A DNA stretch of 34,195 bases from Candidatus Nomurabacteria bacterium GW2011_GWE2_34_25 (GTDB lineage: Bacteria > Patescibacteriota > Minisyncoccia > Phycocordibacterales > UBA9973). The notes beneath the pieces are model-generated. The model made no database searches. It saw only the letters and a list, made by a program, of their open reading frames with translations, and was not told the origin of the DNA. Where the stretch lies: assembly GCA_000990325.1 (NCBI GenBank), contig LBPS01000010.1:1-34195 (forward strand), read 5' to 3'. The position numbers were made by a program, and so were the translations under genes. This document shows, piece after piece, positions 1 to 34,195 of the stretch (position 1 is its first letter; every line of letters starts with the position of its first letter).

Positions 1-1607
1 GAGGTCTCAAATTCGTTTGTACAGCCTTCTTTCATACAGGATCTATGCCATAGTTTCATAGGGTTTCTTTGAGATAAGCGTTCATAGTGTCTACAGTTAG
101 GACAGAGTCTAGGTAAGGGTAAGTTCATACGTCTGTAGAAGGATAGTTCTTCGGGTATTATCTTGAAGGCTTCAGTGCATTGTTGGTTACAAGTACCCTT
201 GTGGGAGCATTCTATGACTTTGTTTAGGATATTAGAGTCTTCTATGTCATTTATAGAGTCAGGGATGTCATAACTGTATATATCTATAGTATAGTTACGT
301 TCTTCCTTGTCTTTCCACTTGTATCCTTGTTCTAGGGCTTGTTCCTTTGTTAATGGATAGTATTCTTGGGCGATGGTTTCGTTGTAAGCAAAGGGAGAGA
401 GTTCGGATGGGAAGAATTCACCGTATTTGTATATTCTACCTTTACTATCTATGTAGGGCATGTCGGACATGTGTTGGATGATTTTGGGGACCATCTCCTC
501 GTATTGTTCCTTGGTATATTGACGGTTTAAGATGCAGTATTGTTTGGAGCGGAGAGAGACACAGCCGAAGAGATTCTTGCAATGAGAGAAAAATCTTGTC
601 ATATATCCATCATCAGCAGCCAAAGAAGATTCATATACAAGTTCATTTTTTAATCCACCTGTTGTATCATAACAATCTTTTGCATTATTAAACATACGCC
701 AGCAATACTTTAAATTTTCTCCTTCAATATAGAAAGAGTCCTTAACATTCTTTGAATTAATTATATTATCCCCTGTTACTTCTATGCTGTTTATAACATT
801 TGCAAATTTATGAATACTGCTCTTAATCAAATCTGTAAATTCCTCTTTAAATTTTTCACATGATTTATATGAGGACAAATTATATTTTTCTAATTCTTTT
901 AAATAGTCTTCTTTAGAATATTTTACATTTCTTATATAAAAACTTTTATTCCTCAAGTTGGAACACATAAAGCAATTGCTACAATTCTTGCAATCAAAAA
1001 GAAAATATGAATCTAGGCAATCATTACAATTATTTAAGTATGAAGAATTGTAAATTTTTCTGGTTATAAAATTTTCATAACAAAATTCCGAATTTTTAAC
1101 ATAATAACAGTCTATAAGATTTTTACACTTGTCCACAAGTCTTGAATAAGCGACATCCTCACAATTTGTAGCATTTGAAAGATAAATATTCTTAGAATAA
1201 CCAGTATAATTTGAATATTCTGAATTTGTATTACCAAGCCCCCATAAATTTATATTTGGGGTTATATCCATTAATTCTTTCCATTGGATAAAAAAGGGGG
1301 TTGAAAAATCATATTCTTTTCCATATTCCTGTGCATCCCACTTATCTCCATACCAACAATCTGTACAATAAATCGGGAATTTATTGAAAGTAGAATTGTT
1401 CGTTATAATATTTTTATTACACAAATCGCACTTCCTTCGGTTAAGAATCCCTTCGTTCCTCCATGCAAACCTACGTTGCAGTCTACACTCTGGACAAAAT
1501 GTTGGCGGTGGGACTTTGATTTTCTCATAAAATAGAAAATCATCCGGCTCGATCATGAAGTCTTTCTTGCAGTTCTGACAATTTCTATTTTCTGATTTAT
1601 GTTCCAT
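1..1607 (-). CDS. Cys-rich zinc-ribbon protein, copy 2 (3' end outside window)
   Basis: About 535 codons are visible; the C-terminus runs off the left edge of the window. The start is the ATG at 1605-1607, aligned with the start of its neighbour at 3377. CxxC pairs lie at residues 10/13 and 38/41, with more Cys pairs at about 60-84, then a long middle part rich in Asn, Tyr and Cys with repeating CxxC motifs, then a second ribbon-like module near the end (CPNCRHYERL, HRSC). It is a full-length paralogue of the next gene: the first ~45 codons are also close at DNA level, while the middle has diverged. I do not recognise a characterised function. Families of this look recur in CPR genomes as hypothetical proteins. 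Metal binding is inferred from the Cys spacing only. Confidence 0.8.
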   Translation of the reverse strand, partial: MEHKSENRNCQNCKKDFMIEPDDFLFYEKIKVPPPTFCPECRLQRRFAWRNEGILNRRKCDLCNKNIITNNSTFNKFPIYCTDCWYGDKWDAQEYGKEYDFSTPFFIQWKELMDITPNINLWGLGNTNSEYSNYTGYSKNIYLSNATNCEDVAYSRLVDKCKNLIDCYYVKNSEFCYENFITRKIYNSSYLNNCNDCLDSYFLFDCKNCSNCFMCSNLRNKSFYIRNVKYSKEDYLKELEKYNLSSYKSCEKFKEEFTDLIKSSIHKFANVINSIEVTGDNIINSKNVKDSFYIEGENLKYCWRMFNNAKDCYDTTGGLKNELVYESSLAADDGYMTRFFSHCKNLFGCVSLRSKQYCILNRQYTKEQYEEMVPKIIQHMSDMPYIDSKGRIYKYGEFFPSELSPFAYNETIAQEYYPLTKEQALEQGYKWKDKEERNYTIDIYSYDIPDSINDIEDSNILNKVIECSHKGTCNQQCTEAFKIIPEELSFYRRMNLPLPRLCPNCRHYERLSQRNPMKLWHRSCMKEGCTNEFET

Positions 1608-1622
1608 ATTTTAATATACTCA

Positions 1623-1647
1623 CAGATAGTGGCCTTGCCACTATCTG
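1623..1647 (-). promoter_or_regulatory. Leader hairpin before zinc-ribbon copy 2
   Basis: Perfect inverted repeat: 11-bp arms (core GATAGTGGC / GCCACTATC) with a 3-nt loop, lying 15 nt upstream of the start codon at 1607. No T-run follows on the minus strand, so a plain intrinsic terminator is unlikely. The same 21-nt core recurs before the first paralogue (3387-3407). Confidence 0.6.
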
Positions 1648-1655
1648 GCTTAATT

Positions 1656-3377
1656 TTAACACACTTCTTGCTGATAACAACGTTCACAATAAATTATCTC
1701 AGATCTCTCTGGTGCATATGAAGTCTCGAATTCATTGATACAACCTTCGTGCATACAAGTTCGATGCCAGAGTTTTAATGGATTTACATTTACAAATCTC
1801 TGGTAGTGTCGACAATTGGGGCAATATCGAGGTACCGGTAATCCTTTTTGTTTATAGAAACTTAATTCATCTGGCATAATTTTATATGCTGTTGTGCATT
1901 GCAATCTCTCATCTCCTTCACCTGGACAACCGATTATTTCATTTAAAATACTATCATCTACTTCTTGTAAACTATCTGGTAAATCCACTGACCTTATTGT
2001 TATATGATAATCTCTTTTTTCTTTACTCCTCCAAGGATATCCTTTTTCTTGTGCCTCTTTTTTATCTATAGGAAAATAGTCTAAATTATTAGTCTCATTA
2101 TATCCAAAAGGGCTCATTTCAAAAGGAAAGAATTCCCCATATTTATATACCCTACCCTTACTATCTACATATGGCATATCATCCATATGCTTCTTAATCT
2201 TCTCTATCATTTCAAAATATTCCTCTTTTTCGTATTGTTTATTAAAAATACAATATGAGGCATTTTTAAGACCAATACAAGCAAAACAATTGGAGCAATT
2301 TTTTAATAAAAATGAATACTCACACTCTTTCGATTCGAGAGTTATATAACAAAAATAATTTTTATAAGTATTAAAACTAGCTGCCACAGATTCATATATT
2401 AATTCCCCGGAACCTAAACCCTGTAAATCCATACTATCCTTAGTATGCAATAAAACCCTATTTGAATATTTTATATTCTCTGAATCATGAACATTATAAC
2501 TATTTTTAATATTATGAGAATTAATTATATTATCACCAGAAACATTTACAGAATTAAATATCTGAGAAAATCTATTGATAGCAGTATTTTTTATAGTATC
2601 TAAAAATATATCATGAATAAGTGATATTCCTGTATAAGTATCTAGCTTCGCTTCTTCTATTATTTTTTGATATTCTTCACGTGACAATTGCTGATTTTTA
2701 TAAAAATATTTTTTATTCCTAAGATTATAAGACAAAAAACAATTCTGGCAATTTATACAATCATAAACAAAATATGAATCAATGCAATTACGAGACCTTA
2801 TAGCATATTGAGTATTATAATTTCCATCACAATCAATATTGTTTGAACAATTATCTAACTTTTGAGATCCATAACAATCAAAAGATTTTTTGGATTTATC
2901 AATAGCTTCTGAATACATGACATCTTCACATTCAACTACAGAATAAGAAAGATAAGCATTTTTATTGTCTACAGTATAGTTTGTATAATCTGAATTTACC
3001 AAATTACCATTTCTATAAGCAAATATTCTAGGTGCTTTTTTTAGTAAAGAATACCATTGGTCAAAAAATTTTTGAGAAAAGTCATAATTGATCGCACTTT
3101 GAAACTGATCCCATTTATCACTATTCCAACACTCAACACAAGCCACATGTACTTCTTCGTCGGAATACATACTTATGAGAACCTTCTTGCACAAAAAACA
3201 CTCACGCCTATTTAATGAACGAGTATTCCTCCACATCATTCTCCTTATCATCCTACATTCCGGGCAAAATGTTGGTGAAGGGACTTTTATCTTCTCGTAA
3301 AACAGAAAATCATCCGGCTCAATAATAAAGTCTTTCTTGCAGTTCTGACAGTTTTTTGTTTCTGATTGGTATTCCAT
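1656..3377 (-). CDS. Cys-rich zinc-ribbon protein, copy 1
   Basis: A 573-residue protein with no signal peptide or membrane segment. Cys pairs at 10/13, 38/41, 60/63 and 80/83 form an N-terminal pair of ribbons. The C-terminus has pairs at 519/522, 541/546 and 564/567. The first and last modules are copies of each other: both read C-x-x-x-[FY]-x-I-x-P-[DE]-[DE]-x-x-F-Y, then P-x-P-x-x-CPxCR, then R-x-C. The middle (about 110-400) has irregular repeats, including two copies of a Cx2C-F-x8-N-K-x4-N-x-Q-[LY]-x-[KR]-E-E-Y unit (near 208-240 and 360-390), and Asn/Ser-rich ladders such as NSHNIKNSYNVHDSENIK that suggest a beta-helix-like fold. It follows rplI by 37 nt and precedes its paralogue. 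Function unknown; nucleic-acid or protein binding through zinc is inference. Confidence 0.85.
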   Translation of the reverse strand: MEYQSETKNCQNCKKDFIIEPDDFLFYEKIKVPSPTFCPECRMIRRMMWRNTRSLNRRECFLCKKVLISMYSDEEVHVACVECWNSDKWDQFQSAINYDFSQKFFDQWYSLLKKAPRIFAYRNGNLVNSDYTNYTVDNKNAYLSYSVVECEDVMYSEAIDKSKKSFDCYGSQKLDNCSNNIDCDGNYNTQYAIRSRNCIDSYFVYDCINCQNCFLSYNLRNKKYFYKNQQLSREEYQKIIEEAKLDTYTGISLIHDIFLDTIKNTAINRFSQIFNSVNVSGDNIINSHNIKNSYNVHDSENIKYSNRVLLHTKDSMDLQGLGSGELIYESVAASFNTYKNYFCYITLESKECEYSFLLKNCSNCFACIGLKNASYCIFNKQYEKEEYFEMIEKIKKHMDDMPYVDSKGRVYKYGEFFPFEMSPFGYNETNNLDYFPIDKKEAQEKGYPWRSKEKRDYHITIRSVDLPDSLQEVDDSILNEIIGCPGEGDERLQCTTAYKIMPDELSFYKQKGLPVPRYCPNCRHYQRFVNVNPLKLWHRTCMHEGCINEFETSYAPERSEIIYCERCYQQEVC

Positions 3378-3383
3378 ATATTT

Positions 3384-3410
3384 CTGGATAGTGGCCTTGC
3401 CACTATCTGG
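3384..3410 (-). promoter_or_regulatory. Leader hairpin before zinc-ribbon copy 1
   Basis: Same 9-bp GATAGTGGC / GCCACTATC stem with CTT loop as at 1625-1645, extended here by wobble pairs. It sits between the rplI stop and the start codon at 3377 (9 nt from stem core to ATG). Its exact duplication with the gene suggests it belongs to the duplicated unit or is a regulatory leader. Confidence 0.6.
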
Positions 3411-3414
3411 GTAT

Positions 3415-3852
3415 TTAGGCCTTAATTACCAGCACCTCACACCTTCCTTTCCTATTGCCTTTCTTAATCTCTATAGTATGAAGTCCTAGCTCTTTTATGT
3501 GATCCATAATGATAGCACTTTCCTCTATTTCTACTCCTGATATGAGCTTAATAGCTTGAGCTATCTCATGAGCAGAAACAGCCTTAAATAAATGACCCTT
3601 CTCATTGGCCTTGGCTTTTATCTCTATCTTTCTATTGTCTATGGTGGCAATTATAGATTCAAAAACTTTTGTTTCTTCTTCTTTTTTCTTTTCTATTTGT
3701 GCCTTTTTGGCTTCAAGACTAGAGATAGCTTGAGGAGTAGCCAAAAGAGCAACTCCCTTAGCAATGAGAACATTGGCGTATCCATCCTTAACTTCTTTTA
3801 AATCATATCTATTCCCTACTTTTGGTATATCTGTTGTTAAAATAATTCGCAT
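3415..3852 (-). CDS. rplI: 50S ribosomal protein bL9
   Basis: A 145-residue protein with the bL9 layout. The N-terminal rRNA-binding domain begins MRIILTTDIPKVGNRYD and contains VKDGYANVLIAKGVALLAT. A Lys/Glu-rich connecting helix (about 46-68) joins it to the C-terminal domain (LFKAVSAHEIAQAI ... LGLHTIEIKKG). bL9 sits at the L1 base of the large subunit and affects reading-frame maintenance. Length is normal for the family. bL9 has been reported as missing from some CPR lineages, Microgenomates among them, so its presence leans towards Parcubacteria. It lies 49 nt downstream of ctpA, and two hairpins occupy that gap, one ending right at the start codon. Confidence 0.95.
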   Translation of the reverse strand: MRIILTTDIPKVGNRYDLKEVKDGYANVLIAKGVALLATPQAISSLEAKKAQIEKKKEEETKVFESIIATIDNRKIEIKAKANEKGHLFKAVSAHEIAQAIKLISGVEIEESAIIMDHIKELGLHTIEIKKGNRKGRCEVLVIKA

Positions 3853-3870
3853 ATGATTTTACGAAATCAT
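3853..3870 (-). promoter_or_regulatory. Hairpin abutting the rplI start codon
   Basis: 7-bp stem ATGATTT / AAATCAT with a TACG loop. Its 3' arm on the mRNA ends at the base before the ATG. A second imperfect stem (TGTC.CGC with GCG.GACA) lies just upstream at about 3871-3898. Together they could hide the translation start; this is inferred from pairing only. Confidence 0.4.
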
Positions 3871-3901
3871 GTCGCGCAACCGTCATTTTAGCGAGACACA
3901 A

Positions 3902-5140
3902 TTATTGTTTAGCTTTTAATATTTCGACAGCTTTGTTCATTTGTGGATCACGTTTAGCTTCATAATCTTTGGAAGTTACTGAAACTTTTATATCTGGATC
4001 AAGACCAGAAGTTGAAATTGAAACCCCATTGGGTGTTAGCCATTTTGCTACAGTTACTTTCAAGGATGTATCCCCTGTTATTTCTACAAGTTCTTGTACA
4101 GAACCCTTACCGAAAGTTTTTTCTCCAACCAAGGTGGCTATCTTGTGCTCTTTTAGAGCACCAGCTAAAATCTCTGAGGCAGAAGCTGAACCTCCGTCAA
4201 TCAAAACAACAAATTGCAATTTATCATTGAAGATTCTTGGTCCATGACTGCGATATGATTGAGCCTTACGATTAGCTCCAAAATCTTCATTAACAATAAC
4301 TTTCCCTTCATCTATAAACCATGAACCAATATTGACAGCCACATCTAAATAACCGCCGGGATTTCCTCTTAGGTCAAGGATGAGCTTATGATCTCCTGAT
4401 TTGATAAATTCATCTAATGCTTTTGCGAAAAGATTATCAGAATTTTCTGAAAAACTATAAAACTTAATTAAAAATATTCCATCGGGTAAGGCTTCTGTTT
4501 CTATTGTGGGGATATCGATAGTATCTCTTATTATTTTTATCTCACGAGCTTCTTTTTCTCCTGTACGAAAAATAGTTAAAGTAACGGGCGTACCCTTCTC
4601 TCCACGCATGAGAGTAATGGCCTTATCAACAGATAACTCACTTGTATTTGTCTTTTCTATTTTAATAATTTTGTCTCCTGCTTTTATTCCTGCATTCCAA
4701 GCGGGAGTATTCTTCAAAGGAGCAATAATAGTCAAAACCTTATCCTTCACTCCTACTTCAGCTCCTATTCCACTAAATGAGCCCTTGATCTCTTCTCTGA
4801 AGAGCTTATTGTCCTCTGGACTAAAGAATGTGGTATATGGGTCACCAGTAGCTCCTGCTAGACCTTGTACTGCACCCCAAACACGATCCTGGTCTGTAAT
4901 TTTATCTGAATATATTGACTTATCTTTGAGTACATTCCAAGCCTTCCAAAATGCAGTAAAATCAGCTGTTGTTTCAAAGGTGGGGGTTTTGTTTATGACA
5001 GTTGTAACTTTATCTATTTCAGGTCTATGAGTATATCCAAAATAAAGACCAATACCAAAAACTCCTCCTATAAGTAAGATTGAAACAAGCACATAACCGA
5101 TTCTTTTATAATTTAATTTTATCTGTTTAAATATTTTCAT
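3902..5140 (-). CDS. ctpA: C-terminal processing peptidase, S41 family
   Basis: A 412-residue membrane-anchored, extracytoplasmic serine protease. One N-terminal membrane segment (about 15-36) is followed by the S41 N-terminal helical part, a PDZ domain (about 120-195, FSGIGAEVG ... GIKAGDKIIKI) and the S41 catalytic core. Ser320 in GGSASASEI, Lys345 in FGKGSVQ and Gln349 match the Ser/Lys/Gln catalytic set of CtpB by spacing (25 and 4 residues). LDLRGNPGG at about 256-264 is the usual core motif. Such enzymes trim C-termini of envelope proteins and often regulate peptidoglycan hydrolases, which fits the neighbouring DUF4015-like gene 20 nt upstream. Length is typical and nothing is missing. 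The exact substrate cannot be inferred. Confidence 0.95.
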   Translation of the reverse strand: MKIFKQIKLNYKRIGYVLVSILLIGGVFGIGLYFGYTHRPEIDKVTTVINKTPTFETTADFTAFWKAWNVLKDKSIYSDKITDQDRVWGAVQGLAGATGDPYTTFFSPEDNKLFREEIKGSFSGIGAEVGVKDKVLTIIAPLKNTPAWNAGIKAGDKIIKIEKTNTSELSVDKAITLMRGEKGTPVTLTIFRTGEKEAREIKIIRDTIDIPTIETEALPDGIFLIKFYSFSENSDNLFAKALDEFIKSGDHKLILDLRGNPGGYLDVAVNIGSWFIDEGKVIVNEDFGANRKAQSYRSHGPRIFNDKLQFVVLIDGGSASASEILAGALKEHKIATLVGEKTFGKGSVQELVEITGDTSLKVTVAKWLTPNGVSISTSGLDPDIKVSVTSKDYEAKRDPQMNKAVEILKAKQ

Positions 5141-5160
5141 TTAATATAATTAAAGCAAAA

Positions 5161-6387
5161 TTATTGTGTATTTTCAAGTTTTAATGCAGTTGGAGTATAC
5201 TTATTGGAGGGGTCCCATAGCATCCAAGAAGTGAGCCCATTGTCATAGGTAGCCTTGATCTGTGCCCTTACCATTTCTTTTGTATAAACAGCACCCAAAT
5301 CAAAATCTTGCAACCAGGGACGAATTTTATTTATATTTTCTTTTGCATTAGTAGTTTTTTTCACAGCGCTAATGAGTGCTCTATTTATAACTTCATAAGG
5401 ATACATACTTGGATTCTTGTACCCAGCATGCCCCGCTGGATAATGTGATGGGTAAACCATAGGACAAAGATAATCAAAGTATGGTAATGCCTTCTCCCAA
5501 ACTTGCCCTATGCCCATGTCATCTGTCGCTTCTGTGGTAAGTCCAAAGAGGTCTGCCGACATGGGAATATTCTTTTCTTTTTTAATTTCAGCTGAAAGAT
5601 ATTTAAAAAACTTCTCAATGTTGTCTGATCTAGTTTCGCCTTCTTTCAAATGATAATTTATATCTTTCATATTACCATCTGAAGGATAACGAATATAATC
5701 AAAATTAATCTCATCGAAACCTTCTCCGTAAGCACCCTTGGCAATAGAAATGATGTAATCGTGAACGGCCTTATTGGCTGGATCTAAGAAAGATAAACCC
5801 TTACGATCTTTCCATACTGTGCCATCACTCTTCTTAGTCACAGACCAGTCGGGGTGCTTCTTGGTCATATACGGGTCTTGGAATACAGAGACTCGTCCGA
5901 TAATATAAATATTCTTCTTGTGAAGCATGTCTGTAAGAGCACGTACATTTGAAATTCTCTTCTCGATACTTCCCTCTTTCTGTATGCTAGGAACAGGCAT
6001 ATCGAAGCTGACTCTACCCGTAGAATCTTTTACATCAATAACAATAGCGTTCAACTCAGTATCGTTAATTATTTTTATAATGCTGTCGCGAAATTTAGGT
6101 GAACCTGCAACCCAAGCAGAGATATAAACAGCCTTTAATTCTTTGGGGGTATCTACATGAGTTACTACAATAGGATTAATAGCTGGTGCATTATTTTCTG
6201 TTACTATTTCTTCTACCTCCTTATTCTCTTCTTTGTCATTTAGTATTTCTTTTTTTGTAATAGATTCATTGCTATTATATTCTACTTGGCTCTTAAAAAG
6301 AGGTAATATAAAATAAAAAAACAAGCTCGCTATAACTAATGCGAGTATTGTAAAAAGGAATGGTTTAAAAGATTTTTTATTTTGCAT
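5161..6387 (-). CDS. Membrane-anchored putative glycoside hydrolase (DUF4015-like)
   Basis: 408 residues. One N-terminal membrane segment (about 9-30) is followed by a Glu/Asn-rich linker (about 35-75) and a TIM-barrel-like domain resembling the putative glycosyl hydrolase family DUF4015 (PF13200). Typical stretches are KELKAVYISAWVAGS, LNAIVIDVKDSTGRVSFD, GFDEINFDYIRYPSDG, and near the C-terminus RPWLQDFDLGAVYTKE and GLTSWMLWDPSNKYTP. The Asp and Glu residues of FDEINFDYIRYP are the likely active-site strand by family analogy. The protein should face outside the cytoplasm. It lies 20 nt upstream of ctpA and is probably co-transcribed. The actual sugar substrate is unknown; action on wall or surface glycans is inference. 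Confidence 0.85.
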   Translation of the reverse strand: MQNKKSFKPFLFTILALVIASLFFYFILPLFKSQVEYNSNESITKKEILNDKEENKEVEEIVTENNAPAINPIVVTHVDTPKELKAVYISAWVAGSPKFRDSIIKIINDTELNAIVIDVKDSTGRVSFDMPVPSIQKEGSIEKRISNVRALTDMLHKKNIYIIGRVSVFQDPYMTKKHPDWSVTKKSDGTVWKDRKGLSFLDPANKAVHDYIISIAKGAYGEGFDEINFDYIRYPSDGNMKDINYHLKEGETRSDNIEKFFKYLSAEIKKEKNIPMSADLFGLTTEATDDMGIGQVWEKALPYFDYLCPMVYPSHYPAGHAGYKNPSMYPYEVINRALISAVKKTTNAKENINKIRPWLQDFDLGAVYTKEMVRAQIKATYDNGLTSWMLWDPSNKYTPTALKLENTQ

Positions 6388-6423
6388 GTTTGGTTCGACG
6401 AAACAATATCGTATAACTATCCT

Positions 6424-6648
6424 CTAGTGTGAAGCTCCCCCATCACTTATGTTATCAACAAATGATTTGATTCGATTTTCTTCTTTATTTAAACGGGCCT
6501 TAGTTTCTATATAAAAAAGATAGGCTAAATAAATAAGTGCAAAGCCTGTAACTATAAATAGTACTTTCCTCCAAATCTCAGGAAAGCCAAAGTATGGTAA
6601 AACGGTAACCCATATACCAACGATAAACAATGTGCGTTCTTTTCTCAT
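6424..6648 (-). CDS. Small two-helix membrane protein
   Basis: 74 residues with two hydrophobic segments (about 7-23 and 27-47) and a charged C-terminal tail (ETKARLNKEENRIKSF). I do not recognise the family. It lies between rsmI (19 nt upstream) and the DUF4015-like gene (36 nt downstream), so it is probably part of that run. A TATAAT box (6656-6661) ends 7 nt before the ATG, so it may have its own start site giving a nearly leaderless mRNA. No Shine-Dalgarno sequence is visible. Confidence 0.65.
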   Translation of the reverse strand: MRKERTLFIVGIWVTVLPYFGFPEIWRKVLFIVTGFALIYLAYLFYIETKARLNKEENRIKSFVDNISDGGASH

Positions 6649-6667
6649 GTCTTCTATTATATATTAT

Positions 6668-7363
6668 TTATTTCGGGTCTACAATCACCACAAACTCACC
6701 CCTCTGCTTATCGTTGTTCACAGTAAAATATTCTAAAACTTCGGCAGGTGTCCCCTTCACAAATTCTTCAAATTGCTTGGTTATCTCTCTGCCTATCATT
6801 ACTCTGTGATTCTTGCAAAATTCATCTAGAGATGTGAGAGTCTTCAATATACGATGAGTAGACTCATAGAAAACCATCGTCCTGTTTGAAACGGCCATTT
6901 CTTTAAATAAAGTCTCTCTGCCTTTTTTATGTGGAAGAAATCCTAAGAATATAAACTCAGCAGAAGAAATACCCGAGACTGACAATGCTGAGATGAGAGC
7001 ACTTGCCCCCGGGATTGGAACTACTTTCGCGTCACTTCCAAATTCTTCTCGTACATAAGCTACAAGTAAAACTCCCGGATCAGAAATACAAGGCGTTCCT
7101 GCATCAGAGACCATTGCTAGATTCTTGCCTTCTCTTAACATTTCAATTATATTATTGTGCTTATCTCCTGAACTATGTGCATTGTAGCTAATAGTCTTCG
7201 TATGTATATCATACTTGTTCAATAAATTCTTCGTTGTGCGAGTATCTTCACAGAGTACAACATCTACTTCCTTAAGCGTTCGAATTGCTCGGAGTGTAAT
7301 ATCCTCCATATTGCCAATCGGCGTCGCCACTACATATAAAGTTCCTAATTCTTTTGTTTTCAT
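6668..7363 (-). CDS. rsmI: 16S rRNA (cytidine1402-2'-O)-methyltransferase
   Basis: 231 residues from the ATG at 7361-7363, a tetrapyrrole-methylase-fold enzyme that 2'-O-methylates C1402 in the 16S decoding centre using S-adenosylmethionine. Motifs in order: LYVVATPIGNMEDITLRA, CEDTRTTKNLL, the SAM-site loop SDAGTPCISDPG, PIPGASALISALS and FYESTHRI. A 12-codon longer reading to 7399 is open but runs into the upstream terminator hairpin and adds residues not found in the family. The -10 box TATACT with an upstream TG lies exactly 6 nt before the chosen ATG, also supporting this start and a leaderless message. Its partner enzyme for the same nucleotide, RsmH, is encoded at 14316-15209. Confidence 0.95.
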   Translation of the reverse strand: MKTKELGTLYVVATPIGNMEDITLRAIRTLKEVDVVLCEDTRTTKNLLNKYDIHTKTISYNAHSSGDKHNNIIEMLREGKNLAMVSDAGTPCISDPGVLLVAYVREEFGSDAKVVPIPGASALISALSVSGISSAEFIFLGFLPHKKGRETLFKEMAVSNRTMVFYESTHRILKTLTSLDEFCKNHRVMIGREITKQFEEFVKGTPAEVLEYFTVNNDKQRGEFVVIVDPK

Positions 7364-7369
7364 GAGTAC

Positions 7370-7378
7370 AGTATAACA
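7370..7378 (-). promoter_or_regulatory. Extended -10 promoter of rsmI
   Basis: Minus-strand TGT-TATACT, ending 6 nt before the ATG, placing the transcription start at or next to the first codon. No good -35 is visible; the TG extension probably compensates. Confidence 0.55.
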
Positions 7379-7379
7379 T

Positions 7380-7419
7380 AAAAAATAGACCTGCATCACA
7401 CGAATGTAATACAGGCCTA
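7380..7419 (-). terminator. Intrinsic terminator after the two-helix protein gene
   Basis: Stem TAGGCCTG / CAGGTCTA (8 bp with one G-U) on the minus strand, followed by TTTTTT. It separates the 7423-7767 gene from rsmI and overlaps the region that a longer rsmI start would need. Confidence 0.75.
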
Positions 7420-7422
7420 AAA

Positions 7423-7767
7423 TTATTTTATTGGTGATTGCTGATAAAGCTTCTCACCATTTTTTGTTATTACAATATATTTAAACTTTCGGCGGTAACG
7501 AACCACCAAATATATATAAACTGCAGAAACAATTTGAATTATTGCAATCCAAGCAATTTCTTTGTTGGTCATTTCGAAGAAACTTTTTCCATCAAAAAAT
7601 GGAAAAGTTACTCCTACACAAGCTGCTATAAATGACACAATAAATACTACTGTGCCAATTTTAGAAAATATATCAATAACGACATCTAAATCGATATCAA
7701 TATCGATAATCAAATGATGCTGACTTTCATTCTTTGATATCCTAAAATCAATTGCCTTGTTTGTCAT
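7423..7767 (-). CDS. Orphan membrane protein, two predicted helices
   Basis: 114 residues: a polar N-terminus with an Asp/Ile run (IIDIDIDLDVVIDIF, about 20-34), then two hydrophobic segments (about 38-57 and 72-91) and a basic tail after VRYRRKFKYIVI. No family recognised. It is a stand-alone unit: a consensus-like promoter (TTGACA-17-TATACT) at 7874-7902, a leader of about 100 nt containing a long hairpin plus T-run, and an intrinsic terminator immediately downstream. The MITE-like element at 7898-7978 touches the -35 box. The basic tail after helix 2 suggests that end is cytoplasmic, but topology is inference. Confidence 0.65.
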   Translation of the reverse strand: MTNKAIDFRISKNESQHHLIIDIDIDLDVVIDIFSKIGTVVFIVSFIAACVGVTFPFFDGKSFFEMTNKEIAWIAIIQIVSAVYIYLVVRYRRKFKYIVITKNGEKLYQQSPIK

Positions 7768-7790
7768 TGTTTCAATTTTTTGGTTAATTA

Positions 7791-7848
7791 AAAAAATTTG
7801 TTAGTTAGTTGAAACAAAAGACTTGATAAATCCCCTGTTTTAACTAAC
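7791..7848 (-). promoter_or_regulatory. Attenuator-like leader hairpin
   Basis: 13-bp stem (7804-7816 with 7836-7848, one wobble) and 19-nt loop in the 5' leader of the 7423-7767 gene. On the minus strand it is followed within 6 nt by TTTTTTT (7797-7791). It could terminate transcription before the gene; the stem is AT-rich, so efficiency is uncertain. Confidence 0.45.
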
Positions 7849-7873
7849 CAACATATCAACCAAATTTGTACAT

Positions 7874-7902
7874 AGTATATCATATACAAAACACTTTGTC
7901 AA
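7874..7902 (-). promoter_or_regulatory. Sigma-70-type promoter of the 7423-7767 gene
   Basis: Minus-strand TTGACA (7897-7902), 17-nt spacer, TATACT (7874-7879) with an upstream TGA extended -10. The -35 box coincides with one flanking direct repeat of the hairpin element next to it. Confidence 0.7.
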
Positions 7903-7978
7903 CCCCCACACCTATATTTTTATAGTTTTATAACACAGACTTATTAGTCTGTAATAAAAATATGGGTGTGGGGGTCAA
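7898..7978. repeat. MITE-like long-hairpin element, copy A
   Basis: Terminal arms 7902-7923 and 7954-7975 pair over 22 bp (one T-G) and start CCCCCACACC / GGTGTGGGGG. Inside is a second hairpin (7935-7952, ACAGACT / AGTCTGT) offset by an 11-nt left spacer. The element is flanked by a GTCAA direct repeat (7898-7902 and 7974-7978). Copy B at 15818-15895 has the same arms, the same asymmetric inner layout and its own flanking repeat. No transposase is in the window. Confidence 0.7.
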
Positions 7979-8029
7979 TACCACATGAAATACCTTATTT
8001 GGCTTGTATTATACCAGTAAAGATCAAAT

Positions 8030-8069
8030 AAAAAAAGAAACTAGGTTTACGTCAATAAACTTAGCTTCT
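8030..8069 (-). terminator. Intrinsic terminator after the 8100-8429 gene
   Basis: Minus-strand stem of 14 positions (8036-8049 with 8056-8069; one mismatch, one wobble), 6-nt loop, followed by a run of T (complement of 8030-8036). The rest of the gap 7979-8029 shows nothing I can name. Confidence 0.7.
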
Positions 8070-8099
8070 GTTTTATTATCTAACCTTTTTCGTTCTAAT

Positions 8100-8429
8100 C
8101 TAATTAGCTTTAAAAAAGTTCTTCTTTAAAACTGTTTTTTTCTTTTTCATTACAATTGTCACCTCAGCACCATAGGCCCAACAACCAATGTCAATCTGAT
8201 CACAAGGCTCTAAAAGAGAAAATTTTGACATATTTTCTATTTCTTGAAATAAAACGATTTTTTTAAAGAACTTAATTTGTTTAGTTCCAATTCTTTCGTT
8301 TTTCAAAACATAGCTTCTTCTTTTGATATAGACAGAAGTGCCACCATCCCAATTATTTTCTTTAATCAGCATCTTCACAATCCCACAAATTATCCACTCC
8401 AAAAATCTGACAACAGTATTTTTCTTCAT
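8100..8429 (-). CDS. Orphan basic protein
   Basis: 109 residues from the ATG at 8427-8429. A GTG seven codons upstream (8450) is open but overlaps the -10 region, so it would precede the transcription start; I therefore prefer the ATG. The N-terminal stretch FLEWIICGIVKMLI is amphipathic or hydrophobic. The middle has a Lys-rich segment (IKRRSYVLKNERIGTKQIKF), and the C-terminal part reads as beta strands (DIGCWAYGAEVTIVMK) ending in a Lys-rich tail. No family recognised. A dedicated promoter and terminator flank it, and a perfect palindrome sits just upstream of the promoter. Confidence 0.6.
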   Translation of the reverse strand: MKKNTVVRFLEWIICGIVKMLIKENNWDGGTSVYIKRRSYVLKNERIGTKQIKFFKKIVLFQEIENMSKFSLLEPCDQIDIGCWAYGAEVTIVMKKKKTVLKKNFFKAN

Positions 8430-8454
8430 GGCTTTTGTTTTTAAATTCACTATA

Positions 8455-8484
8455 ACTATACACCTTAAAATTACAATCTGTCAA
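8455..8484 (-). promoter_or_regulatory. Promoter of the 8100-8429 gene
   Basis: Minus-strand TTGACA (8479-8484), 18-nt spacer, TATAGT (8455-8460). The expected start is about 18 nt before the ATG at 8429. Confidence 0.65.
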
Positions 8485-8498
8485 CCCCATATATCTCC

Positions 8499-8525
8499 CT
8501 AGTCCTAAGTGTGGCTTAGGACTAG
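8499..8525. repeat. Perfect 11-bp palindrome upstream of a promoter
   Basis: CTAGTCCTAAG and its exact reverse complement separated by TGTGG. It begins 14 nt upstream of the -35 box of the 8100-8429 gene and lies 10 nt before the tRNA -35. No T-run of terminator quality follows. It may be an operator or another hairpin insertion. Confidence 0.5.
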
Positions 8526-8535
8526 CTCTTTTGCC

Positions 8536-8564
8536 TTGTGAAAACTGCAATTTTCTGGTATTTT
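8536..8564 (+). promoter_or_regulatory. Probable promoter of tRNA-Glu
   Basis: TTGTGA (8536-8541), 17-nt spacer, TATTTT (8559-8564), about 20 nt before the mature tRNA 5' end. The boxes are moderately close to consensus. Confidence 0.45.
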
Positions 8565-8584
8565 GTATATGTAATTAATGTTTA

Positions 8585-8656
8585 GGCCCTATCGTCTATC
8601 AGTTAGGACACAAGCTTCTCAAGCTTGTAAGCTGGGTGCGATTCCCAGTAGGGTCA
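8585..8656 (+). tRNA. tRNA-Glu (anticodon CUC)
   Basis: 72-nt cloverleaf. The acceptor GGCCCTA pairs with TAGGGTC (one G-U); the D arm TCGTCTA...AGGAC is typical of bacterial tRNA-Glu. The anticodon stem CAAGC / GCTTG has loop TTCTCAA (CTC at the anticodon), and the T stem is CTGGG / CCCAG. Discriminator is A and CCA is not encoded. The T-loop reads TGCGATT instead of the usual TTCGAAT, so the near-universal U at position 55 is G. That is unusual and may affect pseudouridylation by TruB and the D-loop/T-loop contact. It stands alone, with a large palindrome starting at the next base. Confidence 0.92.
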
Positions 8657-8837
8657 CAACGCGCTAAAAATCTGCTCCTACAGCAGATTTTTAGCGTTGT
8701 GAAAGCGCAGTGATATTTTGTTAGTAAACAAAATCACGAGCTGGGGTCGGCAAGTACTTACATTTTTTACAATTTTATGAAGTAAAAAATTTAGTAACTT
8801 GTGACCACGTTATTCTGGCATGCGAAGCATACACATT
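8657..8837 (+). other. Structured non-coding region downstream of tRNA-Glu
   Basis: No plausible gene. Three strong hairpins follow each other. At 8657-8699 the arms CAACGC..CTAAAAATCTGCT and AGCAGATTTTTAGCGTTG pair over about 18 bp with a 2-nt bulge. At 8710-8737, GTGA/TCAC and TTTTGTT/AACAAAA are separated by a 2-nt bulge. At 8745-8806 there is a long stem with GGTC/GACC, CAAGT/ACTTG and ATTTTTTAC/GTAAAAAAT. A terminator follows. It could be the trailer of the tRNA transcript or an independent small RNA; no known RNA family is recognised. Confidence 0.4.
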
Positions 8838-8876
8838 AAAAAACTCTGCCTCGATAATCTGAGAGCAGAGTTTTTA
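8838..8876. terminator. Bidirectional intrinsic terminator
   Basis: Stem CTCTGC / GCAGAG extended by A-T pairs (8839-8849 with 8865-8875), with T-runs on both strands. It serves the tRNA transcript on the plus strand and the 8913-9281 gene on the minus strand. Confidence 0.75.
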
Positions 8877-8912
8877 TGTTTAATGTTTTATAAATTTGGA
8901 GTTTAGAAAAAT

Positions 8913-9281
8913 TTAATTTATTAAATAATCCGAATGTAATGTCGGAATATCGAACGTAAAATGTAGATACATTATAAGCAATGCATCTATATTTACTTTA
9001 TTAACTGCACGGGTTCCATCGGACCTGTGCATACCAGGATTAATCTTCATTCTATCAATGGCTATGGGAGAAAATTCAATAAGCGAAACTCTAAGTTTTT
9101 CTTTATCATTTTCTTCAAGCATGTTGTCTATTTTCCCCAGTAAAGGAATAATAATCTTGCTCACATTTTCAGCGGTAAGCATTTCACCTTTCATTAGGTC
9201 TAAAATACTGCGTAGAAGCAAGCCATTCCTATATTGATTGGCTTCTATCACCATAAATTCAATAAATTCCCTCTTTTTCAT
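8913..9281 (-). CDS. Orphan mostly helical protein
   Basis: 122 residues, no membrane segment or signal. Predicted mostly helical from composition (REFIEFMVIEANQYRNGLLL, LRSILDLMKGEML, VSKIIIPLLGKIDNMLEE), with a less regular part around INPGMHRSDGTRAVNK. No family recognised. The promoter at 9326-9354 is nearly identical, spacer included, to that of the next gene upstream (9457-10149), so the two orphan genes are likely regulated together although each has its own terminator. The start is the ATG at 9279-9281, about 37 nt after the expected transcription start. Confidence 0.6.
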   Translation of the reverse strand: MKKREFIEFMVIEANQYRNGLLLRSILDLMKGEMLTAENVSKIIIPLLGKIDNMLEENDKEKLRVSLIEFSPIAIDRMKINPGMHRSDGTRAVNKVNIDALLIMYLHFTFDIPTLHSDYLIN

Positions 9282-9325
9282 AGCTATTTCTTTTTAAATG
9301 TTTAAATTTTTTAACAATTTTCTTT

Positions 9326-9354
9326 ACACTACCCCAAAATCTACATTTTGTCTA
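9326..9354 (-). promoter_or_regulatory. Twin promoter block, copy 1
   Basis: Minus-strand TAGACA (9349-9354), 17-nt spacer, TAGTGT (9326-9331). The spacer AAATGTAGATTTTGGGG matches that of copy 2 (10180-10208) at 16 of 17 positions, far more than promoters normally share. Confidence 0.6.
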
Positions 9355-9401
9355 GGTCCAGTAATCCCCTTTTGTCTTGATTGTAATAAGAGAGGCACAA
9401 T

Positions 9402-9428
9402 AAAAAACACGACTATCAGATAGCCGTG
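9402..9428 (-). terminator. Intrinsic terminator after the 9457-10149 gene
   Basis: Minus-strand CACGGCTA / TAGTCGTG stem (8 bp, one G-U), 5-nt loop, then TTTTTT. Confidence 0.8.
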
Positions 9429-9456
9429 TGTGAATTATATTATATATAATTTTATT

Positions 9457-10149
9457 TTATGCTGGTTTTTTATTTTTTTGTTTGTATTTTATGAAATTCA
9501 ATCTCCCCCTTTCAAGCTCTTTTATTAAAGGAGCTGTGACTTCACTTTCAACCAAATGAACACTTTTGATTGTTTTAATAAAACAATCGTACCTTGCAAT
9601 GACTCCTTCTGCAGAAATTCTGCCACTTAAATCAAGATGCCTTCTGACTTTGTTAAAAATAGGTACAATGTAATCATTCAACTTTAGGGTAAATTTTGAA
9701 TTTATCCCCTTGGTTGGTTCTATAAAACTAGTGATATCTTCAAATTCTTCAATCAAGGTAAAAAGATTTTCCTTTTTACAAACTTCTTCGAATGGAAAAT
9801 CTTGATATCCCTCAGGAAATATTTCCTTGAGTGAGGGTAATTCTTCGTTCTCAATATTCATAGATGTCCGAATGCGATGAGCTATTTTATCGTCAAAGAT
9901 ATAGAAGAACTCATTTTTAATCTTTTGAATTTCCGGCTTTGAAATTTTGCCCATCTTGGCATTTTTCATAAGTAAATCAAAAAGTGTTTTTGTTCCCCAA
10001 AAATATATAGTCTCATCTGACTCCCGATAATCCCAAAGGACTTTCCACGCTTCATTTTTATGATACCGCTGTTTGTATATCAAATACAAATATAACAACC
10101 TTGCAATAACTAGCAAAAATACTACCAAAGCAATTTCTTTTGTTCCCAT
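9457..10149 (-). CDS. Orphan protein with N-terminal membrane anchor
   Basis: 230 residues. A single membrane segment at about 6-25 (ALVVFLLVIARLLYLYLIY) is followed by a basic stretch and a cytoplasm-type soluble domain, helical and rich in Glu/Lys (FWGTKTLFDLLMKNAKMGKI, KIKNEFFYIFDDKIAHRIRT, FEDITSFIEPTKG). No family recognised; a C-terminal KYKQKNKKPA tail is basic. The start is the ATG at 10147-10149. It has its own promoter (10180-10208) and terminator (9402-9428), and shares the promoter block with the 8913-9281 gene. Confidence 0.6.
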   Translation of the reverse strand: MGTKEIALVVFLLVIARLLYLYLIYKQRYHKNEAWKVLWDYRESDETIYFWGTKTLFDLLMKNAKMGKISKPEIQKIKNEFFYIFDDKIAHRIRTSMNIENEELPSLKEIFPEGYQDFPFEEVCKKENLFTLIEEFEDITSFIEPTKGINSKFTLKLNDYIVPIFNKVRRHLDLSGRISAEGVIARYDCFIKTIKSVHLVESEVTAPLIKELERGRLNFIKYKQKNKKPA

Positions 10150-10179
10150 GATAAAAGTTTTAAATGTGAATTTTTCTTC

Positions 10180-10208
10180 ACTTTACCCCAAATTCTACAT
10201 TTTGTCCA
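10180..10208 (-). promoter_or_regulatory. Twin promoter block, copy 2
   Basis: Minus-strand TGGACA (10203-10208), 17-nt spacer AAATGTAGAATTTGGGG, TAAAGT (10180-10185). Also shares TACTGGAC on the upstream side with copy 1. Confidence 0.6.
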
Positions 10209-10225
10209 GTAGCCTCATAATCTAT

Positions 10226-10260
10226 ATTAAAAATAACCATCCGTAAACAGATGGTTATTT
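10226..10260 (-). terminator. Intrinsic terminator of the 10686-10264 two-gene unit
   Basis: Perfect 11-bp stem AAATAACCATC / GATGGTTATTT with 8-nt loop. On the minus strand it runs directly into TTTTTAATA. It starts 4 nt after the stop of the 48-residue gene. Confidence 0.8.
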
Positions 10261-10263
10261 GAT

Positions 10264-10410
10264 TTAAAGATCCTCCATTTGGAGTCTCTTAATTTCCTTT
10301 TCGGGAACTCCTATTTGCCTGAGCTCCTCAACAGTAAATACTTTTTCGGGATCTGTGACTGTCGGTTCCATGGCATCCCAATTCTTTGTTTTTTTACTTT
10401 CTTCATTCAT
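10264..10410 (-). CDS. 48-residue acidic small protein
   Basis: Reads MNEESKKTKNWDAMEPTVTD then PEKVFTVEELRQIGVPEKEI and ends KRLQMEDL, 48 codons plus TAA. AGGAAA lies 7 nt before the ATG, one of the few Shine-Dalgarno-like sites in this window. It follows the 85-residue gene by 18 nt and is closed by a strong terminator 4 nt after its stop, so promoter-distal position, ribosome site and terminator all support a real gene. The FTVEELRQIGVPEKEIKRL stretch would form one or two amphipathic helices. No family recognised. Confidence 0.65.
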   Translation of the reverse strand: MNEESKKTKNWDAMEPTVTDPEKVFTVEELRQIGVPEKEIKRLQMEDL

Positions 10411-10428
10411 AATATTTTTCCTGTAAAT

Positions 10429-10686
10429 TTAAAATATAAGTATTGTTTCGTCTAGAGTACTTTTCTCTTTTTGAAAAAGTGAAACTTCTTCATCCGAGAA
10501 TTTAGTGTTTGATAGCACAAAATATGCATCAGGTTCATCAAGATTGTAAATACAAAGATGAGAGACCCCACAAGTGCAAGCAATAGCTACGGGAATATCA
10601 TTTTTATTTCTATAAACAATAGATATAGACCCTTGGCAATCAGCCGAAAATCTACTACCACTTCCAACATAAATGAAATTTTCCAT
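10429..10686 (-). CDS. Orphan 85-residue protein
   Basis: 85 residues, soluble, with three Cys (CQGS, CTCG) and one further Cys in LCIYNL, mostly beta-like in the first two thirds (NFIYVGSGSRF, SISIVYRNKNDIPVAIACT) and acidic after that. No family recognised. The start is the ATG at 10684-10686. First gene of a two-gene unit with the 48-residue gene. The 18-nt gap carries the latter's ribosome site. No clear promoter was found upstream; 10687-10765 is AT-rich with a small TCGCT/AGCGA hairpin near 10747. Confidence 0.55.
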   Translation of the reverse strand: MENFIYVGSGSRFSADCQGSISIVYRNKNDIPVAIACTCGVSHLCIYNLDEPDAYFVLSNTKFSDEEVSLFQKEKSTLDETILIF

Positions 10687-10765
10687 TATTATTTAGGATT
10701 TAAGAATTATTTTTTATTTTTATAAAGAACAAATATAATGTACAAAGTCGCTTTATCAGCGAATC

Positions 10766-10797
10766 TAAAAACCAGCTTTTTTGAAAGCTGGTTTTTA
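10766..10797. terminator. Bidirectional intrinsic terminator below murF
   Basis: 14-bp stem TAAAAACCAGCTTT / AAAGCTGGTTTTTA with a 4-nt loop; T-rich arms on both strands. It probably ends the mraZ-murF transcript, 160 nt after the murF stop. Confidence 0.7.
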
Positions 10798-10957
10798 GTA
10801 ATAAATAATGGAGTAGTTTTATTAACAAAAATCAACCTTCAAATTAAAAGTAAAGAAGAAATAGAAATTTCCCCAGAAGCTCTTATTTAAATTTTGATTT
10901 TTATTAATACTAACCATATTTATATATTTACATTTTTTTAAAATGAAGTCAAATAGC

Positions 10958-12265
10958 CTACCTATTCTCCCATTCCTTCTCTTGTCGACAGACGAGCTTG
11001 CTCTTAAGCTCTTTGTGAGCCATTATGGCCACTACGGCGCGTTCTAGTCGTACACCCTGCGATCCTTTGATTAAAACTAAATCCCCTTTATCAATAATTC
11101 CTTCTAAGAATTTAGCCACTGTTTTCGATGAGTCAAAACTATATAGCTCTTTTTTATTAAAACCATTTTCAATAGCTCCCTCTGCAATAAATCTTGCTCT
11201 AGGTCCTACAACAACTAAAATATCTGCAACAGAAGCAATCTCTTTCCCTAAATTGTGGTGTTCTTCTTCCGTATAACGACCTAGCTCGAGCATGTCTCCT
11301 AGAACAGCAATTTTCCTTTTCCCTTTCATATCTTTCAAAACTTCCACAGAGGCAAGGGCTGCTACAGGAGAAGAATTGTAAGTGTCATCTATAATCATAG
11401 AATTATTTATCCCTTCTATTAGAGAGAGTCTACTGGGCGGAGTATTGTATTCACTAATATAATTTATAGAGGCCAGTAAATCACAGCCAACCTCCGCTGC
11501 AACAGCAATTGCGGCCAAAGCCGAACCAACAAAATTCATTCCAATGATATTGGGCAACATCACTGGGAAAGTATGGCCATCATGCTCTAGCTTGAAACTA
11601 ATACCACGAGTTATCTCTACTCCTTCGACAGTTGTATTTAAATAAACTGGATAAGTAGCTTTATAGGTAGCATTATCATTGAAACCATAAGAAACTGTGG
11701 TGCGATTGGCCTTATTGTGAATATTATAAACTTTTTCATCGTCATGATTTAAAACCAAAATGCCGTCTTTTTTAAGTGCAAAGGCCAAGGCACTTTTCTC
11801 TTCAATGATACTTTCAACACTTTCAAAAAATTCCACATGAACAGGCTTATCGGGGAAACGAGTGATAACTACAATATCAGGATTAAGCCAAGGAGCAACA
11901 TTGTTCTTGATATCTCCTGGTTTACCAACACCAACTTCCAATATTAAATATTCTGGATAAGATTGTCCAATTAAAATAAGTAAAAACCCCGATATTATAT
12001 TTTCAATCCATATGAAAGGATTGCTCCAACCGTTCTGACAACCTAGGATCGTCAAGGGTAAACCAATCTCACTATTAAAACTCTTCTGACTTTTTCTAAC
12101 AGTTTTAAATTGAGAAAGAACGGTAAAAATAGCATCCTTGGTGGAAGTCTTACCAACTGAACCAGTGATAGCAATGATCTTTGGTTTATATTTTTTAAGA
12201 ACAAGTCTTGCTTGCCAAGTGACAATCTTAACTATTATTTTTTTAAAGATATTTTTGAAATTCAT
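10958..12265 (-). CDS. murF: UDP-MurNAc-tripeptide--D-Ala-D-Ala ligase (N-terminally reduced MurF)
   Basis: 435 residues; adds D-Ala-D-Ala to UDP-MurNAc-tripeptide in the last cytoplasmic step of precursor synthesis. The ATP loop AITGSVGKTSTKDAI is at about 33-47, followed by Mur-ligase middle-domain motifs (ILEVGVGKPGDI, VITRFPDKPVHVEFF) and the C-terminal domain (MIIDDTYNSSPVAALAS, AVLGDMLELG, LIKGSQGVRLERAV). The standard MurF has a separate ~80-100-residue UDP-binding N-terminal domain before the ATP loop. Here only about 30 residues, amphipathic and basic, precede it, and a hydrophobic stretch (ISGFLLILIG) lies at about 90-100. Last gene of the mraZ cluster, 7 nt after ftsI. A related Mur-ligase-like activity cannot be excluded. 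Confidence 0.85.
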   Translation of the reverse strand: MNFKNIFKKIIVKIVTWQARLVLKKYKPKIIAITGSVGKTSTKDAIFTVLSQFKTVRKSQKSFNSEIGLPLTILGCQNGWSNPFIWIENIISGFLLILIGQSYPEYLILEVGVGKPGDIKNNVAPWLNPDIVVITRFPDKPVHVEFFESVESIIEEKSALAFALKKDGILVLNHDDEKVYNIHNKANRTTVSYGFNDNATYKATYPVYLNTTVEGVEITRGISFKLEHDGHTFPVMLPNIIGMNFVGSALAAIAVAAEVGCDLLASINYISEYNTPPSRLSLIEGINNSMIIDDTYNSSPVAALASVEVLKDMKGKRKIAVLGDMLELGRYTEEEHHNLGKEIASVADILVVVGPRARFIAEGAIENGFNKKELYSFDSSKTVAKFLEGIIDKGDLVLIKGSQGVRLERAVVAIMAHKELKSKLVCRQEKEWENR

Positions 12266-12272
12266 AATTTAT

Positions 12273-13982
12273 TTATCGATCAGGCGGAACATTATAATAA
12301 TTTAAAAGAAACTTGGTTATATTCATAAATGAGGGGATCAAACTTTGCGAAGCATATTGGACTCCTTTTGGATTTTTCAAGAATATAAAAACAATAAATT
12401 GTGGATCATAAGCTGGGAAATAACCAAAAAATGAATGAGTGTGCCGATCTGTATAATAACCCTTACCATTCTCCATCGCCACCTGAGCTGTTCCAGTCTT
12501 TGAACCAACACTATAGTGTTCAAATTTATGAGCCCCACCATCATAGGCCTCGAAAACATGGACGAGCATTCTATTTATCGTCTCAGATGTCTCTTCCTTT
12601 ATTATACCAGATTTAGCGATAGGATACTCTAAGATTTTTGAGGTTCCGTCATTGTACCTGATTTGTTTAACTAAGTGTGGAGTTATTGCGTTTCCACCAT
12701 TTATAATTGAAGAAAAAGCCTTAACAGCTTCAATTGGCGTCATGGCAATACCCTGTCCGAAAGACGCATTGGCATATTCAATATCACGAGGACTTTCTAA
12801 ATTTTTTATAAGACCGGATGTTTCATTTGGTAGATCTATTCCCGTTTTGTTCCCTATACCATAAGCTTTCATGTATTCTCTAAATTTATCATGACCAAGC
12901 TTATTCTCAGTAAAAACCATCCCCGTATTTAAAGATTGATCAAGTACTGTTTGCATTGAGACAACTCCTCTGCCCTTTTTATCAAAGTTATAAATATCTT
13001 TTTTGTTGACTGTCACCATTCCTTTATCTAAATAAGTAGTGTCGGGCATCACAGCCCCTGCGTCTAAAGCAGCCGACATCACAAGTGGCTTAATAACCGA
13101 ACCAAATTCTAAGACATCTTCAACCATTATATTTCGATAAATGCTAGGATTTTTTACCTCTCCAAATTTATTTAAATTAAAATCAGGCATTCCGGATATC
13201 GCATATATCTCTCCGGTTTGAGGATTCATAATAATACCGCCCGCTTGATCTGCATTCCATTTTTGGAAAGCATAACTGAGTTCAGTTTCGAGTGAATGTT
13301 GGGTATTGGGCTCTATGGTTGTTACTATATCTCCTTGTTTTTTGACATCTTTTATTGAATCTTTGATATTTGAAAATACTTCAGCAAAAAAGTTTACATA
13401 AGCCACATCCTTTGGTTTTGACAAAGTATCATTATAAAAACGTTCCAATCCATACTGGCCCACTTTATCATCCCCTTTGTATGCCAAAAACCCCAGTGTA
13501 TGTGAAGCAAGAGAACTTCCAGGATAAAAACGCCAATTATCTTTAAAAATGGAGACTCCGGGTATTTTCAAATTATCAATTTCCGTCGCCTGCTCCTTGC
13601 TTAGATGAAATGCTACTTCTTCATATGGATCGTTTTTCTTGCTTGCTTTTAACAGAAAGGCTTCATAATTAAGCTCCATGTAAGGGTCAAGACTTTCGTA
13701 TGTCTTATCTACATCTATTATATTTTTTACATTTATAGCAATTTTAAAACCTGAAGAGACTGTCCCAGCAGCTACCAAAGAATTATCTTTTTTTGTAAAA
13801 AATATAGATCCGCGATCAAAAATATTACCAGAAGGAGTCGCGTACTGCCTGTCTGCTTTATTTGTATATAAATTTTTGTGAATTATTTGTACAAAAAATA
13901 ATTTAGAAATGAGAATAATGGCAAATATTAAAATAAGGATAGAAACAATTCTTATTCTTGATTGAAACGAAGATAGATTCAT
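12273..13982 (-). CDS. ftsI: Septal penicillin-binding protein (class B transpeptidase)
   Basis: 569 residues. One N-terminal membrane anchor (about 11-33), a pedestal/dimerisation part, then a transpeptidase domain with all three active-site motifs: S295-V-I-K298, S350-L-N352 and K495-T-G497. It cross-links septal peptidoglycan outside the membrane. Position between the FtsL-like gene and murF, as in dcw clusters, supports FtsI rather than the elongation PBP, which is encoded separately at 19064-20761. Its ATG overlaps the stop of the upstream gene by one base (TAATG), indicating translational coupling. Confidence 0.92.
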   Translation of the reverse strand: MNLSSFQSRIRIVSILILIFAIILISKLFFVQIIHKNLYTNKADRQYATPSGNIFDRGSIFFTKKDNSLVAAGTVSSGFKIAINVKNIIDVDKTYESLDPYMELNYEAFLLKASKKNDPYEEVAFHLSKEQATEIDNLKIPGVSIFKDNWRFYPGSSLASHTLGFLAYKGDDKVGQYGLERFYNDTLSKPKDVAYVNFFAEVFSNIKDSIKDVKKQGDIVTTIEPNTQHSLETELSYAFQKWNADQAGGIIMNPQTGEIYAISGMPDFNLNKFGEVKNPSIYRNIMVEDVLEFGSVIKPLVMSAALDAGAVMPDTTYLDKGMVTVNKKDIYNFDKKGRGVVSMQTVLDQSLNTGMVFTENKLGHDKFREYMKAYGIGNKTGIDLPNETSGLIKNLESPRDIEYANASFGQGIAMTPIEAVKAFSSIINGGNAITPHLVKQIRYNDGTSKILEYPIAKSGIIKEETSETINRMLVHVFEAYDGGAHKFEHYSVGSKTGTAQVAMENGKGYYTDRHTHSFFGYFPAYDPQFIVFIFLKNPKGVQYASQSLIPSFMNITKFLLNYYNVPPDR

Positions 13983-14305
13983 TAGCGCATAGCAACATGA
14001 GTAATAGTGCGAGTAGCAAAGATATTTGACTTCATATCTACAAATCCACGAGAAGTAGCAAGAGCCTTATTTATATTATTCATATCACTTAGATAAGTAA
14101 GCTCAAGTTCACTGATATTACTCCCTAGAATTCTAGCTTCATTTTCAAGTGACTTACGAGCAACCACATTGAAAGTAATAGAGCCAATCATATAAATATA
14201 AACAACAGAAAGGGTTATAAGAGAACCCACCAGAATTTTAAATAAAATCATCTGTGTACTTGTATTCCCAGCTATGTTATTTGCTATTGCTTTTGTTTTA
14301 CTCAT
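13982..14305 (-). CDS. FtsL-like bitopic division protein
   Basis: 107 residues: a cytoplasmic N-terminus of about 20 residues, one membrane segment (about 22-45, ILFKILVGSLITLSVVYIYM) and an extracytoplasmic part with heptad-like spacing (ARKSLENEARILGSNISELE), the architecture of FtsL. Sequence similarity to FtsL is too low to be sure, as is usual for this family. The call rests on topology, size and position between rsmH and ftsI, where ftsL normally sits. Stop and ftsI start overlap by one base. Confidence 0.65.
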   Translation of the reverse strand: MSKTKAIANNIAGNTSTQMILFKILVGSLITLSVVYIYMIGSITFNVVARKSLENEARILGSNISELELTYLSDMNNINKALATSRGFVDMKSNIFATRTITHVAMR

Positions 14306-14315
14306 ATTAATTTAT

Positions 14316-15209
14316 TTATATTTTTTCTAATAATCTTAACTTGGCGCTACGTGATCTTGGATTTATTTTTAATTCGCTTTCCTGTGGAATTATGGGCTTT
14401 TTATTTATAATCAATGCTTTTCCCCCTTCTCTTAAGGCCACAAAGGCTCTCTTTACAATTCGATCTTCTAAGCTATGAAATGTAATCACCGACATTCTTC
14501 CTCCTATTTTTAAACAATTAAAACCTTTCTCAATAACCTGTTCTAAATTTGAAAGTTCACTGTTGGTAGCAATTCGTAAAGCTTGGAAAGTTCTCGTTGC
14601 AGGATGAATTCTCATGCCTATATAATTCTTCCCTACGGCTTCATCGATAATCTTTACTAAATCAAAAGTAGTAACAATCTCCTTCTCGATTCTCGCTTCT
14701 ACTATCTTCTTGGCAATTTTACGAGAATACTTTTCTTCACCAAAACCATAGATAATGTTGGCGATACTTTCCTCCCCCCAAATATTCACAATATCTTTGG
14801 CTGTTAAATCTTCGTCTGTGGGATTTTTCTTCATGGTCATCAGCAATGGTTCATCCTTTAAGAAAGAGAAACCTCTGCCAGCGACTTCGAGTTGAAAAGA
14901 ACTAATCCCTAAATCAAGCAAGATTCCATCAACCTTTTCAATATTTAAATCTTTCAAAACTTTATCAATGTCTTGGAAGCCTGCGTTAATGAATTCAAAA
15001 TCATTTGGGCTTTTGCCAATGAGCTCTTTTGTGCGAGCAAGTGCATCTGAGTCAAGGTCAAGGCCTATAATCTTTATACTCGCTCCATGGCGTTTGATCA
15101 TTTCACTCGTATGTCCACCACCACCAAGAGTACCGTCAATGATAATGTCGCCACTCTCAATAGCTAGGCCATCGATCGATTCATCTTTCAGTACAGGTAT
15201 ATGATTCAT
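14316..15209 (-). CDS. rsmH: 16S rRNA (cytosine1402-N4)-methyltransferase
   Basis: 297 residues. SAM-binding loop GTLGGGGHTSEM at about 26-37, acidic residue in GLDLDSDAL (49-57), DGILLDLGISSFQLE (94-108), and the family signatures MRIHPATRTFQALRI and VITFHSLEDRIVK. N4-methylates C1402 of 16S rRNA, the residue RsmI (6668-7363) methylates on the ribose. It lies 1 nt after the mraZ stop, the classical mraZ-mraW order. Length is normal. Confidence 0.96.
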   Translation of the reverse strand: MNHIPVLKDESIDGLAIESGDIIIDGTLGGGGHTSEMIKRHGASIKIIGLDLDSDALARTKELIGKSPNDFEFINAGFQDIDKVLKDLNIEKVDGILLDLGISSFQLEVAGRGFSFLKDEPLLMTMKKNPTDEDLTAKDIVNIWGEESIANIIYGFGEEKYSRKIAKKIVEARIEKEIVTTFDLVKIIDEAVGKNYIGMRIHPATRTFQALRIATNSELSNLEQVIEKGFNCLKIGGRMSVITFHSLEDRIVKRAFVALREGGKALIINKKPIIPQESELKINPRSRSAKLRLLEKI

Positions 15210-15210
15210 A

Positions 15211-15645
15211 TTAAAGAACTCCTATCTGCCCCAATTTATCAGCGAGGGCGTCGGCCTGTGTTTCAACCAATTTCTTGTAATCACTCCAAGCTTTCTCATT
15301 CCAGATTTCAGCACGATTCTGAACTCCGATGACAACTACTTTAGTGGAAAGATTGGATCTAATTTTTAAATTTTCCGGGATTAAAATTCGGCCATTAGTA
15401 TCAACATCTACAGATACAGCCTGTCCAAACATAAATCTCGAGAAACTTCGATTGTCAGATGCAAGCATTGATGAGTCAGAGAGCTTCTCTGAAACTTTTT
15501 GCCATTCTTTGGTAGTAAAAATGGAAAGACAATTATCAAGCCCAGGAGCCACAACAACACTCTTCCCCATCTCCTTTCGGAACTTTACGGGTAGTGACAT
15601 TCTATTTTTTTCATCTAGTGTATGTGTGTATTCTCCGATAAGCAT
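15211..15645 (-). CDS. mraZ: Transcriptional regulator MraZ
   Basis: 144 residues from the ATG at 15643-15645. A TTG 6 codons upstream is in frame, but MraZ proteins begin M-x-x-G-E-Y, which matches MLIGEYTHTLDEKNRMSLP. Two AbrB-like swapped-hairpin halves are visible: EYTHTLDEKNRMSLPVKFR near the start and SVDVDTNGRILIPENLK in the second half, each with the D-x-x-x-R-[IM]-x-[IL]-P motif. MraZ forms a ring-shaped oligomer that binds GTGGG-type direct repeats at its own promoter and tunes the division and wall cluster. Such repeats are present upstream (15741-15785). Confidence 0.95.
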   Translation of the reverse strand: MLIGEYTHTLDEKNRMSLPVKFRKEMGKSVVVAPGLDNCLSIFTTKEWQKVSEKLSDSSMLASDNRSFSRFMFGQAVSVDVDTNGRILIPENLKIRSNLSTKVVVIGVQNRAEIWNEKAWSDYKKLVETQADALADKLGQIGVL

Positions 15646-15740
15646 AATATTATTGTGAGACAAGGTTATTTTGATAAAATTTATTTCCCTAAAACATGAT
15701 TACATGTTCGGGCGAACAAATTTTAGTAAATTTGTTTTAG

Positions 15741-15792
15741 CCCACTGTATCCCACTTACATCTATTATACACCACTTCATCCCACAAAACAA
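15741..15792 (-). promoter_or_regulatory. mraZ promoter with phased MraZ boxes
   Basis: Minus-strand -35 TTGTTT (15787-15792), 17-nt spacer, -10 TATAAT (15764-15769). GTGGG boxes at 15781-15785, 15751-15755 and 15741-15745 and a GTGGT at 15771-15775 all keep an exact 10-bp register; the only empty slot is where the -10 box sits. This matches the known MraZ site (GTGGG repeats separated by 5 nt). The leader of about 110 nt also contains two hairpins (15693-15708 and 15716-15735). Confidence 0.8.
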
Positions 15793-15817
15793 ACAACCCC
15801 TCCCACCCCAAAACTGT

Positions 15818-15895
15818 GGATAACCCCCACACCCATATTTTCATAGTTCTTAACGCAGGTTTACCTGCAATGAAAATATAGGTGTGGAGGATAAC
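15818..15895. repeat. MITE-like long-hairpin element, copy B
   Basis: Arms 15824-15844 and 15870-15890 begin CCCCCACACCC / ATAGGTGTGGAGG and pair over 21 positions with two C-A mismatches (G-U on the minus-strand RNA). An inner hairpin GCAGGT / ACCTGC (15855-15868) is offset by a 10-nt left spacer (AGTTCTTAAC) as in copy A. Flanked by a 7-bp direct repeat GGATAAC (15818-15824, 15889-15895). It lies 26 nt upstream of the mraZ -35 box. Confidence 0.7.
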
Positions 15896-15912
15896 TTCCC
15901 TCTTTTTTGCAT

Positions 15913-15950
15913 AAAAAAAATTAGCCTGAACTCTTTCGAATTCAAGCTAA
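15913..15950 (-). terminator. Intrinsic terminator after the 15970-16581 gene
   Basis: Minus-strand 13-bp stem (two wobbles) closed by a GAAA tetraloop and followed by eight T. Very strong; it isolates the orphan gene from mraZ. Confidence 0.88.
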
Positions 15951-15969
15951 AAATTTTAATTGGGAATTT

Positions 15970-16581
15970 TTATACAGGGTAAGTGAAACAATACTCTTTA
16001 TTAAATTCCTTTTTTAATTTTCTTAATTTATCTTGAGTAGTTTCCACTTCCTTAACAACATATTCAGATTGATCTTTACTCAATAATGTTTTAACTTTTT
16101 CTTCCAATAGATCGATAGCAATAACTTTGTCTTTTTTTGCAACAAAATCTACAATGAAATTAATTTTTTCAGAAAAATAAGAGAAGGCTAGTCTCCAATT
16201 TCTAGAACTGTAACTTAATGGAAAAATATCACGAAAAATAATTCTTTCTTCGTTCGTCAAAGTTCCAGTTAATTGGAAAATACACCTACTTTCACCCATA
16301 TTAAATTTCAGAAGAATTCTTTCTTTATCATTAACTGGTAAGCCAAATTCGACCAATAACTTGGAATTAATTTGTGGATGATTGTAGTAACTTAAATTTG
16401 AATAAATTGAAGAGTGACCTAGACATTCACTTTGTTTTTTATGAATAACAAAATGACCAACTTTTTTAACAGCCACGTCATTCCCAAGGTTTTCAAGATG
16501 AGCGATAAGATCCAATCGATCTGTTTCATTATATTTTCTCTCGAAAATTGAATGAAACCAAAAAGAGAAATAGTTTTTCAT
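15970..16581 (-). CDS. Orphan soluble protein
   Basis: 203 residues with no signal or membrane segment. The N-terminal part is aromatic (KNYFSFWFHSIFERKYNE). The middle (about 85-135) alternates beta-like segments (ILLKFNMGESRCIFQLTG), and the last ~50 residues are Lys/Glu-rich and likely coiled coil (LLEEKVKTLLSKDQSEYVV, TTQDKLRKLKKEFNKEY). No family recognised. Single-gene unit with its own promoter (16693-16721), a ~105-nt leader containing a long inverted repeat, and a strong terminator. The start is the ATG at 16579-16581. Confidence 0.6.
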   Translation of the reverse strand: MKNYFSFWFHSIFERKYNETDRLDLIAHLENLGNDVAVKKVGHFVIHKKQSECLGHSSIYSNLSYYNHPQINSKLLVEFGLPVNDKERILLKFNMGESRCIFQLTGTLTNEERIIFRDIFPLSYSSRNWRLAFSYFSEKINFIVDFVAKKDKVIAIDLLEEKVKTLLSKDQSEYVVKEVETTQDKLRKLKKEFNKEYCFTYPV

Positions 16582-16601
16582 AGTACAATTTATTTTAATT
16601 T

Positions 16602-16660
16602 AAAAATTAGATTATTTATCACAATCTTCCCAAGAGGAAAAACTGAAATAAATAATCTAA
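16602..16660 (-). promoter_or_regulatory. Attenuator-like inverted repeat in the leader
   Basis: Perfect 13-bp arms TTAGATTATTTAT / ATAAATAATCTAA (16607-16619, 16648-16660) around a 28-nt loop with a small TTCC/GGAA stem. On the minus strand TTTTT follows directly (16606-16602), and the gene starts 20 nt further. The layout resembles the leader at 7791-7848. Confidence 0.5.
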
Positions 16661-16692
16661 CTGAAAATTTAAAATCTATACAACTTTATACA

Positions 16693-16721
16693 AGAATAAC
16701 ATTAATTGCTCATAAAGTCAA
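16693..16721 (-). promoter_or_regulatory. Promoter of the 15970-16581 gene
   Basis: Minus-strand TTGACT (16716-16721), 17-nt spacer, TATTCT (16693-16698). Its -35 is 7 bp from the -35 of the divergent promoter at 16729. Confidence 0.5.
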
Positions 16722-16728
16722 CAAGCAG

Positions 16729-16757
16729 TAGACAAAAGAGTAAAATTACGATATTAT
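16729..16757 (+). promoter_or_regulatory. Promoter of the 63-residue gene
   Basis: TAGACA (16729-16734), 17-nt spacer, TATTAT (16752-16757); start expected about 20 nt before the ATG at 16785. Confidence 0.6.
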
Positions 16758-16784
16758 AAATGAAACTTTAAATCCCTAATAACG

Positions 16785-16976
16785 ATGGAATTAAAAAATG
16801 CATTTTATATTGGTCAGGCTAAGAATGCCAATGACCATGACGCTGGACTGGATTTATTCCTTTCTGAAAGGAATGATACAGCTGCCAGAGGTGAATTCGA
16901 CCCAATGTTAGCGAAACCAGACAGTACTGCCACATTTTCAATAAGTGGCTATACTAATCCTCCTTCTAAAGATTGA
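16785..16976 (+). CDS. 63-residue small protein, stand-alone gene
   Basis: Reads MELKNAFYIGQAKNANDHDA and continues to GYTNPPSKD, 63 residues, acidic, Asn/Asp/Ala-rich, no membrane segment. It is the only plus-strand gene between the tRNA and tsaD and has a promoter with correct 17-nt spacing and an intrinsic terminator 27 nt after its TGA stop, which together argue that it is a transcribed unit. No Shine-Dalgarno site is visible. Family unknown. It could also be a small RNA that happens to be open. Confidence 0.55.
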   Translation: MELKNAFYIGQAKNANDHDAGLDLFLSERNDTAARGEFDPMLAKPDSTATFSISGYTNPPSKD

Positions 16977-17003
16977 GCTTCTGAAGATTAAACAACTTAA
17001 AAC

Positions 17004-17040
17004 GACCAAACTTTTCACATAAAGGTTTGGTCATTTTTAT
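17004..17040. terminator. Terminator between convergent genes
   Basis: 12-bp stem starting GACCAAAC / GTTTGGTC (one wobble) with a 5-nt loop, followed on the plus strand by ATTTTTATTTTT. Ends the 63-residue gene and, less efficiently (CGTTTT), lysS on the minus strand. Confidence 0.85.
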
Positions 17041-17050
17041 TTTTATCCAA

Positions 17051-18538
17051 TTATTCTCTTGGTCTCATTGTTGGGAAAAATATTGTATCACGAAGATTTT
17101 TCTGTTCTGTAAATATTGCAACAAGGCGGTCTATACCCATCCCAAACCCCGTCATAGGAGGCATTCCGTGCTCCATAGCAGTCAAGAAGCCTTCATTGAC
17201 TCCCATAGCTTCTTCATCTCCTCCTTCCTTCGCCTTTGCCTGAGAAACAAGAAGGTCTCTCTGTATAAGCGGATTTACAAGCTCGGCATATTGATTCGTG
17301 ATCTCTGCTCCAGCAATAATAAGCTGAGCAACCTTAGCTGTACCATTCTCATTTTGTTGGGCTAGAGGTTTCAAATCTCCTGGAAAATCTGTCACGAAGG
17401 TCGGATTAATAATTTTCCCACGTGAAGCCTTTTTGTAAATCTTATCAAGTAAATTACCACGGCCAAGTTTCTTAACCTCTTCTTCTTTTATCCCCCACTT
17501 CAGAGCTTCTATTTTAGCTTCTTCTAATGTAATAGCTTCTATATCTGTACCTGTATCTTTTTTAAGCAATTCACCAAATGTAATACGAGGCCACTCTAAG
17601 GATAGATCTACATCTACACCATTGCCATCATTATCATAGACTTTAAAAATAGTCTTATCCATCAAATCTGTTGCAATGGATTTTATAAGTTCCTCAGTCC
17701 ATTTCATATTGGTTTCAAGAGACTGATATGCCGCATACCACTCTATCATTGTAAATTCTTGTAAGTGAGTAGGGTCTGAACCTTCATTCCTGAAATTCTT
17801 GCCTATTTCGTAAACTCTCTCGTACCCTCCTGTCATTAGCATCTTGTGTTCGAGTTCTAGAGATATGCGTAAGACCATGTCCATATCGTAGTCATTGTGA
17901 TGTGTATTGAAGGTTTTAGCCATAGCCCCTCCTGCCTCACTCTGAAGAATAGGGGTCTCTATCTCTAAGAAATTTTTCTTGTCAAAAAAAGCTCTGACGA
18001 ATTTAATTATTTTTGAACGAAGAATAAATCTTCCATATAATTCCTTGTCCATCAGAATATCTAAATATCGTTTACGATAAGTCTCTTCTATATCTTGTAG
18101 TCCGTGCCATTTGTCTGGCAGTGGGAGCAAGGCCTTGGTCGCCATCTTCCAATCTTTTATCAAAATACTTTGCTCTCCTCTCTGTGTTACAAAAAGTGAC
18201 CCAGTCACAGAAATAAAATCTCCATTATCAATAGTATCAACAAATAAATTAAAAACTTTTTCGGTCAATTCATCCTTTTTTAATACAGCTTGCAATCTTT
18301 CATGTCCATCTTGTAGTACGACAAAGAGGATAGACCCTTGCCCGCGGACAATGATAACTCTTCCAGTAATTGAAATATTCTTTTCACCTAAAGATAATGA
18401 TAAACTATCAAAAGAATCTTTGACTTCTTTTATAGGATAATCACGTGGAACAGAAGTAGGATACGGATCCATCCCTGCTTCTTTTAATTTATTAATTTTT
18501 TGTAAACGCGCAGCGCGCAATTCTATAATAGATGCCAT
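17051..18538 (-). CDS. lysS: Lysyl-tRNA synthetase, class II
   Basis: 495 residues from the ATG at 18536-18538 (an in-frame start 6 codons upstream would overlap greA). An N-terminal OB-fold anticodon-binding domain (about 50-135, ITGRVIIVRGQGSILF) is followed by the class II catalytic core: motif 1 around FLEIETPILQSEAGGA, motif 2 FRNEGSDPTHLQEFTMIEWY with its ATP-binding Arg, and motif 3 GFGMGIDRLVAIF near the end, then LRDTIFFPTMRP. Charges tRNA-Lys in the cytoplasm. It follows greA by 4 nt and is co-transcribed with it from the promoter at 19018-19046. Length is normal. Confidence 0.96.
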   Translation of the reverse strand: MASIIELRAARLQKINKLKEAGMDPYPTSVPRDYPIKEVKDSFDSLSLSLGEKNISITGRVIIVRGQGSILFVVLQDGHERLQAVLKKDELTEKVFNLFVDTIDNGDFISVTGSLFVTQRGEQSILIKDWKMATKALLPLPDKWHGLQDIEETYRKRYLDILMDKELYGRFILRSKIIKFVRAFFDKKNFLEIETPILQSEAGGAMAKTFNTHHNDYDMDMVLRISLELEHKMLMTGGYERVYEIGKNFRNEGSDPTHLQEFTMIEWYAAYQSLETNMKWTEELIKSIATDLMDKTIFKVYDNDGNGVDVDLSLEWPRITFGELLKKDTGTDIEAITLEEAKIEALKWGIKEEEVKKLGRGNLLDKIYKKASRGKIINPTFVTDFPGDLKPLAQQNENGTAKVAQLIIAGAEITNQYAELVNPLIQRDLLVSQAKAKEGGDEEAMGVNEGFLTAMEHGMPPMTGFGMGIDRLVAIFTEQKNLRDTIFFPTMRPRE

Positions 18539-18542
18539 AGCT

Positions 18543-19007
18543 CTATTGTATATCAACTAGGGTATATTTGACTAGCCCCTTGGGAGTTTTGATAGAAACT
18601 ACATCTCCTTTAACTTTGCCAAATAAAGCCTCGCCTAAGGGTGACTTATTTGAAATTTTATTGTGTATCATATCTGCTTCTTCAGCTCCAACAATACTAT
18701 AAGTTGTACTATCTTTGGATCCTTCTTTCTTTACAATAACAGTTGTTCCAATTTCAACTTTAGAACTTTGATGCTTTTTTACGACAACAGAAGATTGAAG
18801 CATGTATTCAATCTGATGGACACGATCTTCTGTCTTGCCTTGATCTTCACGTGCTTGATGATATTCCGCATTTTCAGATAAGTCGCCAAGGGCTTTGGCG
18901 GCTTCAAGAGATTCTAATATCTCTTTTCTTTTAATGGTTGTTAAAACTCTAAGCTCATCTATTAATGCTTGTTTTTTCTCTTCTGTTATATAATTTATTT
19001 CATCCAT
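18543..19007 (-). CDS. greA: Transcription elongation factor GreA
   Basis: 154 residues. The N-terminal antiparallel coiled coil (about 8-75) carries the conserved tip acidic residues in GDLSENAEYHQAREDQG, and the FKBP-like C-terminal domain includes YSIVGAEEADM, SNKSPLGEALFGKVKGD. GreA rescues backtracked RNA polymerase by stimulating transcript cleavage. First gene of a greA-lysS unit with a near-consensus promoter that leaves a leader of only about 3-4 nt. Confidence 0.96.
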   Translation of the reverse strand: MDEINYITEEKKQALIDELRVLTTIKRKEILESLEAAKALGDLSENAEYHQAREDQGKTEDRVHQIEYMLQSSVVVKKHQSSKVEIGTTVIVKKEGSKDSTTYSIVGAEEADMIHNKISNKSPLGEALFGKVKGDVVSIKTPKGLVKYTLVDIQ

Positions 19008-19017
19008 ATAGAGTCAG

Positions 19018-19046
19018 ATTGTAGCAATTAAAGATAAATATGTCAA
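19018..19046 (-). promoter_or_regulatory. greA-lysS promoter
   Basis: Minus-strand TTGACA (19041-19046), 17-nt spacer ending in TGC, TACAAT (19018-19023), 10 nt before the ATG. The best -35/-10 pair in this part of the window. Confidence 0.8.
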
Positions 19047-19063
19047 AGATTTATCCCCTCTTA

Positions 19064-20761
19064 TTACTTCAAATATTCTGGGATATAAATACTTATATAA
19101 TCAATTATTTCACTCATGACTCGTGTAGCATTACCTGACGCTATTTTAGGTCCTCTCTCCATCAGAATAGCGAAAGAGTATTTCGGATTATCATAAGGGA
19201 AGAATCCAATTATCCAAGAGTTGGTATTTGTATTTCCTAATCCTATCTGAGCTGTTCCTGACTTGGCGGCAACTTTAACCGTAGATAAATTTAGGGCGGT
19301 AGCGGTCCCTTCAGTAACCGCCATACGCATACCCTCGTGAATGACCCTCATTTTATCTTGATCAATTGGAATTGTTGTTACCTTTGAATTAAAGGCCTCA
19401 TCTGCTAATCGAATATGTGGAGTAGGAATTATCCCCATCGAAGCTATCCCGGCTATGGCTCTCGTCATAGATAGGGGCGTAACTTGGAAACCGTATTGAC
19501 CAATAGCCGTATTGTATGTATCTCCAATTCTCCACGCATCCCCCTTAAAAGTTTTGGACTTCCATTCTGGTGTTGGTACTATTCCTCCTTTTTCATTCCC
19601 TACATCTATTCCTGTTTTTTCTGCTAAGCCAAACAATTTAGCATATTTATCAATATTAATAATCCCTAAACCTTTTTGGCTTTCAAAACCTCCTCCAATC
19701 TCATAGAAGTATACGTCTGAAGAAATCGCAATCGCCTTTCTCATATCGACATATCCGAAAGATCCATGGTCTTTGAAAACTGATTTCTTTTCAGGAAAAT
19801 ATGGATTTGGTATAGAGATTGAACCGTTCGAAAATATTTGTTTTGAAGGAGTAATCACATCTAGAGAAAGAGCTCCATAGCCCAAGAAAGGCTTCACAAT
19901 CGAACCTGGGGTATAAAGCCCTGAAACTGCACGATTAAGAAATACTTTTCTCTTGTCCGAAAAATAATTATTAATAGTTTTCTTGTCTTCGCCCTTAGAT
20001 AAAACATTTGAATTATATTCTGGATAGCTTGTTATCGCAATTATTTCTCCTGTTTTGATATCCATAAGTACGCCAGCACCACCAGAGAAAGATGCGTTGT
20101 TGGCCATTGAAGATATAGATTCATACATCTTTTTTTGTATTCTACTATCAATAGAAAGCTTTATGTTCTCACCAGCTACGGGAGGAGTCACAATGTTCTC
20201 GGATTGAATCACTCCCTTTACATCGGTCTCAGTAATACGTACACCATTCTTGCCTGTAAGATTTGTATTGTAAGACTTCTCTATACCATCTTTGCCTATA
20301 AATGAATCTTGCCAATAACGCCCTGACGAATCCTTTGCCGGAGAACTTACATACCCAAGGAGTAAACCAAAACCAGAATCAGAAATATAAGTACGCACAG
20401 GTGATGAGAATTTATCTAAATCTGCACTATCCCAAGTATTCCAAGAAAGAAGTACATCGTTCCTATCGTAGATAAGACCACGATCTGCGAAGATTGGTTG
20501 CTTCATGAGAGTGTTGTTCTCACTTTTCTTGAAGTAGGCTTCACCTTTTATAATCTGTAAATTGCCAAGTTGGTATAAAAATAAAAGTGAACAAAAAAGG
20601 AAAAAGGTCCCAAGGAAAAATATTGATTTCTTTGGAATTGCTTTTTCCAAGCGACCTTCAAATTGCTGAGTGTTGAACTCGGGTAAATTCTTAGAGTCGA
20701 GGAATATCTCATCTGGGGTGATGTACCCTTTTATTCTTTTATTTCTGGAATGGAATCTCAT
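19064..20761 (-). CDS. mrdA: Elongation penicillin-binding protein 2 (class B transpeptidase)
   Basis: 565 residues. A cytoplasmic N-terminal tail of ~45 residues, one membrane segment (about 46-67), a PBP-dimer region (ADRGLIYDRNDVLLSWN) and a transpeptidase domain with S287-I-V-K290, S347-S-D349 in place of the usual SxN (SxD is common in PBP2) and K500-S-G502. It cross-links lateral-wall peptidoglycan with the Rod system. Its start overlaps the upstream small membrane-protein gene by 23 nt, pointing to coupled translation, and that gene occupies the usual mreD place. No rodA or mreBC is in the window. Confidence 0.92.
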   Translation of the reverse strand: MRFHSRNKRIKGYITPDEIFLDSKNLPEFNTQQFEGRLEKAIPKKSIFFLGTFFLFCSLLFLYQLGNLQIIKGEAYFKKSENNTLMKQPIFADRGLIYDRNDVLLSWNTWDSADLDKFSSPVRTYISDSGFGLLLGYVSSPAKDSSGRYWQDSFIGKDGIEKSYNTNLTGKNGVRITETDVKGVIQSENIVTPPVAGENIKLSIDSRIQKKMYESISSMANNASFSGGAGVLMDIKTGEIIAITSYPEYNSNVLSKGEDKKTINNYFSDKRKVFLNRAVSGLYTPGSIVKPFLGYGALSLDVITPSKQIFSNGSISIPNPYFPEKKSVFKDHGSFGYVDMRKAIAISSDVYFYEIGGGFESQKGLGIINIDKYAKLFGLAEKTGIDVGNEKGGIVPTPEWKSKTFKGDAWRIGDTYNTAIGQYGFQVTPLSMTRAIAGIASMGIIPTPHIRLADEAFNSKVTTIPIDQDKMRVIHEGMRMAVTEGTATALNLSTVKVAAKSGTAQIGLGNTNTNSWIIGFFPYDNPKYSFAILMERGPKIASGNATRVMSEIIDYISIYIPEYLK

Positions 20762-21020
20762 TGTTGTATAGAATTATATGACTTCGTAAGTACTGAATAA
20801 ACATATAAAAAATAATTATTGATAAATATATTAAAAATGAGTTACCAAATAGAGAGCTTGGGGGAGGACTAGATAGTAAATAGATAACAACAGAGAAAAC
20901 TAAAAATTCATAATAATTTCTGAAAAGAAATAACCCTAAAACGGCAAAGAAAAGGGTTACCCACCAAGGCAATAAAAATATAACCAAACAAAGTAATATA
21001 TCAAAAAATACTCTTTTCAT
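20739..21020 (-). CDS. Small integral membrane protein in the mreD position
   Basis: 93 residues, almost wholly hydrophobic, with three or four short membrane segments (about 5-22, 24-33, 38-49, 60-78). MreD is usually ~160 residues, so if this is an MreD counterpart it is a short one. The call rests on position directly before mrdA and on hydrophobicity, not on recognisable sequence. It overlaps mrdA by 23 nt. A good promoter (21027-21056) has its -10 box exactly 6 nt before the ATG, predicting a leaderless mRNA for this gene and mrdA. Confidence 0.6.
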   Translation of the reverse strand: MKRVFFDILLCLVIFLLPWWVTLFFAVLGLFLFRNYYEFLVFSVVIYLLSSPPPSSLFGNSFLIYLSIIIFYMFIQYLRSHIILYNNEIPFQK

Positions 21021-21026
21021 ATGAAT

Positions 21027-21056
21027 ATTATACTAGAAAAGAACCTGATTTGACAA
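21027..21056 (-). promoter_or_regulatory. Leaderless-type promoter before the mreD-position gene
   Basis: Minus-strand TTGTCA (21051-21056), 18-nt spacer, TATAAT (21027-21032), then 6 nt to the ATG. Confidence 0.7.
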
Positions 21057-21059
21057 ACT

Positions 21060-21902
21060 TTAATACCTATTACGTATTTTACGATATATAAACCGAACTA
21101 TTAAGAAAACAAGGAAAACAATGATTGCATAGAATACAAGCTTGCTTCCAAAAATAAAAGAGAGTATTGAAAGAAAAATAAGCTTCAGATAAGTAATAGG
21201 CTTTTCTGTCGCATCTTCTACTCCAACTTTATTTTGAACAGTTGAGGTCTTGTCAGTTGTAGTTTTGTTTTCTATTTTATTTATTTCATCAATTCTATCT
21301 TTGGTCTCAATCTTAGTTGCTGAAATCTTTTTAAATGCATCTTCTCGAAAATTATCTATAAGTCCAATATTTTTTGAGACAGGGGTACTGATAGACAAAG
21401 GTACAATATCATCTACAGATGAAGTGGCTTTATCGATCTGACTTTTTAAAACATCAGAAGAAGTTGCAGGCTTACCTTCTGCTGTAGTTAAAACTACTGG
21501 AACGAATCTTTTGTCTATCTCTGTAGTAGTATTAGTAACTATCACAGCCTCTTTCTTGCCACTGGTAGTAGTACTAGGCGATATAATCTTAGCTGAAATT
21601 AAGTGATCTCCTGAGGTAACTTTCCAAGAAACAGAAACATCTTGCAACTTTAATGCAGGAACAACAACATCCCTAGAACCTAGGATAACGTTTTTGTCAT
21701 AAAATTCTACCTTTGCAGATAGGGACGAAAAACTACTATTCCATAGAGCTGTATATATCTTCACTGTATCACCTTCTATGAAAGGATCTTTCGAGTACCA
21801 AATCTGGCCTGGGATAAATCCAGTGGCTAAAGTTGCCCCAAAAGAATATGATGGGATAAAAATAAAATATATTAATATAAAAAATATAAAATATTTTCTC
21901 AC
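21060..21902 (-). CDS. Secreted, C-terminally anchored Ig-like domain protein
   Basis: 280 residues with a GTG start at 21900-21902. Signal peptide at about 1-22 (hydrophobic core IFFILIYFIFIPSYSFGA), a beta-sandwich domain (about 30-125: VKIYTALWNSSFSSLSAKVE, GDHLISAKI) of the kind seen in CARDB/Ig-like folds, a Thr/Lys-rich linker (about 140-235) and a C-terminal membrane segment (about 240-268) with a basic tail. It should expose the Ig-like domain outside the cell. It lies 21 nt after murC and ahead of the mreD-position gene and mrdA. A TATAAT box ends 7 nt before the GTG. The binding target is unknown. Confidence 0.75.
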   Translation of the reverse strand: MRKYFIFFILIYFIFIPSYSFGATLATGFIPGQIWYSKDPFIEGDTVKIYTALWNSSFSSLSAKVEFYDKNVILGSRDVVVPALKLQDVSVSWKVTSGDHLISAKIISPSTTTSGKKEAVIVTNTTTEIDKRFVPVVLTTAEGKPATSSDVLKSQIDKATSSVDDIVPLSISTPVSKNIGLIDNFREDAFKKISATKIETKDRIDEINKIENKTTTDKTSTVQNKVGVEDATEKPITYLKLIFLSILSFIFGSKLVFYAIIVFLVFLIVRFIYRKIRNRY

Positions 21903-21923
21903 TAATATAATTATATCACAGAT

Positions 21924-23306
21924 TTATTTAAGTATAGTCTCTCCTATTTTGAAAGCTTCACCTGCACCCATAGTGACTACAATATTCTTGTCGTCCATAT
22001 TCTCCAACCTTATAAACAAGTTCTTTTCTAGGCTTTTAAAATCAGGGAAAGCTTCTGCGTTATCGGTATATTTATTTATTTCTAATTCTAAAATTTCTGA
22101 AGATATAGAACCATCGTCAACTTCACGAGCATAGTATATAGGAAGAAGCATGACTTGGTCTGCATCTTTGAAACTTTGAGCAAAATCATTTAATAACAAT
22201 TTCGTACGAGAAAACAAATGAGGTTGAAAAATGACGGTAATCTTCCAATTGTCTTCTTTCTTGTATAATTCTCTAAAGCCTTCTAAGGTAGAAGTGATTT
22301 CCTTGGGATGATGAGCGTAATCATCGTATACAAGTACTCCATTGGGTAACTCCCCTTTGAATTCAAATCGTCGCCAAGTGCCAGAGAATTCTGCAATGTA
22401 CTTTCTTCCATTTTCTTTTTCAATGCCACAGATTTCTCCAGTAGCTATCGAAGCGGCAGCATTCTTCTTATTGTGAACTCCGGGAATTTTAAGTTTCAAA
22501 TTAGCATCAAAATAATCCTGCCAATCTATAACACGCGCATTTATATCTTTTACTACATCTTTTATATTATCATCATTTACGTTACATACTATAAATCCAT
22601 CACTTGGCACTTTCATAGCCATCTCATGGAATGCACTCTTGATATCTTCTATGTCTTTATAGTAGTCCAAGTGATCTTCATCTATATTTGTAATCACCAA
22701 AATATTTGGATTTATTTTCAAAAATGACCGACGATATTCGCAAGCTTCAACAATGAAATATTCTTGCCCGTCGGCACGATTAGGGGTTCCTCCTATAAAA
22801 TTTGTACGATTCCCCTCTTTGTCTTTAAGTAATGAACCAACAATTACGGTCGGGTCCAAACTCGCATCTTTGAAAATTTGAGCGAGCATGCCAGTCGTAG
22901 TCGTCTTCCCGTGTGTACCACAAACTGCTATTGTATACTTATCTTTACTTATAATTCCAAGCATTTCAGGATACGACTTAGCTATAAATTTTTTCACATA
23001 TGAAAGATAAGGAAGTCCGACTTCCTTATTTTTTATTTTATCAAAAAGCTCCTTGTCGTAGGTCTCGATAGCCACAGTATAAACGACTAAATCAGTATCC
23101 TCAGGTATAGCTTCATACGACTGATGTCCAACCTTTATATCTATATCAAGCTTTTTAAGCTCTTCCACAATCTCACCATCTTGCATATCCTGCCCTGTCA
23201 CATTCTTACCCATCGCCTTCATCATCCTAGCCACCGCTGAGACGCCAATCCCTCCGATACCAATAAAGTGAACATTATTAATTTTTGATAAATCTAAATC
23301 TTGCAT
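21924..23306 (-). CDS. murC: UDP-N-acetylmuramate--L-alanine ligase
   Basis: 460 residues. Adds L-Ala to UDP-MurNAc, the first peptide step. N-terminal nucleotide-binding motif HFIGIGGIGVSAVARMM (13-29), ATP loop CGTHGKTTTTGM (129-140), middle domain VITNIDEDHLDYYKDIEDIK, and C-terminal domain LVYDDYAHHPKEI and VIFQPHLFSRT. A loop at about 92-112 (KNKEVGLPYLSYVKKFIAKS) is longer than in typical MurC, where the P-E-x-L-G segment follows directly. The DNA for residues 93-100 is a perfect palindrome shared with tsaD. It starts 1 nt after the DUF1653 gene. Confidence 0.95.
   Translation of the reverse strand: MQDLDLSKINNVHFIGIGGIGVSAVARMMKAMGKNVTGQDMQDGEIVEELKKLDIDIKVGHQSYEAIPEDTDLVVYTVAIETYDKELFDKIKNKEVGLPYLSYVKKFIAKSYPEMLGIISKDKYTIAVCGTHGKTTTTGMLAQIFKDASLDPTVIVGSLLKDKEGNRTNFIGGTPNRADGQEYFIVEACEYRRSFLKINPNILVITNIDEDHLDYYKDIEDIKSAFHEMAMKVPSDGFIVCNVNDDNIKDVVKDINARVIDWQDYFDANLKLKIPGVHNKKNAAASIATGEICGIEKENGRKYIAEFSGTWRRFEFKGELPNGVLVYDDYAHHPKEITSTLEGFRELYKKEDNWKITVIFQPHLFSRTKLLLNDFAQSFKDADQVMLLPIYYAREVDDGSISSEILELEINKYTDNAEAFPDFKSLEKNLFIRLENMDDKNIVVTMGAGEAFKIGETILK
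23007..23029. repeat. In-frame palindrome inside murC
   Basis: ATAAGGAAGTC-C-GACTTCCTTAT, 11-bp arms around one base. Its 17-nt core AGGAAGTCCGACTTCCT is identical to that in tsaD (29330-29346). On the coding strand it encodes KEVGLP within a loop that is long for the family. Confidence 0.65.
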
Positions 23307-23307
23307 A

Positions 23308-23553
23308 TTATTTTTTACTTGGTTTTATTAAAATTTCTTGTTTAATTTTCTGGAATCTCTCTATCTTTTTACCTTTTACTAAAACACTTTCCAAAAACAT
23401 TTTCTTTGGACGAACCCAAGAAGCTCCGTCCTCTAGGTGCATATAAACAACCATCGGCTCCATAGTCTCACTATGTAAGGCTTCACCCAAGACTTTCACC
23501 TTGGTTCCCTTATAATGCTTATATATTGCTCCAATTTCTACTTTTTTCATCAT
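23308..23553 (-). CDS. DUF1653 family protein
   Basis: 81 residues. It carries the DUF1653 pattern G-x-[IY]-x-H-Y-K-G-x-x-[VY]-x-V-L-x-x-A-x-H-S-E-T, seen here as GAIYKHYKGTKVKVLGEAL followed by HSETMEPMVVY, and W-x-R-P-x-x-M-F (WVRPKKMF). These are small soluble bacterial proteins with no firmly assigned role. Either of two adjacent ATG codons (23553 or 23550) can be the start. It begins 1 nt after the remnant stop of the broken hydrolase gene and ends 1 nt before murC, so it lies inside the wall-gene transcript. Confidence 0.85.
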   Translation of the reverse strand: MMKKVEIGAIYKHYKGTKVKVLGEALHSETMEPMVVYMHLEDGASWVRPKKMFLESVLVKGKKIERFQKIKQEILIKPSKK

Positions 23554-23554
23554 A

Positions 23555-24063
23555 TTATTTTATTATTTTAAGTACTGCTAATAATGCTTCAGGTAATTGA
23601 GTATATCCAGCTGAACCATTCAAATGCTTACCGTTTGGAATGATTATTAATTCACCATTCAATTCATTAGAATAACTATAACATTTTGTATTGATTTTTT
23701 AATAACTGACCAGTCAAAATTAGTCTCTAAAAAACTCCATATTTTCTTATTAACTTCTGTACGCATGCACGGTGCACTCACAATAATAACACCTTTAATA
23801 TTATGAGAATTAAATTGTTCTAAATAACGTAGTATTGCAGTACCCCCAAGACTATGTCCCACTAGATATACATCATCATTGATATCTCTATCCACATAAT
23901 GTTTTATTTCTGATAGCCATTCAGACACAATAGGTTTATCTGGAGTCGGCATAGATAATGCAAATGAATAAATATCTTGCTTTTCTAACTCTCCCATTAA
24001 ATACGGTCTCCATCCACCATTTGGACTTCCTTCAAAACCATGAATTAAATAAACTTTTTTCAT
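23555..24063 (-). pseudogene. Broken RBBP9/YdeN-type serine hydrolase
   Basis: The 5' part (24063 to 23659) encodes 134 residues with the family start KKVYLIHGFEGSPNGGWRPY and nucleophile motif VGHSLGGTA, then stops at TGA soon after IKKSIQNVIVI. The 3' part is present in another frame and reads SNELNGELIIIPNGKHLNGS then GYTQLPEALLAVLKIIK to a TAA at 23555-23557, i.e. the family C-terminus with its His region. Compared with YdeN-like proteins, about 15-17 residues carrying the catalytic Asp strand (D-D-x-x-V-P) are missing at the junction. The event is therefore a small deletion plus frame shift. The remnant stop is 1 nt from the DUF1653 start. A sequencing error alone would not explain the missing residues. 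Confidence 0.75.
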
Positions 24064-24064
24064 A

Positions 24065-24850
24065 TTATTTTAAATTTTTTAACCAATTATTAAATATTTC
24101 TTTTAATTCATTTAAGTGTTGAGATTCACGGAATACATGACCTGCTCCTTTTACGATATGAAATTCTTTTATTGTATCTTTTGGAAGTAAATCATAAAAT
24201 TTCTTTTGATCGCTTGGAGGACAACTTATATCATCTTCTCCTACAACAAATAATACTGGCATAGTAATTTTATGTGCCATTGGTTTTAAATCGTGCTTCA
24301 ATCTTTCTTCCATATGTGACCAAGGAAGTCTCAACTCAAAATCTGTTCTTGATTTACTAGTCCGATAGATCCAACCTGTTTCTTTCCAATCTTTAAGTTC
24401 TTTTGGTTTAAGTTTACTATAAGTTTCAAAACTATCTTTCCCAGAAAAAGCCGCAGCATAAGGGAATAAACCTTTTACTTCACCAGGAAATTCTTCTGCA
24501 TATTTTGTTACCGCAAAACCACCCATACTTTGGCCAGCTAGAATAAAAGGCTCTACATACCAATCTTGATTTTTTGACCAATTTATCACATCAACTAAAT
24601 CGTCGTAGTGTTTTTGAAAAGTTGCATCTTCATACTTTCCCTCACTTTCTCCTCTTGAGTTTGTTGCATCAAAATTTACTACTATATAATTATTCTCAAA
24701 AAGTGTGTCAGCCAATAATTTAATATGAAGTTCTTCTTTATACCCACTTAGTCCATGCATTACAAAAGATAAACCAACAGAATTTTCTGGTATCAAAAGT
24801 TCTCCAACAATTTTTAGACCTTTTCTGTTTTTAATTTCAAATTTTTGCAT
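24065..24850 (-). CDS. Alpha/beta-fold hydrolase (esterase/acyl-peptidase-like)
   Basis: 261 residues with a complete alpha/beta hydrolase core: oxyanion strand FVMHGLSGYKEE (about 29-40), NFDATNSRGESEG, nucleophile elbow GQSMGG with Ser108, acid strand VLFVVGEDDISCPPSDQ and catalytic His in KGAGHVFRESQH. No signal peptide, so cytoplasmic. Substrate unknown; small esters or acyl-peptides are typical for relatives. It lies 1 nt from both murD and the broken hydrolase gene, in one transcript. Confidence 0.85.
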   Translation of the reverse strand: MQKFEIKNRKGLKIVGELLIPENSVGLSFVMHGLSGYKEELHIKLLADTLFENNYIVVNFDATNSRGESEGKYEDATFQKHYDDLVDVINWSKNQDWYVEPFILAGQSMGGFAVTKYAEEFPGEVKGLFPYAAAFSGKDSFETYSKLKPKELKDWKETGWIYRTSKSRTDFELRLPWSHMEERLKHDLKPMAHKITMPVLFVVGEDDISCPPSDQKKFYDLLPKDTIKEFHIVKGAGHVFRESQHLNELKEIFNNWLKNLK

Positions 24851-24851
24851 T

Positions 24852-26225
24852 TTATTTTAATTTTTTAATAATTTTCATAAATAAGTCATTCCTTTCATAC
24901 TCATTATTAAACATTCCAAAGGAGGCAAATGCTGGGGAGAAAAGGATTATATCCCCGCGTGAGGCCTTGCCTAGCACAGTCTTTACTATATCCTTCAGAT
25001 CCCTTCCTACTTCATTAGTAATCAGTAATTGGTAATTGGTAATCAACCTCTCCGTTCCCGTCCCTGGGATCATTACCGCCGCCTTGCAATACTTATTTAC
25101 AGCTTTTGTAAAATTATCAAGATTTAAACCCTTGTCTGCTCCCCCACAAATAAGCACAATTTTCCTTTCCCCTAGGCCGTGCCTAGGGGAAACTAATGCT
25201 TCAAGACCAGCGATCGTAGCCTCGGGGGTTGTGGCATTGTTGTCATTGTAAATCTTTATGCCTTTGTAAATTTTTAAAAGTTGAAGACGTCCCTCTAATC
25301 CTTCAAACTTTGAAACAACTTTTTTAATTTTTATTTCTGGAATACCTAGTACTTCAGCAACTTTTACCGCACAAGCCAGATTGTTCCTATGATGGTCCCC
25401 TTTAACATTGAACTTCCAAGTATCAACATTTTTCTTGTCTGCGATAATTAATTTGCCATTTACGTCTTCTTTCTTTATCCACTTCTTCATATCTGGAAGG
25501 ATTACTAAAGTGTCTCCACTTTTTTGATATTTAAAAATATTCGCCTTGTCATCGAAATATTTCTCCATTGAATCTTTATAATAATTCATATGATCAGGCA
25601 TAAATGTAGTAAAAACAGAAATCTGTGGAGAAATATGAGCTTCACCAAAACCTTGTAATTGCCAAGAATCAAGCTCACAAACTAAAATGTCCCCCGCCTT
25701 AACTTTCTTAAGTAAAGGTAAGGTCGCTACTCCACGAAGATTTCCTCCTACATACACATTCTTCTTTAAGAATTTCTCATTAGCTTTAAGTATCTCGTAT
25801 ATAAGAGTCGTAGTCATAGACTTTCCTCTGGTACCCGTCACTCCTATGATCATGACTTCAGGGGTACACTTTGCAAATAAAGACACATCCATCTCGACTG
25901 GAATACCATTCTTTCTCGCTTCTTTTATATAAATAGAATCAAGGGGTATCCCCGGATTTTTAACTATCATATCTCTGTCCCTAAAATCTTCTAACCTATG
26001 CTCCCCCAATACAAACTTTATTTTATTTTTATTCTTAATTTTTAATTCGTAATTCTTAATTGCTTCTACTGAAGCCTTAAGTTGTTCTTTGGTCTTTAAA
26101 TCAGTCACTGTCAAATCTGCTCCGCATTCTGCCAAGAACTTCGTATAACCAAGACCCCTACCGAGAAGTCCTAATCCCATAATTGTAATCTTCTTCCCCT
26201 TAAATTGTTGTTTGTAATTCTGCAT
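24852..26225 (-). CDS. murD: UDP-N-acetylmuramoyl-L-alanine--D-glutamate ligase
   Basis: 457 residues. Adds D-Glu to UDP-MurNAc-L-Ala. N-terminal Rossmann motif ITIMGLGLLGRGLG (13-26), ATP loop GVTGTRGKSMTTT (128-140), middle domain FTTFMPDHMNYYKD, KGDHHRNNLACAVKVAEVLG, and C-terminal YNDNNATTPEATIAGLEAL and CGGADKGLNLD. Three short extra stretches interrupt conserved regions: ELKIKNKNK (60-68) and LITNYQLLITNEVG (394-407), both from AT-rich direct repeats, and VSPRHGLGER (345-354), encoded by a perfect palindrome. All stay in frame and the catalytic motifs are intact. It starts 1 nt after the murE stop. Confidence 0.94.
   Translation of the reverse strand: MQNYKQQFKGKKITIMGLGLLGRGLGYTKFLAECGADLTVTDLKTKEQLKASVEAIKNYELKIKNKNKIKFVLGEHRLEDFRDRDMIVKNPGIPLDSIYIKEARKNGIPVEMDVSLFAKCTPEVMIIGVTGTRGKSMTTTLIYEILKANEKFLKKNVYVGGNLRGVATLPLLKKVKAGDILVCELDSWQLQGFGEAHISPQISVFTTFMPDHMNYYKDSMEKYFDDKANIFKYQKSGDTLVILPDMKKWIKKEDVNGKLIIADKKNVDTWKFNVKGDHHRNNLACAVKVAEVLGIPEIKIKKVVSKFEGLEGRLQLLKIYKGIKIYNDNNATTPEATIAGLEALVSPRHGLGERKIVLICGGADKGLNLDNFTKAVNKYCKAAVMIPGTGTERLITNYQLLITNEVGRDLKDIVKTVLGKASRGDIILFSPAFASFGMFNNEYERNDLFMKIIKKLK
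25166..25192. repeat. In-frame palindrome inside murD
   Basis: TTTCCCCTAGGC / GCCTAGGGGAAA, perfect 12-bp arms with a CGT loop. It encodes most of VSPRHGLGER, placed between two conserved MurD segments (TPEATIAGLEAL and KIVLICGG) that are normally closer together. Confidence 0.65.
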
Positions 26226-26226
26226 T

Positions 26227-27627
26227 CTATTTCAAATATTTATGAAGCTCCTCTAAATCATCGAAATGAGTCTGAACTCCATTCACTTCTTGATATGTCT
26301 CATGGCCTTTTCCTGCGATAAGAATAATGTCACCTTGGACTGCAGACAAGCAGGCCTTTGCAATCGCTTCACGACGGTCAGGAATTATATATACCTTGCT
26401 ATCTGTTGGTAGGCCGTCTATTCCCTTTCTCATATCTTCTAATATATCGGCCGGCTTTTCAGTACGAGGATTATCGGAAGTAAGAACAAGAATGTCGCTC
26501 ATGTCATAACCAATCTTCGCCATTATCGGACGCTTACTCTTATCTCTATCTCCACCACAGCCAACAACGACAATAAGCTTGCCATTTCCTTTCATGTCAT
26601 TGGCTGTTTTAAGAACATTCTCTAAAGCATCTGGCTTGTGAGCATAATCCACTATACCTATGACACCATTGTCAGATTTATAATATTGAAATCTTCCAGG
26701 AACAGCTTCTAGATTCTTAATAATTTCAATAACCTTAGCCTTTTCTTGGCCAAGCAAAACTGCCACAGCATAAATTCCAAGCAAGTTATAAGCGTTAAAT
26801 TCTCCTATAAGTCTTGATTCAAATCTTTCATTGAAATTGGCTTTTTTCTTTAAGCTCAATGTATAAGTGTGAGCCTTAGTGGTAGAAAGCATGTATTCAC
26901 CTCTCTCGTCGTCTATATTTGCAATAGCAAAACCTGCCATAGGAATCATATCGAAGAATTCTTTCTTAGCATCAGCGTAACTATCTAAAGTTTTATGATA
27001 ATCTAAATGATCAAGTGATAGATTTGTAAATATACCTCCGACAAAGTGAAGCCCTGAAATACGCTTCTCAGATACTGAATGCGAAGAAACTTCCATAAAG
27101 CAATATTCACAGCCTTCATCTACCATGCGAGCAAGAAGTTCATTTAAAGTTACAGCATCTGGGGTCGTGCGATGAGCCTCTTCTGAAAAATCATTTATTT
27201 TATTTACTACAGTACCTATGAGTCCTGCCTTGTATCCTAAGTCACGAAAAAGCTGATGAAGAAGTGTGGCTGTCGTAGTCTTGCCACTTGTACCTGTAAT
27301 TCCTACAAGTTTCATTTTCTGAGATGGATTACCATAAAAATTACTTGCGAGTAAACCTACTGCCTCATGACTATCTGCAACTTTTATATATGTAATTCCT
27401 CCCCTAAACTCTCCTATATCTTTTTCATAAACAATGGTTTTCGCACCTTTCTCTATAACTTCGTCTATGAAATTGTGACCATCTGTAACATTACCCACTA
27501 GAGCAACAAATAACGAATGAGGTAAAATAGCTCTTGAATCAAGTGATATCGAAGAAACTCCAGCATCGATATTCCCGTGCGTTTCTAGTATAGCTATGTC
27601 ATTTAGTAATTCATTGAGTATTTTCAT
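26227..27627 (-). CDS. murE: UDP-MurNAc-L-Ala-D-Glu--meso-diaminopimelate ligase
   Basis: 466 residues. N-terminal UDP-binding domain (SISLDSRAILPHSLFVAL), ATP loop GITGTSGKTTTATLL (109-123), middle domain TTPDAVTLNELLARMVDEG, EVSSHSVSEKRI and TNLSLDHLDYHKT, and the C-terminal residue-selecting motif D385-N-P-R388. DNPR is the signature of meso-diaminopimelate-adding MurE, against the D-[DN]-P-[NA] of lysine-adding enzymes, so the wall peptide is predicted to contain meso-DAP. It lies 3 nt after the kinase-like gene and is followed by murD. Confidence 0.95.
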   Translation of the reverse strand: MKILNELLNDIAILETHGNIDAGVSSISLDSRAILPHSLFVALVGNVTDGHNFIDEVIEKGAKTIVYEKDIGEFRGGITYIKVADSHEAVGLLASNFYGNPSQKMKLVGITGTSGKTTTATLLHQLFRDLGYKAGLIGTVVNKINDFSEEAHRTTPDAVTLNELLARMVDEGCEYCFMEVSSHSVSEKRISGLHFVGGIFTNLSLDHLDYHKTLDSYADAKKEFFDMIPMAGFAIANIDDERGEYMLSTTKAHTYTLSLKKKANFNERFESRLIGEFNAYNLLGIYAVAVLLGQEKAKVIEIIKNLEAVPGRFQYYKSDNGVIGIVDYAHKPDALENVLKTANDMKGNGKLIVVVGCGGDRDKSKRPIMAKIGYDMSDILVLTSDNPRTEKPADILEDMRKGIDGLPTDSKVYIIPDRREAIAKACLSAVQGDIILIAGKGHETYQEVNGVQTHFDDLEELHKYLK

Positions 27628-27630
27628 AAA

Positions 27631-28248
27631 TTATTTTTTATTTAACTTTTTAAAATAATCTAATGCTTTCTCTATATCTTGATGAACTTTTTCAATAGAT
27701 TGATTACCGTTTATCTTTTTAAGAATATTTAGATTATCAAAATATTTTATAGTTTTACTAATTTGGTTCTCATAAACTTTTATTCTTTGTTTTATAATTT
27801 TTTCTTCATCAAGCACCTTGTAAACATCTTTTACTGTTTCATCTTGTTTTCTTTTTAATGATCTTCTATAAATTTCTTTTTTTGGTAAAGTAATATAAAC
27901 AACAAAATATTTTTTATTATTTTCTCTCATTAATTTTACAACTAATTGTGCTTCTGGTTTTAACCATGGACCACCTACAAATACAAGATCTTTGTTCTTG
28001 GGTTTATTCTTTATTTCTTTAGATATAAATTCCTTCATTAAAACTACTGGCAATGCTCCTCCCTTGCTTGCTGCCCTCCTTGCCCAATCTCCATTTTTAC
28101 TTTTTTCTTTTAAAAGATTTCTGGTATATAATCCAGTTTCTACTGGTTGTAAATTATACTTATCTCTAAATAATTTTACTTGAGTATCTTTACCAGATGT
28201 AATTATTCCCATAATAGATATATTAAATCCTAATCTTTCTTTTTTCAT
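27631..28248 (-). CDS. P-loop nucleoside monophosphate kinase-like protein
   Basis: 205 residues. Walker A GIITSGKDTQVKLF (14-27) matches the G-x4-GK-x-T-Q pattern of the adenylate kinase family. FVGGPWLKPEAQLVVKL resembles its D-G-[FY]-P-R-x3-Q-A segment, with Trp-Leu in place of Pro-Arg. A Lys/Arg-rich lid-like part (EIYRRSLKRKQDE) and a C-terminal helix follow. It is too divergent to name the substrate nucleotide, and it may not be the cell's main Adk. Head of the murE-murD run. A TAGAAT box lies 8 nt before the ATG, back to back with the tsaD promoter in a 58-bp gap. Confidence 0.65.
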   Translation of the reverse strand: MKKERLGFNISIMGIITSGKDTQVKLFRDKYNLQPVETGLYTRNLLKEKSKNGDWARRAASKGGALPVVLMKEFISKEIKNKPKNKDLVFVGGPWLKPEAQLVVKLMRENNKKYFVVYITLPKKEIYRRSLKRKQDETVKDVYKVLDEEKIIKQRIKVYENQISKTIKYFDNLNILKKINGNQSIEKVHQDIEKALDYFKKLNKK

Positions 28249-28291
28249 ATATTTTCATTCTACCATAACGATAGGCAAATAAAAACCCTTG

Positions 28292-28300
28292 TGATATAGT
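28292..28300 (+). promoter_or_regulatory. Extended -10 promoter of tsaD
   Basis: TGA-TATAGT ending 6 nt before the ATG at 28307; predicts a leaderless mRNA. Confidence 0.6.
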
Positions 28301-28306
28301 ACTTTC

Positions 28307-29491
28307 ATGAGAATATTAGCAATTGAAACATCTTGTGATGAGACGGCCATAGCCATAGTAGAAGTGAAAAGACTGAGCAAAAGTGATACTTTTAAGATTT
28401 TGGCAAATAATGTAAATTCACAAATTGAAATCCATAAAGAATATGGGGGTGTCTTCCCTGCTATGGCCAAAAGAGAACATATCAAAAATTTACCTCTTGT
28501 TCTAGAAAAAACACTCAAAGACGCAAAAATAAAGATAGAGAAAATAGATGCCATAGCTGTAACGACAGGCCCAGGACTTGAGCCAGCACTTTGGACAGGA
28601 ATAGTCTTCGCCAAGGAATTATCTCTAAAATATAATATCCCTATAGTCCCAGTGAATCATATGGAGGGTCATATCTTTTCTATTTTCCCTAAAAAAGGAA
28701 AAACTTTTAAAGTAGATACAAACGAAAAAATATTCCCAATGCTTTCGCTTCTAGTCTCTGGAGGACATACTGAACTTATATTAGTAAAAAATTGGCACAA
28801 GTATAAAAAACTCGGACAAACAAGAGACGATGCCTCTGGAGAAGCTTTCGACAAAGTGGCTCGTATGATGAGCCTTCCTTACCCAGGAGGTCCAGAAATA
28901 TCAAGATTGGCCAATGAGGAGCGAAGTCGTGTTCTTTCAGGAAGCATTGCACAGGCTGTCGAGCCGAGCATTAGCAAAAAATTCAGCAGAATTTTATTGC
29001 GTGCTGACGGAAAGAATATGACGAGCGACGAAATAATTCTTCCACGTCCAATGATTTATTCTAAGGATTATGACTTCTCTTTCTCTGGACTTAAAACAGC
29101 CGTACTCTATCTAATACGAGACTTGAAAGAAAAAAATCCAAATGTATTGGAAAACATAAATATAAAGCAAAAGATTGCAAAAGAATTTGAAGATGCAGTA
29201 GTAGAAACTCTTGTACACAAAACTATCAAGGCTATCAAACAATATAAAATCAAAACCCTCATAGTGGGAGGTGGAGTCTCTGCCAATACTTATCTTCAAG
29301 AGCAAATGAATAAAGAAATTAAAAAACTTAGGAAGTCCGACTTCCTAAATACTAAAGTTCACTTCCCCGTCAGGGCTCTAACTGGCGACAATGCTCTTAT
29401 GATTGCTATTGCTGGTTACTATCAAGCAAAAAATAAAAAGTTTGTAAAAAATATAAATAAAATTAAAGCTGAAGGTAATTTGAGTTTGTAA
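28307..29491 (+). CDS. tsaD: tRNA N6-threonylcarbamoyladenosine transferase subunit
   Basis: 394 residues; transfers the threonylcarbamoyl group to A37 of ANN-decoding tRNAs. MRILAIETSCDETAIAIVE (1-19), metal ligands in NHMEGH (His118, His122), PMLSLLVSGGHTELILV, DDASGEAFDKVARMM and PGGPEISRLA. FSFSGLKTAV and GGGVSANTYL follow, with GDNALMIAIAGY near the end. Residues about 203-243, between GPEISRLA and LPRPM, form an insertion of roughly 33 residues relative to typical bacterial TsaD. A second, 7-residue extra piece (RKSDFLN, 342-348) coincides with a 21-nt DNA palindrome. The ligand and catalytic motifs are intact. Leaderless-type promoter; terminator right after the stop. Confidence 0.95.
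   Translation: MRILAIETSCDETAIAIVEVKRLSKSDTFKILANNVNSQIEIHKEYGGVFPAMAKREHIKNLPLVLEKTLKDAKIKIEKIDAIAVTTGPGLEPALWTGIVFAKELSLKYNIPIVPVNHMEGHIFSIFPKKGKTFKVDTNEKIFPMLSLLVSGGHTELILVKNWHKYKKLGQTRDDASGEAFDKVARMMSLPYPGGPEISRLANEERSRVLSGSIAQAVEPSISKKFSRILLRADGKNMTSDEIILPRPMIYSKDYDFSFSGLKTAVLYLIRDLKEKNPNVLENINIKQKIAKEFEDAVVETLVHKTIKAIKQYKIKTLIVGGGVSANTYLQEQMNKEIKKLRKSDFLNTKVHFPVRALTGDNALMIAIAGYYQAKNKKFVKNINKIKAEGNLSL
29328..29348. repeat. In-frame palindrome inside tsaD
   Basis: TTAGGAAGTC-C-GACTTCCTAA, 21 nt (seven codons, LRKSDFLN region). Its 17-nt core is identical to the one in murC. It lies between EIKK and KVHFP, which are nearly adjacent in other TsaD proteins. Confidence 0.65.
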
Positions 29492-29495
29492 AAAA

Positions 29496-29532
29496 ATAAA
29501 AAGCCTTTTGAAATTACTCTAGGGCTTTTTAT
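29496..29532. terminator. Bidirectional terminator, tsaD and SemiSWEET-like gene
   Basis: Stem ATAAAAAGCC / GGCTTTTTAT. T-runs on both strands. The stop codon of the minus-strand gene (29519-29521) lies at the edge of the loop, so the hairpin overlaps that gene's end. Confidence 0.75.
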
Positions 29533-29785
29533 ATAATTTAATCTGAACCAAAATTACAAAAGAAAATATTGCACCTGGTAAATATGCTACAAACATATAC
29601 CAGTCATTAATGAAATAAGCTCTTAATGACCAAACTGCATATGACAAAAATGAAATAAGAAACAATTCTGGTCTTAATCCAATAACTTTTTTTAGTTTGT
29701 AATTGGTGTGAATCTGAAGAGGTAATCCTATTATCGAAACCGATAAGGATAATAATGCAGCAATAATACTTAATATCTGATCCAT
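29519..29785 (-). CDS. SemiSWEET/PQ-loop-like three-helix membrane protein
   Basis: 88 residues with three membrane segments (about 4-22, 40-57, 64-84), the size and layout of a SemiSWEET half-transporter. The first helix ends GLPLQIHTNYKLKKVIGLRP, comparable to the L-P-Q-x3-x-x-K-[ST]-x3-G-[LV]-S segment, although the exact PQ dipeptide is replaced by PLQ. SemiSWEETs dimerise and carry sugars; a sugar or small-metabolite role is inference. The gene is opposed to tsaD and diverges from valS across a 113-bp gap. Confidence 0.6.
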   Translation of the reverse strand: MDQILSIIAALLSLSVSIIGLPLQIHTNYKLKKVIGLRPELFLISFLSYAVWSLRAYFINDWYMFVAYLPGAIFSFVILVQIKLYKKP

Positions 29786-29883
29786 TTTTTAATTTTATAA
29801 AAGTGATTTTAAATATTTTTTCTATTTCAGACTACTTCTAATATCTAGTAAAGTCAAGACTATTTTAATTCCGCTTTAAAATA

Positions 29884-29892
29884 TGCTATATT
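29884..29892 (+). promoter_or_regulatory. Extended -10 promoter of valS
   Basis: TGC-TATATT ending 6 nt before the ATG at 29899; predicts a leaderless mRNA for the valS-prsW-hsp20 run. Confidence 0.6.
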
Positions 29893-29898
29893 TTATAT

Positions 29899-32055
29899 AT
29901 GCAAGAACCAAACATTGACCCTAAACTACTTAATCCATACGACCCAAAGGAAACGGAAGGGAGAATTTATAAAATCTGGGAAGATAGTGGTTTCTTCAAT
30001 CCTGATGTTTGTATTGAAAAAGGTGTGACGGATAAAGACGCTAAACCTTTTACTATAGTTATGCCTCCTCCAAATGCCAACGGTAAACTACATGCTGGAC
30101 ATGCTCTTTTTGTTACTCTAGAAGATATCATGACCAGATACCACAGAATGAAGGGCGAACGTACTCTTTGGGTGCCTGGAGCTGATCATGCAGGATTTGA
30201 AACACAAATAGTTTATGAAAGAAAATTAGAAAAAGAAGGACGTTCACGTTTCGACATGAAGCCTGAAGATTTATATAAAGAGATTTACGACTTCACGATC
30301 GCAAATAAAGAATTCATGGAAAACGATGTTCGTAGACTTGGAGCATCTTGCGATTGGTCTAGAGAAAAGTTTACCTTAGATCCTGAAGTAGTAAAAAATG
30401 TTCAAATAACTTTTGATAAAATGTTTAAGGATGGTTTGATTTATCGTGGAGACCGTATAGTGAACTGGTGTGCTAAACATCAGACTTCCCTTTCAGAAGT
30501 TGAAACAGAGTTCGAAGAAAGAACAGAACCTTTCTATTACATGCAATACGGCCCTTTCGTAATAAGTACATCTCGTCCTGAAACAAAATTTGGAGACAAA
30601 TACGTAGTAATGCATCCTGATGATAAAAGATATGCTGATTATAAAGATGGGCAAAAAATAGATCTAGAATGGATTAATGGTCCTATAACTGCAACTGTTA
30701 TAAAAGACGAAAGTGTAGATATGGAATTTGGAACAGGAGTTATGACCATCACACCTTGGCACGACCAAGTAGACTTTGAAATTGCAGAAAGACACAATCT
30801 AGAAAAAGAACAGATTATAGACTGGAAAGGTAAACTTCTTCCTATTGCTGGAGAATTTGAAGGTATACACATTTCAAAAGCTCGCCCAATGATAATAGAG
30901 AAGCTAAAGCAAAAGGGTCTCTTAGTGAAAATAGATGAAGCCTATAAGCACAATGTCAAAGTATGTTTTAAATGCAACACTATTATAGAACCACAAATTA
31001 AAGATCAGTGGTTCGTAAAAATGCGTCCACTAGCAGACAGAGCACTAGAAGCAGTTAATAGCGGTAAAATTAAATTTTTCCCAGAAAACTACGAGAAGAT
31101 TTTCCGTTACTGGATGACAAATACTATCGACTGGAATATCTCTCGCCAGATTGTTTGGGGTATCCCTATTCCAGCTAAAATTTGTAATTCTTGTAAAAAA
31201 GGATTTTCAGACTTAAGTGATGAACTAAAAGTTTGTGATTGCGGAGGTCTACTTCGTAAAGATACTGATACTTTTGATACTTGGTTCTCTTCAGGACAAT
31301 GGACTCTCCTTTCTCTTGGATATCCAGATGCACAAGATTTAGACATCTATCACCCAACAAATGTTATGGAAACAGGAAGAGATTTGATATTTAAATGGAT
31401 ACCTAGAATGGTTATCTTTGCTCTTTATCTTCATGATGAGGTAGCTTTTGAAAATGTTTATCTTCATGGACTAGTAAATGATGAAAAGGGAGAAAAGATG
31501 AGTAAGTCAAAAGGTAATGTAGTAAACCCTATTGAACTTATTGACATATACGGTTCCGACGCTTTACGGATAGCTCTTGTTGTTGGTAATACTCCTGGTA
31601 TGGATCTAGCCCTATCAAGAGATAGAATTAAAGGCTATAAAAACTTTGCCAATAAACTTTGGAACATAACTCGCTTTGTAATGTCTAGTATTCAAGACCA
31701 GAATTTTAAAAAATCTGAATTAAATGAACAAGATAAAAAAATCATGGATGAATTTAATTTAGAAATTAAAGATATTACGACAGATATGGAGAATTTTCGG
31801 TTCTATCTAGCATCAGAAAAAATTTATCATTATATCTGGCATACCTTTGCAGATATTATAATAGAAGAAAGTAAATCAATACTATTAGGAAGTGATGAAG
31901 GACAAAAAATATCAAGACAAACACTTCTACTAGAAATATTAGAAAAATCATTAAAAATTCTTCACCCATTCATGCCTTTCGTGACCGAAGAGATATGGAG
32001 TATAATGCCAATAGATAATAAGAAATTATTGATGGTGGAGAAGTGGCCTATATAA
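29899..32055 (+). CDS. valS: Valyl-tRNA synthetase, C-terminally short
   Basis: 718 residues. Class I Rossmann signatures are PPPNANGKLHAGHALF with HAGH at 65-68 and KMSKS at 533-537. The CP1 editing domain is present (FVISTSRPETKFGDKYVV, GTGVMTITPWHDQVDFEIA), as are Cys pairs for zinc (VKVCFKCNTIIEPQIKDQW, CNSCKK with CDCGG). The anticodon-binding helical domain ends at residue 718 in EKWPI. Most bacterial ValRS are about 870-950 residues and end in a coiled-coil tRNA-binding arm, which is absent here. Since the next gene follows 7 nt later and the stop is clean, this looks like a natural short form. Confidence 0.94.
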   Translation: MQEPNIDPKLLNPYDPKETEGRIYKIWEDSGFFNPDVCIEKGVTDKDAKPFTIVMPPPNANGKLHAGHALFVTLEDIMTRYHRMKGERTLWVPGADHAGFETQIVYERKLEKEGRSRFDMKPEDLYKEIYDFTIANKEFMENDVRRLGASCDWSREKFTLDPEVVKNVQITFDKMFKDGLIYRGDRIVNWCAKHQTSLSEVETEFEERTEPFYYMQYGPFVISTSRPETKFGDKYVVMHPDDKRYADYKDGQKIDLEWINGPITATVIKDESVDMEFGTGVMTITPWHDQVDFEIAERHNLEKEQIIDWKGKLLPIAGEFEGIHISKARPMIIEKLKQKGLLVKIDEAYKHNVKVCFKCNTIIEPQIKDQWFVKMRPLADRALEAVNSGKIKFFPENYEKIFRYWMTNTIDWNISRQIVWGIPIPAKICNSCKKGFSDLSDELKVCDCGGLLRKDTDTFDTWFSSGQWTLLSLGYPDAQDLDIYHPTNVMETGRDLIFKWIPRMVIFALYLHDEVAFENVYLHGLVNDEKGEKMSKSKGNVVNPIELIDIYGSDALRIALVVGNTPGMDLALSRDRIKGYKNFANKLWNITRFVMSSIQDQNFKKSELNEQDKKIMDEFNLEIKDITTDMENFRFYLASEKIYHYIWHTFADIIIEESKSILLGSDEGQKISRQTLLLEILEKSLKILHPFMPFVTEEIWSIMPIDNKKLLMVEKWPI

Positions 32056-32062
32056 TATTATA

Positions 32063-32761
32063 ATGACAGAACCAAAAACAATTCTATTCGCAATACTAGG
32101 CGGGGTCGTACCAGCTATCTTATGGCTTTGGTTTTGGATGTATCAAGAAGACAGGGATGAACCTGAACCAATAGGATTAGTTATAATATCTTTTATATTA
32201 GGAGCTATTATGGTACTAGTTGCTATGTGGATGGAAAAATTCTCAATGGATTTAATCCAAGACAATACTATTCAAATCATAGTTTGGGCTGCTATAGAAG
32301 AATTATTAAAATTAATTGGAATTTCATTTATAATTTTTGGCAATAATATAATAAGAAAACCCATAGACTTTCCTATGTATTTTATCGTTACAGCATTGGG
32401 TTTTGCGGCTTTTGAAAATGTCTTATACCTTATAAAACCAATGAGTACAAGTGATAGTATCGTGGGTATGCTTACTGGAAATTTACGTTTTCTGGGGTCA
32501 ACCTTATTACATGCCATCTCAAGTGGAATGATCGGCAGTGCCCTTGGTTTATCATTTTATTCGAAACAAAATAAAATAATTTACCTTACTATGGGGATAA
32601 CATGTGCTATCACCTTGCATAGTGTCTTTAATTTTTTTATAATGAAAGGTAGTGGTGAAAATTTCCTTTCTGTTTTTGGGTTCTTGTGGGTCGTCGCTAT
32701 TATTAACATTCTTATATTTGAGAAATTAAAACGTATGGGGGTAGTAGAAAAACTCTCATAA
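32063..32761 (+). CDS. PrsW-type intramembrane metalloprotease
   Basis: 232 residues with about seven or eight membrane segments. The PrsW family motifs are all present and in order: E79-E80-x-x-K83 (AAIEELLKLIG), F-x3-E118-N119 (FAAFENVLYLI), H150 (LLHAISSGMIGSALG) and H186-x3-N190 (TLHSVFNFF), which together bind zinc in the membrane. In Bacillus PrsW cleaves the anti-sigma factor RsiW; whether this copy has such a target is unknown and no anti-sigma factor is nearby. It lies 7 nt after valS and 7 nt before hsp20, suggesting one transcript and a link with protein stress. Confidence 0.85.
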   Translation: MTEPKTILFAILGGVVPAILWLWFWMYQEDRDEPEPIGLVIISFILGAIMVLVAMWMEKFSMDLIQDNTIQIIVWAAIEELLKLIGISFIIFGNNIIRKPIDFPMYFIVTALGFAAFENVLYLIKPMSTSDSIVGMLTGNLRFLGSTLLHAISSGMIGSALGLSFYSKQNKIIYLTMGITCAITLHSVFNFFIMKGSGENFLSVFGFLWVVAIINILIFEKLKRMGVVEKLS

Positions 32762-32768
32762 ATTATAT

Positions 32769-33266
32769 ATGATGAAAAAGAGATCATTTTTAGAACGTCT
32801 TACAGGCAGTATACGCATGGAAGACCAAGAAGAAGAAAACCCTAAAGAGGAAGAATCGAAAAAAGTTGTTTTAAATGGTAAAGATGTGGAGGGATTAGGA
32901 GATAATGATAAAGATTCTAAATGGGAAGAAGAACAAGAAGCTGAACTTACTGTAGACTTATATCAAACACAAGGTGAAATAATTATCCAAACTATGATAG
33001 CAGGAGTGCACCCTGATAATCTATCTATAAACATAACTCGTGATACTATTTCTATTCGTGGTAAAAGAGAAGAGAATCAATCTATCGGTAAAGAAAATTA
33101 TGTTGTTCAAGAATTATATTGGGGAACATTTTCAAGAACAATGTCTCTTCCTGAAGAAGTTGATCCAGAGCAAGCTGAAGCTATTGAGAAGCATGGGCTC
33201 TTAATCATTAAATTGCCAAAGATAGATAAAAATAAAGAAACAAAGTTAAAAGTTAAATCAATTTAG
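32769..33266 (+). CDS. Hsp20/alpha-crystallin family small heat-shock protein
   Basis: 165 residues. A short basic head and acidic linker (about 18-58, rich in Glu, Asp, Lys) are followed by the alpha-crystallin domain: AELTVDLYQTQGEIIIQTMI, AGVHPDNLSINITRDTISIR, GKREE, then YWGTFSRTMSLPEEVDPEQA and HGLLIIKLPK. The C-terminal I-x-I/V anchoring motif is weak (KVKSI). It is an ATP-independent holdase for unfolding proteins. Two adjacent ATG codons are possible starts. Last gene of the plus-strand run, followed by a 20-bp palindrome. Confidence 0.92.
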   Translation: MMKKRSFLERLTGSIRMEDQEEENPKEEESKKVVLNGKDVEGLGDNDKDSKWEEEQEAELTVDLYQTQGEIIIQTMIAGVHPDNLSINITRDTISIRGKREENQSIGKENYVVQELYWGTFSRTMSLPEEVDPEQAEAIEKHGLLIIKLPKIDKNKETKLKVKSI

Positions 33267-33270
33267 ATTA

Positions 33271-33313
33271 AATTTCAAAAGCGGTTGGGCTACGCCCAAC
33301 CGCTTTTGAAATT
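33271..33313. terminator. Perfect 20-bp palindrome between convergent genes
   Basis: Arms from AAATTTCAAAAGCGGTTGGG to its exact complement around a TAC loop. It starts 4 nt after the hsp20 stop and ends 6 nt before the stop of the opposing gene. Only a TTTT in the arm serves as T-run, so it may stop both transcripts or protect 3' ends. Confidence 0.7.
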
Positions 33314-33319
33314 ATGATT

Positions 33320-33901
33320 TTATTGTTTCTTCAACCAATCTATCATCCTTGAAGTAGTAGTAACACCTGTCTCTCCCGACACTGTTATACCTTGATCCTT
33401 TTGAAATTTAGTTACAGCTGTCACTGTACTCGTTCCATAATCATTGTCTACCCTATTAGAAGTTTTATTATAAATATTCAAAAACTTTTGTACAGAGCCA
33501 ACACTTACCCCTTGAGATCCTTTCTTTAAAATCATTTTACTATTTAGAATTTTCTGGAGCTCGTTTATTAAAGTTTGATATTTTAAGACAGCGGGCTCTG
33601 TAGTAGCAGGATCCTTTACGATTGGCTGTACTGACCCTGCTTGCTTGGTTGCATCTTCTTCAGACGGAGCTTCCTTTGTATTCATTAATTCTTTTTCATT
33701 ATTGGCAACAATTTCTTTTATTTGATTTTTGAGAGCTACAATCTCTTTCTCTAATTCTTTATTCTTATTTTCTAATTCTTTTTGCTGTTGATTACTTAAA
33801 TGATCATCACCAGATTCTATGGTCGAAATCGCCCAAAAACCAATTAGCGATACAATGCCTAGAATTATTATTAATACTAATATTGATTTAAAATTTTCCA
33901 T
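33320..33901 (-). CDS. Membrane-anchored peptidoglycan-binding protein
   Basis: 193 residues. N-terminal membrane segment (about 8-27), a coiled-coil stretch (about 37-70, LSNQQQKELENKNKELEKEI), a low-complexity Thr/Pro/Ala linker (about 75-105), and a C-terminal peptidoglycan-binding domain 1 (PF01471-like, about 120-190): LKKGSQGVSVGSVQKFLNIY, then YGTSTVTAVTKFQKDQGI. Expected to face outward and hold to the wall. No catalytic domain is present, so it is structural or an adaptor. The -10 box TATAAT lies exactly 6 nt before the ATG. Confidence 0.85.
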   Translation of the reverse strand: MENFKSILVLIIILGIVSLIGFWAISTIESGDDHLSNQQQKELENKNKELEKEIVALKNQIKEIVANNEKELMNTKEAPSEEDATKQAGSVQPIVKDPATTEPAVLKYQTLINELQKILNSKMILKKGSQGVSVGSVQKFLNIYNKTSNRVDNDYGTSTVTAVTKFQKDQGITVSGETGVTTTSRMIDWLKKQ

Positions 33902-33907
33902 AGTTTC

Positions 33908-33916
33908 ATTATAACA
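33908..33916 (-). promoter_or_regulatory. Extended -10 promoter of the peptidoglycan-binding gene
   Basis: Minus-strand TGT-TATAAT ending 6 nt before the ATG at 33901; same layout as rsmI, tsaD and valS. Confidence 0.6.
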
Positions 33917-33938
33917 CTAAATGAAAAAAAATTATGTG

Positions 33939-34062
33939 GTGCCGAGACCCAGATTTGACTATTACTTAGTCGGGTATTATTCAAAAAATTATATTAATAA
34001 TTTTAATGAATAATCTTTCAAATCTGGACGCACATGAAGCAGGTCATGTGCTTTCTCGGCAC
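33939..34062. ncRNA. Candidate branched structured RNA
   Basis: Outer stem GTGCCGAGA (33939-33947) / TCTCGGCAC (34054-34062). From the junction rise two arms: CCAGATTTGA / TCAAATCTGG (33949-33958, 34018-34027), capped by nested stems ATTATTCA / TGAATAAT and AAAATTAT / ATAATTTT; and GCACATGA / TCATGTGC (34030-34051). A terminator overlaps its 3' end by 3 nt. Strand is not settled: a terminator follows on plus, and eight T follow shortly after the outer stem on minus. No known family recognised. Confidence 0.5.
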
Positions 34063-34099
34063 AATATAAAAATACCCTAACGGGTATTTTTATATTGTG
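34060..34099 (+). terminator. Strong terminator hairpin at the right edge
   Basis: 18-bp perfect arms CACAATATAAAAATACCC / GGGTATTTTTATATTGTG with a TAAC loop; T5 within the 3' arm. The remaining 34100-34195 holds only small GTGC/GCAC hairpins near 34167-34195 and no gene I can support. Confidence 0.6.
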
Positions 34100-34195
34100 T
34101 GGTTATACGATTCCGCTCGAACCTATTTTATTAAAAACTAATAAATGTATCTCTAGCGTTCCCCGCGTGCTAAAGCACCTCTGTGCAGTAGCACA

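Follow-up and report, generated by a model that had tools for sequence, protein, structure and literature searches.

The window analysed here comprises the first 34,195 bases of a 48,196-base contig (G000:C10) from a genome of 767 kb that is 96.5% complete. Near its right edge lies a strongly folded region, for which a preliminary description had proposed a branched RNA structure overlapping a terminator, free of genes. No ORF of at least 100 aa overlapped it, and all stems were present as described: a 9-bp closing stem (33939–33947 with 34054–34062), two side arms of 10 bp (33949–33958 with 34018–34027) and 8 bp (34030–34037 with 34044–34051), nested stems at about 33976–33983 with 34007–34014 and at 33957–33961 with 33967–33971, an inner AT-rich hairpin, and an 18-bp terminator (34060–34077 with 34082–34099) that is 100% complementary and forms a perfect inverted repeat. 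Bases 34060–34062 are common to the closing stem and the terminator. The folding energy of 33935–34066 was −49.4 kcal/mol (z = −8.43), and inclusion of the terminator lowered it to −66.1 (z = −10.05); folding of the minus strand is equally strong (−66.6; z = −11.3). In each case, 0 of 200 shuffles were as low. No Rfam 15 family overlapped the fold, the gathering-score matches in the window being one tRNA only. Between hsp20 and the fold lies a gene with a peptidoglycan-binding domain (33320–33901, minus strand), for which no counterpart appeared at the site in the relatives examined; its ATG is preceded at about 12 nt by a TATAAT motif, pointing to a nearly leaderless start.

A search of the genome itself revealed that bases 33937–33958 recur exactly at C10:38461–38482, where ARAGORN places the CCA-bearing 3′ end of a tRNA-Phe gene (C10:38461–38536, minus strand). 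This gene lies outside the window edge, 4.5 kb from the fold, and is split from it by an element encoding a serine recombinase (Resolvase, Recombinase and Zn-ribbon domains) together with a 2-kb segment flanked by long inverted repeats. The insertion junctions read ...ATAACCA/CACAATATAA and, at the tRNA, ...GGCACCA/AGACAG, and correspond to the CCA end of tRNA-Phe and the point just before the terminator hairpin. In G005, G017 and G023, which belong to the same genus, the fold lies close 3′ of tRNA-Phe with no recombinase between them, immediately in G017 and some 100 nt away, across a spacer, in G005 and G023; it is followed there by a terminator and then by a convergent hsp20 gene on the opposite strand. 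Thus, the fold is independent of the serine-recombinase insertion. The 22-bp direct repeat had prompted the reading of the fold as attL of the neighboring element, which was ruled out because the relatives carry the fold at tRNA-Phe without the recombinase and because the junction of the serine element lies at the CCA end, before the terminator-like hairpin. The local serine recombinase belongs to a separate insertion and not to the fold unit; it would have inserted later at the CCA end of tRNA-Phe, displacing the fold by 4.5 kb. In each genome, the final bases of the fold repeat that genome's own tRNA-Phe end, and a T-loop variant of G017 is mirrored in its fold. The parts of the window copy are listed in Table 1.

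Table 1. Parts of the window copy of the fold (window coordinates).
Part	Position	Strand	Basis
t, terminator-like hairpin with 18-bp arms; between tRNA and fold in the family	34060..34099	minus	perfect inverted repeat
A′, GTGCCGAGA; complements the tRNA-Phe acceptor 3′ strand	34054..34062	minus	pairs with 33939–33947; own-tRNA match across the family
H, conserved 25-nt hairpin, here AGCACATGACCTGCTTCATGTGCGT	34028..34052	minus	model R1; stem covariation
T′, CCAGATTTGA; complements the tRNA-Phe T-stem and the 3′ half of the T-loop	34018..34027	minus	pairs with 33949–33958; own-tRNA match across the family
Y, type I; two nested AT-rich stems plus one portion of a small hairpin, the 3′ strand of which is inside X2	33959..34017	minus	aligns and covaries with 14 other copies
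X2, repeat of the tRNA-Phe 3′ end including CCA	33937..33958	minus	22-bp exact direct repeat with C10:38461–38482
Start of the separate 4.5-kb insertion (serine recombinase, inverted repeats), outside the fold family	34100..34195	minus	junctions; absent from relatives

Several observations concern the insertion and the tRNA-Phe site in their own right. The serine recombinase gene (L005 4930–6525; G000:C10:36930–38525) runs with its 3′ end into tRNA-Phe. At most of 23 relative loci, homologous recombinase genes adjoin tRNA 3′ ends (Gly, Thr, Arg, Leu, Gln, Ser, Glu), often with encoded CCA, and they constitute a family of recombinase elements with broad tRNA use. The inverted repeats (L005 2097–2360 and 4350–4595; window 34097–34195 and beyond) are long and apparently perfect, each broken by a run of N, and enclose some 2 kb that contains a TrmB-like regulator and two orphan ORFs; no transposase was seen there. 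Another small repeat, ..CTTCAG..AGATAGCCAGTTCAAATCTGGGTCTCGGCAC, which resembles a shortened tRNA-Phe, lies 3′ of tRNA-Phe in G023, G010 and G005 (L066 at about 3870–3940, L068 downstream of tRNA-Phe, and L065).

The fold was found to have many homologues. Weak matches first pointed to copies 3′ of tRNA-Val, -Pro and -His. A pattern of its central hairpin matched 10 of the 297 genomes of the order, again mostly behind tRNA genes, and the reversed control matched none. A covariance model of hairpin H with its flanks (R1) contained 13 double-change cells versus 2.8 in shuffles and matched 23 of the 24 genomes of the genus, with up to 17 matches per genome, the weakest of them, with E near 0.05, being unsafe. 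Nine matches were obtained in the present genome, the best copies at 9.4e-9 to 1.7e-14. Under stricter filters, R1 matched 22 of 380 genomes spread over the phylum. The matches listed when GTDB contigs were scanned came from Elusimicrobiota as well as from many CPR lineages; individual Elusimicrobiota genomes had up to 14 copies. Downstream of an intact tRNA or tmRNA gene (ARAGORN), within 400 nt and mostly within 60 nt, lay 70 of the 89 inspected copies; of the other 19, at least three followed tmRNA, and the others followed tRNA 3′ fragments, tandem units or contig ends. When the 39 tRNA and tmRNA genes of the present genome were inspected, 10 had an H unit directly behind them, tRNA-Phe had the separated window copy, and about five further genes carried H-less relatives, as called by eye. 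The fold in the window is one copy of a multicopy family anchored to tRNA 3′ ends and is best read on the minus strand.

Some individual loci deserve mention. Behind tRNA-Glu(ctc) (window 8585–8656), a degenerate H-less family member with a type II Y was observed at 8657–8830 on the plus strand (GCGCAGTGATATTTTG...CACGAGCTGGGGTCGG...TTGTGACC). At L181 (G005:C7:220054–221301), a tRNA-Arg that has lost its 3′ half directly abuts the element's terminator hairpin. At L099 and L097, copies are followed by genes that resemble defence genes by eye (SIR2-like, DNA methylase-like), as at tRNA integration hot spots.

This arrangement bears on the earlier suggestion that closing stem and terminator compete as in an attenuator or riboswitch, for which the three common bases would speak. 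Since the family is read in the direction of the tRNA, i.e., on the minus strand of the window, the terminator precedes the fold and does not follow it. The overlap is a general feature of the family, as the acceptor-pairing arm comes directly after the terminator hairpin. Moreover, no downstream gene is conserved: the neighbors differ, with the peptidoglycan-binding gene here and hsp20 on the opposite strand in G005, G017 and G023. It is the tRNA upstream, and not a downstream gene, to which the family is anchored and with which the fold is partnered, and the attenuator or riboswitch reading, left unsupported, is very improbable.

The relation between unit and tRNA was analyzed in 146 copies adjoining 42 tRNA kinds; tmRNA is used too. 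In tRNA sense, the unit order is tRNA-t-A′-H-T′-Y-X2. A′ complemented its own tRNA perfectly over 8 nt in 53 of 144 copies (37%), compared with 0.3% for other tRNA kinds, and T′ did so over 11 nt in 71 of 144 (49%), compared with 0.5%. With the register fixed, 67% of the A′ positions paired with the own tRNA versus 43 ± 1.3% for other kinds, and 68% of the T′ positions versus 56 ± 0.9% (1000 permutations). In 77 of 79 clean cases, the tRNA segments targeted by A′ and T′ adjoined each other exactly, and the insertion point of H corresponded to position 65/66. With H between them, the two arms form the reverse complement of the adjoining gene's 3′ end, the break lying exactly between T-stem and acceptor. 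A second copy of the tRNA 3′ end, X2, of at least 12 nt was present in 51% of the copies (0.35% for other tRNAs), mostly 80–150 nt further on. The spacers carry indels, and a T-run was found in the spacer of 110 of the 146 copies. Where tRNA and X2 differ, the arms agreed with the tRNA in a ratio of 95:3, many of these cases lying at the X2 edge, and the arms stay matched to the tRNA even in copies that have lost X2.

In the predicted geometry, A′ and X2 form an acceptor-like stem, T′ and X2 form a T-stem-like helix, H stands in for the D and anticodon arms, and the T-loop is opened by Y. The fold would thus be a mimic of the acceptor/T-arm stack of a tRNA, as far as predicted geometry, not activity, is concerned. 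At least two types of Y exist, and these contain conserved unpaired motifs. In an alignment of type I Y that includes the window copy, the three helices contained 62 double-change cells, compared with 19.2 ± 3.5 in shuffles and at most 7 with the partners slid. Homologues of the fold therefore carry compensatory changes; with these, the lack of an Rfam 15 match and the large family, its designation as the window's best candidate for an undescribed RNA was upheld.

These properties could be those of a host noncoding RNA that is co-transcribed with the tRNA, the 3′ trailer folding in a tRNA-specific manner to regulate or protect the tRNA, e.g., by competing for the tRNA 3′ half (arms with X1, the end of the gene itself) or as a decoy acceptor (arms with X2). 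The covariation and the conserved unpaired motifs argue for such an RNA, as does the preference of the arms for the tRNA over X2, and tandem G·A replacements in T′ hint at RNA. Co-transcription is likely in G017, which lacks a terminator between tRNA-Phe and the fold and has one after it. However, a terminator-like hairpin precedes the fold in most copies. In addition, presence at the same tRNA is patchy in sister species: orthologous tRNA-Phe sites are full, reduced or empty, depending on the species. Also, near-identical Y sequences (up to 95% identity over 60 nt) stand behind unrelated tRNAs, while A′ and T′ differ and fit each tRNA, and units can occur in tandem, with a pair of 141-bp units of the tRNA-Val type behind tRNA-Val in G023. 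A host RNA is a possible explanation, although on balance we consider it unlikely.

The patchy sites, the Y shared between different tRNAs and the one tandem array are the observations from which we infer mobility. At about even confidence, the fold may represent a mobile element of some 100–250 bp that is non-autonomous, anchored to tRNA genes and ORF-free, with a tRNA-like fold. In favor of this reading are also the link to tRNA-Phe, the presence of copies at many tRNA kinds and tmRNA and in multiple copies in CPR and Elusimicrobiota, the arms matched to the own tRNA, H at position 65/66, X2, the covariation and the different Y carried by orthologous tRNA-Gly(ccc) sites. Such a unit would insert at tRNA 3′ ends, duplicating that end (X1 and X2), and would be moved by a protein supplied in trans. 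A′ and T′ would be re-made to match each new tRNA, either by copying of the tRNA during movement or by later selection and correction, and the acceptor/T-arm mimic is probably recognised by the moving or a processing enzyme. A move between tRNAs would leave arms of the old tRNA, and no clear case of arms fitting another tRNA better was found in the 146-copy set; likewise, no circle or recent jump was seen for family units. When the family genomes were compared, no protein followed the copy number, neither the lone Xer-like integrase nor RAYT nor reverse transcriptase. That the arms stay matched where X2 is lost suggests a function beyond movement. A bolder form of the mobile-element reading, that gene-less minimal elements re-program themselves, with the arms around H rewritten to the complement of each new tRNA's 3′ end, and so colonise many tRNA genes with the trans-supplied protein, is offered tentatively and is rather unlikely. 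A phage origin was considered and dropped, with 0 viral-contig matches to the strict 25-nt pattern, a weak test as it used one pattern only.

Two alternatives assign the matching of the arms to a defined process. In the first, the unit is retroelement-like: A′ and T′ would be a split primer-binding site, the tRNA would prime reverse transcription, the arms would be recopied, and the tRNA-linked cDNA would recombine behind the matching gene. The arms do complement the tRNA 3′ end down to the T-loop, as primer-binding sites do, and recopying from the primer would account for their re-matching. Simple copying leaves unexplained why H splits the complement, and reverse transcriptase is absent from the copy-rich genomes G005, G007, G017 and G022 (6–15 matches each), so that it was rejected as a partner; the retroelement explanation is improbable. 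In the second, the unit acts as a DNA hairpin, with template switching (quasi-palindrome correction) keeping the palindromic arms matched and H recognised as a DNA hairpin by a transposase or recombinase. The H stem is almost purely Watson-Crick (98.6%, with 0.8% G·U) and has no clear strand bias, which hints at selection on a DNA hairpin; the G·U to A·C count in H, 11 to 6, was biased by the filter used and gave no guide to the strand. The arms also follow the adjacent tRNA copy over X2. On the other hand, the palindrome is interrupted by H, so correction would have to skip H, and the conserved unpaired motifs in Y, the tandem G·A replacements and the missing correlation with RAYT all speak against it. 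We rate the DNA-hairpin explanation slightly lower still than the retroelement one.

Compared with known systems, the family has its nearest analogue known to us in rtT RNA (Rfam RF00391), the repeats at E. coli tyrT. As in rtT RNA, repeat units stand behind a tRNA gene, may be arrayed in tandem and each repeat the 3′ end of the tRNA; the copy expected of rtT-like units is present, with 22 bp here and at least 12 nt in 51% of the copies as given above. Unlike rtT RNA, the family uses 42 tRNA kinds and has arms that are matched to the tRNA and split by hairpin H. As far as we know, rtT RNA is confined to one tRNA, and no tRNA-matched arms split by a conserved hairpin have been described for it. 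The contig region and 20 family loci gave no match to RF00391 at E up to 1.

Other systems each have one feature in common with the family and fail in another; this applies to integrase att sites, REP elements and primer-binding sites. Integrative elements that target tRNA genes with a tyrosine or serine integrase also insert at the tRNA 3′ end and repeat it, and the direct repeat of this end at both unit ends (X1 and X2) is present. In contrast to them, the family unit measures 100–250 bp, has no integrase or ORF, contains internal tRNA-complementary arms and uses 42 tRNA kinds. No tyrosine integrase was found near the folds, and the genomes mostly have one Xer-like gene each. REP/RAYT systems and the ends of IS200/IS605 resemble the family in their hairpins and in having guide sequences that base-pair to the flank of the target. 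They differ in that the family's guide arms of about 8 and 11 nt are matched to each tRNA and that its copy number is independent of RAYT. A link to RAYT/REP was rejected, as G013 had six RAYT matches and no family match, while G007 and G022 had eight family matches each and no RAYT match. Primer-binding sites of retroviruses and LTR elements, which are split in some yeast elements, are complementary to a tRNA 3′ end and are copied anew from the primer tRNA with every cycle. A′ and T′ share the complementarity to the tRNA 3′ end, but H lies between the arms, the unit stands beside the tRNA gene itself, and there is no link to reverse transcriptase. Finally, tmRNA and minimal tRNA mimics also stack an acceptor stem on a T-stem and have the D and anticodon arms replaced, whereas in the family the T-loop is opened by the large Y domain and there is no tag ORF; the Rfam 15 scan gave no tmRNA match for the fold.

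We know of no class of mobile element or RNA that fits a family with tRNA-specific antisense arms. The full-text literature searched contained no description of the family; an earlier one in closed journals or preprints is possible. Within the same bounds, this kind of element is apparently new. The family represents widespread, apparently undescribed small structured elements in two phyla, the ultra-small CPR bacteria and Elusimicrobiota, and is present at between about one quarter and two fifths of the tRNA genes in a reduced genome. It serves as a warning that unannotated structured elements can lie at tRNA 3′ ends in these genomes. Elusimicrobiota include cultured members and carry the family in multiple copies, which may make tests of its expression and mobility feasible in that phylum. 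The question raised is how so small an element matches itself to dozens of different tRNAs. If mobile, the elements would represent target adaptation without known machinery; if functional, they would form a tRNA-linked RNA layer in CPR bacteria and Elusimicrobiota.
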